Of a DNA stretch of 64,000 bases, positions 1-64,000 are shown piece after piece. Position 1 is the first letter of the stretch, and every line of letters begins with the position of its first letter. The notes under the pieces are model-generated. The model did no database searches and had not been told where the DNA came from. It saw nothing but the letters and a program-made list of their open reading frames with translations. A program made the position numbers and the translations under genes. The DNA comes from Sulfuricurvum sp. (lineage in GTDB: Bacteria; Campylobacterota; Campylobacteria; Campylobacterales; Sulfurimonadaceae): NCBI GenBank assembly GCA_030693335.1, contig JAUYAU010000004.1, positions 124,001 to 188,000 on the forward strand. The letters run 5' to 3'.

Positions 1-97
1 CAAGAGGAACCATCTTTCCTAGCTTTTCTTCAATGCCCAATGGAACCGCATTTAAAAAAGTTATTAGCAGAGAAAAAAGCAGTATAATTTTTCCCAA
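1..97 (-). CDS. SCO1/SenC-family protein, N-terminal fragment
   Basis: Only the first 32 codons are in the window; the gene continues past the left edge. The start is a TTG preceded by a run of Gs (105-110) that makes a good ribosome binding site. The translation begins with a Lys and a hydrophobic stretch (IILLFSLLITFLNAV), i.e. a signal peptide or membrane anchor, followed by GIEEKLGKMVPL. That segment resembles the lead-in to the thioredoxin fold of SCO copper chaperones (EKLGxxxPLD), which help assemble the CuA site of cytochrome oxidases. The CopD-like gene upstream on the same strand fits a copper role. The CxxxC copper site is outside the window, so the call rests on a short match. Confidence 0.55.
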   Translation of the reverse strand, partial: MGKIILLFSLLITFLNAVPLGIEEKLGKMVPL

Positions 98-207
98 TAT
101 AAATCCCCCCTTAGAAAAGTCCTAAATTATAAGTAAATCAACTTTAAATAAGCTTGAAGTTGTTGTAAATTAACACATAATTAACAAAAGTATGTTATTT
201 GTTACTT

Positions 208-639
208 TTAGTAAAGTTTTAATTTATTAGGTTTTATGAAATAAAGTGTTATAATGGCAATTAAAGAGAAAAAAAGAAAATAAAGAACATTTCCGCTTAT
301 TTTATAAGCGATAACCCCAAAAACAGTATTCCCTTGCGGTATTAAAAACAAAAGCAGTTTAGAATGCTTTCTTAGCTTTACAAGAAGTGCTTCATGATCC
401 AATGTCTTTTCTAAAGCTCTAAGGTGACGATGAAGAAGTAAATAGTAAAGAATTGGCAATTCAATGAATTTATATACAATAAGCGTATAAATAAAAGTCT
501 TATTGTATTTGCCGCCAAAATAAGCAGAGGGCGAAAGATGAATAAAGTAGCTTGATGCAATCGCAAGTATCGCTAAAAAAGCAACAATACCCATCATAAT
601 GAGCCGACGCTTATGCAGATAAGCTACCAATTCATCCAT
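208..639 (-). CDS. Small integral membrane protein of unknown function
   Basis: The protein has 143 residues and about four hydrophobic segments (roughly 14-34, 45-66, 93-113 and 117-134) separated by short basic loops (HRHLRALEK, KLRKHSK). I do not recognise a family and see no metal-binding or catalytic motif. It lies 3 nt downstream of the CopD-like gene on the same strand, so the two are almost certainly co-transcribed, and it is followed after about 110 nt by the SCO-like gene. A role in copper handling or oxidase assembly is inference from position only. Confidence 0.6.
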   Translation of the reverse strand: MDELVAYLHKRRLIMMGIVAFLAILAIASSYFIHLSPSAYFGGKYNKTFIYTLIVYKFIELPILYYLLLHRHLRALEKTLDHEALLVKLRKHSKLLLFLIPQGNTVFGVIAYKISGNVLYFLFFSLIAIITLYFIKPNKLKLY

Positions 640-642
640 AGG

Positions 643-1164
643 TTAAAATGTACTTCTTAAGAATACTCCTAAAAATATTCCCACCAAACCCAAAAAGATA
701 TTCAATGGCAACAAGTATTTACCTACAAGCCACATGCAGTCTGCACTTACTTTTGTTTTACACAGCTTGCAGCTCGCTTTATTAAGAATCCAAATCATAA
801 AGAACATATTCATAACCATTATTGTCCAGATACTTCCCTTGGTATGTATAAGCTTATAGATTTCTAAATTCTTAAAATCCAGAGTGAATCCATTCGCATC
901 AATAGCATTGTCTTTGTATCCCAATGCCATAAATAAGGCTGTTACAAAAAGTAGAATAATAAATGGAGATAAAAAGGTGAAGAATTTTTTATACAATGCA
1001 GCTCTACCTGTAGCACGACGCTCAATAGGAACTCCAGCACCTGACTCTCTTGTTAGAAACCACAGGGTAATCATTCCTCCAACCCAAACAGACGCACCTA
1101 ATACATGAAAAAAAATCACAAACAAACTGTAATCTTGCATAACCGAATAAATAAAATCTCTCAC
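643..1164 (-). CDS. CopD-like membrane protein
   Basis: I chose the GTG start at 1164 because GAGG lies 7 nt upstream; the longer reading from TTG at 1191 has no comparable site. The 173-residue product has four to five membrane spans. The first carries HVLGASVWVGGM, which resembles the first helix of CopD/YcnJ copper-resistance proteins and related DUF2269/YjfL-type proteins (HxxxAxxWxGG). A hydrophilic loop with ERRATGRAALYKKF precedes the second span, and a CKLC pair lies before the last span. Its neighbours are a membrane protein 3 nt downstream and an SCO-like copper chaperone beyond that. The family is moderately sure; the substrate (copper or haem-associated) is inferred. Confidence 0.55.
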   Translation of the reverse strand: MRDFIYSVMQDYSLFVIFFHVLGASVWVGGMITLWFLTRESGAGVPIERRATGRAALYKKFFTFLSPFIILLFVTALFMALGYKDNAIDANGFTLDFKNLEIYKLIHTKGSIWTIMVMNMFFMIWILNKASCKLCKTKVSADCMWLVGKYLLPLNIFLGLVGIFLGVFLRSTF

Positions 1165-1394
1165 TCCAAGTCCTCGTTTAAAAATAATCAATAATAATAT
1201 CTGTTAACCTATTCGAGAATTCTTAAATATAATCTTTTACTATATCGATACAACAGTTGATTCTCATTTAAGTATTGACAAAGCAGTAGATATTTTAAAA
1301 CGTAAGGTGACATTTTGGATGACACTGAAGAAAATATAAGATTAAAAGTAGGAGTTTAATTTGACTAAAGCTCCTGAAATACGGGGATTTTGGA
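1165..1394. other. Intergenic stretch with a possible decayed small gene
   Basis: There is no intact gene here. On the plus strand one frame from about 1241 reads YIDTTVDSHLSIDKAVDIL, and a second frame from about 1310 continues LDDTEENIRLKVGV and stops at 1360. Together these look like one coherent protein tail broken by a frameshift, but no start codon precedes it. The promoter for the minus-strand CopD-like operon should also lie here, although I cannot pick a convincing -10. Confidence 0.25.
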
Positions 1395-1470
1395 TGGTGG
1401 TCCCAACTGGACTCGAACCAGTGACCCCTACCTTGTCGAGGTAGTGCTCTACCAACTGAGCTATGAGACC
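1395..1470 (-). tRNA. tRNA-Val (anticodon GAC), CCA encoded
   Basis: Read on the minus strand, the 76-nt sequence folds as a full cloverleaf: acceptor GGTCTCA paired with TGGGACC, D arm GCTC/GAGC, anticodon stem CTACC/GGTAG, T arm ACTGG/CCAGT with TTCGAGT loop, discriminator A73 and an encoded CCA. The anticodon loop is TCGACAA, so positions 34-36 are GAC, a valine anticodon, and A73 agrees with valine identity. The odd feature is C at position 33, where bacterial elongator tRNAs almost always have U. It stands between the CopD-like gene and lspA, with no partner tRNAs. Confidence 0.93.
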
Positions 1471-1521
1471 ATTCATGAAATTAAGAATTGGAAGTATACG
1501 GCTTGCGAGGTTAAAAACCTC

Positions 1522-1959
1522 TTAAGCCTTTTTTACGGTATAGTTTAAAATCAGAAGCCATACAACAGCGATATCGATCATAACATCGGCAAAATTAAAT
1601 ACCGCAAAATCAAATCCGCAATGCCAATAAACATAGTCCACTACCCCGCCATGAATAAAACGATCAGTTACATTCGACAGTCCTGCCCCCACCATAATAC
1701 CCACAGGAATGAGATAACGATTTTCTTTTAACCAAAGCGTGTAACCTATAACTCCCGCCAATAATGCTAACTGTATCCATTTAAGCCATTGGGCCAAAAA
1801 AGCGAACATTGAAAAAGCCACCCCTTTGTTAAAAACCAAAATCAAATCAATGCACTCGGTGTAATAACGAAAACCCTCTACAAAAAGATTTTTAATGAAT
1901 TGGTCAACAATGAAAACAGCTGACAATACGGCCAATAAGATGGCTAAAGTTTTAAGCAT
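1522..1959 (-). CDS. lspA: Lipoprotein signal peptidase (signal peptidase II)
   Basis: The 145-residue inner-membrane aspartyl protease removes the signal peptide from diacylglyceryl-prolipoproteins. The family signatures are present: DQFIKNL near the N-terminus, [10 protein letters not shown], then the two catalytic aspartates in NVTDRF (about residue 101) and NFADVMID (about 127). Four hydrophobic spans are visible. Its start overlaps the end of glmM by 8 nt, so translation is coupled. The glmM-lspA pairing is common in Campylobacterota. Confidence 0.96.
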
Positions 1960-3292
1960 TCAATGCCTTTTCAAAAAACGACACTAAATGATCCATTTGC
2001 TTTTCAAGCACTTTTAAATCTTTACCTTCTAATAGTATGCGCAATTTGTTTTCAGTCCCTGAATAACGGATGAGATGACGCATGTGCAATTTCTCTGTTT
2101 GCATCAATTCGTCATTCAATTCATCAATCTCCGAAAGCGGCTTTTTGACTTTTACTTTGATATTAACCAATTTCTGAGGATACAGTTCAAAAGGACGGAG
2201 TACCTTGCTAGCCTTCTCTCCCGACGTAAGAAGCAGCGCAAGAATCTGTAATGCACTCACCAAGCCATCTCCTGTTTTGGCATAATCATGCATGATGATA
2301 TGACCGCTTTGCTCTCCACCAAAATTAATTCCATGTTCACGCATCATTTCTAATACGTATTTATCACCTACATTGGAACGATACAATTTAAGTTTATTTA
2401 CCATCATGGCATCTTCAAGCGCCTGATTGCTCATGACAGTTGCTACCATGCCTTTACCTTTTAACTGACCGCTTCGATGTAAAAATAACGCAAGCGCTCC
2501 TAAAATCTGGTCACCGTCGACTTCATCTCCGTTTTCATCTACCACGATAAGCCGATCAGCATCCCCGTCCAGGGCCAATCCGATATCTGCACGGTATTGC
2601 TTGACTGCTTCACGTAAATCTTTTGTGTGTAAAGCTCCGCATCCTTCATTGATATTAAAGCCGTTTGGTTTATCATGAAGAACAATGACTTCAGCGCCCA
2701 ATTCTTCAAGTACGGTAGGACCTACTTTGTATCCTGCACCATTTGCTGTATCTAAAACAATACGCAGACCTTGCAATGTCAACTCATTACCAAAAGAATT
2801 CTTGAGCTGAACAATATAACGCCCAATCACGTCATCAATTCTTTTAGCAGCTCCTATGTTTTTTCCTATCACGTAACCTTGCTGTAACTTCTCTTTATCA
2901 TGGACAATTGCTTCAATAGCAGCTTCCACTTCTTCGGAAAGCTTATTCCCATGAGAATCAAAAAATTTGATCCCATTGTCTTCATAGGCATTATGGCTTG
3001 CTGAAATCATAATACCGGCGTCACATCGCATATTTGCCGTTAAAAAAGCAATGGCAGGGGTGGGCATCGGACCAATTTGGATAACATCATATCCCACAGC
3101 CGTTAATCCGCTGACGATAGCATTTTCAATCATATAACCGCTTTTACGGGTATCTTTACCGACTAAAATCTTTTTGGTACGTGCATGATCTCTAAAATAA
3201 ATCCCTGCAGCCATCGCCACTCTCATCGCTAAGTCTGCCGTTAAAAAGGAGCCAGCTTCTCCACGCACCCCATCTGTTCCAAAAAGTTTCAT
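1952..3292 (-). CDS. glmM: Phosphoglucosamine mutase
   Basis: GlmM converts glucosamine-6-phosphate to glucosamine-1-phosphate for UDP-GlcNAc, and hence peptidoglycan and LPS. I took the ATG at 3292, 7 nt from AGGGG, rather than the TTG directly before it, giving 446 residues, the usual family length. The phosphoserine loop ISASHN places the catalytic Ser at residue 99. The metal loop DGDADR, the sugar-binding GEQSGH and the phosphate-binding [10 protein letters not shown] near the C-terminus are all intact. It is the first gene of a minus-strand pair with lspA and is divergent from rpsT. Confidence 0.97.
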
Positions 3293-3393
3293 CAATTAAC
3301 CCCTAATATTCTGTATTAATATCGCTTAACTTAATTTTAATTATCTTTAAGGTAACATTCTACCCTAAAAAAAATTCGACAAGGATAAATGCC

Positions 3394-3660
3394 ATGGCAA
3401 ACCACAAGTCAGCATTGAAACGTATCCGTCAAACTGAAAAGCGTACAGAGCGTAACCGGTTTTATCGTACACGTATTAAAAATATCGTAAAAGCAGTCCG
3501 TGCCGCAGTTGATGCAGGTAACAAAGAAGAAGCGCAAGCAGCACTCGTTATTGCAAATGCAAATCTTCACAAGTATGTTAGTAAAGGCGTCTTGAAAAAA
3601 GAGTCTGCTGGACGTAAAGTTAGCCGTCTACACTTAGCTGTTAACGCACTACAAGCATAA
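3394..3660 (+). CDS. rpsT: 30S ribosomal protein S20
   Basis: This 88-residue, strongly basic protein ([20 protein letters not shown] at the N-terminus) is S20, which binds 16S rRNA during early small-subunit assembly. The length and the repeated Lys/Arg helices are typical. The start follows AAGGA by 8 nt. It is divergent from glmM and is followed by a short hairpin and prfA on the same strand; the rpsT-prfA order is conserved in related bacteria. Confidence 0.97.
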
Positions 3661-3675
3661 TTATACCATTCACAC

Positions 3676-3697
3676 AAAAAGGAATTTGTTCCTTTTG
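3676..3697 (+). terminator. Weak hairpin after rpsT
   Basis: AAAAGGAA (3677-3684), a 4-nt loop and TTCCTTTT (3689-3696) form an 8-bp A/T-rich stem ending in Ts, 16 nt after the rpsT stop. It could attenuate read-through into prfA. The stem is weak and no long T run follows, so it may be only partial. Confidence 0.4.
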
Positions 3698-3741
3698 AGT
3701 GACCCCTTTTCTCACAACGCCTTTCTATAGGAATTACCGCA

Positions 3742-4809
3742 ATGTTATCTAATAAATTAACCCCTTTTATTAATCGCTACAATGAGCTCACGGAGTTGTT
3801 AAGTTCACCCGACATCGGTAACGATATCAAGCGTATGACGGATCTTTCAAAAGAGCAATCTTCTCTTCAACCAATTTTCACAAAAGCTACTGAGTATAAA
3901 AAGCTTTTAGAAGACATTGAAGAAAACAAATCGCTCGCTTTTGATGCCGAACTGGGCGAATTGGCCAAAGAAGAACTCAAATTCTTAGAGCCGCAAGTGG
4001 GTGAACTCGAAGAAGAGATTAAAAAACTCCTAATTCCAGCTGATCCCAACGATAAGCGCAATATTTACATCGAATTGCGCGCAGGTACCGGCGGAGATGA
4101 AGCGGCTATCTTTGTCGGTGATTTGTTCAATGCCTATGTCCGTTATGCGGATGTCAAGGGATGGAAAATCGAGCTTATGAGCAGCAGCCCCTCTGATGCT
4201 GGCGGATTCAAAGAGGTTATTGCCCTTATCAAGGGGGATCAAGTTTACTCACGTCTCAAGCACGAAGCAGGTGTTCACCGTGTTCAGCGTGTTCCCGCAA
4301 CGGAATCTCAAGGGCGCGTACATACCTCTGCTATTACTGTTGCGGTTATGCCTGAAGTGGACGATGTTGAAGTTGTCATCAACGAAAGTGATCTTAAAAT
4401 CGACGTTATGCGCTCAAGCGGATGTGGAGGACAAAGTGTTAATACCACCGACTCTGCGGTCCGAATAACCCATTTACCTACTGGCATCGTCGTCAACAAT
4501 CAAGATCAAAAATCGCAGCACAAAAACAAAGACAAAGCGATGCAAATTCTAAAAGCCCGTATTTATGATCTACAAATGAATGAGGCTAAAGAGAAAGAGA
4601 TGAATGAGCGTAAAGATCAAGTAGGATCAGGTGACCGTTCAGGACGTATTCGTACCTATAACTATCCTCAAAACCGTATCTCTGACCACCGTATCACGCT
4701 GACTCTTTATCGCCTTGAAGAGATTATGCAAGGGGGGTTAATGGATGATATTATTGACCCACTAATCGCAGATATGCAGTCAAAACTCATGGAGCAAAAC
4801 GGATTATAA
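3742..4809 (+). CDS. prfA: Peptide chain release factor 1
   Basis: RF1 recognises UAA and UAG and triggers peptide release on the ribosome. The 355-residue protein has the RF1-specific PAT tripeptide in [14 protein letters not shown], which reads the stop codon, and the GGQ motif at residues 229-231 in [10 protein letters not shown], whose Gln is the methylation target. An N-terminal coiled segment precedes domain 2. Translation starts at ATG 3742 after a GGAATTACCGCA leader. It follows rpsT by 81 nt and is convergent with dapF. Confidence 0.97.
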
Positions 4810-4824
4810 TCTCCGTTTGTTTTA
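4798..4824 (+). terminator. Probable prfA terminator
   Basis: AACGGA (4798-4803) pairs with TCCGTT (4812-4817) and is followed by TGTTTT. The stem overlaps the prfA stop codon and sits at the meeting point with convergent dapF. It has six pairs with a T-rich tail, so it is plausible but not strong. Confidence 0.4.
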
Positions 4825-5571
4825 CTCTCTCCAAACAGTCTCAAAAACCCCTTTAACTTTACCTTTAAACGTTATCGTTCCCTCGTCCAATCCCAGATAG
4901 AGCGTTTCGCCGCTTTTTGGGTACACACGAGCATTATCTGCAACCGAATTTTCTATTGAAGCACGGTAAAAACACGCGGCCATTCCTGTGCCGCATGCCA
5001 ATGTTTCGTCTTCAACCCCGCGTTCATACGTACGTACATTGATTGCTCCATTACTTTGGACTGACGCGATGTTAACGTTGGCATTGTACTTATGGCGCAG
5101 TTGACGAGCCATATCTATATCAAAATTTTCCATATCGGCATCAAAGGTCACCAGATGCGGAACGCCCGTGTCAATAAGCCACCATCGCATCTCATTTTCA
5201 ATTATTTCATCATTGACAACATAGGGGGGAGTAAGATCGCTTTGAACCATATCTCCCTCTACGCTTGCCTTTATTACTCCTGCACCTGTCAAAAACTCCA
5301 TATCAGCGGGAGCCAAACCCACACGGTGTGCATAATGAGCACAAGCACGGCTGCCATTCCCACACATCGACGCCGTAGAACCATCCGCATTGTAAAACTC
5401 CCACTCAAAATCGTATTCTTCATGGGGTAACAACACAATTAATCCATCCGCACCAATCCCGTTTTGTCGGTCGCAAAGAGTCCTAGCAAGTCCGGAGCGA
5501 TCTGCGCCGTTAAAGCTGTGAAAAAGTACAAAATCATTACCGCTTGCGCAGTATTTGGCGATTTGCAGCAT
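4822..5571 (-). CDS. dapF: Diaminopimelate epimerase
   Basis: DapF interconverts LL- and meso-diaminopimelate for lysine and peptidoglycan synthesis in the cytoplasm. The 249-residue protein starts with KYCASGNDFV and contains both catalytic cysteines: MCGNGSRACA (Cys about residue 69) and LACGTGMAACF (Cys about 191). GADG in the first half and GVPH in the middle are also typical. It is 36 nt downstream of coaE on the same strand and probably in the same transcript. Confidence 0.97.
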   Translation of the reverse strand: MLQIAKYCASGNDFVLFHSFNGADRSGLARTLCDRQNGIGADGLIVLLPHEEYDFEWEFYNADGSTASMCGNGSRACAHYAHRVGLAPADMEFLTGAGVIKASVEGDMVQSDLTPPYVVNDEIIENEMRWWLIDTGVPHLVTFDADMENFDIDMARQLRHKYNANVNIASVQSNGAINVRTYERGVEDETLACGTGMAACFYRASIENSVADNARVYPKSGETLYLGLDEGTITFKGKVKGVFETVWRE

Positions 5572-5607
5572 GCCAAGATCCTTATATTGGGAAATTTATT
5601 GATGATA

Positions 5608-6213
5608 TTATAGCTTAGGGGTTGGGTAGAGTGCTTTAATTGTTTCCACAAATTGTTCACACTCTTGCTGAAGATGTTTGAGATTCGAAGAGTTATCGAT
5701 CACCCAAGTAGCACGAAAACGTTTTTCATCAATGTCCATCTGGCTTTCAATACGTGCCAACGATTCCTCTTTTGAAAAGCCATTACGCTTCATAAAACGT
5801 TCCAGCTGAAGTTCTTTGGGCGTATAAACTACGACAGAATTTTCAATCGGGTACGAACGTGTTTCAAAGAAGAGAGGAATATCAATAAGATAAGGGTACT
5901 CAAACCGGTCCTGTTTTTCACTCTCCTCTTCAATCGCGGCACGAATCTTTGGATGCAAAAAAGCTTCAAGCTCTTTTTTCGCTTTAGGATTGGCAAAAAT
6001 CATTTTCCCCAGCTCAGAGCGGAGAACTTTACCGCTACTGACATAGGCAGTTCCAAAGTGCTCAGATACCCAAGATGCATTTTCATCCAATATGCGGTGA
6101 GAAATAGCATCTGCATCAATAATGCGCAGGCCATTTAGTCCCATTAGAGAGGCAACGGTACTTTTCCCCGTTGCGATTCCACCCGTAAGTGCAATGGCAT
6201 ACTTATACGCCAT
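5608..6213 (-). CDS. coaE: Dephospho-CoA kinase
   Basis: CoaE performs the last step of coenzyme A synthesis, phosphorylating the 3'-hydroxyl of dephospho-CoA. The 201-residue protein has the P-loop GGIATGKST near the N-terminus, DADAISH (the substrate-binding DAD motif) at about residue 34, and the lid region RFMKRNGFSKEE. The start codon overlaps the stop of the upstream SpeE-like gene, so the two are coupled. dapF follows 36 nt downstream. Confidence 0.96.
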   Translation of the reverse strand: MAYKYAIALTGGIATGKSTVASLMGLNGLRIIDADAISHRILDENASWVSEHFGTAYVSSGKVLRSELGKMIFANPKAKKELEAFLHPKIRAAIEEESEKQDRFEYPYLIDIPLFFETRSYPIENSVVVYTPKELQLERFMKRNGFSKEESLARIESQMDIDEKRFRATWVIDNSSNLKHLQQECEQFVETIKALYPTPKL

Positions 6214-6767
6214 TAGTTACGAGCAAGTCCACGGTAATTTTCTCGGATATACTGAGGCATAGCAAAAGCAGAAGGGTGAATATCGCAGTTATAATACTGA
6301 TGACCTTCGAGTAAATCGGTGCGCTGTAAAATAACATCAGCGGTAGGGTGATATTCTTTTGAGCTCAACAGCAATGTTGAACCATCTTCAAGACGATATG
6401 GCATAATAATCTTGAAATAATTACCCAACGCTTCCATCAATGGCGTATTTGCACTGAGATCATCCAGCGATGGGTGCTTCATAACTACCAAACCGTCATC
6501 TTTGAGTATACGGCTGATGTGTGCGATGACTACACTGTCTGAAGTCATCGCATCAAGCATAATAACATCAGCGCTTTTTTCTTGGGCATTGCGAAACGAT
6601 TCGAGTAAATCATTGCTTCCTACCGTAGTTACGGTTGATTCTTTGTAGCGAGCAAGCTCATTCATCAAAAGATCACGATTATCACTTGCAAGCAATACCG
6701 ATGTCGGCAATTTATGGGTACACATGGACACATGGACCATCATTTCAGGGTAAACAAACGTTTTCAT
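6213..6767 (-). CDS. Short spermidine-synthase-like protein
   Basis: The 184-residue product matches the C-terminal part of the Helicobacter/Campylobacter type of SpeE: an Asp pair in DVIMLDAM, MKHPSLDDL, a PYRLEDGSTLLLSS strand, and an ending YYNCDIHPSAFAMPQ that is almost diagnostic of that group (the H. pylori protein has a very similar YYN-DIH-AFA-P end). The N-terminal beta-domain of roughly 75 residues is missing, and the glycine-rich decarboxy-SAM loop is not recognisable, so activity is uncertain. I chose the ATG at 6767; a TTG two codons upstream is also possible. It heads the minus-strand group with coaE and dapF. Confidence 0.7.
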   Translation of the reverse strand: MKTFVYPEMMVHVSMCTHKLPTSVLLASDNRDLLMNELARYKESTVTTVGSNDLLESFRNAQEKSADVIMLDAMTSDSVVIAHISRILKDDGLVVMKHPSLDDLSANTPLMEALGNYFKIIMPYRLEDGSTLLLSSKEYHPTADVILQRTDLLEGHQYYNCDIHPSAFAMPQYIRENYRGLARN

Positions 6768-6802
6768 GGGCAAAAATCTCTTCTATGTGTAATTTATTAG
6801 CG

Positions 6803-6811
6803 ATTGTATCA
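6803..6811 (-). promoter_or_regulatory. Extended -10 promoter for speE-like/coaE/dapF
   Basis: On the minus strand this reads TGATACAAT, an extended -10, placed about 36-44 nt upstream of the SpeE-like start codon. No clear -35 is visible, as is common in Campylobacterota. Confidence 0.5.
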
Positions 6812-6883
6812 CGCACAGATTAAATCCCATTGAAATATACCGAGAAGTGTTTCTGACTTAAGACTACGCTCAATTATTAAGAC

Positions 6884-6889
6884 TATAAT
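6884..6889 (+). promoter_or_regulatory. -10 element for the small membrane protein gene
   Basis: TATAAT stands 35 nt upstream of the ATG at 6924 in an A/T-rich stretch, with no recognisable -35. Confidence 0.5.
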
Positions 6890-6923
6890 TACATAAAATA
6901 AATATTATATAAAAAAGGAATAA

Positions 6924-7127
6924 ATGATGTGCGCTGAAAAAATTCAACGTTTTCTGATGGCAATTGTTCTTACCATCTCAATGGCTCTCACGGCTTATGG
7001 CTATACGCAATACGGAATGGCCCTTCAAGGCTTTGTCATTCTTATGATTGTTGTTTGGGCGATAAAAGATTTTTGTCCATCGTTATGGGTGTTCACGAAG
7101 CTCTTCGGTACTTGTACAAAAAAATAA
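6924..7127 (+). CDS. DUF2892/YgaP-type small membrane protein
   Basis: The 67-residue protein begins MCAEKIQRFLMAIVL and has two hydrophobic hairpin segments (about 11-29 and 32-47), ending in a basic, Cys-containing tail (FCPSLWVFTKLFGTCTKK). Two-helix proteins of this size with an R-x-hydrophobic first helix and a CP in the loop are typical of the DUF2892 inner-membrane family, often linked to rhodanese or sulfur metabolism. AAGGA lies upstream of a double ATG; either could start. It is a single gene with its own promoter. Confidence 0.6.
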   Translation: MMCAEKIQRFLMAIVLTISMALTAYGYTQYGMALQGFVILMIVVWAIKDFCPSLWVFTKLFGTCTKK

Positions 7128-7150
7128 ACTTACCCTAACACACTCTTCGT

Positions 7151-7156
7151 TATAAT
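7151..7156 (+). promoter_or_regulatory. -10 element for purM
   Basis: TATAAT lies 30 nt before the purM ATG, giving a leader of roughly 25 nt with GAGGAAC as ribosome binding site. Confidence 0.5.
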
Positions 7157-7186
7157 TCTCCTACTAAAAAACGGACGAGGAACTCC

Positions 7187-8182
7187 ATGAGTCAAATCAG
7201 CTACAAAGATGCCGGTGTCGATATCGACGCAGGTAACAGTTTTGTCGAAAATATCAAACCGCTTGTCAAATCGACTGCTATCCCCGGTGTTCTTGGTGGT
7301 ATTGGCTCGTTCGCGGGAGCATTTGAGCTTCCTAAGGGGTACAAAGAGCCTGTTATGCTCGCAGCAACGGATGGTGTTGGCACCAAGCTCAAGCTTGCTA
7401 TCGACTCAGGTATTCATAATACGGTAGGTATTGATTTGGTTGCGATGTGCGTCAATGACCTCATCTGTAATTTTGGGACTCCTTCATTTTTCCTAGACTA
7501 CTATGCAACTGGAAAACTCGACGTGAAAGCCGCAACGGCAGTTGTTAGCGGAATTGCAGAAGGTTGCCGTCAGGCTGAGTGTGCGCTCATCGGTGGGGAA
7601 ACGGCTGAAATGCCTGGCATGTACCACAGTGATGATTATGACCTCGCTGGTTTTGCAGTAGGTGTGGGTGAAAAAAGTGAATTGGATCGCACCAATCATG
7701 TCAGCGCAGGAGATATTCTTATCGCTTTACCTAGTTCTGGACTGCACTCAAACGGTTTTTCCCTCGCACGTAAAGTATTACTCGAAAAAATGGGGATGAA
7801 ATTTGAAGACGATTTTAACGGCAAACCATTGATCGAAACTCTTTTGACTCCAACGCGAATCTACGTCAAAACATTTAAAGAGCTCAAAGAAAAAATCCAA
7901 GCACTTGGGCATATTACAGGCGGCGGGATTGTTGAAAACCTTCCGCGCGTATTACCTGAAGGTATCCGTGCTGTTATCACTGAATCTTCCATCCGCGTAT
8001 TGCCGATTTTCGAACTGATCGGTCAGCATGTTGATCGCGCTGAGATGTACCGCGCCTTCAATATGGGTGTGGGGATGATCCTCGTTGTCCGCCCTCAAAA
8101 TGTCGATCATGTCTTGGCAAATACCGATGGCTATATTATCGGACATCTCGAAACAGGCACTCGCGAAGCCGTTCTCGTATAA
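7187..8182 (+). CDS. purM: Phosphoribosylformylglycinamidine cyclo-ligase (AIR synthase)
   Basis: PurM closes the imidazole ring of the purine precursor AIR using ATP. The protein is 331 residues. Hallmarks are [13 protein letters not shown] at the N-terminus, the ATP-grip-like [24 protein letters not shown] and the C-terminal [16 protein letters not shown]. The start has GAGGAAC upstream. It appears monocistronic, with its own promoter and no close partner on either side. Confidence 0.97.
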
Positions 8183-8235
8183 CATTAGTACCTTGTTATC
8201 AAGGCGCTCCTCATTCTTATATCTCTTTTTTGATG

Positions 8236-8241
8236 TATAAT
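8236..8241 (+). promoter_or_regulatory. -10 element for the haem-binding protein gene
   Basis: TATAAT lies 30 nt before the chosen ATG at 8272, with TG directly upstream. This supports the shorter start, because a start at 8230 would lie upstream of the promoter. Confidence 0.5.
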
Positions 8242-8271
8242 CTTTTGCATAGACTTTTAAAAGGAAATAGA

Positions 8272-8718
8272 ATGAAAATGAAAATACTTGCGGGAGTTGC
8301 TCTTGCTGCTGTCGCTATTCAATTTATACCCTATGGAAAAGACCATACAAATCCTCCTATTATTAGTGAACCACAATGGGATTCTCCTCGTACGAAAGAG
8401 CTTTTTGACAAAGCTTGTGCCGACTGCCATTCTCATCAAACCAAATACCCATGGTACAGCAATATTGCCCCTGTTTCATGGCTGCTATCATATGATGTAG
8501 AAGAGGGACGTGAACACTTTAATGTTCACACATGGGGTGCTCAGAAAAAGAATAAAGGTGACGAAGCAGCAAAAGAGGTACGGGAAGGTGAAATGCCTCT
8601 ATGGTTTTATCTGCCTACGCACCCTGAAGCCAGACTCAGTGATACCCAAAAGCAAGAGCTTGTGAGCGGTTTGGAAAAAACATTCGGAAAAGAAGATGGA
8701 AAGGAAGAGGAGAAGTGA
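8272..8718 (+). CDS. Periplasmic haem-binding domain protein
   Basis: I start at ATG 8272, 6 nt after AAGGA, giving 148 residues. A short Lys-rich head and a hydrophobic segment ([17 protein letters not shown]) act as signal or anchor. The exported part has one CxxCH haem site, CADCHSH, followed by [15 protein letters not shown], which matches the haem-binding domain family PF14376 (the conserved W-Y-x-x-I-x-P run). A charged tail ([10 protein letters not shown]) closes the protein. It meets ccoG tail to tail with no gap. A role in respiratory electron transfer is inferred from the family. Confidence 0.8.
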
Positions 8719-10164
8719 TTACTTCTTCTCTTTTAGCAGATCCGCTCTTGGGAAAGTGAACGTTGATTCTTTATCCGTGATGATTTTCTCTTTATCATCC
8801 ATGGCATATGCGTGAATCATAATAGGTATAACGGTATCTTTATTCACATCATTCACAAGTATTTCATCGGTATAGAGAACAATTACTTTTTTCTTGACAA
8901 CACCCGGTTTTACCTTGAATGGTTTGGCAGGTTCCGCAATTTTTATTTTACCTTCCATTCCTGCTGGAGCTATGACATCAAAATAATATTCATGATCTTC
9001 ATTAAGTGTATTTTGCAATAAAATTGTATAGGCGTTGTCAACTCTTGTTTTTCCATCCTCCATATGTTTAATACTGAAAAGACGATTTTCTTTATTGATA
9101 TTGAGGAGTATATACTCTTTTTCACTTCCCATAATGATCATGATCGCTGTAGTAATGAGCAAAACAACTGCATAACCAATGATTTTAGGACGTAAATACT
9201 GTGTTTTCCCCTTCATAAAGAGAGTCTCTTTTTCACTGGACCATTCTACCAAACTCGGCTTACCAAGCTTGCCCATGACTTCAGTACAAGCATCAACGCA
9301 TTCGAGACAGTTGATGCACTCCAGCTGAAGTCCTTTTCGTATGTCAATGTGAGTCGGGCAAACCGTTACACAGCTTTCGCATGTGGTGCACTCTGCCGTT
9401 GGGTTAACACTTAAAAGACTTTTTTGCGTTGTAAAATTTTTGACATGATGTTCATCATAAATCTCACCGCCACGATTTGGATTGTAAATCGCCATAATTG
9501 TATCATCATCGTACAAAACCGATTGGATACGTGAATAAGGGCAAACATAGGCACAAAAATCTTCTTTGAGGAACACTATATCGTACACCAAAAAAGCAGC
9601 AATACCAATAATGGTCCCAATTAACACAGGGTGCTCCACAGGAGCGTGCATGTATTGCAAAAAGTCCTCAGGAGGGACAAAAAACCACATTAAATCCGTT
9701 GCTGCCAGCAGTGCCAGCAGCACCGAGATTACTAATAATGCAACACGCTTCATCTTGTTTTTCGTACTTGAATAATCAGGTTCTATTTGCTTATTTTTAA
9801 TCCGCTTTCGAAGCTTAAATATTTTTGTTTCAAGTAAATCCCGGTACGCTACGCGGAAAATTGTCTGTGGACACATCCATCCGCAAAAGAAACGACCCCC
9901 AAGGACTGTTATACCAAAGATACCGATAAAAAGAAACATTAATACAAACGGCATCAGGTATAACTCTTGCATATCAAACTGCACAAACATCAAGTGCAGT
10001 TTTAGCTTATCAAAACTCAATAAAAAAAGATGGTTTCCTTCAATGCGTATCCATGGAACGATCAATGTAAATGCGGTAACAAGTACAAAAAACCAATATC
10101 GTCTAATACGGTAAGGGATCCATCCTGCCAAATAGGCTTTTCCTTTTAAGGCTACTTCTTCCAT
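8719..10164 (-). CDS. ccoG: Cytochrome c oxidase accessory protein CcoG (RdxA/FixG)
   Basis: CcoG is an inner-membrane ferredoxin-like protein that reduces Cu(II) during cbb3 oxidase copper-centre assembly. I start at the ATG of MEEVALKGKAYL (10164), 8 nt from GAGGAG, giving 481 residues. Several N-terminal spans carry GGRFFCGWMCPQT and later CAYVCPYSR. Two [4Fe-4S] ferredoxin motifs follow, CTTCESCVTVCP and CINCLECVDAC, then a last span and an immunoglobulin-like periplasmic domain. Its ATG shares one base with the TGA of the recombinase-like gene upstream, so the two are translationally coupled. Confidence 0.95.
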   Translation of the reverse strand: MEEVALKGKAYLAGWIPYRIRRYWFFVLVTAFTLIVPWIRIEGNHLFLLSFDKLKLHLMFVQFDMQELYLMPFVLMFLFIGIFGITVLGGRFFCGWMCPQTIFRVAYRDLLETKIFKLRKRIKNKQIEPDYSSTKNKMKRVALLVISVLLALLAATDLMWFFVPPEDFLQYMHAPVEHPVLIGTIIGIAAFLVYDIVFLKEDFCAYVCPYSRIQSVLYDDDTIMAIYNPNRGGEIYDEHHVKNFTTQKSLLSVNPTAECTTCESCVTVCPTHIDIRKGLQLECINCLECVDACTEVMGKLGKPSLVEWSSEKETLFMKGKTQYLRPKIIGYAVVLLITTAIMIIMGSEKEYILLNINKENRLFSIKHMEDGKTRVDNAYTILLQNTLNEDHEYYFDVIAPAGMEGKIKIAEPAKPFKVKPGVVKKKVIVLYTDEILVNDVNKDTVIPIMIHAYAMDDKEKIITDKESTFTFPRADLLKEKK

Positions 10165-10826
10165 CACATACTCTCCTCTATCGTTGCTTGCAGCGATGGG
10201 CATTTAATTGTCCCTATAATCATCGCTTCGGCATCTTCATCATTGCGTGTCAAGGTTATCCCGCGAACCAGCTCTTTAAGAGCGCGTGATTCTACATAAT
10301 CTTTTAACGAACTGCGACTCACATTCAAAATGCGTGCGATATCGCTGACATTGCGTCCCTGTTTCAGTTCTGTGATAATCTGGTCAAGAAAAAGATCAAA
10401 TTTTGAAGAAGATTTTGACCCTTTTGGCCGTCCAATCTCTTTCTTTTCATCATTTTGAATGGTTTGGCGAAGCTGGTCAATCAAACCAAGGACTACCATT
10501 GTATCACTTTGCCGATCAATTACAATGCCTTGTTTCACAAAATGAATTTCAACTTCATTTCTTAGCAAACAGCTTAACATTTGCACTATGTCTTCAATAT
10601 TTATACTCAGTACCCAAGTATCGTACACAAGCAACGTGTCCTTGCGCAGTGATCTAAATAACGTTACCACATCTTGACGCTGGGCAATCCTCTTATTTTG
10701 AAATGCTTGATCAATCATCTCTTTATCTATAATCAGCTTTTCACGATCACAGTAAGCCCCTATGATTTTAAGCTGCTCTATAACACTTTCAAAATCTTTA
10801 TCAGAACGAATATAACTCACTACCAT
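10164..10826 (-). CDS. Serine-recombinase-like HTH protein, probably catalytically dead
   Basis: The 220-residue protein has the resolvase/invertase layout: an N-terminal fold (about 1-125) starting MVVSYIRSDKD, then GRPKGSKSSSK and a helix-turn-helix (GRNVSDIARILNVSRSSLKDYV, about 157-180) like Hin-family DNA-binding tails. The active-site pattern is damaged: YARVS appears as YIRSD, and the segment that should read KLDRLGR reads YDTWVLS, without the catalytic arginines. A 35-residue C-terminal extension ends in a tail with one Cys. The coupling to ccoG and lack of flanking repeats suggest a domesticated regulator rather than a mobile element; this is inference. Confidence 0.6.
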   Translation of the reverse strand: MVVSYIRSDKDFESVIEQLKIIGAYCDREKLIIDKEMIDQAFQNKRIAQRQDVVTLFRSLRKDTLLVYDTWVLSINIEDIVQMLSCLLRNEVEIHFVKQGIVIDRQSDTMVVLGLIDQLRQTIQNDEKKEIGRPKGSKSSSKFDLFLDQIITELKQGRNVSDIARILNVSRSSLKDYVESRALKELVRGITLTRNDEDAEAMIIGTIKCPSLQATIEESM

Positions 10827-10899
10827 CTATTGCTACATCCTCTACTGCTTGGATTGCACCATCATAGCCCAATGTGACGTATTAAGTCAATAATTATTT

Positions 10900-11697
10900 C
10901 TATTTTTTCGTCACAATTCTATCACCTAAGATAACAACTTCACATTGCAAAGAGATTCCAAACGTCTCATAAATCTTCTGCTGTGCTTCGTTTATAAGAC
11001 TCAGAGCATCCTCATAAATACCCCCGCCATAGTTCACAAGAAAGTTTGCATGTACTTCGCTAAAGGCCATATTACCTCGACGCACACCTTTGAGACCTAC
11101 GGCTTCAATCAATCTGCCGGCATAATCGCCCGGAGGGTTTTTAAAACAGCTTCCTGCGCTTGGATCATTAGGCTGATTCGAACGCATCTGTGCAAACATT
11201 TCTAATCGTTCACTTGAAAATCCATGATGAAGTTCAAATGCCGCTTCAAATACCACTTCATTAATCGATGTTTTACGATACCCATACTCAATTTGCTCCT
11301 TGGGTATCCATCCCTTTTGGGTCCGAACGGCGATAAGATGATTAAAGATTTCGAACTCTTTGAGCCCTGCATTCATCTTTATCATTCCCCCGATGGTTCC
11401 CGGAAGTTTTGAAAAATATTCGAAGTTTGCAATATCATTTTTTTTACAAAAAGAAACAACCCGTCCGCCAGGAGTCGCCGCACCGATAATCAATCGGTTA
11501 TTTTCAATACGTATAAAATCATATTGCTTGGATAGCATCATAAGGGGAGGTGGATTTGGAGCTACGAGTAAATTATTGGCCGATCCGATAATCGTACACC
11601 CTTGAGGAATAACATCGTCTTCGATAAACGCTACTTCTACAACAGGACCTATTCGAATCGAACTGAATTTTGAGAAATCAACGGTTTTAGTTTTCAT
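10900..11697 (-). CDS. murB: UDP-N-acetylenolpyruvoylglucosamine reductase
   Basis: MurB reduces the enolpyruvyl group to give UDP-MurNAc, a cytoplasmic FAD/NADPH step of peptidoglycan synthesis. The 265-residue protein is close in size to the H. pylori form. Diagnostic parts are SSIRIGP near the start, the FAD-site LPGTIGGMIKMNAG, the GYRKTS segment, AGSCFKNPPGDYAGRLIEA with the catalytic Ser, and VHANFLVN near the end. It is followed by fliQ and mqnD upstream on the same strand, at short spacing, so the three may share a transcript. Confidence 0.95.
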   Translation of the reverse strand: MKTKTVDFSKFSSIRIGPVVEVAFIEDDVIPQGCTIIGSANNLLVAPNPPPLMMLSKQYDFIRIENNRLIIGAATPGGRVVSFCKKNDIANFEYFSKLPGTIGGMIKMNAGLKEFEIFNHLIAVRTQKGWIPKEQIEYGYRKTSINEVVFEAAFELHHGFSSERLEMFAQMRSNQPNDPSAGSCFKNPPGDYAGRLIEAVGLKGVRRGNMAFSEVHANFLVNYGGGIYEDALSLINEAQQKIYETFGISLQCEVVILGDRIVTKK

Positions 11698-11710
11698 CGA
11701 AAGATTCTAC

Positions 11711-11980
11711 TTATTGCATAAACGTCGGAATCATATTGAACATCCTGATCGTAAAATCTTGCATTTCGTTCATCATCCAAGGCATTGTCAAAATAATGAC
11801 AATAACAATCCCAATAATCTTTGGAATAAAACTGAGCGTCATTTCATTGATTTGCGTTGTTGCTTGGAAAATACTGACAGCAAGTCCCAAAAACATACCT
11901 ACTAATAATGCGGGAAGCGAAAGAATCAATGCGATTTTAAATGTTTCGATTCCCAGTCCAACCAGCTCTTCTTGCATCAT
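11711..11980 (-). CDS. fliQ: Flagellar export apparatus protein FliQ
   Basis: FliQ is a two-helix inner-membrane component of the flagellar type III export gate. The 89-residue protein shows the two long hydrophobic helices (about 13-35 and 51-70) and the family core SIFQATTQINEMTLSFIPKI between them. The first of two ATGs follows GAGGA by 9 nt. It lies between murB and mqnD on the minus strand; the mixed murB-fliQ arrangement is familiar in Campylobacterota. Confidence 0.96.
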   Translation of the reverse strand: MMQEELVGLGIETFKIALILSLPALLVGMFLGLAVSIFQATTQINEMTLSFIPKIIGIVIVIILTMPWMMNEMQDFTIRMFNMIPTFMQ

Positions 11981-11981
11981 G

Positions 11982-12845
11982 TTATGAATTCCTCAATGAT
12001 GAATATTCCAAAGGGATACAATAATCTCTTGCATCCATTTTTTGATCAAAAAATCCGTGGGCATATCCAATCTCAAAAAGTTTATTGATCGCATCAAACT
12101 GCACTTCACTCAACGTAATAGACTCATCATTGGCATACAACTCCAAATATTTATCCAAAGTCACCGCATCTATACGGACCAAAGAGCGCTCAATCAACAT
12201 TTTAGAAAGACGCTCTTTGTGCTCCCTGGCAATACGAACTGCTTTTGTAAGAATGTTTTCATACTCAATGGCAGTGCTCAAGGGGATTGAACGTCGTATC
12301 GCCATCCCTCCCAAAGGAAGAGGAAGTTCTCCACCGCTTAACTCGCACCATATGTCCCATAATTCACGCTCAACAACCAATGATTCATCGTATCCTAAAA
12401 TACTTTCATGAATTAAAACACCAGCATCGACAATTCCATCCAAAACCGCTTGCTCTATCTCTAAAAAATTCATATAGATAACTTTTGCATTTGGATAGGC
12501 AATGCGAAACAACAATGCATTGGTCGTATATTCTCCGCTTAACGCTACCGTAAATTTCTTTTTCAGCACCGTCTCTTTTTTACGAATCAGCTTTGGGCCA
12601 TACCCTTCGCCAAAGCTGACAGCGGTACGCAACAGTGCATAGTCATTTCGTATATGGGGATATAACCCGAAACTAATTGCGCTTATGTCATATGTTCCCT
12701 TAAGCGCTTCAACATTAAGTGTTTCAATGTCTAAAGGCAGATTTTCAAAAATGGTATTCTTTTTCCCGACCCAGCCAAACTTAATAGCATAATACATAAA
12801 AATATCATCAGCATCGGGGGAGTGCGCAATCACCATTTTTTTCAC
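11982..12845 (-). CDS. mqnD: 1,4-dihydroxy-6-naphthoate synthase, futalosine menaquinone pathway
   Basis: MqnD converts cyclic dehypoxanthine futalosine to 1,4-dihydroxy-6-naphthoate. The 287-residue protein has the MqnA/MqnD periplasmic-binding-like fold, and the N-terminal AHSPDADDIFMYYAI is the MqnD pattern (SPxxxDxFM), unlike MqnA. DISAISFGLYPHI and GVLIHESILGY are also typical. The start is GTG with AGAGGA 7 nt upstream. It marks menaquinone synthesis through futalosine, the usual route in this phylum. Its end is 1 nt from fliQ. Confidence 0.9.
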   Translation of the reverse strand: MKKMVIAHSPDADDIFMYYAIKFGWVGKKNTIFENLPLDIETLNVEALKGTYDISAISFGLYPHIRNDYALLRTAVSFGEGYGPKLIRKKETVLKKKFTVALSGEYTTNALLFRIAYPNAKVIYMNFLEIEQAVLDGIVDAGVLIHESILGYDESLVVERELWDIWCELSGGELPLPLGGMAIRRSIPLSTAIEYENILTKAVRIAREHKERLSKMLIERSLVRIDAVTLDKYLELYANDESITLSEVQFDAINKLFEIGYAHGFFDQKMDARDYCIPLEYSSLRNS

Positions 12846-12932
12846 TAAAAATTCCTCTTAACTTGTCAAATCAATTAGATTTTAACCAAATAACGCTAAA
12901 ATATCTCTATTATATGTATATTCTTAATATTG

Positions 12933-12985
12933 CAATTTGTCATATTTATAAAATATATTTCAATATGTCATATTATTGCTAAAAT
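12933..12985 (+). promoter_or_regulatory. recA promoter with a 28-bp-spaced tandem repeat
   Basis: CAATTTGTCATATT (12933-12946) recurs as CAATATGTCATATT (12961-12974) with one mismatch, exactly 28 bp apart. The extended -10 TGCTAAAAT (12977-12985) follows directly, 33 nt before the recA ATG. The spacing suggests two copies of a binding site, or simply the periodic A/T pattern of Campylobacterota promoters. Confidence 0.45.
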
Positions 12986-13017
12986 TTAGAAACAAACCCT
13001 TTCAGGAGAGAATAGAC

Positions 13018-15322
<2,305 letters not shown>

Positions 15323-15323
<1 letters not shown>

Positions 15324-15640
15324 TGACTCCAGAAGAGCATGAGCAGATACTGTATGATGAGCAGCACTATCAAAGTTTCAGTGAGCGCCGTTTTGGCCTC
15401 TCTACCTCAAAATTTTTAGCTGCTTGCGCGTCAGTTCTTGCGCTTTTGTTTTATTTAGGTGTTTTGATTTTTGGGAATAATTCTTTATCAGTATTATTTC
15501 AGCTCGAAGAGTATCAGTCCTTTCTCTCTGATGATATTGAAAATTTAAAGACACAAAATGCCGCCTTGCAAAAACAATATTTTGAGCTTAAAGAACTCGA
15601 TTCTGACCAAGTCCCGATTGACAATGGAGCTACCCCATGA
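15323..15640 (+). CDS. FtsB/DivIC-like single-span coiled-coil protein
   Basis: The 105-residue protein has a cytoplasmic head of about 28 residues, one membrane helix (FLAACASVLALLFYLGVLIFG, about 29-49) and a periplasmic heptad-like stretch (LEEYQSFLSDDIENLKTQNAALQKQYFELKEL, about 62-93). This is the layout of FtsB/FtsL/DivIC division proteins, although the sequence is not close enough to assign one. The position between eno and an AMIN-domain gene matches the C. jejuni locus. It overlaps the next gene by 4 nt. A cell-division or envelope role is inferred. Confidence 0.6.
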
Positions 15641-16254
15641 ATAAAGCACTCTATATTTCACTCCTTCTCGCTTGTACAGCTTTTAGCAGAGAGAACCCGT
15701 TTTTCTCAACCGAAGAGAGCTCTATAATGCCTATTTCATCTAATACAGTTATGCATAAGCCACCACTAACCTCATTGACTTACAGTTTTCCGGATCAAGC
15801 GCGCGTTCTCAAAGAAGCAACATTTACTTTTCAAAATGTAGATGGAACCTTTGAAACACGCAAACTTCAAATTGATCAAAGTATTGATTGGCGCCATCCG
15901 TTGGTCCTTTCACAATATGGAAACCAAAAAGTGCCATCCAATACCCAAATAAACAAGTCATCGCATGCTGATAACGGATTTATCCGGTTTGTCCATTCCG
16001 GAAACAAAATTTCATTAATAACTGATGACCCGATATTGCGCTCTTTTAGCCTTGGTGACCCTAATAGCATTATCATCGATTTTGTCCATTCATCTACTTT
16101 TAATACTTATGAAAAAGATTTATCTGCCTCTCCATACAGCAAAGTAAAAGTAACCTATCATGGAAAATTTGCACGTGCTCATATTACACTCGACGGGCGA
16201 TATACGTGTAGCGTTGCAAAAACAAATCAAGGGGCAAATGTTATCTGTAAATAA
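15637..16254 (+). CDS. AMIN-domain periplasmic protein
   Basis: The 205-residue protein has a signal peptide (MNKALYISLLLACTAFS) and a C-terminal domain of about 90 residues (FIRFVHSGNKISLITDD to the end) with the beta-rich pattern of AMIN domains, including IIIDFVHSS and KVKVTYHGKFARAHITLDG. AMIN domains bind peptidoglycan or secretin partners. The corresponding C. jejuni gene at this locus follows the coiled-coil gene in the same order. It is the last gene of the recA-eno operon. Confidence 0.7.
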   Translation: MNKALYISLLLACTAFSRENPFFSTEESSIMPISSNTVMHKPPLTSLTYSFPDQARVLKEATFTFQNVDGTFETRKLQIDQSIDWRHPLVLSQYGNQKVPSNTQINKSSHADNGFIRFVHSGNKISLITDDPILRSFSLGDPNSIIIDFVHSSTFNTYEKDLSASPYSKVKVTYHGKFARAHITLDGRYTCSVAKTNQGANVICK

Positions 16255-16305
16255 TTGATGAAGTTTACTAAGAAAGAAGTGCTCTATGCGTAAGGGGAAG
16301 TTGAC

Positions 16306-16324
16306 CAAAGAATCTAATTCTTTG
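16306..16324. terminator. Possible bidirectional hairpin between AMIN gene and tpx
   Basis: CAAAGAAT (16306-16313), loop CTA and ATTCTTTG (16317-16324) form a perfect 8-bp stem in the convergent gap. There is no T run on either side, so termination strength is doubtful. Confidence 0.35.
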
Positions 16325-16334
16325 ATCTGTATGA

Positions 16335-16838
16335 TTATGCTACTGCAGCCAATGCAGCATCGTAGTTAGGCTCTTCTGTAATTTCAGGAACGATTTCTTT
16401 GTAAGTTACGATACCTTCAGCATTTACAGCAAAGATTGCGCGACATGTAACACCCGCGAGTACTGAACCACCAAGCAATACGCCATAAGCATTTGCAAAT
16501 TCTTTGTTACGGAAATCAGAACATACTGTCAAGTTATCAATGCCTTCGGCCTGGCAAAAACGACCAGAAGCAAATGGAAGGTCTAGAGATACGATTGTTA
16601 CTGTAACGTCCTTAAGTCCGGCAGCTTTTGCATTAAAAGTACGTGTTTCAGTAGCACAAACGCCTGTATCCAATGAAGGAACAACGATAATGAGTTGTTT
16701 TTTGCCTGTTGCTCCGCCCACTGTAACATCACCAAGACCTGCAGAGTTTACTACAGTAATTGAGGGAGCTTTGTCCCCAACATTTACTGTATTTCCTAAA
16801 AGCTCTACGTCTGTACCTTTAAATTTAGTCGTTGCCAT
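16335..16838 (-). CDS. tpx: Thiol peroxidase (Tpx-type peroxiredoxin)
   Basis: Tpx reduces hydroperoxides with thioredoxin as donor. I choose the second of two ATGs, 6 nt from AGGAG, giving 167 residues. The peroxidatic Cys61 sits in PSLDTGVCATETRTFN, and the resolving Cys95 in SGRFCQAEGI, both in the correct spacing for atypical 2-Cys Tpx. The C-terminal YDAALAAVA helix is usual. It stands alone with its own promoter. Confidence 0.96.
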   Translation of the reverse strand: MATTKFKGTDVELLGNTVNVGDKAPSITVVNSAGLGDVTVGGATGKKQLIIVVPSLDTGVCATETRTFNAKAAGLKDVTVTIVSLDLPFASGRFCQAEGIDNLTVCSDFRNKEFANAYGVLLGGSVLAGVTCRAIFAVNAEGIVTYKEIVPEITEEPNYDAALAAVA

Positions 16839-16869
16839 CATGGGCTCCTGTGTTTAATTTTATGATGGT

Positions 16870-16875
16870 ATTGTA
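16870..16875 (-). promoter_or_regulatory. -10 element for tpx
   Basis: On the minus strand this reads TACAAT preceded by TG, about 32 nt upstream of the tpx ATG. Confidence 0.45.
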
Positions 16876-16932
16876 CATGAATCGAATTATTAATCTCTGA
16901 ATTATGAAAGAGATTTCTGTATCTAAGAATAC

Positions 16933-17910
16933 CTACAGCTTACAGCGCGGATTAACAACAATCTCATTATGATTGATAAAATTACCAGACAGGAACTCTT
17001 CTACTGCACATCGGCCAATCATCGCGGCATTATCGGAACAAAACTCCAGCGGTGCAAGCAGTAAGGAGGCATTGTACCCTACTAAAAGTTTCTCAATTTC
17101 CGTACGCAAATACAAATTGGCACTTGCTCCTCCAACGATTGCAAAGCGCTGCGGCTTGTGTGACTTAAAATATTTTTTGAGTTTTTGTATCAAATGGTCG
17201 GTAGCCGTTTTTTGAAACGAACACGCGATATCGGGATAATCAGCTGCATCATTTGCTTCGACAGCCAATCGAACTTGATTTTTTAACCCTGAATAGCTAA
17301 AAGCAATGAGAGGTGACTGCCACAACGGCACTGTAAATGCAAAACGGCTGGCATCTCCACTATGTGCCAGTTTTTCTATTAGCGGTCCTCCAGGGTATCC
17401 AAGTCCCATCATTTTGGCAACCTTATCAAAGCTCTCGCCATAACTATCATCCATCGTTGTCGCAATAGTAGTCATTTTATTATGTGATGCTACTTCAATG
17501 AGCTGTGTATGCCCGCCAGATACCAAAAGAACCGTAAGAGGAAACTGTGCTTCTGTCCCAATAAAGAGGGAGTAGATATGCCCTTTGAGATGATTGATAG
17601 GCAACACAGGGATATTAAGCGCTATGCTTAACGATTTTGCCATTACAACACCCTCAATAAGCGTTACCGCCAATCCAGGCTCATTGGTCACAGCGATTGC
17701 TTTTAACTGATCAAACCATGGTTTGCACTCTTCTAAAATCGCAGGAAGAGCAATAGCATGCAAACGGCTTGCAAGCTCCGGAACAACCCCGCCATATTTG
17801 GAATGTTCAAGTTCCTGTGAAATTTTTTTGTGATAAATGAGCCTTTTGGTTGCTATCTCCGTAATAGAGATTGAACTGTCATCACAACTGCTCTCGATGC
17901 TTAAAATCAT
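16933..17910 (-). CDS. tsaD: tRNA N6-threonylcarbamoyladenosine transferase TsaD
   Basis: TsaD transfers threonylcarbamoyl to A37 of ANN-decoding tRNAs. I start at the ATG of [13 protein letters not shown] (17910), which overlaps the upstream stop as ATGA, giving 325 residues. The metal-binding histidines are in [11 protein letters not shown], the nucleotide site in VSGGHTQL, and DGGGG-equivalent contacts in [12 protein letters not shown], with SDNAAMIG near the end. It is the last gene of the cdsA-dxr-hydrolase-tsaD run. Confidence 0.96.
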
Positions 17911-18440
17911 CCCATTGCCCATTCTTTTACCCATGACCATTCACCAAAACCGCTATCCGCATTGATATGTCCTGCACTTTCGAGTACTTTCATTTCCACA
18001 TCCAATGCCTCTTGAAGTGCTAATGCCTCATCTGTATTCATATACGGATCATTATCGGAGGTTACCAATAGGGCTTCATCCGCAAATAAAAATTCAGGGG
18101 CAACAAGCGGAAAGAAACTTTTGATCGTATCGAGTTCCAAATCCAGGCGCGGAGGAGCGACAAGTAAAAGGCGTTTAACAGGATCTATTTCCTCTTCTAA
18201 ACACAGATGAAACCATAGGATGCACCCTAGCGAATGACAGATAATAACCTCAGGTTTAAATTCTGCAAGAAGCGTTTTTACCTGATTCATCCATCGGCTC
18301 TTGGTAGGAAAATGGGGATTGTCTAAAAGAGGGAAAGCAACTATTCCATAGTCTTTGGCAATTTCACCTGCTAGCCATGCTTGCCAATGAGGATCATCGC
18401 TTCCACCCCATCCATGCAACAATAAGGTTTTCTCTCTCAT
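17907..18440 (-). CDS. RBBP9/YdeN-type alpha/beta hydrolase
   Basis: The 177-residue protein begins [23 protein letters not shown], the compact serine-hydrolase pattern of the RBBP9/YdeN family. The nucleophile is Ser70 in CHSLGC, the acid is in SDNDPYM and the His in SAGHIN. The substrate is unknown. It overlaps dxr and tsaD by 4 nt each, so it is translated as part of that operon. Confidence 0.8.
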
Positions 18441-19510
18441 ATGCGCCCCCTGACATAGCGACGAACTTCTCTATCGATGTGAAAAACGTCCTCTATAGTT
18501 TTGGGTTCTTCATCGAAACGATCAAACGCATGAATAACCTCTTTTGAAATATCTAAAAAACTGATTTTTCCCTCGATAAAAAGCTCAATAGCCGCTTCAT
18601 TAGCCGCATTGACTACAACACCTCGCTTTGGATCATGCAGCAATGCCTGTCGTATTTGCCAGATTGGATAGCGCTCTGGTGTGATTTCACGAAACTCCAA
18701 TGAACCCACTTCCAATAAATTCACCGTTGGCAAAATCTTTTGATCCATTTTACCCATCAATGCGTAAGCGATGGGCAACTGCATATTGGCACGGGCAAAA
18801 TGAGCGGTGGTTGAACCGTCACGGTAATCGATTAATGCATGAATAATGGATTTTGTTTCAATAATCGCATCGTACTCACCCTCACCGAAAAGCCATCGTG
18901 CTTCAATAAGCTCAAACATTTTGTTCATCATGGAGGCACTGTCAATGGTGATCTTCTGACCCATCGACCAGTTGGGATGATTGAGGGCATCTTTGAGGGT
19001 TGCTTCTTGGATTTTTTCAATCGGCCAGTCTCTAAATGCTCCTCCGCTTGCGGTGATGAGCATACGCTCTATGGGGCGGGAGCTATTGTTTAAATACCAA
19101 AGACCAAAATGTTCACTGTCAATAGGTTGTATTTTGGAGATATCCATAAATGCACCCGCGGCAACCAGTGACTCTTTGTTCGCCAACGCTACACGCTTCC
19201 CGCATTCTATAGCTTTAAGAGTAGGTCGTAATCCCGCAAAGCCTACAAGCGCATTTATGACAAGATTTGATTGGGATGACTCAATGGCATGCAATATTCC
19301 CTCTTCTCCCCAGAGAACATGAGAGTGATGAACAGCAGAAATATCCTCATAATTCAATACAACAACGCATTTTGGAGAATATTTTTTAATTTGCTCATTG
19401 AGCAAAGAGAGGTTGCGACCTGCAACCAATGTGTCTATGTTGAGGGCAAATTGCTGGGCAATTAAAAGAGCATTGACGCCGATGGAGCCCGTCGATCCTA
19501 GAAGGATCAA
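18437..19510 (-). CDS. dxr: 1-deoxy-D-xylulose 5-phosphate reductoisomerase
   Basis: Dxr makes methylerythritol phosphate, the committed step of the MEP isoprenoid pathway. The 357-residue protein has the NADPH loop LLGSTGSIG at the extreme N-terminus, ALANKESLVAAG, the metal-binding DSEHF, the flexible-loop region ITASGGAFRDW, and MGQKITIDSASMMNK. The start is TTG, overlapping the cdsA stop as TTGA; no better in-frame start exists because the NADPH loop begins at residue 3. It is coupled to cdsA. Confidence 0.96.
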   Translation of the reverse strand: MILLGSTGSIGVNALLIAQQFALNIDTLVAGRNLSLLNEQIKKYSPKCVVVLNYEDISAVHHSHVLWGEEGILHAIESSQSNLVINALVGFAGLRPTLKAIECGKRVALANKESLVAAGAFMDISKIQPIDSEHFGLWYLNNSSRPIERMLITASGGAFRDWPIEKIQEATLKDALNHPNWSMGQKITIDSASMMNKMFELIEARWLFGEGEYDAIIETKSIIHALIDYRDGSTTAHFARANMQLPIAYALMGKMDQKILPTVNLLEVGSLEFREITPERYPIWQIRQALLHDPKRGVVVNAANEAAIELFIEGKISFLDISKEVIHAFDRFDEEPKTIEDVFHIDREVRRYVRGRI

Positions 19511-20268
19511 GCGAGACCCCGCAAAAGTACCAACATAATAATCGATGAGAACAGATAACCGTCAATACGGTCAAGAACCCCGCCATGGCCCGGGAGAATA
19601 GAACCGCTGTCCTTTACCCCTGCTTGCCTCTTGAGATAACTCTCAAAGAGATCTCCGAATACCGATCCTATAGCCGCCATCAACGAAATGATAATGGCTT
19701 GAGGGATATCTTCAACGATGGTAATCCCTATAAAGAATCCCGCGATCGTTGCAGTAACAACACCGCCATAAACCCCTTCACGCGTTTTATTCGGAGAAGA
19801 AGCGCTAAAAGGTGTCTTGCCGATGCTTTTACCGACAAAATAAGCTCCGATATCCGCGGAGGCTACCACTACTAGAAGCCATAACAGAGCCCCAATACCA
19901 TACTCTTCGTATAGGCTAAGAGTAAAAAGCATCCCTGCAGTTGGATAGAGAAAAGGGAGAAAGTTTTTGTGCGGAATATTTTGAGTATAGGCGACAGCGC
20001 CGGCAAAAATAATTCCGGCAATCAAAATAAGATCCTCGCCATAAGGGTATAAAGCTGCCGCAATCCAAAGAATTGCCGCATACGCATACAGGGAATTGTT
20101 ATTGACCCCAAAAAGGCGATTAGCTTCGTGAAATGCCAAAAGATACACAATACCCAATGTCAGCCAGATCAACCAAAAATTATTAATCAATCCAATGACA
20201 ACTACGCCAAGCCCCAAAAAAACGGCAGTTATTATTCGGGTTTGTAATCCACTATTTGTCGCTTGCAT
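19507..20268 (-). CDS. cdsA: Phosphatidate cytidylyltransferase
   Basis: CdsA makes CDP-diacylglycerol from phosphatidic acid and CTP at the inner membrane. The 253-residue protein has seven to eight hydrophobic spans and the C-terminal family signature KRQAGVKDSGSILPGHGG followed by VLDRIDG, with the metal-binding DR..D. VVASADIGAYFVGK is also typical. It heads the operon cdsA-dxr-hydrolase-tsaD. Confidence 0.95.
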   Translation of the reverse strand: MQATNSGLQTRIITAVFLGLGVVVIGLINNFWLIWLTLGIVYLLAFHEANRLFGVNNNSLYAYAAILWIAAALYPYGEDLILIAGIIFAGAVAYTQNIPHKNFLPFLYPTAGMLFTLSLYEEYGIGALLWLLVVVASADIGAYFVGKSIGKTPFSASSPNKTREGVYGGVVTATIAGFFIGITIVEDIPQAIIISLMAAIGSVFGDLFESYLKRQAGVKDSGSILPGHGGVLDRIDGYLFSSIIMLVLLRGLA

Positions 20269-20319
20269 CGTGCATATCCTATATTATGGGCGTAACTATT
20301 AATCGCGAGTATAGCGTAA

Positions 20320-20625
20320 TCACACTTTAATATCTAAAATATGAAGCGGTTTTTTTTCTTCTTCCGAGGAGGATGTATTCTCATGATCTTCTGAACGTCG
20401 CTCTTCTTGTTCGGCTTGTTCTTTGGTATGTTCACGATCTGGATCAACTGCGTGATTTTCTTCAGTAGGGCGAACTTCCAGAACCTCTTTTTCTTGATCT
20501 TGCATAATCACTTGTGCTGCCAATGCTTGAAGCTCAAAACGGTTCAATTGAGCATTCTTGTCGCTCGCTACGCTCGCCATTTGCTGATTCACATAGATCG
20601 TATTTCCAATAGGCCCTATTGCCAT
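20320..20625 (-). CDS. Small acidic Campylobacterota protein, function unknown
   Basis: The 101-residue protein starts MAIGPIGNTIYVNQQMASVA, has a short helix (NRFELQALAAQVIM) and then a long Glu/Asp/Lys-rich, probably disordered tail (about 45-92) before a hydrophobic end, LHILDIKV. I do not recognise a family. The N-terminus with IGNTIYVNQ and Asn/Gln residues recalls small flagellar accessory proteins, but this is only an impression. GAGG stands 7 nt before the ATG. It lies 22 nt after the NFACT gene on the same strand and is probably co-transcribed with it. Confidence 0.65.
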   Translation of the reverse strand: MAIGPIGNTIYVNQQMASVASDKNAQLNRFELQALAAQVIMQDQEKEVLEVRPTEENHAVDPDREHTKEQAEQEERRSEDHENTSSSEEEKKPLHILDIKV

Positions 20626-20647
20626 TGCACTACCTCACTCTAAAGCT

Positions 20648-21985
20648 CTAACCCTTGTCCACCGTGATCGTTTTGGCATCTGTGTACAGGACATTGGCTT
20701 TACTTTGAATTTTTACTTCACGTCTTGGAGTATAATCGACCAAATAGCGCCCCTTTTCAAATACAGAGAAGTCAACACACAGTTTTGCTGCTGCTTGCAG
20801 TATCTTATCGTTTAACTGTTGCTTGTCCGTCGTAATGATTACATGAGCGGAGGGGCGATCTTTGAGATGGAGCCATATATCACGGGCACGTGATTTTTGC
20901 AGAAGCAGAATGTTCCCTTTTTCACTTTTTCCCAATGAAACCTTATGCCCTTCAATCCAAAATTCAGCAATACTGTCAGAAGGTTTTGCGGTTGGCTTCG
21001 CTTTTGTACCAACAGATTTTGGAGGGAATAACAGGGCAATTTCTTCCGGTGTTTTTGCTTCATGAATCGTCTGTATGAACAGTGCAAGGTGACGAATTTT
21101 TTCTTCCAGATTGTCTCTCTCTATGTGCAGTCCCAACTTTTTTTGTTTCGCTTTTTTCGAGCGTTTAAAAAACGACTGTGCCATCATTGCCGCATCTCTG
21201 CACCCTAAAGGAACATCAAATTCAATGGGTATTCCATCAAAATTGTCAAGCTTTATCTTGGTTTCATACCCTTTAATCGACTGTAAATTTGCCAATATAA
21301 GATGCCCGATGTGCTGGTATTCCAAGGCCTCTTTAGCTAAAAGCTCTTCATCCTCCAGCCCTGATAAATGTGTTTTATATTGATCCAAACGCTTTGCAAT
21401 CAATGCCGATTTTTCACGCTTCAATCGCTCCAGAACGTCATTGGCGTATTGAGTATAAACATCCTTCAAAAAGCTTTCGACATCTTCCAGCGGATACGGT
21501 TTTGGTGCAAACGACGGCTGTGGCGGATTGATAAGTGTCTGCCCAACACGCACTGTACGTACCGATATCTCAGCATCAACATGACGAAGTGCTTCAAGCA
21601 CTTTTTCATCTCTATCCAAAAGAATCGCATTCGTATGCTTGCCCGTAAACTCAAGCTGCAACATTGTTATTTCGCTTTTATAAGAACCGCTTTGGCTCAC
21701 AACAATACGGATAAGTTTGTCATTGTTATGAAGTGTGATCGATTGAATTGTTGAACGAGCCAGACGCTTTGAGAGAAGCACATCAAACGGGGCTTGATAC
21801 ATTTTCCCCCGCTCGGCCGTAGGAGAAAGAAAAATACTCGGATTATCCCGCCGCATTTCAAAGGTAATCACGTCATTGTTATCAAACACCAAGCGGATTT
21901 GCGTGTCACTAAGCCGATACGCCGTGTTAATTTGTTTAAAACGTTGCAGATAATGAACGATTTGTTCTAAATGTGAAAATTTCAT
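20648..21985 (-). CDS. rqcH: NFACT-family protein, RqcH-like
   Basis: NFACT proteins (Rqc2/RqcH) bind stalled 50S-peptidyl-tRNA complexes and recruit tRNA-Ala to add degron tails. The 445-residue protein has an N-terminal NFACT-N domain with LEFTGKHTNAILLD, a central coiled coil (about 175-300) and the C-terminal NFACT-R domain (DUF814) with ARDIWLHLKDRPSAHVII. The protein is short compared with Gram-positive RqcH (about 570), as is usual in this phylum. Older annotations call this fibronectin-binding protein. It is divergent from the chemoreceptor gene. Confidence 0.8.
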   Translation of the reverse strand: MKFSHLEQIVHYLQRFKQINTAYRLSDTQIRLVFDNNDVITFEMRRDNPSIFLSPTAERGKMYQAPFDVLLSKRLARSTIQSITLHNNDKLIRIVVSQSGSYKSEITMLQLEFTGKHTNAILLDRDEKVLEALRHVDAEISVRTVRVGQTLINPPQPSFAPKPYPLEDVESFLKDVYTQYANDVLERLKREKSALIAKRLDQYKTHLSGLEDEELLAKEALEYQHIGHLILANLQSIKGYETKIKLDNFDGIPIEFDVPLGCRDAAMMAQSFFKRSKKAKQKKLGLHIERDNLEEKIRHLALFIQTIHEAKTPEEIALLFPPKSVGTKAKPTAKPSDSIAEFWIEGHKVSLGKSEKGNILLLQKSRARDIWLHLKDRPSAHVIITTDKQQLNDKILQAAAKLCVDFSVFEKGRYLVDYTPRREVKIQSKANVLYTDAKTITVDKG

Positions 21986-22037
21986 GAAGTAAAATTTATC
22001 CTTATTTCAGAAGCGCTTTATTAAAGAAGGACTACAA

Positions 22038-23672
22038 TTGGATAGAAACAATACTGTCGTCTCAGACGATAAATTCACCCAAAAGGCTGGTCAATCTCTC
22101 ATGGCTGTATTCAATACCATCAAATCTAAGTTTATTTTCAATCTCTTTTCCGCTGTGACCGCTGTATTAATAAGCGTCATTGTAGCATACTTCATTGCTA
22201 CGAACTCCATACACGACATCATGACCAATGACTTGTTAACGGTTGCCAATACCCTTGAACAAAATGTTAATTATATTGCCAAAATTGAGCCAAAAGCCTA
22301 CCAAGAAGATGATTTCAAAAATGGGATTAAAAGCATCAAAATCGGCGAAAGCGGCTATGTCTACTTTGTTAATGCCGATGGTGTGATGACGATCCATCCA
22401 AAAGATGAAGGTCAAAACAAAGCAGGACATGATTACATCGATCATATCCGTTCCGATAAGGCGGGTGGGGTTTACGAGTATGTTTCTGCAACCACCGGTC
22501 AAGATAAAATCGCTGCATACCGTTACATAAAAGCATGGGACATGTGGGTTGTCCCGGGAATCAACAAAGCCGATTATTTTGATGCTCTAAAAGCCAGTTT
22601 TTTTAAATGGTTTCTCTTTTTGGGAACACTGTTGACAGCCGTTCTAATCCTGATTAATTATATCTCCGGCAAAAGCATCCTCAGACCTATCGAAGAACTC
22701 GATCATGTTTCTGCGGACCTTGCGCATGGAAATGGGGACCTAACCAAACGTCTTCCTATCTTGAATAGCAAAGATGAAATTGGCGTTGCCAGTGGTTACG
22801 TTAATACCTTTATCGAAAAAATTCAATCCACCATTAATGACACCAAAGAGATCACTCACGCAGCAGTAAAATCAACAAATTCACTAAACACAGCCGCCTC
22901 AAATTTATCCCAGCATTCTGAAAAATCAAATGCACTTGCGCACAATGCTAATCAAACCGCATCTGAAATTGGTCGCTCTCTCACTGAAAGTGTGAATATG
23001 GCTCGTGACACACTAGAGAATACAAAAAATAGCGCTAAAGAGCTTGAAAGTGTTCGTGATATTGCACATATTATTACCAATGAAATTCATAATGCCACTC
23101 AAATGAGCAACGATTTAGGTGAGCGCTTTGCACAACTCTCCAGCGAGGCATCCAGCGTTAGCGGTGTTTTGAGTATCATCTCCGACATTGCGGATCAAAC
23201 CAATCTTCTCGCTCTCAATGCCGCAATCGAAGCTGCTCGTGCAGGTGAGCATGGTCGCGGATTCGCCGTTGTTGCGGATGAAGTACGAAAACTTGCTGAA
23301 CGGACTCAAAAAAGTTTGACCGAGATCAATTCTATCATCTCTGTCGTCATTCAGTCGATCTCAGATTCATCTGACATGATGAATGCCAACAGTGAAAATA
23401 TCGAAAGATTGGGTGAACGCTCTCAAGAAATTGATACCAAAATAGATTCCACCACCAATGCACTCAATACAAATGTGGTCACAAGTCAAAAAAGCGTTGA
23501 AACTTCCGAGACCATGGCAATTAAAATCAATGAAATCATTGCCAAAGTCTCTGAAATGTCGACTCTATCAGAGCATAATCAAAATGAGATCAAGCAAGTT
23601 GCCGGTATTGCCAATGAGCTGTACCAAGCCGCAACGAACCTTAATACACAGCTAGGGCATTTTAAATCCTAA
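22038..23672 (+). CDS. Methyl-accepting chemotaxis protein with cache domain
   Basis: The 544-residue transducer starts at a TTG with AAGGA 7 nt upstream. A first membrane span lies at about 33-56, then a periplasmic single-cache domain (about 60-190) with [20 protein letters not shown] and DMWVVPGI, a second span (about 192-212), a HAMP region, and the signalling domain with the hairpin tip [20 protein letters not shown] near residue 390. Single-cache domains often bind small carboxylates. No che genes are adjacent. Confidence 0.92.
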
Positions 23673-23679
23673 AAAATCT

Positions 23680-23688
23680 TGCTATAAT
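23680..23688 (+). promoter_or_regulatory. Extended -10 promoter of the cobalamin operon
   Basis: TGCTATAAT is a near-ideal extended -10, just downstream of the chemoreceptor stop. Transcription should start at about 23695, leaving a leader of about 220 nt before the receptor ATG. Confidence 0.6.
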
Positions 23689-23694
23689 CCGCTA

Positions 23695-23914
23695 AATTTT
23701 TTAAAAGGCGGATGATGCAGGCACCCAAAGGGTTTGGTAAAACATACTTTTCTCTTGCCGCTATTCAGGCATACGCTTCGGCGGTGCGCATGCTACAAAA
23801 CTTCACTCGTATCGAGTGGATTTGTCCGACCCATCCCATACACACCTACTCTACTATCTCACCACCCAAGAGTGTCCTTCTCTCAACTATTATTACTATT
23901 ATCCAAGGACACTC
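23695..23914 (+). promoter_or_regulatory. Structured 5' leader with a ribosome-site-sequestering hairpin
   Basis: GAGTGTCCTT (23870-23879) is perfectly complementary to AAGGACACTC (23905-23914), which contains the whole ribosome binding site and ends at the base before the receptor ATG; the loop is 25 nt. Upstream is another strong hairpin, CACTCG (23804-23809), loop TAT, CGAGTG (23813-23818), extended by several flanking pairs, plus CCGC/GCGG (23758-23761 with 23781-23784) and small alternative stems around 23723-23737. Neither the GCCACTG element nor the AGCCAGGAGACC-type B12 box of classical cobalamin riboswitches is present. An 85-codon reading frame from 23712 crosses the leader but has a poorly spaced ribosome site. 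Confidence 0.55.
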
Positions 23915-25708
23915 ATGTTTAAACACACTATCTCCATCGTTGCATCCGCAACACTTGTTGCCGCTTTAGGGGCCCAAACTCTTACAGTAGACCCTATCGT
24001 CGTCACTGCTACAAAATCAGAGCAATCTCTTCAAAACACTACAGCAAATATTGAAGTAATCACTTCCGAACAAATTCAAGAGCGGCATTTTTCAACAATA
24101 GCAGAAGCACTTAACACACTGCCTGGTATTAGCATCACATCTAATGGTGGTATTGGTCAACTAGATTCTCTTTTTATCAGAGGAATTGATTCAAAAAGAA
24201 TCCTCATAGTAATAGACGGCATAAGATACAATGAACCCGCGGGCCTAAGTGGTGCTCCATTAGCACAGCTATCTATAGATGATATTGAGCGAATAGAAGT
24301 TATAAAAGGGGCTCAATCAAGTATCTGGGGGGCAGATGCCAGTGGCGGAGTGGTCAATATAATCACTAAAATAGCACAGAAAGGTCTTACTGCCAAAGCT
24401 GGTGTTGAATACGGAAGTTTTAATACTCAAAGCTACACAGCTACACTTTCTAATAAAACGGATCAAGGATATATTAAGATCAATGCTAATAGATTCGATA
24501 CAGATGGATTTAGTGCATTTGAAGCAAAAAAATCTTCTCCAAATTATGGAAAAAGAAGAAAGGAATTAGGATTGGAAAAGGATGGTTCTACCAACAATAC
24601 CTACAATATCCAAGGCGGAATAAATCTCTCAGATAATAATGAATTGAGTTTTTCTTATAAAAAAATCGATGCTCAATATGATTATGATAACTCGTCGAGT
24701 GACAATTTAACCAATAAATCGTATTTAAACCACTCTTTTAAATCCACAAACTACACACATACTTCCGATTCCTATAAAATCAAAGCATATGCGCAACAAT
24801 CAAAGTTCGATAGAACACAAGGCACTTTTAATGCAAAAAGCTTAGTGAATGAGTTTGGCCTGCAAACGAATATTGATTACAGTACCGACAGTGAACTGAT
24901 TATTGGACTAAATAAGCAAAACTTTGAACACATCAACAATGTACTAAAGTACCAAACTAAAGGTATCTTTATTTCCAATACCAATAGATTTAAAGACTGG
25001 CTCTTTTCTGAAGTACTGCGATATGATGACAACTCTCAATTTGATAAAAAAGCAACAGGAAAACTAGGTGCTAAATACAATTTTACCAAAGACCTTAGTC
25101 TATCCTCTAACTATGGCACTGCTTACAATGCTCCTACTTTGAGCAACCTAAGCTATACACCAACATTAAAACCTGAGAGTACCGAATCATTTGATGCTAC
25201 TGTGGAATATCAAAGTCTTAAGGCTACCTATTTTGAAAATAAAATTACCGACATGATAAACTATAGCTTTAGTCCAAGCTTTCATTATTTTAATGAAGAA
25301 GGCGAATCAGAATTCAAAGGATATGAACTCTCCTACCAAATAAAAGCAACTCAAGATATACTTTTAAATATAAACTATACTCGGTTAAGTGCAACCAATA
25401 GTGCCAATCAGAATTTAGCACGTCGACCAAAAGAACAATTAGGGTTTGCAATAGATTATTATGGAATCGAAGACTTTCATCTTAACCTAAACGGTTCCTA
25501 TATTGGCACTAGGTATGATAGTGAAAATCAAGCTGGTGCCCAAACAGGTCAATATACAGTTTGGAATACGGTAGCAAACTATACAATTAACAAAACATTT
25601 CAAACATATATCAAAATAGATAATCTCTTTGATAAATATTACCAAACCATAGATGGGTATGCAACATCTCCTCGTGCATATTATGTAGGTTTACAGGCAT
25701 CATTTTGA
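23915..25708 (+). CDS. btuB: TonB-dependent outer-membrane receptor, BtuB-type
   Basis: I start at ATG 23915, 7 nt after AAGGA, giving 597 residues with a clear signal peptide (MFKHTISIVASATLVAALGAQ). DPIVVTATKSE is the TonB box region, followed by the plug (TIAEALNTLPGISI, LFIRGID, RIEVIKGAQSSIWGADASGG, VNIIT) and a beta-barrel ending in the aromatic YYVGLQASF. Size and context (btuF-btuD-btuC and cobalamin synthesis genes downstream) indicate a cobalamin or cobinamide receptor. It is more A/T-rich than its neighbours and uses AGA/AGG for more than half of its Arg codons. The next ATG shares a base with its stop. Confidence 0.88.
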   Translation: MFKHTISIVASATLVAALGAQTLTVDPIVVTATKSEQSLQNTTANIEVITSEQIQERHFSTIAEALNTLPGISITSNGGIGQLDSLFIRGIDSKRILIVIDGIRYNEPAGLSGAPLAQLSIDDIERIEVIKGAQSSIWGADASGGVVNIITKIAQKGLTAKAGVEYGSFNTQSYTATLSNKTDQGYIKINANRFDTDGFSAFEAKKSSPNYGKRRKELGLEKDGSTNNTYNIQGGINLSDNNELSFSYKKIDAQYDYDNSSSDNLTNKSYLNHSFKSTNYTHTSDSYKIKAYAQQSKFDRTQGTFNAKSLVNEFGLQTNIDYSTDSELIIGLNKQNFEHINNVLKYQTKGIFISNTNRFKDWLFSEVLRYDDNSQFDKKATGKLGAKYNFTKDLSLSSNYGTAYNAPTLSNLSYTPTLKPESTESFDATVEYQSLKATYFENKITDMINYSFSPSFHYFNEEGESEFKGYELSYQIKATQDILLNINYTRLSATNSANQNLARRPKEQLGFAIDYYGIEDFHLNLNGSYIGTRYDSENQAGAQTGQYTVWNTVANYTINKTFQTYIKIDNLFDKYYQTIDGYATSPRAYYVGLQASF

Positions 25709-26055
25709 TGAAGATTATCAGCGTACTCTTGCTTTTATGTGTTAATATCTTTGCGAATGACATAGAAGTAACTATCATTTATGGCAATGACACCCCTGAT
25801 AAAGTGGTTACTACAACATACACAGAAGGGACAACAACTGCGCTGGATCTGCTAAAACAAGTCAGTGACGTTGTCACCGTCAAAACAGGTAAATTCACCT
25901 TTGTCCGTTCTATTGACGGGGTACAATCGAAAGTTGGAAAATTCGGATGGTTCTATCTAATGGATGGAAACTCGGTCAAAAAAATGGCAGAAAATTATGT
26001 TTTGAAGAGTGAAAAAAGTATGATGTGGGTTTATAAGGTAGAGGCATGTTATTAA
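25708..26055 (+). CDS. DUF4430 (transcobalamin C-terminal-like) secreted protein
   Basis: The 115-residue protein has a signal peptide (MKIISVLLLLCVNIFA) and one compact domain: DIEVTIIYGND, TTALDLLKQVSDV, then GKFGWFYLMDGNSVKKMAENYVLKSEKSMMWVYKVE. The G-W-x-Y-x-x-x-G pattern and the closing W-x-Y strand fit DUF4430, a fold shared with the C-terminal half of animal transcobalamin and intrinsic factor. Its place between the outer-membrane receptor and BtuF, overlapping both, suggests a periplasmic corrinoid-handling role. That role is inference; the fold call is moderately sure. Confidence 0.7.
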   Translation: MKIISVLLLLCVNIFANDIEVTIIYGNDTPDKVVTTTYTEGTTTALDLLKQVSDVVTVKTGKFTFVRSIDGVQSKVGKFGWFYLMDGNSVKKMAENYVLKSEKSMMWVYKVEACY

Positions 26056-26870
26056 AATTCTTTTTACTCATTATTATGGCAGTTCAGCTCTCGGCGATTG
26101 AGCGTATTATTGCCCTCTCTCCCGCTATCAATGAGATGATTTTTGCCCTTGATGCTGGAGGAAAGGTGGTTGGAAATACGTCCTATTGTAACACTCCGCC
26201 AGAAGCGAAAGAAATTCCAAAAGTGGGGGGATATTTTTCCCCATCGCTAGAAAAAATAGTGGCACTTTCTCCTGATATTGTTATAATGCAAGACAACAAT
26301 CTCCCCTTGAGCCAAAAGCTGATTGAATTGGGAATCAAAACGATGGTAATCAAAATCGACACTATCGACTCCATCAAAAAAGCGTTTTTCACAATAGCCA
26401 AGCCGTTACATGCCGAAGCTAAAGCGACTCTTATTACCAAGAGAATAGATGAATCCCTTTCAAGGCTAAGAGGAATTGTCCAAAACAAAAAAATTCTCAT
26501 CGTCATCGGCTCCCCCACCAATCTCTCCAAAGAGATCTACGTAGCAGGACAAAATCTCTATTTCGATGATATTATTCGAGCCAGTGGAAACATGAATGCA
26601 CTGCAAAGCAATCGTAAAGGACAACCTATCCTCAATCTCGAAAAAATACTCAAAATCAATCCTGACATTGTCATCGTTCTCGCACCGCTGATGAGGGAGC
26701 GACACCTGACACGCGAAATGATCCTCTCCCCATGGCGCAATCTTCCCATCAATGCCGCACAAACCCACTCTGTTTTTATTCAAGAAGGAGATTATGCAGG
26801 GATACCAAGCGATAGAGTTGTCCATTTTATCAATGATTTCGGAAAGCTTTTGCATGAATCTAAAAATTGA
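26046..26870 (+). CDS. btuF: Cobalamin ABC transporter substrate-binding protein
   Basis: The 274-residue periplasmic protein has a signal peptide (MLLKFFLLIIMAVQLSAI) and the BtuF/FhuD class III binding fold: RIIALSPAINEMIFALDAGGKVVG, then VGGYFSPSLEKIVALSPDIVI, an inter-lobe helix (about 105-135) and a second lobe with NLEKILKINPDIVIV and SPWRNLPINA. It delivers cobalamin to BtuCD. It overlaps the DUF4430 gene by 10 nt and the ATPase gene by 17 nt. Sequence alone cannot exclude a haem or siderophore ligand, but the neighbours favour cobalamin. Confidence 0.87.
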   Translation: MLLKFFLLIIMAVQLSAIERIIALSPAINEMIFALDAGGKVVGNTSYCNTPPEAKEIPKVGGYFSPSLEKIVALSPDIVIMQDNNLPLSQKLIELGIKTMVIKIDTIDSIKKAFFTIAKPLHAEAKATLITKRIDESLSRLRGIVQNKKILIVIGSPTNLSKEIYVAGQNLYFDDIIRASGNMNALQSNRKGQPILNLEKILKINPDIVIVLAPLMRERHLTREMILSPWRNLPINAAQTHSVFIQEGDYAGIPSDRVVHFINDFGKLLHESKN

Positions 26871-27552
26871 TCATCTCCATACCGACTACTTAAACGATAT
26901 TTCGTTTGAGCTCAATGACGAAAACGTGGTTATTTTGGGCTCAAACGGGGCAGGAAAAACCACCCTCGCCAAAGCGATTGTCAATTTAGCAGAAAATGAC
27001 CGTGTTAGCTGCAACACCAAAAAAGTGTCTGAAATGAGTGCAAAAGACAGATCACAACTTCTAAATTTTATCCCCTCAAAACTCGAAGTCTTTGATGAAT
27101 ACATTGATGTACGCGAGTTTTTGGAACTGAGTCTATTAAACGGAACTGCAGAAAAAGAAATCGAACGTGTTTTGAGTCTTTTAGAGATAACACACCTCGA
27201 AAACAAATCGTGTAAAGAAATAAGTAGCGGTGAAAGCCAGCTGGTTTTATTTGCCGGGGGACTCTTACAAAATTCTGAACTCACACTTTTTGACGAGCCT
27301 ACTGCTAATCTCGACAGTGATAAAAAGATCAAAATCTTTGAACTTTTAAAACACACTCAAAGTTTAAAAATGGTGATCACCCACGATCTCAATTTGGCAT
27401 TTCGGTTGGGTTTTCGGGTCCTTTTCTTGCAAAATGGCACCATTGCCTATGACGGCAGCTGCGAAGAGTTCTTTGCTCAAGAAAACCTCTATTGGCTGTT
27501 CGGAGATTCTATCAAACGGGTGGATGACTTTTTTATGGTGAACTACCGATGA
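26854..27552 (+). CDS. btuD: Cobalamin ABC transporter ATPase
   Basis: I start at the ATG of MNLKIDHLHTDYL (26854), with GGAAAG upstream, giving 232 residues; an upstream in-frame ATG would overlap btuF by 119 nt. Walker A is GSNGAGKTT, the signature is SSGESQ (a variant of LSGGQ), Walker B is LTLFDEP followed by TANLDS, and the H-loop is ITHD. It powers the BtuC permease. It overlaps btuF and the next gene, so coupling is tight. Confidence 0.9.
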   Translation: MNLKIDHLHTDYLNDISFELNDENVVILGSNGAGKTTLAKAIVNLAENDRVSCNTKKVSEMSAKDRSQLLNFIPSKLEVFDEYIDVREFLELSLLNGTAEKEIERVLSLLEITHLENKSCKEISSGESQLVLFAGGLLQNSELTLFDEPTANLDSDKKIKIFELLKHTQSLKMVITHDLNLAFRLGFRVLFLQNGTIAYDGSCEEFFAQENLYWLFGDSIKRVDDFFMVNYR

Positions 27553-28508
27553 AGATGCTTGTCCTGATAGGGGCGTTGATGATATTGTCCGTCTCAGCAT
27601 TCATAGGCGAAACACCGCTTGAGATTCACAAAATACTCAATCCAAATGCGATGGAGTACCTCCTTTTTTGGGATCTTCGCCTCCCCAGGGTAGCAGTTGC
27701 TTTTACAAGCGGCGCGATTTTGGCACTGGGAGGGCTGGTATTTCAAGCAGTCTTTCGGAATGCTCTTACTACCCCATTTACTCTCGGTGTTTCGAGCGGT
27801 GCGACACTTGCAACTGCATTTGGGATCATTTTTCTCCCCGCATCTCTCATCGCCTTCTCATCCCTGTTCAGCTTCTTCGGAGCATTTTCAACGGTGCTGT
27901 TACTTTTTCTCTTTGCGCGAACACTCAATGCGATGCAGACAAATTCACTCCTGCTCATCGGCATCGCCCTTTCATTTTTCTACTCCGCCGCGTTGATAGT
28001 GCTGTACTATATCAGCGATCTACAGCAAAGCTACTCCATCATCCGCTTTACCATGGGGAGCCTAAATGTTGTCGGATTTGCGAGCGTCTATGCGGTAATC
28101 GCAGCAGCATTGATATTACTGGGTGTGACGCTGAAGTACAGACATGAGCTGCGGCTTATCCTCACCTCCTACGACAACGCCTTTTTAAAAGGGGTCGAGA
28201 TCAAAAAGATCAATTTAATTCTCCTTTTTTTCGTCTCACTTAGTGTCGGTGTGAGCGTCAGCGTGGTTGGGCCCATCGGATTTGTAGGTCTGGTCATCCC
28301 CCATGTCATCAAACTGATCTACAAACAAAGCAGTGACAAGCTCATCCTTCCTGTCTTTTTTTACGGAGGAGTCTTTTTGGTTTTGTGTGACTTGATTTCT
28401 CGCAATCTCGGAACGGTTTCGGAAGTGCCTATCGGTGTCGTGACCTCGTTTATCGGGGGACCGTTTTTCATCTACCTGATATTGAAAAGAAGAAAAAATC
28501 ATGCTTAG
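27549..28508 (+). CDS. btuC: Cobalamin ABC transporter permease (FecCD family)
   Basis: The 319-residue inner-membrane protein has about nine to ten hydrophobic spans. FecCD hallmarks are LRLPRVAVAFTSGAILALGG near the start, FRNALTTPFTLGVSSGATLA, and the coupling-helix region GPIGFVGLVIPHVIK. It forms the channel with BtuD. It overlaps both flanking genes by 4-8 nt. Confidence 0.92.
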   Translation: MKMLVLIGALMILSVSAFIGETPLEIHKILNPNAMEYLLFWDLRLPRVAVAFTSGAILALGGLVFQAVFRNALTTPFTLGVSSGATLATAFGIIFLPASLIAFSSLFSFFGAFSTVLLLFLFARTLNAMQTNSLLLIGIALSFFYSAALIVLYYISDLQQSYSIIRFTMGSLNVVGFASVYAVIAAALILLGVTLKYRHELRLILTSYDNAFLKGVEIKKINLILLFFVSLSVGVSVSVVGPIGFVGLVIPHVIKLIYKQSSDKLILPVFFYGGVFLVLCDLISRNLGTVSEVPIGVVTSFIGGPFFIYLILKRRKNHA

Positions 28509-29763
28509 CCTCTGTATCAGCGCCATTGCCTCCAATCAAGGTAAAACCATCCTCAGCTCTGCACTCCTCTATTATTTCAGAGATTCCGTTCGACCTTTCA
28601 AAGCGGGGCCTGACTTCATTGATCCTCAATTTCACACAAAAATCTGCGGTACACAGAGTATCAACCTTGATGGATTCATGATGAACCCAAAACAGCTCTC
28701 ATGGCTTTACAGCCACTACAGCGATAAAAAGGTTTCCATACTCGAGGGCGTTATGGGATTTTATGATGGGATGGATCAGCGCAGCAGTGCCTATGATATT
28801 TCCAAACTTTTGAACATTCCAACCCTCTTAGTGCTTGATGGAAGTGGCAGCTATATCACCGTAAGCGCCGTGTTAAAAGGGCTAAAAACCTATAAAAAAG
28901 GAAATACGATCAAAGGGGTCGTGCTCAACCGCATCGCTTCTCAAGGCCATTATGAGCTTATTCAGACACAAATCGAAAAAGATTTTAGTGATATTGCAGT
29001 CGTGGGGTGGATATCCAACAATCTGCTTACCCTAAAAGACACCCATTTGGGGCTTGATTTGGACGATATGGATAAACTCGAAAAAATTTCACAAGAAGTA
29101 TTAACCCATATCGATATCCAAAAAATCAAAGAGATAGGCCTCTGTGAAGTCAAGGAAAATACCCGCTATCCGTTTAAAAAACTCCCAAAAACAAATCAAA
29201 AAATAGCTGTCGTGACGGATGAAAATTTCTCTTTTTTATACCATGACAATCTTCGATTTCTCCAAGAGGTATTTGCTCACGTTCTCATCATCCATCCCTC
29301 AAACGATGAATCTATCCCTGAAGACTGTGACAGTGTCTATCTCTGCGGAGGCTATGTTGAGACGGATAAAGCGTATGCGAAAATAAAGAACAGTACCCAT
29401 TTTAAAAATTCTCTGATACAGCATGCCAAAACCAAAAAAGTCTATGCGGAGTGTGCCGGACTCCTCTACCTCGGCCAGTACGTCGATGAGAAAGAGATGA
29501 GCGGGATTTTGAACGTCTCTTTCACCTTGCAAAAAAGATTTGAACGGTTGGGATACTATTACAACGAAAGCAATATCAAAGGGCACGCGTTTCACTATAC
29601 AAAACCGCGGGATGACACACATGGGTTTGATATCCTTTCTAAAGCCAAAGGGGGAAGCGGCAAGACAGGAAGCTGGCAAAGCAACCATAAAAAAGTGTTC
29701 GGGACCTATTTGCATACCATGTTCAGAAGCAATACCTATTGGGTAAAAAAGAGGTTGCTATGA
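28501..29763 (+). CDS. cbiA: Cobyrinate a,c-diamide synthase
   Basis: CbiA amidates the a and c carboxylates of cobyrinate using glutamine and ATP. The 420-residue protein has an N-terminal P-loop-like domain (ISAIASNQGKTILSSALL), KAGPDFIDPQFH, LEGVMGFYDGM, and a C-terminal glutaminase-type domain with the catalytic Cys in YAECAGLLYLG and His in FGTYLHTMF. It is the earliest biosynthetic step encoded in the cluster, so cobyrinate must come from elsewhere in the genome or from imported precursors. Confidence 0.92.
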   Translation: MLSLCISAIASNQGKTILSSALLYYFRDSVRPFKAGPDFIDPQFHTKICGTQSINLDGFMMNPKQLSWLYSHYSDKKVSILEGVMGFYDGMDQRSSAYDISKLLNIPTLLVLDGSGSYITVSAVLKGLKTYKKGNTIKGVVLNRIASQGHYELIQTQIEKDFSDIAVVGWISNNLLTLKDTHLGLDLDDMDKLEKISQEVLTHIDIQKIKEIGLCEVKENTRYPFKKLPKTNQKIAVVTDENFSFLYHDNLRFLQEVFAHVLIIHPSNDESIPEDCDSVYLCGGYVETDKAYAKIKNSTHFKNSLIQHAKTKKVYAECAGLLYLGQYVDEKEMSGILNVSFTLQKRFERLGYYYNESNIKGHAFHYTKPRDDTHGFDILSKAKGGSGKTGSWQSNHKKVFGTYLHTMFRSNTYWVKKRLL

Positions 29764-29788
29764 ACTTTTGTACTAGCAGGGGTTCTTG

Positions 29789-30592
29789 ATGGGGATCAAA
29801 ACAGCTATCACGCTAGAAGAAGTCTCGCACATAGTCTCTTGCACCCTATTAACCCCAACCGTAAATGGGGTCAGCGACAGTGTTTATCTTACTGATGAAA
29901 GCGTACTCAAACTGTTTGAATCTGCTTCTGCTTCTGCTATTTTAGAAGAAAAAGCTTTACTCCTTCACCTATCTCATCTTCCCGTTACGAAACATATCAG
30001 TGATATTTTTTTCCTCCAAAAAAAGCCTTGTGTCCTGTATGAAAAGCTCAATGGGAAAAGTCTCATCCACGCCGACAATCATCATATCATCCAAATAGCA
30101 GGATTTATGCGCCGTTTGCATCAACAAACTGCCGGTATTGCCTCTACTAACACCCCTTTATTTGAATCTTCACGGCTCCAAGCCCTTATTAGACAAACAC
30201 AGCATGTCCCGTTTCAAGAAATTTTTGATTCCATTGATCTTGAGCTCTCATGTGATGGAGTGATACACGGGGATCTGTTTTTGGATAATGTTCTTTTTGA
30301 TAACGGTGAGCTTAGCGGTGTTTTTGATTTTATCGAAGCATGTGAAGGAGATTTTTTGTTTGATCTGGCCGTCGTTGCGATCTCATGGTGTTTAGATGAG
30401 AAAGGCGATTATTCCAAAGTCGATCTCTTGCTGACCTGCTATAACGCCGACATAAGTGTTGAAAACTTTATCCCTTATATGAAATATGCCCTCCTCTATT
30501 ATTCGACTACCCGCTATCTGAACCATCGGGACTATCAAAGCCTCCTTGTCAAGATCAACTTTTTGAACGCCTACCCTAAAGGTACTATGTGA
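29789..30592 (+). CDS. ThrB2/APH-fold small-molecule kinase; candidate L-threonine kinase
   Basis: I start at ATG 29789, 6 nt after GGGG, giving 267 residues. The aminoglycoside-phosphotransferase fold is clear: the catalytic loop VIHGDLFLDNVLF (Asp162, Asn167), the metal-binding VFDF (Asp180), then ACEGDFLFDLAVVAISWC, closest in style to type II homoserine kinase ThrB2. It is placed between cbiA and bluB in a cluster that has CobD (threonine-phosphate decarboxylase) but no PduX or BluE. I therefore suggest it makes L-threonine O-3-phosphate for the aminopropanol arm. The fold is sure; the substrate is inference. Confidence 0.75.
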   Translation: MGIKTAITLEEVSHIVSCTLLTPTVNGVSDSVYLTDESVLKLFESASASAILEEKALLLHLSHLPVTKHISDIFFLQKKPCVLYEKLNGKSLIHADNHHIIQIAGFMRRLHQQTAGIASTNTPLFESSRLQALIRQTQHVPFQEIFDSIDLELSCDGVIHGDLFLDNVLFDNGELSGVFDFIEACEGDFLFDLAVVAISWCLDEKGDYSKVDLLLTCYNADISVENFIPYMKYALLYYSTTRYLNHRDYQSLLVKINFLNAYPKGTM

Positions 30593-31227
30593 ATTTCACT
30601 CTTCAAGACGCTCAGGCGCTTCAAACCATTCTTTCAGCACGCCGTGATGTCAGAGGCAACCGCTATATCGACAAAGCCATCGAATCTGAAACTTTGGAGG
30701 CGATCTTTCATGCTGCCAATTGTGCCCCATCTGTAGGCTTCTCCCAGCCTTGGGAATTTATCCTTATTAACAATTCAGACCTGCGTGAAAAGGTGTACGC
30801 AGAGTTCGAAAAAGAAAATAAAAAAGCCAAAAAAATCTTTATTGCCGATACGCTTTATCCATCATTAAAACTCGAGGGGATCAAAGAGGCCGCTTACAAC
30901 ATTGCCGTCCTCTATAAAAAGCCTACTAAAGCGATTTTAGGGCAAACTACCCAAAAGAAAGTTGGTGAATACAGTGTCGTGTGCGCCATCCAAAATTTAT
31001 GGTTAATGGCGCGTGCCTATAACATCGGCGTAGGTTGGGTGAGTATCCTAAAACCTAAAAAAATAAAAAAAATCTTGGGAATCTCTTCGCAGTACAAGCT
31101 GATCGCGTACCTTACAATGGGTTACGTCAATGAATTTTTAGATCAACCTGAACTTCAAATCCTTAACTGGGAGATAAAAAAAGAGCTCACCGAAGTGATC
31201 TCAACAAGGAACAATAATGACCATTAA
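30589..31227 (+). CDS. bluB: 5,6-dimethylbenzimidazole synthase BluB
   Basis: BluB uses O2 to cut FMNH2 apart and form dimethylbenzimidazole, the lower ligand of cobalamin. The 212-residue nitroreductase-fold protein has the family marks LSARRDVRGNRYI at the N-terminus and ANCAPSVGFSQPWEFI, followed by YNIGVGWVSIL. The start is GTG, overlapping the kinase stop, with AAAGGT upstream. It shows that this organism makes the aerobic lower ligand itself and does not need the bza pathway here. Confidence 0.9.
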   Translation: MNFTLQDAQALQTILSARRDVRGNRYIDKAIESETLEAIFHAANCAPSVGFSQPWEFILINNSDLREKVYAEFEKENKKAKKIFIADTLYPSLKLEGIKEAAYNIAVLYKKPTKAILGQTTQKKVGEYSVVCAIQNLWLMARAYNIGVGWVSILKPKKIKKILGISSQYKLIAYLTMGYVNEFLDQPELQILNWEIKKELTEVISTRNNNDH

Positions 31228-32281
31228 AACGATTTTAGGAAGCAGTGATCTTCCTGAATATTTACGCGGTAAAAAGGGAGCATTTTTCCTAAGTCTCAGC
31301 AATACCGATACAGCTAAGATTGAGGGAATTACCCAAGCTGGAATTCCGGGGATGATCCATCTGACTCCGACACTCGATGCTGAGTTTCTCTGTACCGGAG
31401 AAGTAAAAAGTCTCAAAAACATCGCTGCTACCCCCAAAGGGGTTCCAACCCCAGGCCTCATCACCCGCGCCGTTCATATGCTTCATCCATTTAGCAGTCT
31501 GGCGCTACTTGATCTTGGATTGGAGGTCAAACCTAAAATAGACTATTTTCCTCTCTATGATTTTGGAGTTACTCCCAGCGGTTCGATCGATACGGGTGCA
31601 AACATTGACGCTGTAGAACTTTTTGAAAAAGGGATGGAGTTCGCGGAAGAATATTTTTGTCGAAATGACTATATTATCCTGGGAGAATCGGTTCCCTCGG
31701 GTACGACTACTGCACTGGCAACCGCTTTGGCTCTGGGATATAATGCCCACGATAAATTCAGCAGCAGTTTTAGCAATGCTCCGACAAATACCAAGCAACG
31801 GGTCGTCGATCAAGCACTCTCGGGATGTGAGGGGGAGGAAGGGCTTTTTGAAAAACTATCACACGTCAGTGATAACATGCTCGTTTTTAATGCCGGGCTT
31901 GTTCTGGGGCTTCAAAAACGCAAAATTACCACAGTACTTGCCGGCGGAACACAAATGGCGGCTTTACTGTTGATCATCAATTCGATCCTTAAACAAACAA
32001 ATCAATCCATCAGCAGCCATAAACTCGCACTCTGTACGACAAAATGGGTCTATGAAGACCCCAATTCGGATATCAAAGGGCTGCTGGAAATGCTTGATTT
32101 CCCAATCAATGCCTATTACGTTGATTTTGATTTTTCACTCACACACCATCCTGCACTAAAACTCTATGATGAAGGGGAAGCAAAAGAAGGAGTCGGTGCA
32201 GGAGGCGCCCTTATGTACGCTTGCCTCAACGGTATTACAAAAGAGCAAATCACACGTAGAGTGGAGAGCTTTTTGCAATGA
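31217..32281 (+). CDS. cobT: NaMN-dependent phosphoribosyltransferase CobT, archaeal/cyanobacterial (UPF0284) type
   Basis: The 354-residue protein attaches the lower-ligand base to ribose phosphate from nicotinate mononucleotide, giving alpha-ribazole phosphate. Recognisable parts are ITQAGIPGMIHLTPTLDAEF, GVPTPGLITRAV, GESVPSGTTTALATALALG, VLAGGTQMAALLL and the C-terminal EGEAKEGVGAGGALMYA. These belong to the UPF0284/TIGR00303 branch and not to the enterobacterial CobT. It overlaps bluB by 11 nt and cobU by 4 nt, matching their consecutive steps. Confidence 0.9.
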   Translation: MTIKTILGSSDLPEYLRGKKGAFFLSLSNTDTAKIEGITQAGIPGMIHLTPTLDAEFLCTGEVKSLKNIAATPKGVPTPGLITRAVHMLHPFSSLALLDLGLEVKPKIDYFPLYDFGVTPSGSIDTGANIDAVELFEKGMEFAEEYFCRNDYIILGESVPSGTTTALATALALGYNAHDKFSSSFSNAPTNTKQRVVDQALSGCEGEEGLFEKLSHVSDNMLVFNAGLVLGLQKRKITTVLAGGTQMAALLLIINSILKQTNQSISSHKLALCTTKWVYEDPNSDIKGLLEMLDFPINAYYVDFDFSLTHHPALKLYDEGEAKEGVGAGGALMYACLNGITKEQITRRVESFLQ

Positions 32282-32769
32282 AAGTACTCTATTTCGGAGG
32301 GCAAAAGTCGGGTAAAAGTTCTCTGGCGGAACGTCATGCCAAAGAACTCTCTACCCATCAGCCCTACTATCTCGCGACATACGATAGCCGTTTCGGCGAC
32401 AGTGAAATGCAAAACCGTATCGATAAACACCGAGACACCCGAAAAGAGGATTTTATAACGATCGAAGAGACCCATAACCTCGCCTCTGTAATCCACCCCA
32501 ATCACACCTACCTGATCGATTGTATCTCCATGTGGCTGCTTAATCACATTGATGACGACGAAGCCATTCTCATCAGCGCCATCGAAGAGCTCGAAAACAT
32601 CGACGCCAACATAGTGTTTGTCCTCAATGACGTTACCTGCGGTGTTATCCCCATCGATGCAATGAGTCGCCGCTACGTCGATTTCAGCGGTCTCATAGGA
32701 CAAAAGCTCGCCTCACTGTGTGATGAAGTCTACGAAGTAAAATTCGGCCTGCGGATTCGCCTCAAATGA
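32278..32769 (+). CDS. cobU: Adenosylcobinamide kinase / guanylyltransferase
   Basis: The bifunctional enzyme phosphorylates adenosylcobinamide and transfers GMP to it. The 163-residue protein has the P-loop FGGQKSGKSS, YLATYDS, the guanylylated-His region NRIDKHRDTR, the Walker B-like TYLIDCISMWL and NDVTCGVIPIDAMSRRYVD, the counterpart of the usual NEVGxGIVP segment. It is slightly shorter than the E. coli protein (181). It overlaps both neighbours by 4 nt. Confidence 0.9.
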   Translation: MKVLYFGGQKSGKSSLAERHAKELSTHQPYYLATYDSRFGDSEMQNRIDKHRDTRKEDFITIEETHNLASVIHPNHTYLIDCISMWLLNHIDDDEAILISAIEELENIDANIVFVLNDVTCGVIPIDAMSRRYVDFSGLIGQKLASLCDEVYEVKFGLRIRLK

Positions 32770-33773
32770 ACCTCTTTGAGCATGGCGGTGATGTGAATAC
32801 GTTTGCCGTACACTGCGGTTGTACACCCGCAGAGGTTATTGACCTCTCCAGCAACATCAACTTTATCACCCCCTTGGTCGATTTTAGTACCGTCACTCTC
32901 AATGCCTATCCTGACTCTAAAAAGCTAACACAAACGTTAGCCGGTTATTATGGCGTTCATACGAATGAGATAGAGCTTTTTAACGGAGGCTCTTCGGCTA
33001 TTTTCTCCCTCATGCGCTTTTTTGATCATACGACCTGCACGATCTACTCACCTGCCTATTTAGAATATAAAAAAGCGGCATTGCTGTCTGGCAAAAAAGT
33101 GACCCTTATCAATCGTTTTAACGATAGTATTCAAAAAGTAGAAGCCAATTCTTTGGTCATCTTCGTCAACCCCTCAACTCCTGATGGACGGTATTATGAT
33201 TTGAATGCACTGATGAGGGAGTGGATGGTAAAAAACTGCACGATACTCATCGACGAATCGTTCTTGGAATTTTGCGGAGGCGAATCGGTAACGAGGTACC
33301 TCCAAACCTATCACAAACTCTATGTTTTAAAATCACAGACCAAGTTTTACGGATGTGCAGGGGTGAGGGTCGGAATCGTCCTCTCATCACACGACAATAT
33401 TCGTGCACTCAAAGAAAAAGAACCTCTGTGGAAAATCTCGGTACTTGATAGCCATTTTCTCATCAGTGCCTTGGCGAATGAGCCGTTTCGTACGCTATCT
33501 AAACAGTTAAATACAGAAGCGAAAACGTATCTGAAAACACTCCTCGACCACTCTCTCCTTTTTAAGGAGGTGTTTGAGAGCGATGCCAACTTTTTCCTCG
33601 TTCGTCTCGCTCACATGAATGCGAAGGAGTTTCAGGAACAACTTATTGCGCATAAAATCATGGTACGTGATTGTTCCAATTTTGATTTTTTGGATGAGCG
33701 GTATGTGCGGATTGCGGTGAAAAGTACTCCTAATCTCAAACGATTCGAGGAGGCGCTGTGTTCTTTGACATAG
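32766..33773 (+). CDS. cobD: Threonine-phosphate decarboxylase (CobD, PLP enzyme)
   Basis: The 335-residue fold-type-I PLP enzyme resembles HisC: LSSNINFITPL at the start, ELFNGGSSAIFSLMRF, FVNPSTPDGRYYD, ILIDESFLEF with the PLP-ring Asp, and the Schiff-base Lys in LKSQTKFYGCAGVRVG. In cobalamin clusters this family makes (R)-1-amino-2-propanol O-2-phosphate for CbiB. Histidinol-phosphate aminotransferase is the alternative, but position directly before cbiB favours CobD. It overlaps cbiB by 16 nt. Confidence 0.86.
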   Translation: MNLFEHGGDVNTFAVHCGCTPAEVIDLSSNINFITPLVDFSTVTLNAYPDSKKLTQTLAGYYGVHTNEIELFNGGSSAIFSLMRFFDHTTCTIYSPAYLEYKKAALLSGKKVTLINRFNDSIQKVEANSLVIFVNPSTPDGRYYDLNALMREWMVKNCTILIDESFLEFCGGESVTRYLQTYHKLYVLKSQTKFYGCAGVRVGIVLSSHDNIRALKEKEPLWKISVLDSHFLISALANEPFRTLSKQLNTEAKTYLKTLLDHSLLFKEVFESDANFFLVRLAHMNAKEFQEQLIAHKIMVRDCSNFDFLDERYVRIAVKSTPNLKRFEEALCSLT

Positions 33774-34621
33774 CCCTCATCGCCTATATCACCGACCGCA
33801 TCTTCGGTGAGTTCACCTTCATCCGTCACCCCGTAGTGATAATGGGGGATATTATCACCGCTTTTCAAAAACGGTTTTACTCTGATACTATCATGCGCGG
33901 GATTTGGCTCGTCTTTTGGCTGTTAGCAGTCGTGTTAGCCCTCGTTTATCCGATCACCCTAATCCAAAATCCGTGGATTTTAGGAGTTATCGCCTCAATG
34001 GGAATCGCAGGTAAAATGCTCTACGATAGCGTCCATAACGTCTTGTCCGATCCTCAATCAATCCGCTATCTCGTCAGTCGTGACACGGAAGATCTCAGCC
34101 CAAGCGAGATCAACAAAGCCGCCATCGAGACCTACGCCGAAAATCTCAGCGACGGGGTGATCGCGCCGCTGTTTTATCTTCTGTTATTTGGGTTAGTCGG
34201 ATTGTTTGTCTACAAAGCGGTCAATACCCTCGATTCGATGGTAGGCTACCGCAACGATCGTTACGAAAAGTTCGGCAAGGTGAGCGCGCGGTTGGACGAT
34301 GTTCTCAATTACATCCCCTCTCGTATTACGGCGATTATCATCTTGGTTCTCTTCGGCAAGTTTCGTCAATTCAAACAAACATGGCGTTACGGCGCGTTAC
34401 ACGAGAGCCCCAATGCGGGGTACCCGATTTCGGCGATGGCAGTGTCACTGAATCTCTCTCTGGGGGGGGCAACCTCCTATTTTGGAACACTCAAAGCAAA
34501 GCCCTATTTCGGGGAGGGACGAACAGAGATTACTGCCGAGGATGTACGTGCCGCGTTATCGCTTCGGCAGCGGCTTGATATATTCCTCATCACCCTTTTA
34601 ACCCTAGGACTCCTCTTATGA
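33758..34621 (+). CDS. cbiB: Adenosylcobinamide-phosphate synthase
   Basis: This inner-membrane enzyme joins cobyric acid with aminopropanol phosphate. The 287-residue protein begins with an IALIAYITDRIFGEF segment followed by HPVVIMGDIITAF, then several spans, DLSPSEINKAAIETYAEN with SDGVIAPLFY, NTLDSMVGYRNDRYEKFG and ARLDDVLNYIPSRI, all family hallmarks, plus ESPNAGYPISAMA. It follows CobD, its substrate supplier, and precedes cobQ. Confidence 0.94.
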   Translation: MFFDIALIAYITDRIFGEFTFIRHPVVIMGDIITAFQKRFYSDTIMRGIWLVFWLLAVVLALVYPITLIQNPWILGVIASMGIAGKMLYDSVHNVLSDPQSIRYLVSRDTEDLSPSEINKAAIETYAENLSDGVIAPLFYLLLFGLVGLFVYKAVNTLDSMVGYRNDRYEKFGKVSARLDDVLNYIPSRITAIIILVLFGKFRQFKQTWRYGALHESPNAGYPISAMAVSLNLSLGGATSYFGTLKAKPYFGEGRTEITAEDVRAALSLRQRLDIFLITLLTLGLLL

Positions 34622-36009
34622 AACCCATCTCCATTTTCGGCACCTCCAGCGATGCGGGCAAATCAACTCTCACGTTTGTCATCGGCAAAATCTTGCAGGA
34701 TCTAGGGTACAGCGTAGCTCCGTTCAAAGCCCAAAACGTCTCCAACAATTCCCATGTCACCGATGATGGAAGCGAGATTGCTATTGCTCAATATTTTCAA
34801 GCGCAAGTGCTGGGAGTTCCAACGAGCTATCACCTCAATCCGGTCCTCCTTAAATCAGGCTCAGGAAACCGTGCCTCTATGATCGTCAAGGGAAAAGTGG
34901 TCGAGGAGAAGGATGTGCGGGAGTATTATCGTGATCTCGATCTTCTCAAACCTGCTGTTGATGAGTGTTTTGAATATCTGCAATCACGGTATGACTGTGT
35001 CGTATGTGAGGGGGCGGGTAGTCCGGTCGAGTTGAATCTCATGGACAAAGACCTCTCCAACATCTACATCGCGACGCGTTTTGAAACCAAAATCATCCTT
35101 GTCGCCGACATCGAGCGTGGAGGGGTTTTCGCCTCTATCTGGGGGGTTTACAATCTCCTCCCCGAAGCGTTACGTGCCAATGTCATCGGTGTCATCGTCA
35201 ATAAATTTCGCGGTGACATGAGCCTCTTTGACGAGGGGGTAAAAATCATCGAGGAGCGGTTTAAGATTCCCGTTCTTGGTGTTCTCCCCTATGGACATCT
35301 GAACCTCGGATTTGAAGACAGCGCATCACTGATGAACTATTCTCAAAACAAAACCGATACCAAGATCACCGTAGGGGTTATCGCCTATCCGACGATGAGC
35401 AACTACAATGACATCGAACCCCTGATCGCCGATGAAGAAGTCATGGTAGAGTTCATCACGGCGAACGTCTCACTCGAATCGTATGACCTCATCATTCTTC
35501 CCGGATCGAAACTCGTCATCCAAGATTTGCGATGGCTTAAAAAAATAGGACTGTACGATAGGCTTCAAAAACATACTAAAGCCATTTACGGTATCTGTGG
35601 GGGATATCAAATGATGTTTCAAAGCATCGATGATCCTTATGCCATCGAGAGCCAGCAGTCTGACAGCGAAGATGCTCTTGGATGGATCGATGATACCATT
35701 GTCCTTGAGAAAGAAAAAAAACTTTCCAAAGGTTCCTACGATCTTTTTAACGACCGCGTAAGCGGATTTGAAATTCGTCACGGCGAAAGCCAAAAAAAGC
35801 AGTTATGGTTTGATGAAAAAGCCGTTCGTGGCTCTTTTGTCCATGCCCTCTTAGAAAATAATTCTTTTCGAACACGATACTTTCAGACCCTGAATTGCAC
35901 TTATATAGGGTATGATTTCCAAAACCGTAAAGATCAGATTTTAAACCAGTTTATCCAAGAATGCCGAGTAAAACTTGATATTGAAAGGATCCTAAATCAT
36001 GTCCTATAA
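34618..36009 (+). CDS. cobQ: Cobyric acid synthase
   Basis: CobQ (CbiP) amidates four side chains of adenosylcobyrinate a,c-diamide. The 463-residue protein has the N-terminal P-loop GTSSDAGKSTL, PFKAQNVSNNSHV, VCEGAGSPVELNL and VADIERGGVFAS, then a class I glutaminase-like domain with the Cys nucleophile in IYGICGGYQMMF and the His in GSFVHALLE. It overlaps cbiB by 4 nt and the Cys-rich gene by 11 nt. Confidence 0.94.
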   Translation: MKPISIFGTSSDAGKSTLTFVIGKILQDLGYSVAPFKAQNVSNNSHVTDDGSEIAIAQYFQAQVLGVPTSYHLNPVLLKSGSGNRASMIVKGKVVEEKDVREYYRDLDLLKPAVDECFEYLQSRYDCVVCEGAGSPVELNLMDKDLSNIYIATRFETKIILVADIERGGVFASIWGVYNLLPEALRANVIGVIVNKFRGDMSLFDEGVKIIEERFKIPVLGVLPYGHLNLGFEDSASLMNYSQNKTDTKITVGVIAYPTMSNYNDIEPLIADEEVMVEFITANVSLESYDLIILPGSKLVIQDLRWLKKIGLYDRLQKHTKAIYGICGGYQMMFQSIDDPYAIESQQSDSEDALGWIDDTIVLEKEKKLSKGSYDLFNDRVSGFEIRHGESQKKQLWFDEKAVRGSFVHALLENNSFRTRYFQTLNCTYIGYDFQNRKDQILNQFIQECRVKLDIERILNHVL

Positions 36010-36439
36010 CCAATGGTTCCAAGAACATGCGGCCAAACACCGCGCCATCATGGACAAACTCACCCACTTAAGCGACCAAGAAATCATTGAATACTTCCGA
36101 TTTGAAAATATGGTGGTACTAGAGCCTACATTTTGTCCTCTCTATGCAGATAATAAAAAATGTCACGATACTCCTGAACTCAACTGTTATTTGTGCGCCT
36201 GCCCCAATTTCAGATTCAACGACAAGGGATTTAAACAAGAAGAGGAAAAAACCCTTTTTAGCACCTGCTCGATCGAAAGTCCAGACGGAGACCGCTACAT
36301 CAGTGAAACCGCTATCCATCAAAATTGTGCGGGATGTCTCGTCCCTCACAGAGAGAGCTACATCAAAAAAGTATTTGACCGTGACTGGCTGAAAATTATG
36401 AACGAGGTACCGTGTGAAACAAGTCATTCTGGGGATTAA
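35999..36439 (+). CDS. Cysteine-rich PF04071/COG2158-type metal-binding protein
   Basis: The 146-residue protein has nine cysteines (46, 55, 63, 66, 68, 90, 110, 113, 139). The arrangement FCPLYADNKKCH, NCYLCACPNF, STC and NCAGCLVPH corresponds to the PF04071 cysteine-rich small domain, where CxxC pairs and a closing PH are conserved; the family is poorly characterised and presumed to bind metal or an Fe-S cluster. A helical N-terminus of about 40 residues precedes it. It overlaps cobQ by 11 nt and cobS by 26 nt, so it is built into the operon. A redox or metal role in late cobalamin synthesis is inference. Confidence 0.75.
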   Translation: MSYNQWFQEHAAKHRAIMDKLTHLSDQEIIEYFRFENMVVLEPTFCPLYADNKKCHDTPELNCYLCACPNFRFNDKGFKQEEEKTLFSTCSIESPDGDRYISETAIHQNCAGCLVPHRESYIKKVFDRDWLKIMNEVPCETSHSGD

Positions 36440-37160
36440 GTTCGCACTGAGCTATTTCACCGTTCTTCCGATCCACTTTGGAGCTAATGACGATCTTTCA
36501 CAGCCCAAAGTTCTATCAAATATGCTTCTTACGCTTCCCTTTATTGGATTGTTGCTCTCTGCTCTCACACTCGGTATCTTTGTTTCTTTTGAATCGTTAG
36601 GATGGCTTGCAGCGATCATAGCGAGCGTACTCTATATGGCTTTATATGGCTTTATCCATACCGAAGCGATCATCGATGTTACTGATGCTGTTTATGCCAA
36701 ACACAGCGGTAAAGACCCCTATGCGATTATCAAAGAGCCTGGCGTCGGAGCGATGGGCGTTTTGTACGGAGTGAGTTTTCTCCTTCTCAAAATCGCCGCC
36801 CTTTCGACGCTGTTGATGTATCATCTGTTTATCCCCTTTATGGCCATAGCCGCTATCAGCCGTATTTCTCTTCTTGTATTGATACGCACATATGAATTTC
36901 GTTCTTCATTTGTTTCTCAACTAAAAGAGAGCCTGTATTTTGTACCTCTGACGGTTCTACTTTTGATTTATGGGGCACTCGCCTGGTGGTTTCTCTCCTG
37001 GCCAGGGTTAGCTCTCTTCGGGCTTGGTATTGTCAGTGCATTACTTCTCTCAACCCTTGCCAAAAAAACACTTGGCTTTATCAATGGGGATGTGCTGGGA
37101 ATGTCTCTGGAGGGGGTTGAATTCATCCTTATTCTTGCGGTATTATTGGCATGCATCTGA
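36414..37160 (+). CDS. cobS: Adenosylcobinamide-GDP ribazoletransferase (cobalamin synthase)
   Basis: CobS joins adenosylcobinamide-GDP with alpha-ribazole phosphate at the inner membrane. The 248-residue polytopic protein starts at a GTG, 6 nt after GAGG. It begins GIKFALSYFTVLPI, and the active-site stretch HTEAIIDVTDAVYA followed by IIKEPGVGAMGVL corresponds to the family's HxDGxxDxxDG...MKDxxxGAxG. The C-terminus FINGDVLGMSLEGVE is also typical. It is overlapped by the Cys-rich gene and by cobC. Confidence 0.93.
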   Translation: MKQVILGIKFALSYFTVLPIHFGANDDLSQPKVLSNMLLTLPFIGLLLSALTLGIFVSFESLGWLAAIIASVLYMALYGFIHTEAIIDVTDAVYAKHSGKDPYAIIKEPGVGAMGVLYGVSFLLLKIAALSTLLMYHLFIPFMAIAAISRISLLVLIRTYEFRSSFVSQLKESLYFVPLTVLLLIYGALAWWFLSWPGLALFGLGIVSALLLSTLAKKTLGFINGDVLGMSLEGVEFILILAVLLACI

Positions 37161-37672
37161 CTCTTTTACGTCATGCACCCCCATATCCAGAATATCACGG
37201 CTGCTACAATGGGCACACCGACATCCCTATCGATGCATCTCTTTTTGACCATGACAAAATACAAGCTCTCCTGCATCGCCGCTTTGACCGTATCTACTCC
37301 TCAGATTTACAGCGGTGTACCACAACCTTGGAAACAATGGGGTTCGCCTCGTTTACCACTGACCCACGCCTTCGAGAAGTATGTTTCAAACCTTCGATAG
37401 AGGGAAAAACCTTTGCCCAAATCGAAGCCTCAGATGGTTTTGATCCCCGTGTTTTAGACTCAATGGAAACCTGGCACCATTATGTCTGTGACGAATCACT
37501 TTCCATTTTCCGCACACGAATACAAAGTTTTTTGGATGAGCTTGCGCATGATAAGAACATTTTAATTTGTGCGCATGGCGGTACGATCACCATGATTTTG
37601 TCTCTTCTAAACTCTACCGTTGAATATAAGCCATTAGGCTACCTTGACCATATAAGTGTAAGTTTACGATAA
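37151..37672 (+). CDS. cobC: Alpha-ribazole phosphatase (histidine phosphatase family)
   Basis: The 173-residue protein has the phosphohistidine motif LLRHAPP (His8) at the N-terminus, GHTDIPID, YSSDLQRCTTT, LREVCF and a second active-site His in LICAHGGTITM. It probably removes the 5' phosphate from alpha-ribazole phosphate or adenosylcobalamin phosphate. The usual RHG triplet is RHA here, as often in CobC proteins. It is the last gene of the cobalamin cluster; tamA follows after 29 nt without a terminator. Confidence 0.88.
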   Translation: MHLTLLRHAPPYPEYHGCYNGHTDIPIDASLFDHDKIQALLHRRFDRIYSSDLQRCTTTLETMGFASFTTDPRLREVCFKPSIEGKTFAQIEASDGFDPRVLDSMETWHHYVCDESLSIFRTRIQSFLDELAHDKNILICAHGGTITMILSLLNSTVEYKPLGYLDHISVSLR

Positions 37673-37701
37673 AATAACAAAAAGAGAGAAGGGGGAGAAA
37701 C

Positions 37702-39390
37702 ATGCGTCAATTACTGCTCGTCATCGTGTTTTCCTCTTTGTTGTTCTCTGCTTCCCTTCCTTTGTATTTCAAAGGCAATGAAAAAATTTCTTCGCGTGAT
37801 TTGTATGACACGCTTGGACTTAGGCTCCCGTATGCCATCGAAGTATGGGAAGATAATCCGCTTCTGGAACAAACTGCGATTTCCCAAAGTGCTTCTGCGA
37901 TTACGAGTTATTACCGTTCACGCGGCTACTTTGATGCAAAAATAAACACTCAGGAGACTAACAGTTCCATCCTTTTTGTGATCCAAGAAAATGAACCCAT
38001 TGTTGTCGCTGATATCAAAATCAACAGCAATTTAGAGGTAGATAACGTCGTCACTCTCAAGCTGAACGATCTTTTTGATCAAGAGGCCTTCGCCGCATCC
38101 AAACTGGCCATCAAAAAACGGTACGGGGAGCGCGGATATTGCAATGCTGATTTTAATTCCAAAGCGTGGATCGATATCCAAACCCATAAAGCCTACTTGC
38201 TGTTTGAAGCAACCCCTAATGATCCCTGTACCTTCGGGACTGTCAATGTACAAGCGACACCGAATATTGATTCTGAGCTTACCGCTTCTATGCTGCGATT
38301 TAGCGAAGGTGATCCCTATAACCTATCGAGTATTCAGCAAAGCTACGAGTCCCTGTATGCACAAGAAGGCATTGCGAGAGTCAGGATCAATGACAACGAT
38401 CGTAATGGCAGTATTGTCCCCATTATTGTCGATATCGAAGAAGCAGAGAAACCGATCCGTTTTACGGCAGGGTTGGGATACAGCAGTGATCAGGGATTTG
38501 GAGCACGTACAGGGATCAAACACCGTAATTTTTTCGGGAATCTCAAAACACTCTCTTTGGATGCCCAATTTACACAAATCAAACAAGAAGCTTCCGGCAC
38601 CCTCTCAGTTCCTTTGCACAATCGTGCTTCGATTCATGGTGAAGTGGGGTATGCAGATCAACTGTTTGACGGATACCGCAGTAAAAGTGTTTTTGAAAAA
38701 CTCACCCTAAAATATCAGGACATCCCCTCTTCGGCACTTGCGGGCTTGCTGTTTGATCAAACCAAAACCTACCAAAGTACGAACGATGAAGCTTTCCCTA
38801 ATACCAATTTGTTTATTCTCTCACCGCTGGGAGAGATCAACATCGATACGCGTGACAAACCGCTTGATCCCAAAAAAGGGTACTGGATTAACGCCAAAGC
38901 CCAAGGCTCGTTGCTCAGTGACTATTCGGATGCGACCTACTTTAAAACATTGCTCTCAGGGGTCTATTTGGAGAGCATAGGGGATCATGTTGTGGGGACG
39001 AGGGTCAAGTGGGGAACGTTGCGTACCTATGAGGGGCAAACTCCTCCTTCGTACCGTTTTTATGCCGGGGGTATGAACTCCAACCGTGCGTATACCTTTC
39101 GAGAGCTTGGGCCCAAAGATGCGCAGGGAGCTCCGCTGGGATTCGCGAGTTTGCTGGAGGGGAGTGTCGAATACCGTTTTCCTATATACAGTGCTTTGCG
39201 CGGTGTTTTGTTTAGCGATTTGACGTTTGGTTCAAACAACTATGTTCCTGATTATTCACTCCCCTATTGGGCTGTGGGTACGGGATTGCGCTATGTCACC
39301 CCCATTGGTCCTATCGCGATCGATGTGGCTTTTGATCCCGAGGACAGCGGTCAATATGCGATCCATTTTCGCGTAGGGGAACTTTTTTAA
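37702..39390 (+). CDS. tamA: Omp85-family outer-membrane protein, TamA/BamA type
   Basis: The 562-residue protein has a signal peptide (MRQLLLVIVFSSLLFSASLP), then about three POTRA-like repeats (to about 250; SRGYFDAKI and ERGYCNADF are the typical G-[YF] turns) and a 16-strand Omp85 barrel from RFTAGLGYSSD to the end, with the lid-lock motif in GGMNSNRAYTFRELGP (the (V/I)RGY/F equivalent is NRAYTF) and DVAFDPEDSG. Length and three POTRAs indicate TamA and not the five-POTRA BamA. The tamB partner lies 4.8 kb downstream, separated by unrelated genes. The start follows AGGGGGAGAAAC. Confidence 0.82.
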   Translation: MRQLLLVIVFSSLLFSASLPLYFKGNEKISSRDLYDTLGLRLPYAIEVWEDNPLLEQTAISQSASAITSYYRSRGYFDAKINTQETNSSILFVIQENEPIVVADIKINSNLEVDNVVTLKLNDLFDQEAFAASKLAIKKRYGERGYCNADFNSKAWIDIQTHKAYLLFEATPNDPCTFGTVNVQATPNIDSELTASMLRFSEGDPYNLSSIQQSYESLYAQEGIARVRINDNDRNGSIVPIIVDIEEAEKPIRFTAGLGYSSDQGFGARTGIKHRNFFGNLKTLSLDAQFTQIKQEASGTLSVPLHNRASIHGEVGYADQLFDGYRSKSVFEKLTLKYQDIPSSALAGLLFDQTKTYQSTNDEAFPNTNLFILSPLGEINIDTRDKPLDPKKGYWINAKAQGSLLSDYSDATYFKTLLSGVYLESIGDHVVGTRVKWGTLRTYEGQTPPSYRFYAGGMNSNRAYTFRELGPKDAQGAPLGFASLLEGSVEYRFPIYSALRGVLFSDLTFGSNNYVPDYSLPYWAVGTGLRYVTPIGPIAIDVAFDPEDSGQYAIHFRVGELF

Positions 39391-39399
39391 CGCTTAGGC

Positions 39400-40587
39400 T
39401 TAAAGCGACAGCGTTGCTGTGTAATGTTTTTCATCCTGAACATCCTTCAACCGCCATCCGTAATAATCGCACAGTGTTTTTGCAATCTCTAGCCCGACTC
39501 CCGTAGAGCGGATGATCGGGACAACATGATCGCATATTGGATTTTTGATTTCAAAAATGCCTTTGTCACAACTCAGATAAATCGTACTCCCCTCACACGT
39601 ATGATTGAGGGCATTTTCAATCAAAATACGTGCCACCCGTTCAAACGGAGCTTTTGGTAAAAGTGCCGATGATGTTTGCGGAATAGAAAGCTCAAAATGA
39701 AGCTCACGGTGCTGCCAAAGCGGTTTGAGCTCCTCTATCCATTCTTCTACCGATTTTCTCAAATAAATCGTCTCCACAACCTCACTGCTTTGCGTTGCAT
39801 GCAAAATATCGGTTATTTTTTCTGAAATGGTGTCGATCTCTTCACGCGCAGAACCAATAGCATCGCTGTTCCACTCTCCCTTGAGATCGGCTATATCAAT
39901 GCGCAAACGCAACTGTGCCAAGGGGGTTTTAAGCTCATGCGTCAGTGCTTTCATCGAATCGCGCTGAGCGCTTTGCAAACCGCTGATACGCCCTTGAAGC
40001 GTCGCAATCGCATCGCGCAAAGCGATAATCTCTGTTCCGCCTCCTACTACATCCGGCTTATTTTCAGGATCGCGGCATGTCAAACAGTGGTCGACCAGTT
40101 CGTTAAACGGAGCAAAAAGATGGCGAATCAGAAGATAAATCATTCCACTCGTAAAAAGCAATCCCAACAAAAAGAAAGCCCATCGATCGGCCATCATTTT
40201 AATCAGCTCATTGTCGATTTTAGCCGTTGATGAGCTGATTACCAAATACCGCCCATCCGCCAAACGTGCCGAACGAAACAAACGCTCATGGCTTGAAGCT
40301 GGCTGGGCAGAGAGGACTTCGATGTGCAGCTCATGCAGTAATCCCCCCTTTAGAATATTTTGCATTTGCTCGTTTTTTCGGATTTCCACCACCATTTTCG
40401 GGTCCCAATGCGACAGATCGTACTCATGGGTCACAATATTGGTCAAAAACGAAAGACTGCGTGTCAAACATTTTTCCATGTGGTGATAATAAATATTTGC
40501 CAAACCGTATCCAAATATCACAACTGAAAAAATCGTCATCCCCAGTGTTACGGCCAGAATCTTCCCTTTAAACGTTTTTAAGAGCAT
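39400..40587 (-). CDS. Membrane sensor histidine kinase
   Basis: The 395-residue kinase has two membrane spans (about 9-31 and 131-151) enclosing a periplasmic domain of about 100 residues, a HAMP-like linker, the HisKA box MKALTHELKTPLAQLRL (phosphorylated His about 215) and a short HATPase with ILIENALNHT and GVGLEIAKTL. The G2 glycine box is poor. The partner regulator gene overlaps its start by 20 nt. The pair is divergent from the porin and fccB genes, which it may control. Confidence 0.88.
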   Translation of the reverse strand: MLLKTFKGKILAVTLGMTIFSVVIFGYGLANIYYHHMEKCLTRSLSFLTNIVTHEYDLSHWDPKMVVEIRKNEQMQNILKGGLLHELHIEVLSAQPASSHERLFRSARLADGRYLVISSSTAKIDNELIKMMADRWAFFLLGLLFTSGMIYLLIRHLFAPFNELVDHCLTCRDPENKPDVVGGGTEIIALRDAIATLQGRISGLQSAQRDSMKALTHELKTPLAQLRLRIDIADLKGEWNSDAIGSAREEIDTISEKITDILHATQSSEVVETIYLRKSVEEWIEELKPLWQHRELHFELSIPQTSSALLPKAPFERVARILIENALNHTCEGSTIYLSCDKGIFEIKNPICDHVVPIIRSTGVGLEIAKTLCDYYGWRLKDVQDEKHYTATLSL

Positions 40588-41218
40588 AACCCCTCCCTTT
40601 TACCGTCTCGATCGCATCAACAGGAAGTTTTTTACGAATGTTTTTGATAACTGCATCTATAGTATTAGAAATGGTCGAGCTTGGGTCCTCATAAATCGCA
40701 TTGGCAATATCATCACGACTGAAAATCTTATCCGGTCTGGATGCGAGGAAAAAGAACAGATCATGCTCTTTTTTGGAGAGCACTATCATCTCCCCCTGCA
40801 CACTCACGGTTTCGTTTTTGATGTCTATTTGCATCTCTCCCATCATGATAACATCGGGAGCATAGCGTCGTATGAGTGCATCGAGGCGCATTTTGAGCTC
40901 TCGCAGATCATACGGTTTTTCTATGTAATCATCCGCACCTGCGCTTAGCCCTGCGATGCGCTCTTCTACCCCTCCGTAGGCACTGGTGATGATCACCGCA
41001 CACGAGGGCTGCAGTTTTTTGAGCTTGGGGATGATCTTCATCCCCTCATCCGCTCCGGAGAGGTTGCGATCCAGCAACAGCGCATCATAGCCATAGCTCT
41101 CCACGAGTTCTATCCCCTCGCCCAGAGACCCCGCCGTATCAATCGTATGGAAAGCCTCTAGCACATCCTTTAACATAGACCGTAATTTTAAATCATCTTC
41201 AATAATTAATATTCTCAT
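40568..41218 (-). CDS. OmpR-family response regulator
   Basis: The receiver domain begins MRILIIEDDLKL; Asp in ALLLDRNLSG is the phosphorylation site, with TSAYGG and EKPYDL completing it. The C-terminal winged helix (EMIVLSKKEHDLFFFLAS to the end) is of the OmpR/PhoB type. I start at the ATG of MRILII (216 residues); two in-frame ATGs upstream, at 41224 and 41281, are possible, but none has a convincing ribosome site. It is co-transcribed with the kinase and divergent from the porin. Confidence 0.88.
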   Translation of the reverse strand: MRILIIEDDLKLRSMLKDVLEAFHTIDTAGSLGEGIELVESYGYDALLLDRNLSGADEGMKIIPKLKKLQPSCAVIITSAYGGVEERIAGLSAGADDYIEKPYDLRELKMRLDALIRRYAPDVIMMGEMQIDIKNETVSVQGEMIVLSKKEHDLFFFLASRPDKIFSRDDIANAIYEDPSSTISNTIDAVIKNIRKKLPVDAIETVKGRGYALKNV

Positions 41219-41338
41219 ACACATATTGTAATGGATTTTGGTCTTTTTCTCCTTTAAAGCGTCAAAAAATGACTTTTTCATGATTTTTTCATCTAGGACA
41301 AGTACGATAGGGCTGATAAAACAACTTAAGGAGAACTT

Positions 41339-42799
41339 ATGATGAAAAAAACAGCGATTTTGGCGCTATCAACCGTATTAGCAAGCCAGCTAATGGGAGC
41401 AGAAGATTTGAGCGAAATGCTCAAAGAGGGGAAAGCGGGCGGGTTTGTCCGTTTGCACCACATCGTTGAGGGGCTTACACAGCCAGGGATTGCTTATACC
41501 GGTACCGTTGTTGCAGGTAAACTCAAATACCAAACGGGTGCATTGCATGGCTTACGCTTCGGTGCCGCGCTTTACACGGTTCACGACACCAGCCTCACGA
41601 GCAGGGAAAAAATAGCAACCCAAGAATTAGCAGGAGGAATCTTGGGAAATAATTTCGGCAGCTATTCGACATTGGGTGAAGCGTATGCGAACTATCACCT
41701 CTCCAATACCGACATCACCTACGGGCGTCAAGAGTTTAAAACTCCGATGACCGAATCACCAGTCACCTTTGTCCCGAACCTCTTTGAGGGAACCGTTGCT
41801 ACGATCAAAGAGCTTCCAAATACCACGATTACGGCAGCGCATATCACCAAAATGCAGTACGGAACCCGTTCACTCACAGAGCGTAATTTGATCGGAGATG
41901 AGATTTATGGAATCACGACTGGAGTCGGGATTACTGCGGGAACAACCGAAGGTGGGTTACATAGATTTTGGGGAAAAGAGCAATTCCAGGATATGGGACT
42001 GGCGATGTTTGGACGAAATGCTAATGGGACTCAACGCGTTGACTCTGCTGGGGTAACATCTCTTGGGATCGACTATAAATCAGGTGATTTCAAAGCGCGC
42101 GTCTGGGACTACTATGCTCATGAGATGTACAACACCATTTATGCGGATACCGAATACAAAATGGATGTTGGCGGGGCAAAAGTGACCCTCGCAGCACAAG
42201 CGCTCAAACAAGACGACGTCGGTGATTTCCAAAATGGCTTTGGTGGAGCGGCATTGCGAGGCGACTTAAATGCAACACGTCTAACTATTTATGGTACTGG
42301 TCCAACAGCTAGAACATACACAACTAAGATTAGCGCTGATGGCTCTATCGATGCACTCTTTTGGGGAGCAAAAGCGAAAGCTGAAATTGGAGACCTCACC
42401 CTCGAGGCAGCGTTCAACAAAAATGAAGACGGCCACGTGATCAACACCTGGGGTGGGGATCCGGGATTCACCAGCACCATCTTCTCACGTAACGAATTTC
42501 GTGCCGATACCACCGCCTACAAACTCGGTCTTGAGTACAATCTCCAATCGTTTGTCCCGGGGTTGAAGTTCATCTACAACCATGCTGGCTATGATTCGGA
42601 CGTACAAACATGGACACCTAATACAAACACTCCAGCAGGTGTCAGACGCGAACTCACCCGAGTGCACGATTACGTTCTCCACTATGCGGTACCATCGGTC
42701 AAAGGGCTCTGGTTTAGACTGTTCCACGTTGATCGCTACAGCGCTACCAAAGAATACCAACAGGGTCACACGCGTCTTGTCGCGAACCTAAGTTTTTAA
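41339..42799 (+). CDS. OprD-like outer-membrane porin
   Basis: The 486-residue protein has a signal peptide (MMKKTAILALSTVLASQLMGA) and then the pattern of Campylobacterota Opr/OprD-type porins: GFVRLHHI, LHGLRFGAALYTVHD, TYGRQEFKTPMTESPVTFVPNLFEG, repeated amphipathic strands, and a barrel end HTRLVANLSF with terminal Phe. The substrate is unknown. AGGAG lies 5 nt upstream of a double ATG. It is 9 nt before fccB and divergent from the two-component genes. Confidence 0.83.
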   Translation: MMKKTAILALSTVLASQLMGAEDLSEMLKEGKAGGFVRLHHIVEGLTQPGIAYTGTVVAGKLKYQTGALHGLRFGAALYTVHDTSLTSREKIATQELAGGILGNNFGSYSTLGEAYANYHLSNTDITYGRQEFKTPMTESPVTFVPNLFEGTVATIKELPNTTITAAHITKMQYGTRSLTERNLIGDEIYGITTGVGITAGTTEGGLHRFWGKEQFQDMGLAMFGRNANGTQRVDSAGVTSLGIDYKSGDFKARVWDYYAHEMYNTIYADTEYKMDVGGAKVTLAAQALKQDDVGDFQNGFGGAALRGDLNATRLTIYGTGPTARTYTTKISADGSIDALFWGAKAKAEIGDLTLEAAFNKNEDGHVINTWGGDPGFTSTIFSRNEFRADTTAYKLGLEYNLQSFVPGLKFIYNHAGYDSDVQTWTPNTNTPAGVRRELTRVHDYVLHYAVPSVKGLWFRLFHVDRYSATKEYQQGHTRLVANLSF

Positions 42800-42808
42800 G
42801 GAGTTATT

Positions 42809-44167
42809 ATGAATTTATCACGACGTGATCTACTCAAAGCCTCTGGAGTCGGTGCTGCGGCATTGGCTCTGGGTGGCGTCAGTACAGCGGCAAGTGCTGC
42901 GGAGAACCCGGCAGCTGCTACTCAGCTCATGCCTAAATCTGGAGGCAAGCGTGTTGTCATCATCGGCGGCGGATGGGGCGGTCTGACGGCTGCTCGCTAC
43001 ATCAAAAAAGAGGCTCCTGAAGCAGAAGTGGTCGTGCTCGAAAAGCGCGACGTCTTCGCCTCATGCCCGATCAGTAACGAATGGCTGGCCGGTGAAGTGA
43101 ACATGGACTTTTTGACCCGCGACTATTTCACAGCGGCAAAAGAGTTTGGCTACAAAATGATCCAAACAACCGTAAGCGATATCATCCGTGACACCAAAAC
43201 CGTGAAAACAACCACAGGCACGATCGACTACGACTACCTCGTACTCTCACCGGGGATTGCGTACGATTACAGCAAATGGTTCGGCAACGATACCCAAGCC
43301 GCAGAGCGCTGCCGTCAAGAGTGCCCTCCTGCATTGATCCATGGCAGTGAGCACGTAGCGCTCAAAAAGATGCTTGAAGATTTCGAGGGGGGTAATTTCA
43401 TCGTCTCCGTTCCTGATGGAGCTTACCGCTGTCCTCCTGCACCGTACGAGCGTGTCGCGATGATGGCACACTACATGAAGAAAAACGGGATCAAAGGCAA
43501 AATCATCCTCCTAGACCCAAAAGCCAAACCGATGCCAAAGGGTCCTGGATTCTTGGCGGCATACAAAGAGCTCTATCCTGATATCGTCGACTATCGCCCT
43601 AACTCGTTGGTAAAAACCGTCGATTTGGACAAAAAAGAGGTCGTTGTAGCCGTGACTACCGATGATCGAACTGAAGAGGTACGTATCCCTTATGCTGCTG
43701 CCAATCTGATGCCGGTGAACAAAGCGTCTGAAATCATTGCGATGGCGGGTGTTGCAGGCGGAAAAGCAGGATGGGGCGTCATGACCTCTCCGACGTTTCA
43801 AACCAAAGCCGATGAGCGTGTGTTTGTCATCGGCGATGCCGTAGGCGGATATCCGTATCCAAAAAGCGGCTCCATCGCCAATGGCCAAGGGCACATTGTC
43901 GCGTCTCATATCGCGAGCATGATCCAAGGACGTCCGGTTTCTAAAGAGATGCTGCTTCCACAAAACATCTGTTATTCAATGCTAAACGGCGAAGAAGCGA
44001 TCTCCATTGGAGTAACCTTCTCCCTCATGGATGACAAAGACCTAAACGGCAATGACATCAAAGTCATCAAACCGAAAATGACCGAAAACAATACCCGCTC
44101 AACCGAGCTTGGAAAGACCACGCATGAATGGTACAAGGGAATGATGCGCGATATCTTCGGCAGCTGA
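42809..44167 (+). CDS. fccB: Sulfide dehydrogenase flavoprotein (FccB/FCSD type), Tat-exported
   Basis: The 452-residue protein has a twin-arginine signal (SRRDLLKASGVGAAALALGG), the FAD loop VVIIGGGWGGLTAARYI, and the two redox cysteines typical of flavocytochrome c sulfide dehydrogenase: FASCPISNEW (about Cys91) and AYRCPPAPYER (about Cys211). VFVIGDAVGGYPYPKSG is the second FAD contact. The family oxidises sulfide in the periplasm. No cytochrome fccA gene is adjacent. It directly follows the porin and precedes tamB. Confidence 0.88.
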   Translation: MNLSRRDLLKASGVGAAALALGGVSTAASAAENPAAATQLMPKSGGKRVVIIGGGWGGLTAARYIKKEAPEAEVVVLEKRDVFASCPISNEWLAGEVNMDFLTRDYFTAAKEFGYKMIQTTVSDIIRDTKTVKTTTGTIDYDYLVLSPGIAYDYSKWFGNDTQAAERCRQECPPALIHGSEHVALKKMLEDFEGGNFIVSVPDGAYRCPPAPYERVAMMAHYMKKNGIKGKIILLDPKAKPMPKGPGFLAAYKELYPDIVDYRPNSLVKTVDLDKKEVVVAVTTDDRTEEVRIPYAAANLMPVNKASEIIAMAGVAGGKAGWGVMTSPTFQTKADERVFVIGDAVGGYPYPKSGSIANGQGHIVASHIASMIQGRPVSKEMLLPQNICYSMLNGEEAISIGVTFSLMDDKDLNGNDIKVIKPKMTENNTRSTELGKTTHEWYKGMMRDIFGS

Positions 44168-44172
44168 TTTCC

Positions 44173-44211
44173 CCCTCTTGGCGGGTGTTTCTCCTGCGCA
44201 CGCCAAGAGGG
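44173..44211 (+). promoter_or_regulatory. Hairpin enclosing the tamB ribosome binding site
   Basis: CCCTCTTGGC (44173-44182) pairs perfectly with GCCAAGAGGG (44202-44211) around a 19-nt loop. The AGAGGG at the 3' end is the ribosome site 6 nt before the tamB ATG. No T run follows, so it is better read as an expression-limiting hairpin than a standard terminator, although it may also slow transcription after fccB. Confidence 0.55.
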
Positions 44212-44217
44212 TAATTT

Positions 44218-47097
44218 ATGAACAAATTTCGGCATAATAACACTATGCAAACTCCTTTAGAAGACGGCTTGATTCCAAATCATAAACATAACCTGACAAT
44301 ACGTTTCGTCAAAAGCCTTTATCTGGTTATTCATACGCTGGTCGTTTTAGCCGTTTTACTGGGCGCGGGAGCACTTTACCTCGCTTTTCGCCCTGATGGC
44401 CTCTCTCTTGTCAAAACTTTTTTCCTAGAACCTCTGGGTATTCATGTAAACCATACCAAGGGATCACTCTCTGAGGGATTCTCGCTGCACGGTGTGCATT
44501 CCAAAGCCATTGACGCCAAAACCCTCACACTGGATTACAATCTAACCACGATACTCAAAGGCGAACACGTCATCGACGCCATCAAAATCGATGGATTGCG
44601 TATCCATTTGGATGATTTTATCGGCGATGGCGGCACCTCATTGCCTCTGCCTCTTTTCAAACTCAAAGAAGTCAGCCTTACCAATATTCAGCTTATAAGC
44701 GCATACCCCATTGAACTGGATATCTACGGTAAAAATGGAAGCTACGATGGGAAAAATCTCAACTTTTCCTCACTCCAAGGCAGTGTTAAAAGCCGCTACG
44801 CCAGCGGTGCACTCAAAGGATCGCTCAAAAACAGTGTCCTTCGCGGCACGGCGCTCGTCTACCAAAACAGCGCGGAACTGCAAGATACCGTTGGACGTTT
44901 TACCGTATTGCCGCATCATCAGAAAATCATCATAGACGAGCTCTCCGATACGCGCGTCCGATTGCATACTGCTATGGATCAACTGATTTCCCTCAACGAT
45001 CCGCTGATTTCGCTGAACACCATCAGCTTGAGTATGGACTATCTCTATGACAATGATTATCTTGATTTCAAAGCCGACTATCTGCTGACACGTAACAACG
45101 ATCAGATGCAAACACATCAAGAACTGCGCTATGCCCTCTCGGGAACAACCACAAGCAGCTTCAAGGGGGTTGTCACCTCATCACATCCGCTCCCCTCCCA
45201 TGTTTTAGAAGGAAAGTTTCGAAATGATGCGGAGGGGATTGCCGGCAAACTCACTTTGGGAGACGCCACGCTATTACTGCAAAGCGGCGATTATGAAAAC
45301 TTTGTCTGGAATGTCCAAACCTCTCAAAAGGATCTTAATTTTCTCCCATTTTTACCTCAAGCGCTTCAACATTCCCCTTTTTCTCTAACCGCACATGGAA
45401 ATTACAAGATGGAAGATCAGCAAGTAGAAGGAACTTTTCGTGCGCATCACAATCACGGAGAGATCAATGGAACGCTGCGCTATGAAAACGACAAATTTAA
45501 TCTCAATGGAGAGCTGGTTCTCTCCCCCGATGCACCCACATGGAAAGACTCGAAACTCAAGCCTCCAAAAAACATGGACATATCCCTGACACAGAACAAA
45601 GAAACGATTCGCTTGAGTCTAAACGGTCCAGCCATCTCTCTGGCTATTGAAAATACCGATGATCAGATCAAAGGATCAGGCAATTACCTAAGCACCTATT
45701 TTGATTTTGGCGGAACGCTGAATGCCATTAGCATCACCTCTGTGACTCCATCCCTGTGGAAAACGCTCACGCAAATCACTCCGATTGAACTTTTTAGCGG
45801 TGAATATTACGATGCAGAGGTACGTACCAATACTCATATCACTTACGATACCTCACTGCATGTCACTACGGACATCACTGTCCCTTGGTATGCGGCTGTT
45901 TTGGATTCATACCGCCAATACGCAGGGACCAACAACACCCTCTCAATACGCTACGATGACAACACTATCCTCATCGACAACTATCGAGTTGAGATTGCCG
46001 GGCACAACATGAGTTCCCAGCGCCTTTCTACCTTGCATTTCAACGATGAGGGAAATCTCATAATCGATGAAATCTGGATATTTGACGCATTGCTCTTAAG
46101 CGGAAATATAGACACGCATACCTTTGCCGCCGAGATAGCACTGCATTCCGACCGTTTTACCTACAAGGGTCCTGAGGGGGAAGCCGATGCGGCGATGGAT
46201 CTCCTCTTTACGCGGGATTCAGATGCCGTCCAAACCCTCAACGGGAATATAACGCTGTTGAATGCAAAAATCACCTATCTGCCGCTGCAACAGTTCAAAG
46301 TTATGGACGATGATGTCATTATCGTCCAAGACGTTCGACCCCCTAGCAATACCTCATTGTTTATGAACATTCAAATAACCGCCCAAAATGCACTGCATTA
46401 CCTCACCAAAGAACTGGATGTTTTGATCCAGCCTGAGATCACGCTATGGAAAGAGCCCAAAGGGCCGATTCAGATTCTAGGGATGGTCACCATCCCAAAA
46501 GGGACCGCTACGACAGCAGGGAAAAAGTTTGACATCAAAACAAGCCATCTCTATTTTGGAGGAGGAGCTGCAATCAATCCGTACCTCGATTTTACCATCA
46601 ACCATGAAGTAGATTACAAAAAAATCCAGATCTACATTACCCATGCGCTGGATTCTCCTATCTTTTTGTTCAGCTCTGATCCGTTTATGAGTCAAAACGA
46701 CATCATGAGCTACCTACTCTTTGGTTCACCTGTCAGTACCACTCTCAACAGTGATGGCAGCAGTACTGGGATGAAAACCGATGCTACAAATTTTATGTTG
46801 GGGGCCGGGGTCAAAGGGCTAATCAACGGCGCCACCAAAATACAAATCGATACCATGAACATTCTCACAAACCAAGAGGGAGGGATGGGCATAGAAATAG
46901 GAACTCACCTCAACAAAGATCTGCGCGTAGTGTACAAAAATGATACCGTATCGAGTGTATTGGTCCAATATCAGATTAACCGCTGGCTTCGTCTGGATGC
47001 GGATGTCCACGAATTGGGGCAAGGGATCAATGCTATCTACATCAAAGATTTTTCCGATTTCTTACCGCACAACAAAACCGTAAAAGAAAAAAAATAA
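44218..47097 (+). CDS. tamB: TamB-family translocation/assembly protein (AsmA-like)
   Basis: TamB is an inner-membrane-anchored protein with a long beta-taco groove that spans the periplasm, works with TamA and moves phospholipids or assists outer-membrane proteins. The 959-residue protein has one N-terminal span (about 36-60), a long beta-rich repeat region, and the C-terminal DUF490 domain with VTIPKGTATTAGKKF, YLDFTINHEVDYKKIQIYITHALDSP, LFSSDPFMSQNDIMSYLLFG and a closing barrel-like segment. The ATG at 44218 is preferred because AGAGGG lies 6 nt upstream. Confidence 0.88.
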   Translation: MNKFRHNNTMQTPLEDGLIPNHKHNLTIRFVKSLYLVIHTLVVLAVLLGAGALYLAFRPDGLSLVKTFFLEPLGIHVNHTKGSLSEGFSLHGVHSKAIDAKTLTLDYNLTTILKGEHVIDAIKIDGLRIHLDDFIGDGGTSLPLPLFKLKEVSLTNIQLISAYPIELDIYGKNGSYDGKNLNFSSLQGSVKSRYASGALKGSLKNSVLRGTALVYQNSAELQDTVGRFTVLPHHQKIIIDELSDTRVRLHTAMDQLISLNDPLISLNTISLSMDYLYDNDYLDFKADYLLTRNNDQMQTHQELRYALSGTTTSSFKGVVTSSHPLPSHVLEGKFRNDAEGIAGKLTLGDATLLLQSGDYENFVWNVQTSQKDLNFLPFLPQALQHSPFSLTAHGNYKMEDQQVEGTFRAHHNHGEINGTLRYENDKFNLNGELVLSPDAPTWKDSKLKPPKNMDISLTQNKETIRLSLNGPAISLAIENTDDQIKGSGNYLSTYFDFGGTLNAISITSVTPSLWKTLTQITPIELFSGEYYDAEVRTNTHITYDTSLHVTTDITVPWYAAVLDSYRQYAGTNNTLSIRYDDNTILIDNYRVEIAGHNMSSQRLSTLHFNDEGNLIIDEIWIFDALLLSGNIDTHTFAAEIALHSDRFTYKGPEGEADAAMDLLFTRDSDAVQTLNGNITLLNAKITYLPLQQFKVMDDDVIIVQDVRPPSNTSLFMNIQITAQNALHYLTKELDVLIQPEITLWKEPKGPIQILGMVTIPKGTATTAGKKFDIKTSHLYFGGGAAINPYLDFTINHEVDYKKIQIYITHALDSPIFLFSSDPFMSQNDIMSYLLFGSPVSTTLNSDGSSTGMKTDATNFMLGAGVKGLINGATKIQIDTMNILTNQEGGMGIEIGTHLNKDLRVVYKNDTVSSVLVQYQINRWLRLDADVHELGQGINAIYIKDFSDFLPHNKTVKEKK

Positions 47098-47137
47098 TCT
47101 TTGTCCCATAATTAACATAATTGCACCTATCTAGCGC

Positions 47138-47143
47138 TATAAT
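47138..47143 (+). promoter_or_regulatory. -10 element for the MgtC/DUF4010 gene
   Basis: TATAAT lies 26 nt before the chosen ATG at 47169; no -35 is visible. Confidence 0.45.
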
Positions 47144-47168
47144 AACTTTTACACGTAAAGGAAAGTCG

Positions 47169-48425
47169 ATGGATCCCTTATTTATTCAAAACAGCATACT
47201 CTCGCTCGTGCTGGGTTTTCTCATTGGATTACAGCGTGAGATGCATACGATTTATTCCCATAAAACTCAAGACTTTGGAGGGGCTCGAACCTTCTCGATG
47301 ATTGCCCTCTTCGGATTTTTATCTGCATGGTTGACCACATTCTTCCCCTATTTCTTTCTCGTAGCTTCGAGCGTAATGGGTCTATTGCTCATTGCAGGAT
47401 ACGTTGTCAACAGCATTCAGGCATCCGAAAAAGGATCTACTACCGAATTTGCCGCCCTTGTTACGTTCATCATCGGCGGTATGCTCACATCTACAGAACC
47501 TATTTTTCCGGTCTTTATTGCCATTATTACCTTGTCGATTCTTAACCTCAAAGATACGATCAAAGAGTACGAGCAAACCCTAACCAAACAAGACCTGGGA
47601 GCAGCAATCCTGTTTCTCGTCATGACCTTTGTCATCTTGCCCATCCTCCCCGATGAAGCCATTGACCCCATGGGATTGATCAATCTTCATCATATTTGGA
47701 TTATGGTCGTTCTTGTCGCGGGTATTTCCTATTTTGGATACATTGCGATTCGCTTATTGGGCTCCACAAACGGAATCGGAGTAGCCGGACTGTTTGGCGG
47801 TCTCGTCTCTTCGACTGCCGTTGCGATGAGCATGGCACGGCGCGTTCATGAAAACGGATTTTTGGCCAAAAATTTGGCGATCGGTATCTCTCTCGCTTCG
47901 TCCATGATGCTCATTCGTGCAGGTATCGAGATATGGGTCATTAACCCTGATCTCATCCACCCATTTATCCTCCCTATCATCATCGGGTCCGTTTGCGGAT
48001 ACGGGTACATTGGGATGCTGTACCTCACCTCAAAACATGAAAAGATTGCCCAAGAAATTGAATTTAAGAATCCATTTGATCTTAAAGAAGCGCTGCTGAT
48101 GGGACTTGTATTTGGGATAACCCTAGCCTTCATCAGCCTAGCCCACCGACATGTCGGAAATATGGGAGTTTATGCGGTCGCTTCCCTCTCTGGGATTGCC
48201 GATGTGGATGCCATTGTCCTCTCGCTCTCCTCGTTGGCAAAAAATGGATTGTCTCCCACCACTGCACAGTATGGCATTCTCATTGCAATCCTTGCAAATA
48301 CTGTTGCAAAAATGGCTTTGGTTTTCTTTTTGGGGAAAATGGAGCTGTTTCGTTTTGTCTTTATCTACTATTTTATTTCAGTAGGAGCATTTACAGCATC
48401 CGCTTTGTTTACGTTGCACTACTAA
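47169..48425 (+). CDS. MgtC/SapB-DUF4010 membrane protein
   Basis: I start at the ATG of MDPLFIQNSILS (47169), 7 nt after AAAGGA; the earlier reading would begin before the promoter. The 418-residue protein has about twelve hydrophobic segments. The N-terminal part resembles MgtC/SapB (LGFLIGLQRE, GGARTFSMIALFG), and the C-terminal half matches DUF4010 (GISYFGYIAIRLLGSTNGIGVAGLFGGLVSSTAVAMSMA). MgtC relatives influence Mg or phosphate homeostasis, but no transport activity is established. It is transcribed alone. Confidence 0.82.
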   Translation: MDPLFIQNSILSLVLGFLIGLQREMHTIYSHKTQDFGGARTFSMIALFGFLSAWLTTFFPYFFLVASSVMGLLLIAGYVVNSIQASEKGSTTEFAALVTFIIGGMLTSTEPIFPVFIAIITLSILNLKDTIKEYEQTLTKQDLGAAILFLVMTFVILPILPDEAIDPMGLINLHHIWIMVVLVAGISYFGYIAIRLLGSTNGIGVAGLFGGLVSSTAVAMSMARRVHENGFLAKNLAIGISLASSMMLIRAGIEIWVINPDLIHPFILPIIIGSVCGYGYIGMLYLTSKHEKIAQEIEFKNPFDLKEALLMGLVFGITLAFISLAHRHVGNMGVYAVASLSGIADVDAIVLSLSSLAKNGLSPTTAQYGILIAILANTVAKMALVFFLGKMELFRFVFIYYFISVGAFTASALFTLHY

Positions 48426-48474
48426 AACTCAATAATATCTATAGAATCATGAAAGGAATCCATACAGAATAACA

Positions 48475-48483
48475 TGCTAAAAT
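48475..48483 (+). promoter_or_regulatory. Extended -10 promoter of the hybrid kinase gene
   Basis: TGCTAAAAT lies 36 nt before the ATG at 48519. The same nonamer stands before recA and mnmH. Confidence 0.5.
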
Positions 48484-48518
48484 GATAATACTATCTAATA
48501 TTTTTTCAGGGTAATTCT

Positions 48519-51422
48519 ATGAATAAGATTATGCATTTTTTGTTAAAGCACAATAAACTGACTATTTTTTTCTTTTTTCTGATCGCTGCTTTTTTCTCGT
48601 TCTTTGTATGGAAAATAGCTGAAGCCTATTACAAAACCCTCAGCCAAACCAGATTTGACAATGCGGCACAAGAAAGTGTCAAAAGAATCAACACGCACCT
48701 TCTGCGCTGTGGCGATATTCTGATCACCGGTGTCAGCTACATCAATGCAAGCGACTATGTTACGCGAGAAGATTGGTATAACTTTACACAAGGGCTAAAC
48801 ATCGAAACCAATTATCCGGGCATGCAGGGGTTTGGTTTTACGATGATGTTAAAACCTGAAGAAGTGGTCTCTGTGGAACATAAAATGCGCTCAGAGGGAT
48901 ATGCGGCCTTTGCTCTAAAACCGCAGGGAGTCAGAGAAACCTACAGCTCAATTTTGTATCTCGAGCCAGCCAATAAACGCAATCAAGCCGCTATCGGCTA
49001 CGATATGTACTCAAATCCGATACGAAAAGCGGCTATGGATATAGCCAGAGATACGGGAAAGCCTGCACTGTCAGGAAAAGTAACCCTGATGCAAGAGATC
49101 GATAGCAACAAGCAAGCGGGTGTTTTGCTTTATGCCCCTGTGTATAAAAAAAATATTAACATAACCTCTCTGCATGAGCGTCAAAAAGGGTTGGTTGGAT
49201 TTGTCTACAGTCCATTTCGTATGGGCGATCTTATGAACAGTATAGGTGCTCATTCAAATGAGATAGATTTTAAGATATACGATGAGGGGGAGATGTCAGA
49301 CGAAAGTTTGCTGTACACTTCGTTAAAAGATTCTTCTTATGTTTCAAAATACACCACCAAAAAATCGCTCACACTTTACAACCGTACCTGGACCATTATT
49401 CTCTCCAGCTCACCTCAATTTGATGCCACAAACAATACCAAGGGCGCACTATTGGTTACGGCCGGGATCTTGAGTCTCTACTTCATTTTGTTAGCCATTA
49501 TTTTCACCCTGTTAAAAAGTAAATACTTACTCCAAGAACAATCGGATGCGCTCAACGCCGCACAAAAGATTCTTCGTGAAAATACAGATGCCTTGATTAA
49601 AGCCAAAGAAGCGGCCGAAGCTTCTGCTCGTGCTAAATCTGAATTCCTGGCTGCCATGAGCCATGAAATACGAACACCGATGAATGGTGTATTGGGGATG
49701 CTGGGATTGCTGGAAAAAAGCAAACTGGAACCAAACCAAAAACATCAGGTCCATGTTGCCACGTCAAGTGCGACATCTCTATTAGGGCTTATCAACGATA
49801 TTCTGGATTTCTCGAAGATTGAAGCGGGCAAGATGGATTTGGAAATGCTCGAGTTTGATCTCAAGCACGAGTTGGAAGATTTTACACAGTCCATTGCGTT
49901 TAAAGCCCAAGAAAAAGGGCTAACGCTCATCCTCAACACCGATGAAATCAGCTATCCAAACATTATTACCGATTCAGGACGTCTTCGTCAGATTCTCACC
50001 AATCTCGCAGGAAATGCCGTTAAATTTACGAGCAAAGGTGAGATACGCATCAACGCCGCTCTTCATAAAAAGAATAAGCATCAAGGAGATCTGCGTATTG
50101 ATGTTATTGATACGGGTATCGGAATAGCGGCAGAAAAAATTCCAACCCTCTTTGAAGCCTTCACTCAAGCGGATGGTTCCACAACTCGCAAGTATGGGGG
50201 GACAGGTCTGGGTCTCTCCATTGTCAAGAAGTTATGTGAACTTATGAACGGCTGCGTTAGTGCTACGAGTACTTCAGGAGAGGGAAGTACCTTTAGCATA
50301 ACATTATCCGTTTTGTTGGGAAGCGCTCAACCCCTCGCTCATCCAACAAAAAAAGTGCTCCAAGCCATCCAAGAAGAGGATAGAAATTGGCCTGCCAATA
50401 CCCGTATTCTTTTAGTAGAAGATAACGCTACCAATCAGCTTGTAGCCAATGGGATGCTCGAAGCGCTGGGATTACATGCAGATGTCGCCGCCAATGGTCT
50501 TGAAGCCGTAGAAGCCATTCGTATCGCACAAGAAACACTGCCTTACTCAATCGTCCTCATGGACTGTCAAATGCCTGAGATGGATGGATACGACGCAACA
50601 CGTGCAGTACGTCAGGGAAAAGCAGGAGAAGAGAACAAACACATCCCTATCGTTGCTATGACTGCCAATGCGATGCAAGGGGATCGTGAAAAATGCATCG
50701 CTTCGGGAATGGACGATTACATCGCCAAACCGATTAATCTCTCTACTTTAAAATCAGCACTGATCAAATGGATTTTAAAAGAAGAAACCCTGGAGCAGTC
50801 AAGCAGTGTACAATCCTCTGCAGAACTCGCCGCATCGATCAATCTCCCCTTATGGGATGAAGCCGATGCCCTCAAACGCCTTGGAAACAATGTCACATTG
50901 TTGAATAAAGTCATAGACTCATTCATGAACGATGGATCTAAGTCTCTCACAGCACTGGCAAAAGCATTGGAAGAAAACAACAGTCAAGACGCACAACTGC
51001 ATGCGCATTCCCTCAAAGGTGCCGCAGGAAATGTGGGTGCCATCAAACTGCAAAATATCAGCAAACACTTAGAAGAGTCCGCAAAGAACAAAAACCTCGC
51101 TGATGTTCAGGAAAGGTTTGCAAAGTGTGAAACCACACTCAATGAGACACTAAAAGTACTCGAAATTCATTTGGCAAAAGAGGTTAAACCAGCCGTTCGA
51201 AAAAAACGCCTCGACTCTGTGCAAATGGCCATCAAGCTCCAAAATCTCAAAAAAGAGCTGGAAAAGGGAATGATGATCGATACAGAAGTATTGGGAATAT
51301 TTGGGCCATATTCCGATGAAACGTTTACAAAGCAGATGAATGTGTTAAAAGAGCATATTCATCGTTTTGAAAACGAACAAGCTGTCCATCTTGTTGAGCA
51401 AATAATCAAAGGATTGGAGTAG
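48519..51422 (+). CDS. CHASE-domain hybrid sensor histidine kinase (HisKA-HATPase-REC-HPt)
   Basis: The 967-residue protein has two membrane spans (about 14-34 and 310-335) around a periplasmic CHASE domain ([34 protein letters not shown]). A coiled linker leads to HisKA with the phosphorylated His382 in [13 protein letters not shown], HATPase with [10 protein letters not shown] and [13 protein letters not shown], a receiver with Asp682 in [13 protein letters not shown], and an HPt domain with His830 in [11 protein letters not shown]. It therefore carries a full internal phosphorelay; the output regulator is not adjacent. CHASE ligands vary, so the signal is unknown. Confidence 0.93.
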
Positions 51423-51446
51423 CTAATACACCCCTTAGTACACCCA

Positions 51447-51455
51447 TGCTAAAAT
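51447..51455 (+). promoter_or_regulatory. Extended -10 promoter of mnmH-selD
   Basis: TGCTAAAAT ends only 7 nt before the ATG at 51463, the expected transcription start. No ribosome binding site precedes any of the three possible ATGs, so the mRNA may be leaderless. Confidence 0.5.
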
Positions 51456-51462
51456 CATGCCA

Positions 51463-52467
51463 ATGATGCAAACAATACCTATCGAAACTTTTCTGGCAAA
51501 TATGAGCGCCTACGATCTCATCATCGATGCCCGAAGCCCTGCGGAATACGGTGAGTCGCACGTCGCCAATGCTACCAACCTCTATGCTCTAAGTGATGAA
51601 GAACACGCCCAAGTAGGAACCATTTATAAACAAATATCTCCTTTTGAAGCACGTCTAAAGGGGGCCTCTTTTGTCTGCCTCAATGCCGCCCGCCACATCG
51701 AAACACTCTACCCTGCGTTTACCCCGGGTTCGAAGATCGCCATTTATTGTGCTCGTGGAGGAATGCGTTCCTCTTCACTGGGAACGATCTTCTCAAGCAT
51801 CGGCTACCCCATAGATCGTGTGATTGGCGGCTATAAATCGTATCGGGCATTTGTCACCGAGTATCTCGAAAATCTCCCTCCTATCAACTTTTTGACCCTT
51901 ACGGGCAATACGGGCTGCGGCAAAAGTGACCTCTTGCAAGATCTGACCAACGTCATCGATCTGGAAAAAATGGCAAATCATTACGGCTCCGTATTTGGAG
52001 ACGTAAACGGTGTACAGCCAAGCCAAAAAGAGTTTCAAAACCGTCTTGCTCACGCCGTGTTAGCATTGGATCTTAACAAAAGCGCTTTCGTAGAAGCCGA
52101 GAGCAAACGCATCGGTAAAATTACGTTGAGCGGTTCCCTGTATGCCCATATGGAAAAAGGGGTGCGTATCGAAATTACCGCACCGCTGGAGCAAAGAGTG
52201 CAACGTATTATGCGCATGTACGATCACATGGACGGCGATTTTTTCATCCACCGCATGGAACGTATTTCCCCCTACATCAGCCGTGATGACAAAGACTCTG
52301 CCATCGCCGCATTTGACAACGGGGATCTCTCTCGTGTTTCTGAAATTCTCCTCACACAGTATTACGACAAAGTTTACAAAGTGACCAAAGCGCCTGATAT
52401 TACGATCCATAATGATGACCATGCCAAAACGATTGAAGCACTCAAAGGGATACAAGATGAACAATGA
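51463..52467 (+). CDS. mnmH: tRNA 2-selenouridine synthase
   Basis: MnmH (SelU, YbbB) replaces sulfur by selenium at U34 of some tRNAs via a geranylated intermediate. The protein (334 residues from this ATG) has an N-terminal rhodanese domain with the catalytic Cys in IYCARGGMRSSSLG and a C-terminal P-loop domain with LTGNTGCGKSDLL. VEAESKRIGKI and the ERMERI-type helix are family features. ATGs at 51457, 51463 and 51466 are all possible; I prefer 51463 because transcription probably begins there. It overlaps selD, which supplies selenophosphate, by 11 nt. Confidence 0.92.
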   Translation: MMQTIPIETFLANMSAYDLIIDARSPAEYGESHVANATNLYALSDEEHAQVGTIYKQISPFEARLKGASFVCLNAARHIETLYPAFTPGSKIAIYCARGGMRSSSLGTIFSSIGYPIDRVIGGYKSYRAFVTEYLENLPPINFLTLTGNTGCGKSDLLQDLTNVIDLEKMANHYGSVFGDVNGVQPSQKEFQNRLAHAVLALDLNKSAFVEAESKRIGKITLSGSLYAHMEKGVRIEITAPLEQRVQRIMRMYDHMDGDFFIHRMERISPYISRDDKDSAIAAFDNGDLSRVSEILLTQYYDKVYKVTKAPDITIHNDDHAKTIEALKGIQDEQ

Positions 52468-53491
52468 GGCAAAACTTACCAAGTTTGTCCGTGCCTCGGG
52501 ATGCGCCGCGAAACTCTCTCCCGGTTCATTGGAAAACGTCACGTGTCATCTAAAATCGTTTCACAAAGACCTGCTGGTAGGATTCGAGGGCAACGAAGAC
52601 GCAGGGGTTTATCGTATCACCGATGATCTGGCGATGGTACAGACGGTCGATTTCATCACGCCGGTGGTCGATGATCCGTTTGTTTACGGTCAAATCGCTG
52701 CCGCCAATTCGCTCAGCGATGTGTTTGCCATGGGCGGAGATGCCAAAACGGCGCTCAACCTCGTAGGATTTGATGGCAAGAACCATCCCACTGAGGTACT
52801 TACCGAAATCCTGCACGGCGGTATGAATAAAGTGGCCGAGTGCGGTGCCGTTATCGTAGGCGGGCACACGATCGAAACGCTAGAGATGATTTACGGCCTC
52901 TCGTGTACGGGATTTGTTCATCCTGACAAAATTTTGCGTAACAACACGGTACAAGAGGGGGATGTGATCGTTTTGACCAAACCTTTGGGGCTTGGGATAT
53001 TGATCACTGCCATCAAAGCCGATCTTTTGGATAATGCCACAGTACTCAAAGTCGCCGAAACGATGAAAACTCTCAACTACAAAGCATCCCTCATTGCCCG
53101 AGAATTTAACGCCCATGCCTGTACGGATGTAACAGGCTTTGGCTTCTTGGGGCATTTGCGTGAGATGAGCGCAAGCGTCAAGACAATCGAAGTAGACAGC
53201 GCGTCCGTACCATTCTTCAGCCAAGCACTGCCGATGGCCGCCATGGGAATCATCCCCGCAGGAAGCTACGCAAATAAAGAATATCTGCAACCGTATGTCC
53301 GTTTTAAAAACAGCATCAACGCTGATTTGGAAATGATCCTCTTTGATGCGCAAACATCAGGTGGCCTTCTTATCTCAGTAAGCCCCGAAAATGCTTCGAA
53401 GATGGTCGAACGCTGTCAAAATGAGGGGATACCCGCCGCCATTGTTGCGCACGTAGTACCTAAAGCGGATGACGATATTGTTATCTTGTAA
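52457..53491 (+). CDS. selD: Selenophosphate synthetase
   Basis: SelD makes selenophosphate from selenide and ATP. I start at the ATG of MNNEAKLTKF (52457), 7 nt after AAGGG, giving 344 residues. The active-site segment is ASGCAAKL with Cys16 and Lys19; the second Cys found in E. coli is Ala here, which is tolerated in the family. Cys, not Sec, is encoded. ANSLSDVFAMGGDAKTALNLVG, GGHTIETLE and TDVTGFGFLGHL are signatures. Its coupling to mnmH points to seleno-tRNA synthesis; no selA or selB is in the window. Confidence 0.96.
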   Translation: MNNEAKLTKFVRASGCAAKLSPGSLENVTCHLKSFHKDLLVGFEGNEDAGVYRITDDLAMVQTVDFITPVVDDPFVYGQIAAANSLSDVFAMGGDAKTALNLVGFDGKNHPTEVLTEILHGGMNKVAECGAVIVGGHTIETLEMIYGLSCTGFVHPDKILRNNTVQEGDVIVLTKPLGLGILITAIKADLLDNATVLKVAETMKTLNYKASLIAREFNAHACTDVTGFGFLGHLREMSASVKTIEVDSASVPFFSQALPMAAMGIIPAGSYANKEYLQPYVRFKNSINADLEMILFDAQTSGGLLISVSPENASKMVERCQNEGIPAAIVAHVVPKADDDIVIL

Positions 53492-53492
53492 A

Positions 53493-53906
53493 TTATAATT
53501 TTGTCTCTCTGTTTTGAAGGAGCGATGCCAAACTGGTTGTCGTCAACATCGTTTCAATCAGCTCTTTGGGCTTGACCCACTGATCGTGCAAGGCGCAAGG
53601 GTTGGATGCATCGCATTTTTCAAATCCCAAAATACAGCGCTCATGCTCCATTGATTCTCCGATAGCTTCGAGAATGTCGCACAAATAGATCTCATGGGCA
53701 TCTCTGGCAAGACTCAATCCTCCCTCTCGCCCTCTGGACGCATTGACCAGCCCTTTTTTAACCAATTCGGTCATCAATTTGGTCAGATATTTATAGGGGA
53801 GATCAAGTTCTTGATGCAGCACATTAACCGAATGAGAGGTTTCATCATGACGATGCAAATAGGCCAACACACGAATAGCGTATTCCGTGGTTTTAGAAAA
53901 GTGCAT
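53493..53906 (-). CDS. Rrf2-family regulator, NsrR/IscR-like
   Basis: The 137-residue protein has the Rrf2 winged helix (MHFSKTTEYAIRVLAYL, then SVNVLHQELDLPYKYLTKLMTELVKKGLV) with the wing SRGREGGLSLAR. Three cysteines (91, 98, 104) in CILGFEKCDASNPC sit where NsrR and IscR bind an Fe-S cluster. It is convergent with selD (2 nt apart) and divergent from a globin gene, which suggests a nitric-oxide-sensing NsrR role. This role is inferred from context and the Cys pattern. Confidence 0.85.
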   Translation of the reverse strand: MHFSKTTEYAIRVLAYLHRHDETSHSVNVLHQELDLPYKYLTKLMTELVKKGLVNASRGREGGLSLARDAHEIYLCDILEAIGESMEHERCILGFEKCDASNPCALHDQWVKPKELIETMLTTTSLASLLQNRETKL

Positions 53907-53931
53907 AAAATCTCCTCAAGGTCAAAGAAAT

Positions 53932-53937
53932 ATTGTA
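53932..53937 (-). promoter_or_regulatory. -10 element for the Rrf2 gene
   Basis: TACAAT on the minus strand, about 26 nt upstream of the regulator ATG and its GAGGAG ribosome site. Confidence 0.4.
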
Positions 53938-54004
53938 GTGCAATTGTCCTTATTAGCCACCCCTTAGCTTATTATTAAAAGAAAAATGTAATTAATAAAT
54001 AATA

Positions 54005-54032
54005 TACTACAAAAGAGTAGTAATTATACAAT
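54005..54032 (+). promoter_or_regulatory. Globin promoter with inverted-repeat operator
   Basis: TACTAC (54005-54010), six spacer bases and GTAGTA (54017-54022) form an 18-bp inverted repeat. The -10 TACAAT (54027-54032) begins 5 bp later and the globin ATG follows at 54060. A repressor bound here would block the promoter; the adjacent Rrf2 regulator is the obvious candidate. Confidence 0.6.
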
Positions 54033-54059
54033 ACGTTTAATTTACAACCAGGAGTCCCT

Positions 54060-54488
54060 ATGAGTTTATCGTCAGAAACCATCGCAGCCATCAAAGAAAC
54101 CATCCCTTTGGTCAATCAAGAAGCAGAAAACGTCACCACACGTATGTATGAGATTTTGTTTTCCAAATACCCTGAGACCAAACCTATGTTTGACAATGCA
54201 GCTTCTGACCAGCACAAAAAACTCGCAGGTGCCATCGCTGCATTTGCAGGAAACATTGATAATCTTGGCGTATTGGGCGCAGCTGTAGAGAAAATGGCAC
54301 AGTCACACGTAATGACACAGGTAAAACCGATTCACTATCCTATGGTTGCCGATGCACTTATCACTGCTATGGGCGACGTATTGGGTGAAGCATTTACCGA
54401 TGCGCGTAAAAAGGCATGGGTTGAAGCCTATACCTTTTTGGCAAACATCCTAATGAAGCGTGAGCAAGAGCTCTATGCACAACGATAA
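54060..54488 (+). CDS. Single-domain bacterial haemoglobin
   Basis: The 142-residue globin starts with SSETIAAIKETIPLVNQEAENVTTRMYEILFSKYPETKPMF, the A-C helix pattern of Vitreoscilla/Campylobacter-type single-domain globins, with CD1 Phe in PMFDN. The proximal His is probably in KPIHYPMVADAL. There is no reductase domain. Such proteins (Cgb in C. jejuni) detoxify nitric oxide. An AGGAGTCCCT ribosome site precedes the ATG. The gene is divergent from an NsrR-like regulator, and overlaps the HPP gene by 14 nt. Confidence 0.9.
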   Translation: MSLSSETIAAIKETIPLVNQEAENVTTRMYEILFSKYPETKPMFDNAASDQHKKLAGAIAAFAGNIDNLGVLGAAVEKMAQSHVMTQVKPIHYPMVADALITAMGDVLGEAFTDARKKAWVEAYTFLANILMKREQELYAQR

Positions 54489-54948
54489 TCACACCAAAAA
54501 AAGAGTTCTGCACGTGCTCGAGAGCATCATCGCAGGCGTTGGTGCACTCATTGGGCTCTCCTTTATCGGGGTGATCGCCCAAAGTGCCAACACCATGATG
54601 CTCATTGCCCCTTTTGGAGCAACCGCAGTACTGCTATTTAGCGCACCCAACAGCCCTTTTTCCCATCCATTAAATGTTTTTGGCGGATACTTTATTTCAA
54701 CCGTTATAGGGGCAATGGTATTAACCTATACCAGCGTGCAATGGCTCCCCATTGCCATAGGTTTGGGTTTGGTGATTATGCTCATGCATGGCTTCAAAGT
54801 GATTCATCCCCCCGCAGGTGCCAATTTTTTAATTGTGACACAGGGACATCTCACCCTTTCCATCCTTGAACCGCTGATTATTGGACTCATAACCTTGGTC
54901 ATCGTCGCCATGAGCATTCAACGCATCAAACAAAAATTCTTAACATAG
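54475..54948 (+). CDS. HPP-family membrane protein
   Basis: I start at the ATG of MHNDNHTKKRVLH (54475), overlapping the globin stop, giving 157 residues. Four to five hydrophobic spans include MMLIAPFGATAVLLFSAPNSPFSHPLNVFGGY, and the HPP motif is present in KVIHPPAGANFL. HPP proteins include plant chloroplast nitrite transporters. Linkage to the globin and an NsrR-like regulator suggests a role with nitrite or nitric oxide; that is inference. Confidence 0.82.
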   Translation: MHNDNHTKKRVLHVLESIIAGVGALIGLSFIGVIAQSANTMMLIAPFGATAVLLFSAPNSPFSHPLNVFGGYFISTVIGAMVLTYTSVQWLPIAIGLGLVIMLMHGFKVIHPPAGANFLIVTQGHLTLSILEPLIIGLITLVIVAMSIQRIKQKFLT

Positions 54949-55007
54949 CTCATGCATCAAAGCCTTTTTTTGTGCTACACTTTCCTTACATATTAGTTGG
55001 ATGACTT

Positions 55008-56285
55008 ATGAAAAAAATGATACCCTTTTTAGTTCTTTTTTGTAATCTGCAAGCAAATCCGCTGGCACTTAATGACGCGATTGCCATGACACTAAAATCC
55101 AACCCTCAAGCACACGCAGCTTCCCTGCATATCCAGAATGCTCAAGCCGATACCAACGCTGCAAAAAGCGCGCTGCATCCCCGTATCGATCTTAACGGTG
55201 AGTATTATCCGACCAAAACCGTTGTGATGCCCTCAAACGGGACCTTCACAACGCGTCAAACCGATGCATTTCATGCGGATGTCAGCGGAAGCTATTCGTT
55301 GTGGGATTTTGGACGGAATAACCACATCGTGCAAGCATCGCAGTATGCTCAAGAAGGGAGTGCCGCGGACAAAACTTCTGTAGAAAACAGCCTAATTGAA
55401 CAGGTTTGGCTACACTACACGACCATTTCCTACATGGAACAGCTCATTGATACCGCCCAAAAATCAGCCGAATTTTACAAAGCGCAATACATTCAGGCTG
55501 TTCGAATGCGTGAAGTGGGATTGAAAACTCAAGCCGATGAATCGAGATTCAAAGCCTCATGGCTTGAAGCTGATGATCATCACAGCGCAGCACGTTCTCA
55601 AAAAGCAAAAGCACTGATGGCACTTGAACTTCTAACAGGAAGCGACATACCCATAACGATAGACCAAGCCGATTTTGATCGCCGCACGAGTGAGCTCTCG
55701 ATGGTGCTTGAAAAAAACCCTGCCTTGCGTCAAGAGCTTTCGCAATCCAATCCGCAACTCCAAAAACTCAGGATGCTCATCCGTCGGGATGAGGCCGTAT
55801 CCAGCGCACTATCCAAACAGCCTTACGGATCCGTTAGCCTCGTTGGCTCATACGGTTATGATAACTCACTGGCCTCCTACGACACTTCTCAAATTGGTGT
55901 ACGCGGGTCGATCCCGCTGTACGATGGGGGAAAACTGGATACAGAGATGCAAAAAAGTCGAATAGCCCTCTCCCTCGCGCAAAAAGAGTATGAAAGCACT
56001 GAGCGAGCATTGTGGCAAGAACTTTGCGATGCCCTAATCGATCTTAACCGGTTTGATGAAACAATCGTCGTCAAAGAAGGGATTATGAGTGCCACACAAA
56101 AAACACTTTCTCTCATGCAGGGACGCTATGCCCAAGGATTGGCAACCTACATCGATCTTTTAGAATCCCAAAGTGTGTTAGAAAATACCCGCATAGCGCA
56201 TGCGGATGCAAAACTTCAAAAAATACGGGCGTGGATGCACATACAACGCTTACTCAACAAAGGAAATAAAAATGGCATGTTGTGA
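55008..56285 (+). CDS. TolC-family outer-membrane efflux protein
   Basis: The 425-residue protein has a signal peptide (MKKMIPFLVLFCNLQANP) and two repeats of the outer-membrane efflux fold: LNDAIAMTLKSNPQAHAASLHIQNAQADTNAAKSALHPRIDL, then a second half with SIPLYDGGKLDTEMQKSRIALSLAQKEYE and ATYIDLLESQSVLENT. It forms the trimeric exit duct for the fusion protein and ABC components encoded downstream. It overlaps the next gene by 14 nt. Confidence 0.9.
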   Translation: MKKMIPFLVLFCNLQANPLALNDAIAMTLKSNPQAHAASLHIQNAQADTNAAKSALHPRIDLNGEYYPTKTVVMPSNGTFTTRQTDAFHADVSGSYSLWDFGRNNHIVQASQYAQEGSAADKTSVENSLIEQVWLHYTTISYMEQLIDTAQKSAEFYKAQYIQAVRMREVGLKTQADESRFKASWLEADDHHSAARSQKAKALMALELLTGSDIPITIDQADFDRRTSELSMVLEKNPALRQELSQSNPQLQKLRMLIRRDEAVSSALSKQPYGSVSLVGSYGYDNSLASYDTSQIGVRGSIPLYDGGKLDTEMQKSRIALSLAQKEYESTERALWQELCDALIDLNRFDETIVVKEGIMSATQKTLSLMQGRYAQGLATYIDLLESQSVLENTRIAHADAKLQKIRAWMHIQRLLNKGNKNGML

Positions 56286-57204
56286 TAAAAAAAGACCGAT
56301 TCTTGTCGGAGCAGTTATTCTTATTGTGATCGCGTATATCACTTCATTACTGGATACACCTTCACCTAAAACAGCACAAGTATCCAGTGAGAAACAAACA
56401 CCCTCTAATCAAGTCAACGGAGTGGGAACTCTCGAAGCAAAAGAGGTCATCACCATCTCACCCAAAAACGCTTCCACTGTCGGTACGGTGTATGCAGACG
56501 AGGGGGATCATGTTGCCAAAGGGGCGCGCTTGGCGCAAATGGAGCTTTCAGACCTTGCGGGCGTCCAATTGCAAAACAGTGCTATGGTCGAAAAAAGCCG
56601 CTCACAAATGGCCGCACAAAAAGCCTCCATCGAAGATCTGAGCGCCAAAAAGACATTGGCCGATGCCACCTTAACCCGCTACAAAAATCTCAGCAAGGAG
56701 GGGTTTGTAACACAAGCAGAGCTTGACACTGCCCTAGCTTCAGCCAAAAGTGCGAATGCGGCTCTTGTAAGCGCACAAGAAGCGCTAAAACAATCCCAGC
56801 ATGAAATCCAACGTGCGGTAGGATCATTGGACTCTGTAAACGCTACGATTCGCGATTATTCGTTACGCTCCCCCATCGATGGAATTATCCTTTCCCGCGA
56901 AGCGGAAGCAGGCAGTACCATAGGTGCAGGAACCCCTGTTTTCAAAATTGCCAATCCTAAAAGCGTATGGGTTCGAGCCTACATCGATGAACGTCAAAGC
57001 ACAGGGCTAAAAGTAGGGCAAAGCGCCATCGTCACCCTGCGCTCAACCGGTGAGAAAAAATATCCCGGTATCGTTCGCCGTATCGGCGTCGTGAGTGATC
57101 GCATTACCGAAGAGAGACTTGTCTACATTACCCTCGATACCCTCCCAGCGCCTTTGTATTTGGGCGAACAAGCCGAAGTGCAAATCAATCTAATCCATGA
57201 TTAA
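56272..57204 (+). CDS. HlyD/DevB-type periplasmic membrane-fusion protein
   Basis: I start at ATG 56272, 7 nt after AAGGA, giving 310 residues beginning MACCDKKRPILVG. A single N-terminal span (about 8-24) is followed by a lipoyl half (GVGTLEAKEVITISPKNASTVGTVYADEGDHVAKGARLAQM), a coiled-coil hairpin (about 95-175), the second lipoyl half (YSLRSPIDGIILSREAEAGSTIGAGTPVFKI) and a beta-barrel domain. Layout and partners match the DevB component of DevBCA exporters. It overlaps the permease gene by 8 nt. Confidence 0.87.
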   Translation: MACCDKKRPILVGAVILIVIAYITSLLDTPSPKTAQVSSEKQTPSNQVNGVGTLEAKEVITISPKNASTVGTVYADEGDHVAKGARLAQMELSDLAGVQLQNSAMVEKSRSQMAAQKASIEDLSAKKTLADATLTRYKNLSKEGFVTQAELDTALASAKSANAALVSAQEALKQSQHEIQRAVGSLDSVNATIRDYSLRSPIDGIILSREAEAGSTIGAGTPVFKIANPKSVWVRAYIDERQSTGLKVGQSAIVTLRSTGEKKYPGIVRRIGVVSDRITEERLVYITLDTLPAPLYLGEQAEVQINLIHD

Positions 57205-58333
57205 TCTTGCATGGCGTGACATCTCCCATTCACTGGGAAAATTCATCATAACCGCACTTGGGGTCGGAATGCTCATCGGCGTCGTCCTCGTCATGATCGG
57301 TATTTACCGAGGAATGATGCACGATGCCATGATCGTCCCTAACAACATTTCCCCCGATTTGTGGGTGGTTCAAAAAGATACGCTGGGGCCTTTTGCCGAA
57401 AGCTCCCGTTTGCATGAAGATCTCAAATATTCCCTAAAAAGCTTTGAAGGAGTCAAAGAGGTCCATCCTCTCACCTTTCAGGGTATACAAATCCACAGAA
57501 ACGGCAAACCTATCCGAGTTTACGCACTTGGATATGAATCCCTCAGCTCGTTCAAACCGTTTACGTTGACACAGGGACGCGCGATAAAGATCCGCAATAA
57601 AGAAATCATCGTCGATACCAAAACAGGATTTAATCTGAGCGACAAAATCCCTCTGGGACGCAATACCTATACCGTCGTAGGCTTGACCCACAAAGCGGTC
57701 TCCTCAGGGGGAGATCCGATGATCTATCTGGATTTGCGCGAGGCACAGGAACTGCAGTTTTTATTTAGCAACGAGCAAATACGCAATGAAAGAGAACGCG
57801 GAGCACAGAGCGTCGCAACCGCAATTGTCAATGCATTTTCCCTCACGTTAAAACCAGGATTTGATCCCAAAAGCGTAGGAGATGAAATACAACGATGGAA
57901 ACATCAGGAAGTTTATACTGCCCAAGAGCAATCCGACATCCTCACCAAAAATCTCATCGAGCGTTCTGCTAAACAAATCGGGATGTTTACCATGATTTTG
58001 CTGGTCGTCTCTTCGGTCATCATTTCGCTGATCATCTACACAATGACGATTGGAAAGGCCAAAGAGATCGCTATTTTGAAACTCATCGGTGCTTCTAATC
58101 TGCTCATAACGAAAATGATTGCCCAACAATCACTGCTGCTGGGAACCCTTGCATTCGCCGGAGGAGCCATCTTCGCCAATCTCAGTGCCGATTACTTTCC
58201 CAAAACCGTCATTCTCATCCCCACCGACGAATTCAAGCTTTTTTTGATCGTTATCATTATCAGTTTTCTCGCATCTTTAAGCGGGATTCGCTGGGCACAG
58301 CGGATCGATCCTGCCACTGCGATTGGAGGATAA
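57197..58333 (+). CDS. DevC/MacB-type ABC permease
   Basis: The 378-residue protein has an N-terminal span (about 15-38), a large periplasmic domain (about 45-250) with DLWVVQKDTLGPFAESSRL, and three C-terminal spans typical of the FtsX/MacB fold, including TIGKAKEIAILKLIGASNLLITKMIAQQS. No ATPase domain is fused, as in DevC. The C-terminus RIDPATAIGG is the usual FtsX/DevC ending. It is directly followed by the ATPase gene. Confidence 0.88.
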   Translation: MINLAWRDISHSLGKFIITALGVGMLIGVVLVMIGIYRGMMHDAMIVPNNISPDLWVVQKDTLGPFAESSRLHEDLKYSLKSFEGVKEVHPLTFQGIQIHRNGKPIRVYALGYESLSSFKPFTLTQGRAIKIRNKEIIVDTKTGFNLSDKIPLGRNTYTVVGLTHKAVSSGGDPMIYLDLREAQELQFLFSNEQIRNERERGAQSVATAIVNAFSLTLKPGFDPKSVGDEIQRWKHQEVYTAQEQSDILTKNLIERSAKQIGMFTMILLVVSSVIISLIIYTMTIGKAKEIAILKLIGASNLLITKMIAQQSLLLGTLAFAGGAIFANLSADYFPKTVILIPTDEFKLFLIVIIISFLASLSGIRWAQRIDPATAIGG

Positions 58334-59023
58334 ATGAAAAAAATGATTATTTCCGTAGAAAACCTTTCCAAAACATACGGTGAGGGGCAGAGTGCCGTAA
58401 CCGCTATCAAAGAAGCAACGTTTGATATCTACTCCGGAGAGACGGTAGCCCTGCTGGGTCCAAGCGGGTCAGGCAAAACGACCCTCATTACGATGATCGG
58501 CTGCATTACCGAGCCTACCAGCGGCAAACTAACCCTTGATGGTGAACGGATGTACGATCAACAATGGAAAATCAGCGATACACGGCGCATACGGCGTGAA
58601 AAGATCGGCTTTATCTTTCAAGCACACAACCTCATCCCTTTTCTCAATGTTTTGGAAAACGTCACCATTGTTCCGCGCATGAACGGGGTAAAGAAATCTG
58701 AAGCAGACCAAAAAGCCAAAGAACTCTTGGAATATCTTGGGATAGAAGAGAAGCTCACCAAAATGCCTTCTCAGCTCTCAGGAGGGCAAAGTCAAAGAGT
58801 TGCGATTGCCCGCTCACTCGCTAATACTCCAAAAATAATTTTAGCAGACGAACCCACCGCCGCATTGGACGGAGAACGCGCTCTTTCGGTGATGAAGCTA
58901 TTGCGGAAACTCGCTCACGAACAAGAGGTCGCTATTGTTGTGGTAACCCACGATGAGCGGATGCTTCCGCTTTTTGACCGTATTTTACGGGTTGAAGATG
59001 GGATAGTCAAAGAGGCTATTTAG
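58334..59023 (+). CDS. DevA/LolD-type ABC transporter ATPase
   Basis: The 229-residue ATPase has Walker A LLGPSGSGKTTL, Q-loop FIFQAHNLIPFLNV, signature QLSGGQSQRVAIARSLA, Walker B IILADEPTAALDG and H-loop VVTHDERM. These are of the MacB/LolD/DevA branch, which energises mechanotransmission-type exporters. It completes the tolC-hlyD-devC-devA operon, probably a tripartite exporter of unknown substrate (glycolipid, peptide or drug). Confidence 0.9.
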   Translation: MKKMIISVENLSKTYGEGQSAVTAIKEATFDIYSGETVALLGPSGSGKTTLITMIGCITEPTSGKLTLDGERMYDQQWKISDTRRIRREKIGFIFQAHNLIPFLNVLENVTIVPRMNGVKKSEADQKAKELLEYLGIEEKLTKMPSQLSGGQSQRVAIARSLANTPKIILADEPTAALDGERALSVMKLLRKLAHEQEVAIVVVTHDERMLPLFDRILRVEDGIVKEAI

Positions 59024-59075
59024 GAGTTTTATTTTTAATCTTTTGTATATCTATAGACACTTTTACAATAAAACA

Positions 59076-59084
59076 TGTTATGAT
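59076..59084 (+). promoter_or_regulatory. Extended -10 promoter of the soluble chemoreceptor
   Basis: TGTTATGAT lies 30 nt upstream of the ATG at 59114. Confidence 0.45.
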
Positions 59085-59113
59085 GAAAAGATAATTTCAA
59101 ATTAAGGTTTTAA

Positions 59114-60235
59114 ATGTTCTATAAAAAGAAATATGAAAAAGAAATAAATGAAAATAAGCTATTAAAATCCAGAATAGAAGAACTCGAGCAGTCCAATAAA
59201 CAGTTAGCGGAAGAAAACAATCGCTTTATGTCGCAACATACTGAAGCCAAACATCAAAAAGTCATATTTGATCTCATTCATGAACTCACTGAAGGTTTGG
59301 TTGCCGGATCTGAGCACGATTTATCGATGCTTCAAAATGACCTTAATGCCAATGTTGAGGAGCTCAAAGAAATCGCCGAACTTAACCGTCTCAATCGGGA
59401 ATCCTCTGATGAGATCAATGATGAAATCAATGACCTTCTAAACACGCAGCAAGAACTTGCCGAAAATATCACCAACAATTACGCTTCTGTTTCCCAACTC
59501 AACGGAAGTGTCGAAGCCATCGGATCCGTTATCGATCTAATTAAAGACATTTCCGATCAAACCAATCTTCTGGCACTCAATGCCGCAATTGAAGCCGCAC
59601 GCGCAGGGGAGCATGGCAGAGGCTTTGCCGTCGTTGCAGATGAAGTACGCAAACTCGCCGAACGAACCCAAAAAGCGACGCAAGAAGTTGCAATGAGCAT
59701 CCAAAGTCTCAAACAAAACGCCACAGAGATCGACGAACGCTCCAGCTCTATGGAAAGCATCTCTTCCTCATCGAGTGAAAAGCTCAACCGTTTTCAAGCA
59801 TCTTTATCCGGGCTGCAAGAGCGTACCATTGAAATTGACAACGATTCAACCGACGTTTTGTATGCAGTCTTTGTTGTTTTGGTAAAACTCGATCACCTCT
59901 TGTTTAAATCCAGAGGATACAAAACCGTCTTTACAAACCGGGTAGATGATGAATTTGCAGATCACCACGGATGCCGATTAGGCAAATGGTATGACACCGG
60001 ATTAGGAAAAGAAGTATTTTCCTCAGCAGCCAGCTACTCTAGATTAGAAGCGCCTCATAAAGTAGTCCATGATCGTATTCACGACGCTATTCATTGTGTT
60101 AAATCGGGAACCTGCGGTGAAAAAGCAAACAATGTAATGACCTATTTCAAAGATGCTGAAACCGCAAGCAAAGAAGTGTTCAGCCTCTTAAGCGCCATGC
60201 TAAACGAAGAGCGCCAAAAACGTACGGGAAAATAA
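59114..60235 (+). CDS. Soluble chemoreceptor with C-terminal CZB zinc-binding domain
   Basis: The 373-residue protein has no membrane span. A coiled-coil N-terminus leads into a short signalling hairpin with [20 protein letters not shown] (about residue 150) and a C-terminal CZB domain: [22 protein letters not shown] and [12 protein letters not shown] supply the His/Cys zinc site. The layout matches TlpD-type receptors, which respond to redox state or hypochlorite through this site. It is convergent with the FapA gene and unlinked to che genes. Confidence 0.9.
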
Positions 60236-60250
60236 ACACAAAGCTGTTTT

Positions 60251-62065
60251 CTAATGCAGTAAAAGGGCTTTTTCATCACCTCTTTTTTGCAAACGGATAT
60301 GCTCCACGTTTCCCTTGGGGAAGACACTGTATTCCTGCCGTGTATCGGGATCAAAAAATTGGACGCGGTTATTCCCGTAATAAGTACCGTGATGTGTTAT
60401 GACTCCATGCATATCAGCCTCATGCAATGTCTTTAAAATATCACGCAGAATATGCAAAGCATTTTCTTCCTCTACTACTTTTGCACTTAACAGCTGAAGT
60501 TTTCCCGCTTCGGCTCTGTACTGCTTTATACTAAGAACATCCATTTCCAACGGTTCTCTTCCGCTATTTTTAGCATCAGCTATACGCTGCTGAAATCGTT
60601 TCATCTGAACATTCTTTTCTTTAAAGGCAAACTGTTTCATTCCTAATTGTTTTTTATCTTCTCGCAGGGTATTTTCTTTGTCAAAAATTTTAGCCGTCGC
60701 TTCGGCTATTTGTTCATGATAGACGCTAAAATGGGCAGGATCGATGCTCATCGTATTACCTTCACCCTCGATATTATCTACCTCAATGCTTTCAAGAGCA
60801 ATAATTTTACCGTGTGCAAAAAGAGTCTCGATATAAACTTTGCGTGCGATAACTTCTCCTCCGAGCATTTTTTTGATCCGAACGATATCTCCCTCAATCG
60901 TCCCCCCCTCAAGAACCTCTATGTTGGCCTCTTTTGCCTTGAGATCACCCCGATGCAGCTTGATATTGGCTACTCCGCTCACATCAATGGTTGATTTTTT
61001 ATGGGTTTGCGCGTCAATGCTCAGATCGCATGCTTTGATCTTCGTATTTTCCCCTACTGTTCCGCTAATGTCAACCGTTTTGATGTCAATACGTAAACCT
61101 GCTCCCACCGCATCTTCCCCGGCATTCTTTTGCTCCACCGTTAGCGTTATATCCTTTTCCCAACCGGGTACGACAGAACCTGTTTTCATGTTAACGGACT
61201 CGAGATACAAGTCTTGCGAAACAACAAAAATCCCTTTTTCTCTCTTGATAAATCCTGATACCAGGGAAAAATAACTGATCCCTCTTTCGTCCTGAGTACT
61301 GCGGATACAGGCATCATCGATCTTCATAACACCGGCATATTTGATGGTTGGTTCGGGAACAACGATGGGAGCTCCGTCTAATCCCCGTCCGTTACGCCCT
61401 TTTTTTGGAAAAATATATTCCATGATAAAATCACCGGGCTGCACTCCATAGATGTAGCTGGGGTCTTCCGGATTTTCATCCTGCTTTTTATAATTCAAAA
61501 TCACTTTATCGTCTATGGTGTTAATGGGGGGAAAGAAACTCCCAATCGGTAAGGAGTAGGGCTCCGTGAGAGGGCCTTGCTTTTGTATCCTTGCCAAAAG
61601 ACGCAGGATATCCTTATCCAATTGCTCATCATCTGTCCCAATCAAATACCCAAGTCGGAGCTTCTTTTTATTGATGACGGTTTTAATCCACTCTTGCACC
61701 CCTTTTTTCAGCGGAATGGCCGAAGTGGGATCTATGATTGCCGTCAAAATACCCTTGGCCTTACTTATCCCGACAGAAAAGCGCAGATCCAGGTATAAAA
61801 TTGGAACCGAAGGACGTATTTTAATTTGATACTCTTGGCTGAGTAAATATTCTTCGCTGTAAAGGTCTTCTTGGGTTATTTGCGCATACACATCACCGCT
61901 TGGCACAACCCTCCACTCTTGATCCGAACCTCTTTTGTAATAGGTCTCATAAGAGAGCAGATCAAAATCAACCTCATCAAGGCTAAGCTTTCGATCACCG
62001 GCCGCCAAGCGAAGGTCTTCTTTGACATTGGTAGAGCCTTTTGTAACGGGGGTGAATTCCGCCAT
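60251..62065 (-). CDS. FapA/DUF342-domain protein
   Basis: The 604-residue protein has a globular N-terminal half, a right-handed beta-helix-like region typical of DUF342 (VSGVANIKLHRGDLKAKEANIEVLEGGTIEGDIVRIKKMLGG, about 345-400) and a coiled coil (about 440-560). Related proteins include flagellar assembly protein A. No flagellar genes flank it, so a flagellar role is uncertain. The ribosome binding site before the chosen ATG is weak. It lies between the soluble chemoreceptor and the DsrE-like gene. Confidence 0.78.
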   Translation of the reverse strand: MAEFTPVTKGSTNVKEDLRLAAGDRKLSLDEVDFDLLSYETYYKRGSDQEWRVVPSGDVYAQITQEDLYSEEYLLSQEYQIKIRPSVPILYLDLRFSVGISKAKGILTAIIDPTSAIPLKKGVQEWIKTVINKKKLRLGYLIGTDDEQLDKDILRLLARIQKQGPLTEPYSLPIGSFFPPINTIDDKVILNYKKQDENPEDPSYIYGVQPGDFIMEYIFPKKGRNGRGLDGAPIVVPEPTIKYAGVMKIDDACIRSTQDERGISYFSLVSGFIKREKGIFVVSQDLYLESVNMKTGSVVPGWEKDITLTVEQKNAGEDAVGAGLRIDIKTVDISGTVGENTKIKACDLSIDAQTHKKSTIDVSGVANIKLHRGDLKAKEANIEVLEGGTIEGDIVRIKKMLGGEVIARKVYIETLFAHGKIIALESIEVDNIEGEGNTMSIDPAHFSVYHEQIAEATAKIFDKENTLREDKKQLGMKQFAFKEKNVQMKRFQQRIADAKNSGREPLEMDVLSIKQYRAEAGKLQLLSAKVVEEENALHILRDILKTLHEADMHGVITHHGTYYGNNRVQFFDPDTRQEYSVFPKGNVEHIRLQKRGDEKALLLH

Positions 62066-62194
62066 GCTCAGCCGTGATTACCTATGAAATGCATCAAAAA
62101 AATCTCCTACCAAATAACTTGCAATACTGTACTTACCGTATAAAATTATATTATATTAACGCGTTTCTAATAATAACCTTCTTGAAAAGAATAA

Positions 62195-62215
62195 AAAGTT
62201 AACTTTCTATATAAT
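62195..62215 (+). promoter_or_regulatory. Promoter with a 12-bp palindrome before the DsrE-like gene
   Basis: AAAGTTAACTTT (62195-62206) is a perfect palindrome lying 3 bp upstream of TATAAT (62210-62215). The start codon is 36 nt further on. The palindrome is placed to affect polymerase binding. Confidence 0.45.
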
Positions 62216-62251
62216 ACGCCGCTATAAAGTAATAATAACGCAGGAGACTCC

Positions 62252-62599
62252 TTGGCAAAAGAAAACCTATTGCTCGTCATCTCAACAGACAATGTCGATT
62301 CAATACTCAAATTTCCTCTTTTATACGGCGGCGTTTCGATTCCAAGAGGATATTGGAAAAGAGTCCACGTGATGTTTTGGGGTGCCTCAATATTATGTGC
62401 GGTGAACGATGAAAGAATACGCGAAAAAGTCCAAACGATGATCAGCGAGGGCGCAGAGTTCAGTTCCTGCATCGTATGTGCCCAAGATTATGATGCTGTA
62501 GATTCCCTACAAGCCATTGGTATTGAATGCAACCATACAGGGGAACTGTTAACAACGGCACTGCAAAATGATGCTATCTGGTCAGTTATGACCATCTAA
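62252..62599 (+). CDS. DsrE-like small protein
   Basis: The 115-residue protein starts at a TTG with AGGAG 5 nt upstream. The fold pattern is DsrE/TusD-like: LLLVISTDNVDSILKFPLLYGG, WKRVHVMFWGASILCAVND, REKVQTMISEGAEFSSCIVCAQDYD and a final TGELLTTALQNDAIWSVMTI. A CIVC pair lies near residues 73-76, where DsrE-like proteins have their reactive Cys. Some relatives carry sulfur, others are uncharacterised. A sensor kinase gene follows after 43 nt. Confidence 0.7.
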   Translation: MAKENLLLVISTDNVDSILKFPLLYGGVSIPRGYWKRVHVMFWGASILCAVNDERIREKVQTMISEGAEFSSCIVCAQDYDAVDSLQAIGIECNHTGELLTTALQNDAIWSVMTI

Positions 62600-62642
62600 A
62601 GCCTGTTTTGGTTTTCAGTAATTACCTAAGGATTATTCACAA

Positions 62643-64000
62643 GTGAGTTCTATACAAAATTTATTTCATTCCATTTTGCGCTGCGGGATACATCCTGATG
62701 ATACCGTAAAAATAAAGCTGCAAAAAGAAATATTGACGCTTCTTCCTATTATTGTAGGTATTGCCGGGGCAATATGGGGAAGCGTCTATTTTGTATTTGG
62801 GCACTACCTGTCTGCTTCTATCCCTCTCTTTTACTCGGTAATATCCGTATTGAGTCTGTTATATGTAAACTATACAAAAAGTACAACATTTTTACTCCCT
62901 TCTCAACTCACTCTTCTCGTCTCCCTGCCTTTCCTCCTTATGTGGTCTCTGGGCGGTTTTGCAGCAGGAAGCTATGTTATGATATGGGCTTTTTATGCTC
63001 CATTGACGGCTATGGCTTTTTCAAAAAAGTATTTTAATCTCTGGTTCATCCTATTTATCCTACTAACTGTCATCTCCTTGCTTATAAACGATAGCCTCGC
63101 GGATCATGTCCGCAAACTCCCGGCCCTAACGATAGATATCTTTACAGCCCTTAATATCATCGCAGGTTTTGGCGGTATCTTACATCTTGTAAACCACTAT
63201 ATTCAAGAAAAAGATGTCCTAGAAGATGCATCGAACAAACTATTATTGGAACAAAATGCATTGTTGTCATTGTTTGACAAAGGTGATTCCGTCTTGTTTA
63301 AATGGAAAAATGAAGAAGGATGGCCCGTTGAATACGTCTCCGGAAATGCTGAGAAATTACTCACCTATTCTGTGGATGATTTCCTATCGCACCATGTCAC
63401 TTACGCCTCCTGCATTCATCAAGATGATATCGGGCACGTCATAGAAGAAGTATTGGAAGCCATAAAAGAAAACAAGGACTTTTTCAAGCATGATCCCTAC
63501 AGAATCATCACAAAAGAGAATAAAATCAGATGGGTGCTGGACTATACCGTCACCGAAAAAGACAAACAGGGCAATATTCTCTATTTTATAGGCTACATTA
63601 ACGATATCACCAAGAATAAAGAAAATGAAATCGCATTGGAAAAAGCCAAAGAAAACGCAGACAAAGCCAATCAAGCAAAATCAGAATTTTTAGCCAACAT
63701 GAGCCATGAAATCCGAACACCGCTCAATGGAATCATCGGTCTCACCAATTTAACTCTAAAAACAGATCTAGACACAGTTCAAAGAGATTATCTGAGCAAA
63801 GCGATAAATTCTTCAAAAGCTCTGTTAAGCATCATCAATGACATTCTTGATTATTCTAAAATCGAAGCCAATAAACTGGAAATAGAAGCCATTGCATTTA
63901 CACTGGATACGATATTGCGCAATCTGTCTGATCTCTTTGGTTATCAGGGTCATGAAAAAGGTCTTGACTTGTCCTATCGTATAGCACCAAATGTCCCCAA
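62643..64000 (+). CDS. Membrane-bound PAS sensor histidine kinase (3' end outside window)
   Basis: The reading frame is open from GTG 62643 to the right edge (452 codons). AAGGA lies 10 nt upstream. The N-terminal 190 residues contain about six hydrophobic spans, followed by a linker helix, a PAS domain ([49 protein letters not shown] with a PAC-like [14 protein letters not shown]) and a HisKA domain with the phosphorylated His in [14 protein letters not shown]. The HATPase has only begun at the edge. It may be a hybrid kinase; that part is not visible. Confidence 0.85.

Follow-up and report, generated by a model that had tools for sequence, protein, structure and literature searches.

An APH-fold kinase gene in the cobamide operon of Sulfuricurvum sp. 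as a candidate L-threonine kinase of Campylobacterota

Results

The kinase gene and its operon

The window, a stretch of 64,000 nucleotides from a contig of Sulfuricurvum sp., contains a cobamide gene cluster in which all genes lie on the same (forward) strand. The cluster has btuF, btuD and btuC for a corrinoid ABC transporter (26046-28508; assigned from sequence and tblastn conservation in relatives) and cbiA for cobyrinic acid a,c-diamide synthase (28501-29763; family search), followed by the subject of this study, an intact open reading frame of 267 amino acids (29789-30592) for an APH-fold kinase that is a candidate L-threonine kinase. The gene sits between cbiA and bluB and upstream of cobD. 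After it come bluB for dimethylbenzimidazole synthase (30589-31227; TIGR02476, 195.7 bits), an archaeal-type cobT (31217-32281; TIGR00303), cobU (32278-32769; PF02283, 135 bits), cobD for threonine-phosphate decarboxylase, presumably the next enzyme of the pathway (32766-33773), cbiB for adenosylcobinamide-phosphate synthase (33758-34621; PF03186, 283 bits, and TIGR00380 above cut-off) and cbiP for cobyric acid synthase (34618-36009; family search). The remaining genes encode a cysteine-rich protein that is conserved in these cobamide clusters (35999-36439; weak PF04071 match), CobS (36414-37160; assigned by position and by tblastn conservation in relatives) and a CobC-like alpha-ribazole phosphatase (37151-37672; TIGR03162, 82.6 bits, below cut-off). 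The CobD of the window scored 227.7 bits on TIGR01140, which is below the cut-off of 290.55, yet this was its best family, and the protein aligned to Salmonella CobD (1lc5) with an E-value of 4e-25. A riboswitch search of window positions 15000-40000 gave no match at the gathering threshold.

The kinase frame starts with the ATG at 29789, just downstream of a GGGG run; the start at 29786 in the list of open reading frames arises because an in-frame TTG stands one codon before this ATG. Its stop codon overlaps the GTG start of bluB by 4 bp, while cbiA ends 25 bp upstream of the kinase with no overlap, and translational coupling is therefore expected on the downstream side only. The original prediction had placed the gene between cbiA and bluB with coupled translation; the location and the coupling to bluB were confirmed, whereas coupling to cbiA was not.

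In profile searches the kinase matched Pfam APH (PF01636) with 78.7 bits, where the family cut-off is 23.2. The catalytic loop HGDLFLDN occupies residues 160-167 (30266-30289, forward strand) and is followed by DFIEACEGDFLFDL. In an alignment of 48 relatives, H160, D162, N167 and D180 were all invariant, which agrees with the HxDxxxxN motif and the additional Asp that characterize the APH family. By analogy with that family, D180 (30326-30328, forward strand) is presumably the metal-binding, DFG-like aspartate.

The kinase clade is related to, but separate from, ThrB2

To find relatives of the kinase, 84,980 species were scanned with an alignment of 23 relatives. The best 80 loci came from Campylobacterota (Sulfuricurvum, Sulfurimonas, Sulfurovum, Arcobacteraceae and others) and then from proteobacterial homoserine kinase II (ThrB2). 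A tree made with a quick method and midpoint rooting split the Campylobacterota clade from proteobacterial ThrB2 with a support of 100, and the kinase was 24-28% identical to proteobacterial ThrB2. Cobamide genes were present in the stretch around the kinase at 31 of the 38 Campylobacterota loci, as opposed to the proteobacterial loci, which had none nearby apart from two isolated ABC-ATPase matches. No paper that names this kinase family was found among the open-access papers searched. One locus (L042) with a Campylobacterota-type cobamide cluster is titled Desulfosporosinus, but this title is probably wrong because the same coordinates occur in a genome that belongs, by the order-level search, to the order of the window.

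The catalytic region had been described from the start as resembling that of homoserine kinase II in an APH-fold kinase, and this description is borne out by the Pfam match and by ThrB2 being the closest named family. Nevertheless, the kinase scored far below the ThrB2 cut-offs (87.5 against 271 on NF003558, and 58.4 against 255.9 on TIGR00938). Five more clade members scored 84-121 on NF003558. A proteobacterial ThrB2 reached a score of 415. The residues N30, P69, N198, D199, E223, R237, W239 and P249, which are found in nearly all of 16 ThrB2 proteins, were missing from the 32 clade members or occurred in few of them, and K41 of the clade is replaced by T or Q in ThrB2. In Fusobacterium vincentii, a ThrB2-like kinase is encoded about 5 kb from cobU (L210:15001-15930); because it retains several of the ThrB2-type residues, it was rejected as a clade member.

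The best solved relative by sequence was 2ppq, the homoserine kinase of Agrobacterium, and the same structure was ranked first with an AlphaFold2 model of the kinase (mean pLDDT 95). Foldseek gave 2ppq an E-value of 3e-15, with the next match at 7e-11 and aminoglycoside kinases four orders behind. In VIA-align, 2ppq reached a Z-score of 26.9 (rmsd 2.4 over 256 residues), followed by a match at 23.4. Both profile and model thus assign the kinase to the APH fold and not to the GHMP fold of PduX and BluE. Lower in the VIA-align ranking were the aminopropanol kinase 6ef6, with a Z-score of 20.1, and several choline/ethanolamine kinases, with Z-scores of 19-20, although the fold alone shows no function. 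These APH-fold examples would fit an amino-alcohol kinase that converts (R)-1-amino-2-propanol or ethanolamine to the linker phosphate for CbiB, as a salvage route beside CobD. We consider such an activity unlikely, since ThrB2 is clearly the nearer structure, the choline-kinase family gave no match in profile searches, and the enzyme would be redundant with the accompanying cobD, which makes the same product.

GHMP kinases in the genome of the window

The genome of the window (2.17 Mb in 18 contigs, 99.99% complete) was searched as a whole for GHMP kinases. Two proteins scored above the cut-off, namely a ThrB (TIGR00191, 277 bits against a cut-off of 168) and an IspE, both true members by profile, and one further match below the threshold was an IspE-like fragment. 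In a Rhodobacterales cobamide cluster, a PduX-like gene at the place expected for BluE matches GHMP (PF00288) weakly, with 18 bits, and the threshold of our search should catch matches at about that level. Beyond ThrB and IspE, the profile search of this genome found no PduX- or BluE-type GHMP kinase. This agrees with the original prediction of a cluster with CobD and without such a kinase, and neither of the two observations that were expected to speak against a threonine kinase, a genome in which no other ThrB is encoded or a pduX or bluE gene elsewhere, was made. Among the known enzymes of this genome the kinase would thus fill a threonine-kinase step that is otherwise missing. A second, shortened IspE-like frame on contig C5 of the assembly (L007:1102-1629) may be contamination or a pseudogene.

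Presence of the kinase follows that of CbiB

Among the 151 genomes compared at the family level, the kinase was present in 46 and CbiB in 46, with both present in 43 (Fisher 2e-30). At the level of the order Campylobacterales, 54 of 397 near-complete genomes had the kinase, and CbiB was found in 51 of these (Fisher 2e-35), though both P-values overstate independence because the genomes share ancestry. Several of the six mismatches at the family level were due to contig ends or incomplete assemblies. One other genome (G077) had a single cbiB that was not part of a cobamide cluster, and another (G001) was a true exception, having cobD and cbiB but not the kinase. Nearly all carriers had two GHMP kinases, one the size of ThrB and one the size of IspE, and these were identified as such in the genome of the window.

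A homoserine kinase that has come to lie in the operon by chance would explain why ThrB2 is the closest named family and structure. However, the kinase falls far short of both ThrB2 profiles, the residues invariant or almost invariant in ThrB2 are absent or rare in the clade, carriers already have a GHMP kinase of ThrB size (ThrB by profile in the window's genome), and presence of the kinase follows that of CbiB. Taken together, this makes a homoserine kinase highly improbable.

The gene that most commonly followed the kinase on its 3' side was cobD: of the 29 loci in which this neighbour was identified, 21 had it there. Of the 41 kinase-cobD pairs in the family, 39 were within 5 kb of each other and 20 were within 150 bp. 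The kinase adjoined bluB or cobT instead of cobD in some carriers, and many genomes with CobD lack the gene, which could indicate that the kinase acts on some other intermediate of cobamide synthesis or on a lower-ligand nucleoside, or that it has a regulatory role. This is improbable in view of the prevalence of cobD as neighbour, the presence of CobU for the cobinamide kinase step, the direct formation of ribazole phosphate by CobT, and the small amino acid that serves as substrate of the nearest fold relative.

Five Sulfurospirillum genomes lack the kinase and have a different decarboxylase

Five genomes lacked the kinase and had, next to cbiB, a decarboxylase only 24% identical to the CobD of the window. 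This decarboxylase was identical over 392 of 392 residues to a protein of a Sulfurospirillum plasmid whose annotation reads norcobamide biosynthesis serine-O-phosphate decarboxylase, and it matched PDB 6oux end to end. We use the genus name Sulfurospirillum for these genomes because of this identity with the protein of the named plasmid, and we count them as one contrast because they share one near-identical cluster. Serine phosphate arises in ordinary metabolism on the way to serine, and a serine-phosphate decarboxylase therefore needs no extra kinase. An earlier study ascribes to the Sulfurospirillum enzyme the presumed formation of the ethanolamine phosphate linker (PMC4585668). Another genome from this genus group (G338) had an ordinary CobD, 54% identical to that of the window, together with the kinase.

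Serine and threonine being close analogues, an L-serine kinase that supplies serine phosphate for the ethanolamine linker of norcobamides might be envisaged. Yet the known serine-phosphate decarboxylase clusters are without the kinase and serine synthesis already makes serine phosphate, and we regard this alternative as very doubtful. The near-confinement of the gene to cobamide-making Campylobacterota, its frequent position beside cobD and its absence where the serine-phosphate decarboxylase occurs instead lend support, at the level of sequence comparison, to the initial proposal of a non-orthologous L-threonine kinase.

Exceptions to the association

Of the 91 CbiB carriers at the order level, 40 were without the kinase. 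Apart from Sulfurospirillum, most of them were members of the family groups f8 (probably Arcobacteraceae) and f5 (probably Sulfurovaceae), whose CobD was 45-57% identical to that of the window. Nearly all of the kinase-less genomes had two GHMP kinases and no additional PduX-like one as compensation, and no kinase was found beside cobD in those kinase-less clusters that were inspected. Judged by eye, the cobD neighbours in such clusters resembled a transglutaminase, a membrane protein of the MarC type and an SDR; a further neighbour was a calcineurin-like phosphatase. On a CobD tree, presence and absence of the kinase required about seven changes of state, and a comparison of CobD residues revealed none that mark the kinase-less genomes, the differences being minor and mostly conservative.

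Since many of these genomes combine an ordinary CobD with no extra PduX-like kinase, they would have another threonine kinase or perform the step otherwise. Archaeal CobD of Methanosarcina (MmCobD) is reported, in work by Tavares from 2018 that PMC6461909 cites, to be bifunctional, and by analogy a bifunctional CobD as source of threonine phosphate is one possibility. The CobD-bearing Campylobacterota loci that lack the kinase, and in most cases also any PduX-like GHMP kinase beyond the usual two, are L118 (genome G001), L145-L165 and L175-L177. Calcineurin-like phosphatases (PF12850/PF00149) occur in the cobamide clusters of L153 (8062-8808, just before cobD) and L118 (14176-15018), where they perhaps stand in for CobC.

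Conversely, the kinase lay outside a cobamide cluster in seven Campylobacterota loci (L043, L048, L051, L053, L057, L058 and L060). Five of the seven genomes had a full CbiB elsewhere, one had a weak match and one had none. Because the genomes with a weak or no CbiB are those of L057 and L058, a second role for the kinase family is possible.

Discussion

Predictions of cobamide pathways often lack the L-threonine kinase step, and most genomes of producers verified by experiment have no pduX annotation, among others (PMC6461909). We consider it likely that the kinase described here phosphorylates free L-threonine (EC 2.7.1.177 type), feeds CobD and acts as a non-orthologous stand-in for PduX or BluE. 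We infer this substrate and reaction from context, and the gene is missing from many relatives that have CobD. From the same stock as ThrB2, an APH-fold kinase would have been recruited to L-threonine, taking the gamma-phosphate from ATP and placing it on the 3-hydroxyl to give L-threonine-3-phosphate, with D162 as putative catalytic base and N167 and D180 as putative metal ligands. CobD would then decarboxylate this product to (R)-1-aminopropan-2-ol 2-phosphate, which CbiB would join to adenosylcobyric acid. The genome of the window encodes both CobD and CbiB, as is expected for EC 2.7.1.177.

The proposed enzyme can be compared with several known systems. With ThrB2 (NF003558, TIGR00938; 2ppq) it has in common the APH fold, an N-terminal MxVxT, the HGDLF-DN loop and a structural alignment over the full chain, whereas it differs in K41, a shorter C-terminus, the gene context, the lack of ThrB2-invariant residues and an identity of only 24-28%. 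PduX is a GHMP kinase, and a Rhodobacterales protein at the BluE place matches that family weakly, which sets both apart from the APH fold of our kinase; the proposed reaction and the position in the pathway are shared. PduX of Salmonella and BluE of Rhodobacter catalyze the L-threonine kinase step upstream of CobD and CbiB (PMC6249242), and BluE is called non-orthologous to PduX in another study (PMC8123684). A further non-orthologous L-threonine kinase, CbiU of Dehalobacter restrictus (Dehre_1608), has been proposed from a corrinoid operon without pduX (PMC4285132). CbiU was thus also found by its place in an operon and its function is likewise only proposed, but it is a phosphoglycerate-mutase/archaeal homoserine-kinase-like protein (TIGR02535) of Bacillota. 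Finally, the microcompartment aminopropanol kinase 6ef6 has an APH fold and a small amino-alcohol substrate, but with 15% identity and another gene context it is clearly further from the kinase than ThrB2. By its context the kinase is most likely of the EC 2.7.1.177 kind, although it belongs neither to the PduX family nor, by profile and residues, to ThrB2.

In more general terms, it seems reasonably probable that dedicated free L-threonine kinases of the APH fold, related to ThrB2, serve many Campylobacterota as a solution independent of PduX and BluE, and that their loss marks lineages with a changed linker synthesis. If true, a second fold would supply the missing step in many Campylobacterota of the deep sea and of groundwater, annotations as homoserine-kinase-like or resistance kinases would be corrected, and the prediction of ordinary versus nor-type cobamides for each lineage would be helped.

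Two small proteins of the locus may be mentioned. The gene for the cysteine-rich protein (35999-36439 in the window) is often next to the kinase gene in relatives and lies within 400 bp of it in 10 of 18 loci, and a related small cysteine-rich protein with no assigned role occurs in Sulfurospirillum multivorans (PMC4585668). A small DUF4430 protein (PF14478, 39 bits) is encoded at 25705-26055, between the TonB receptor gene and btuF, a location that hints at a role in the uptake of corrinoids.
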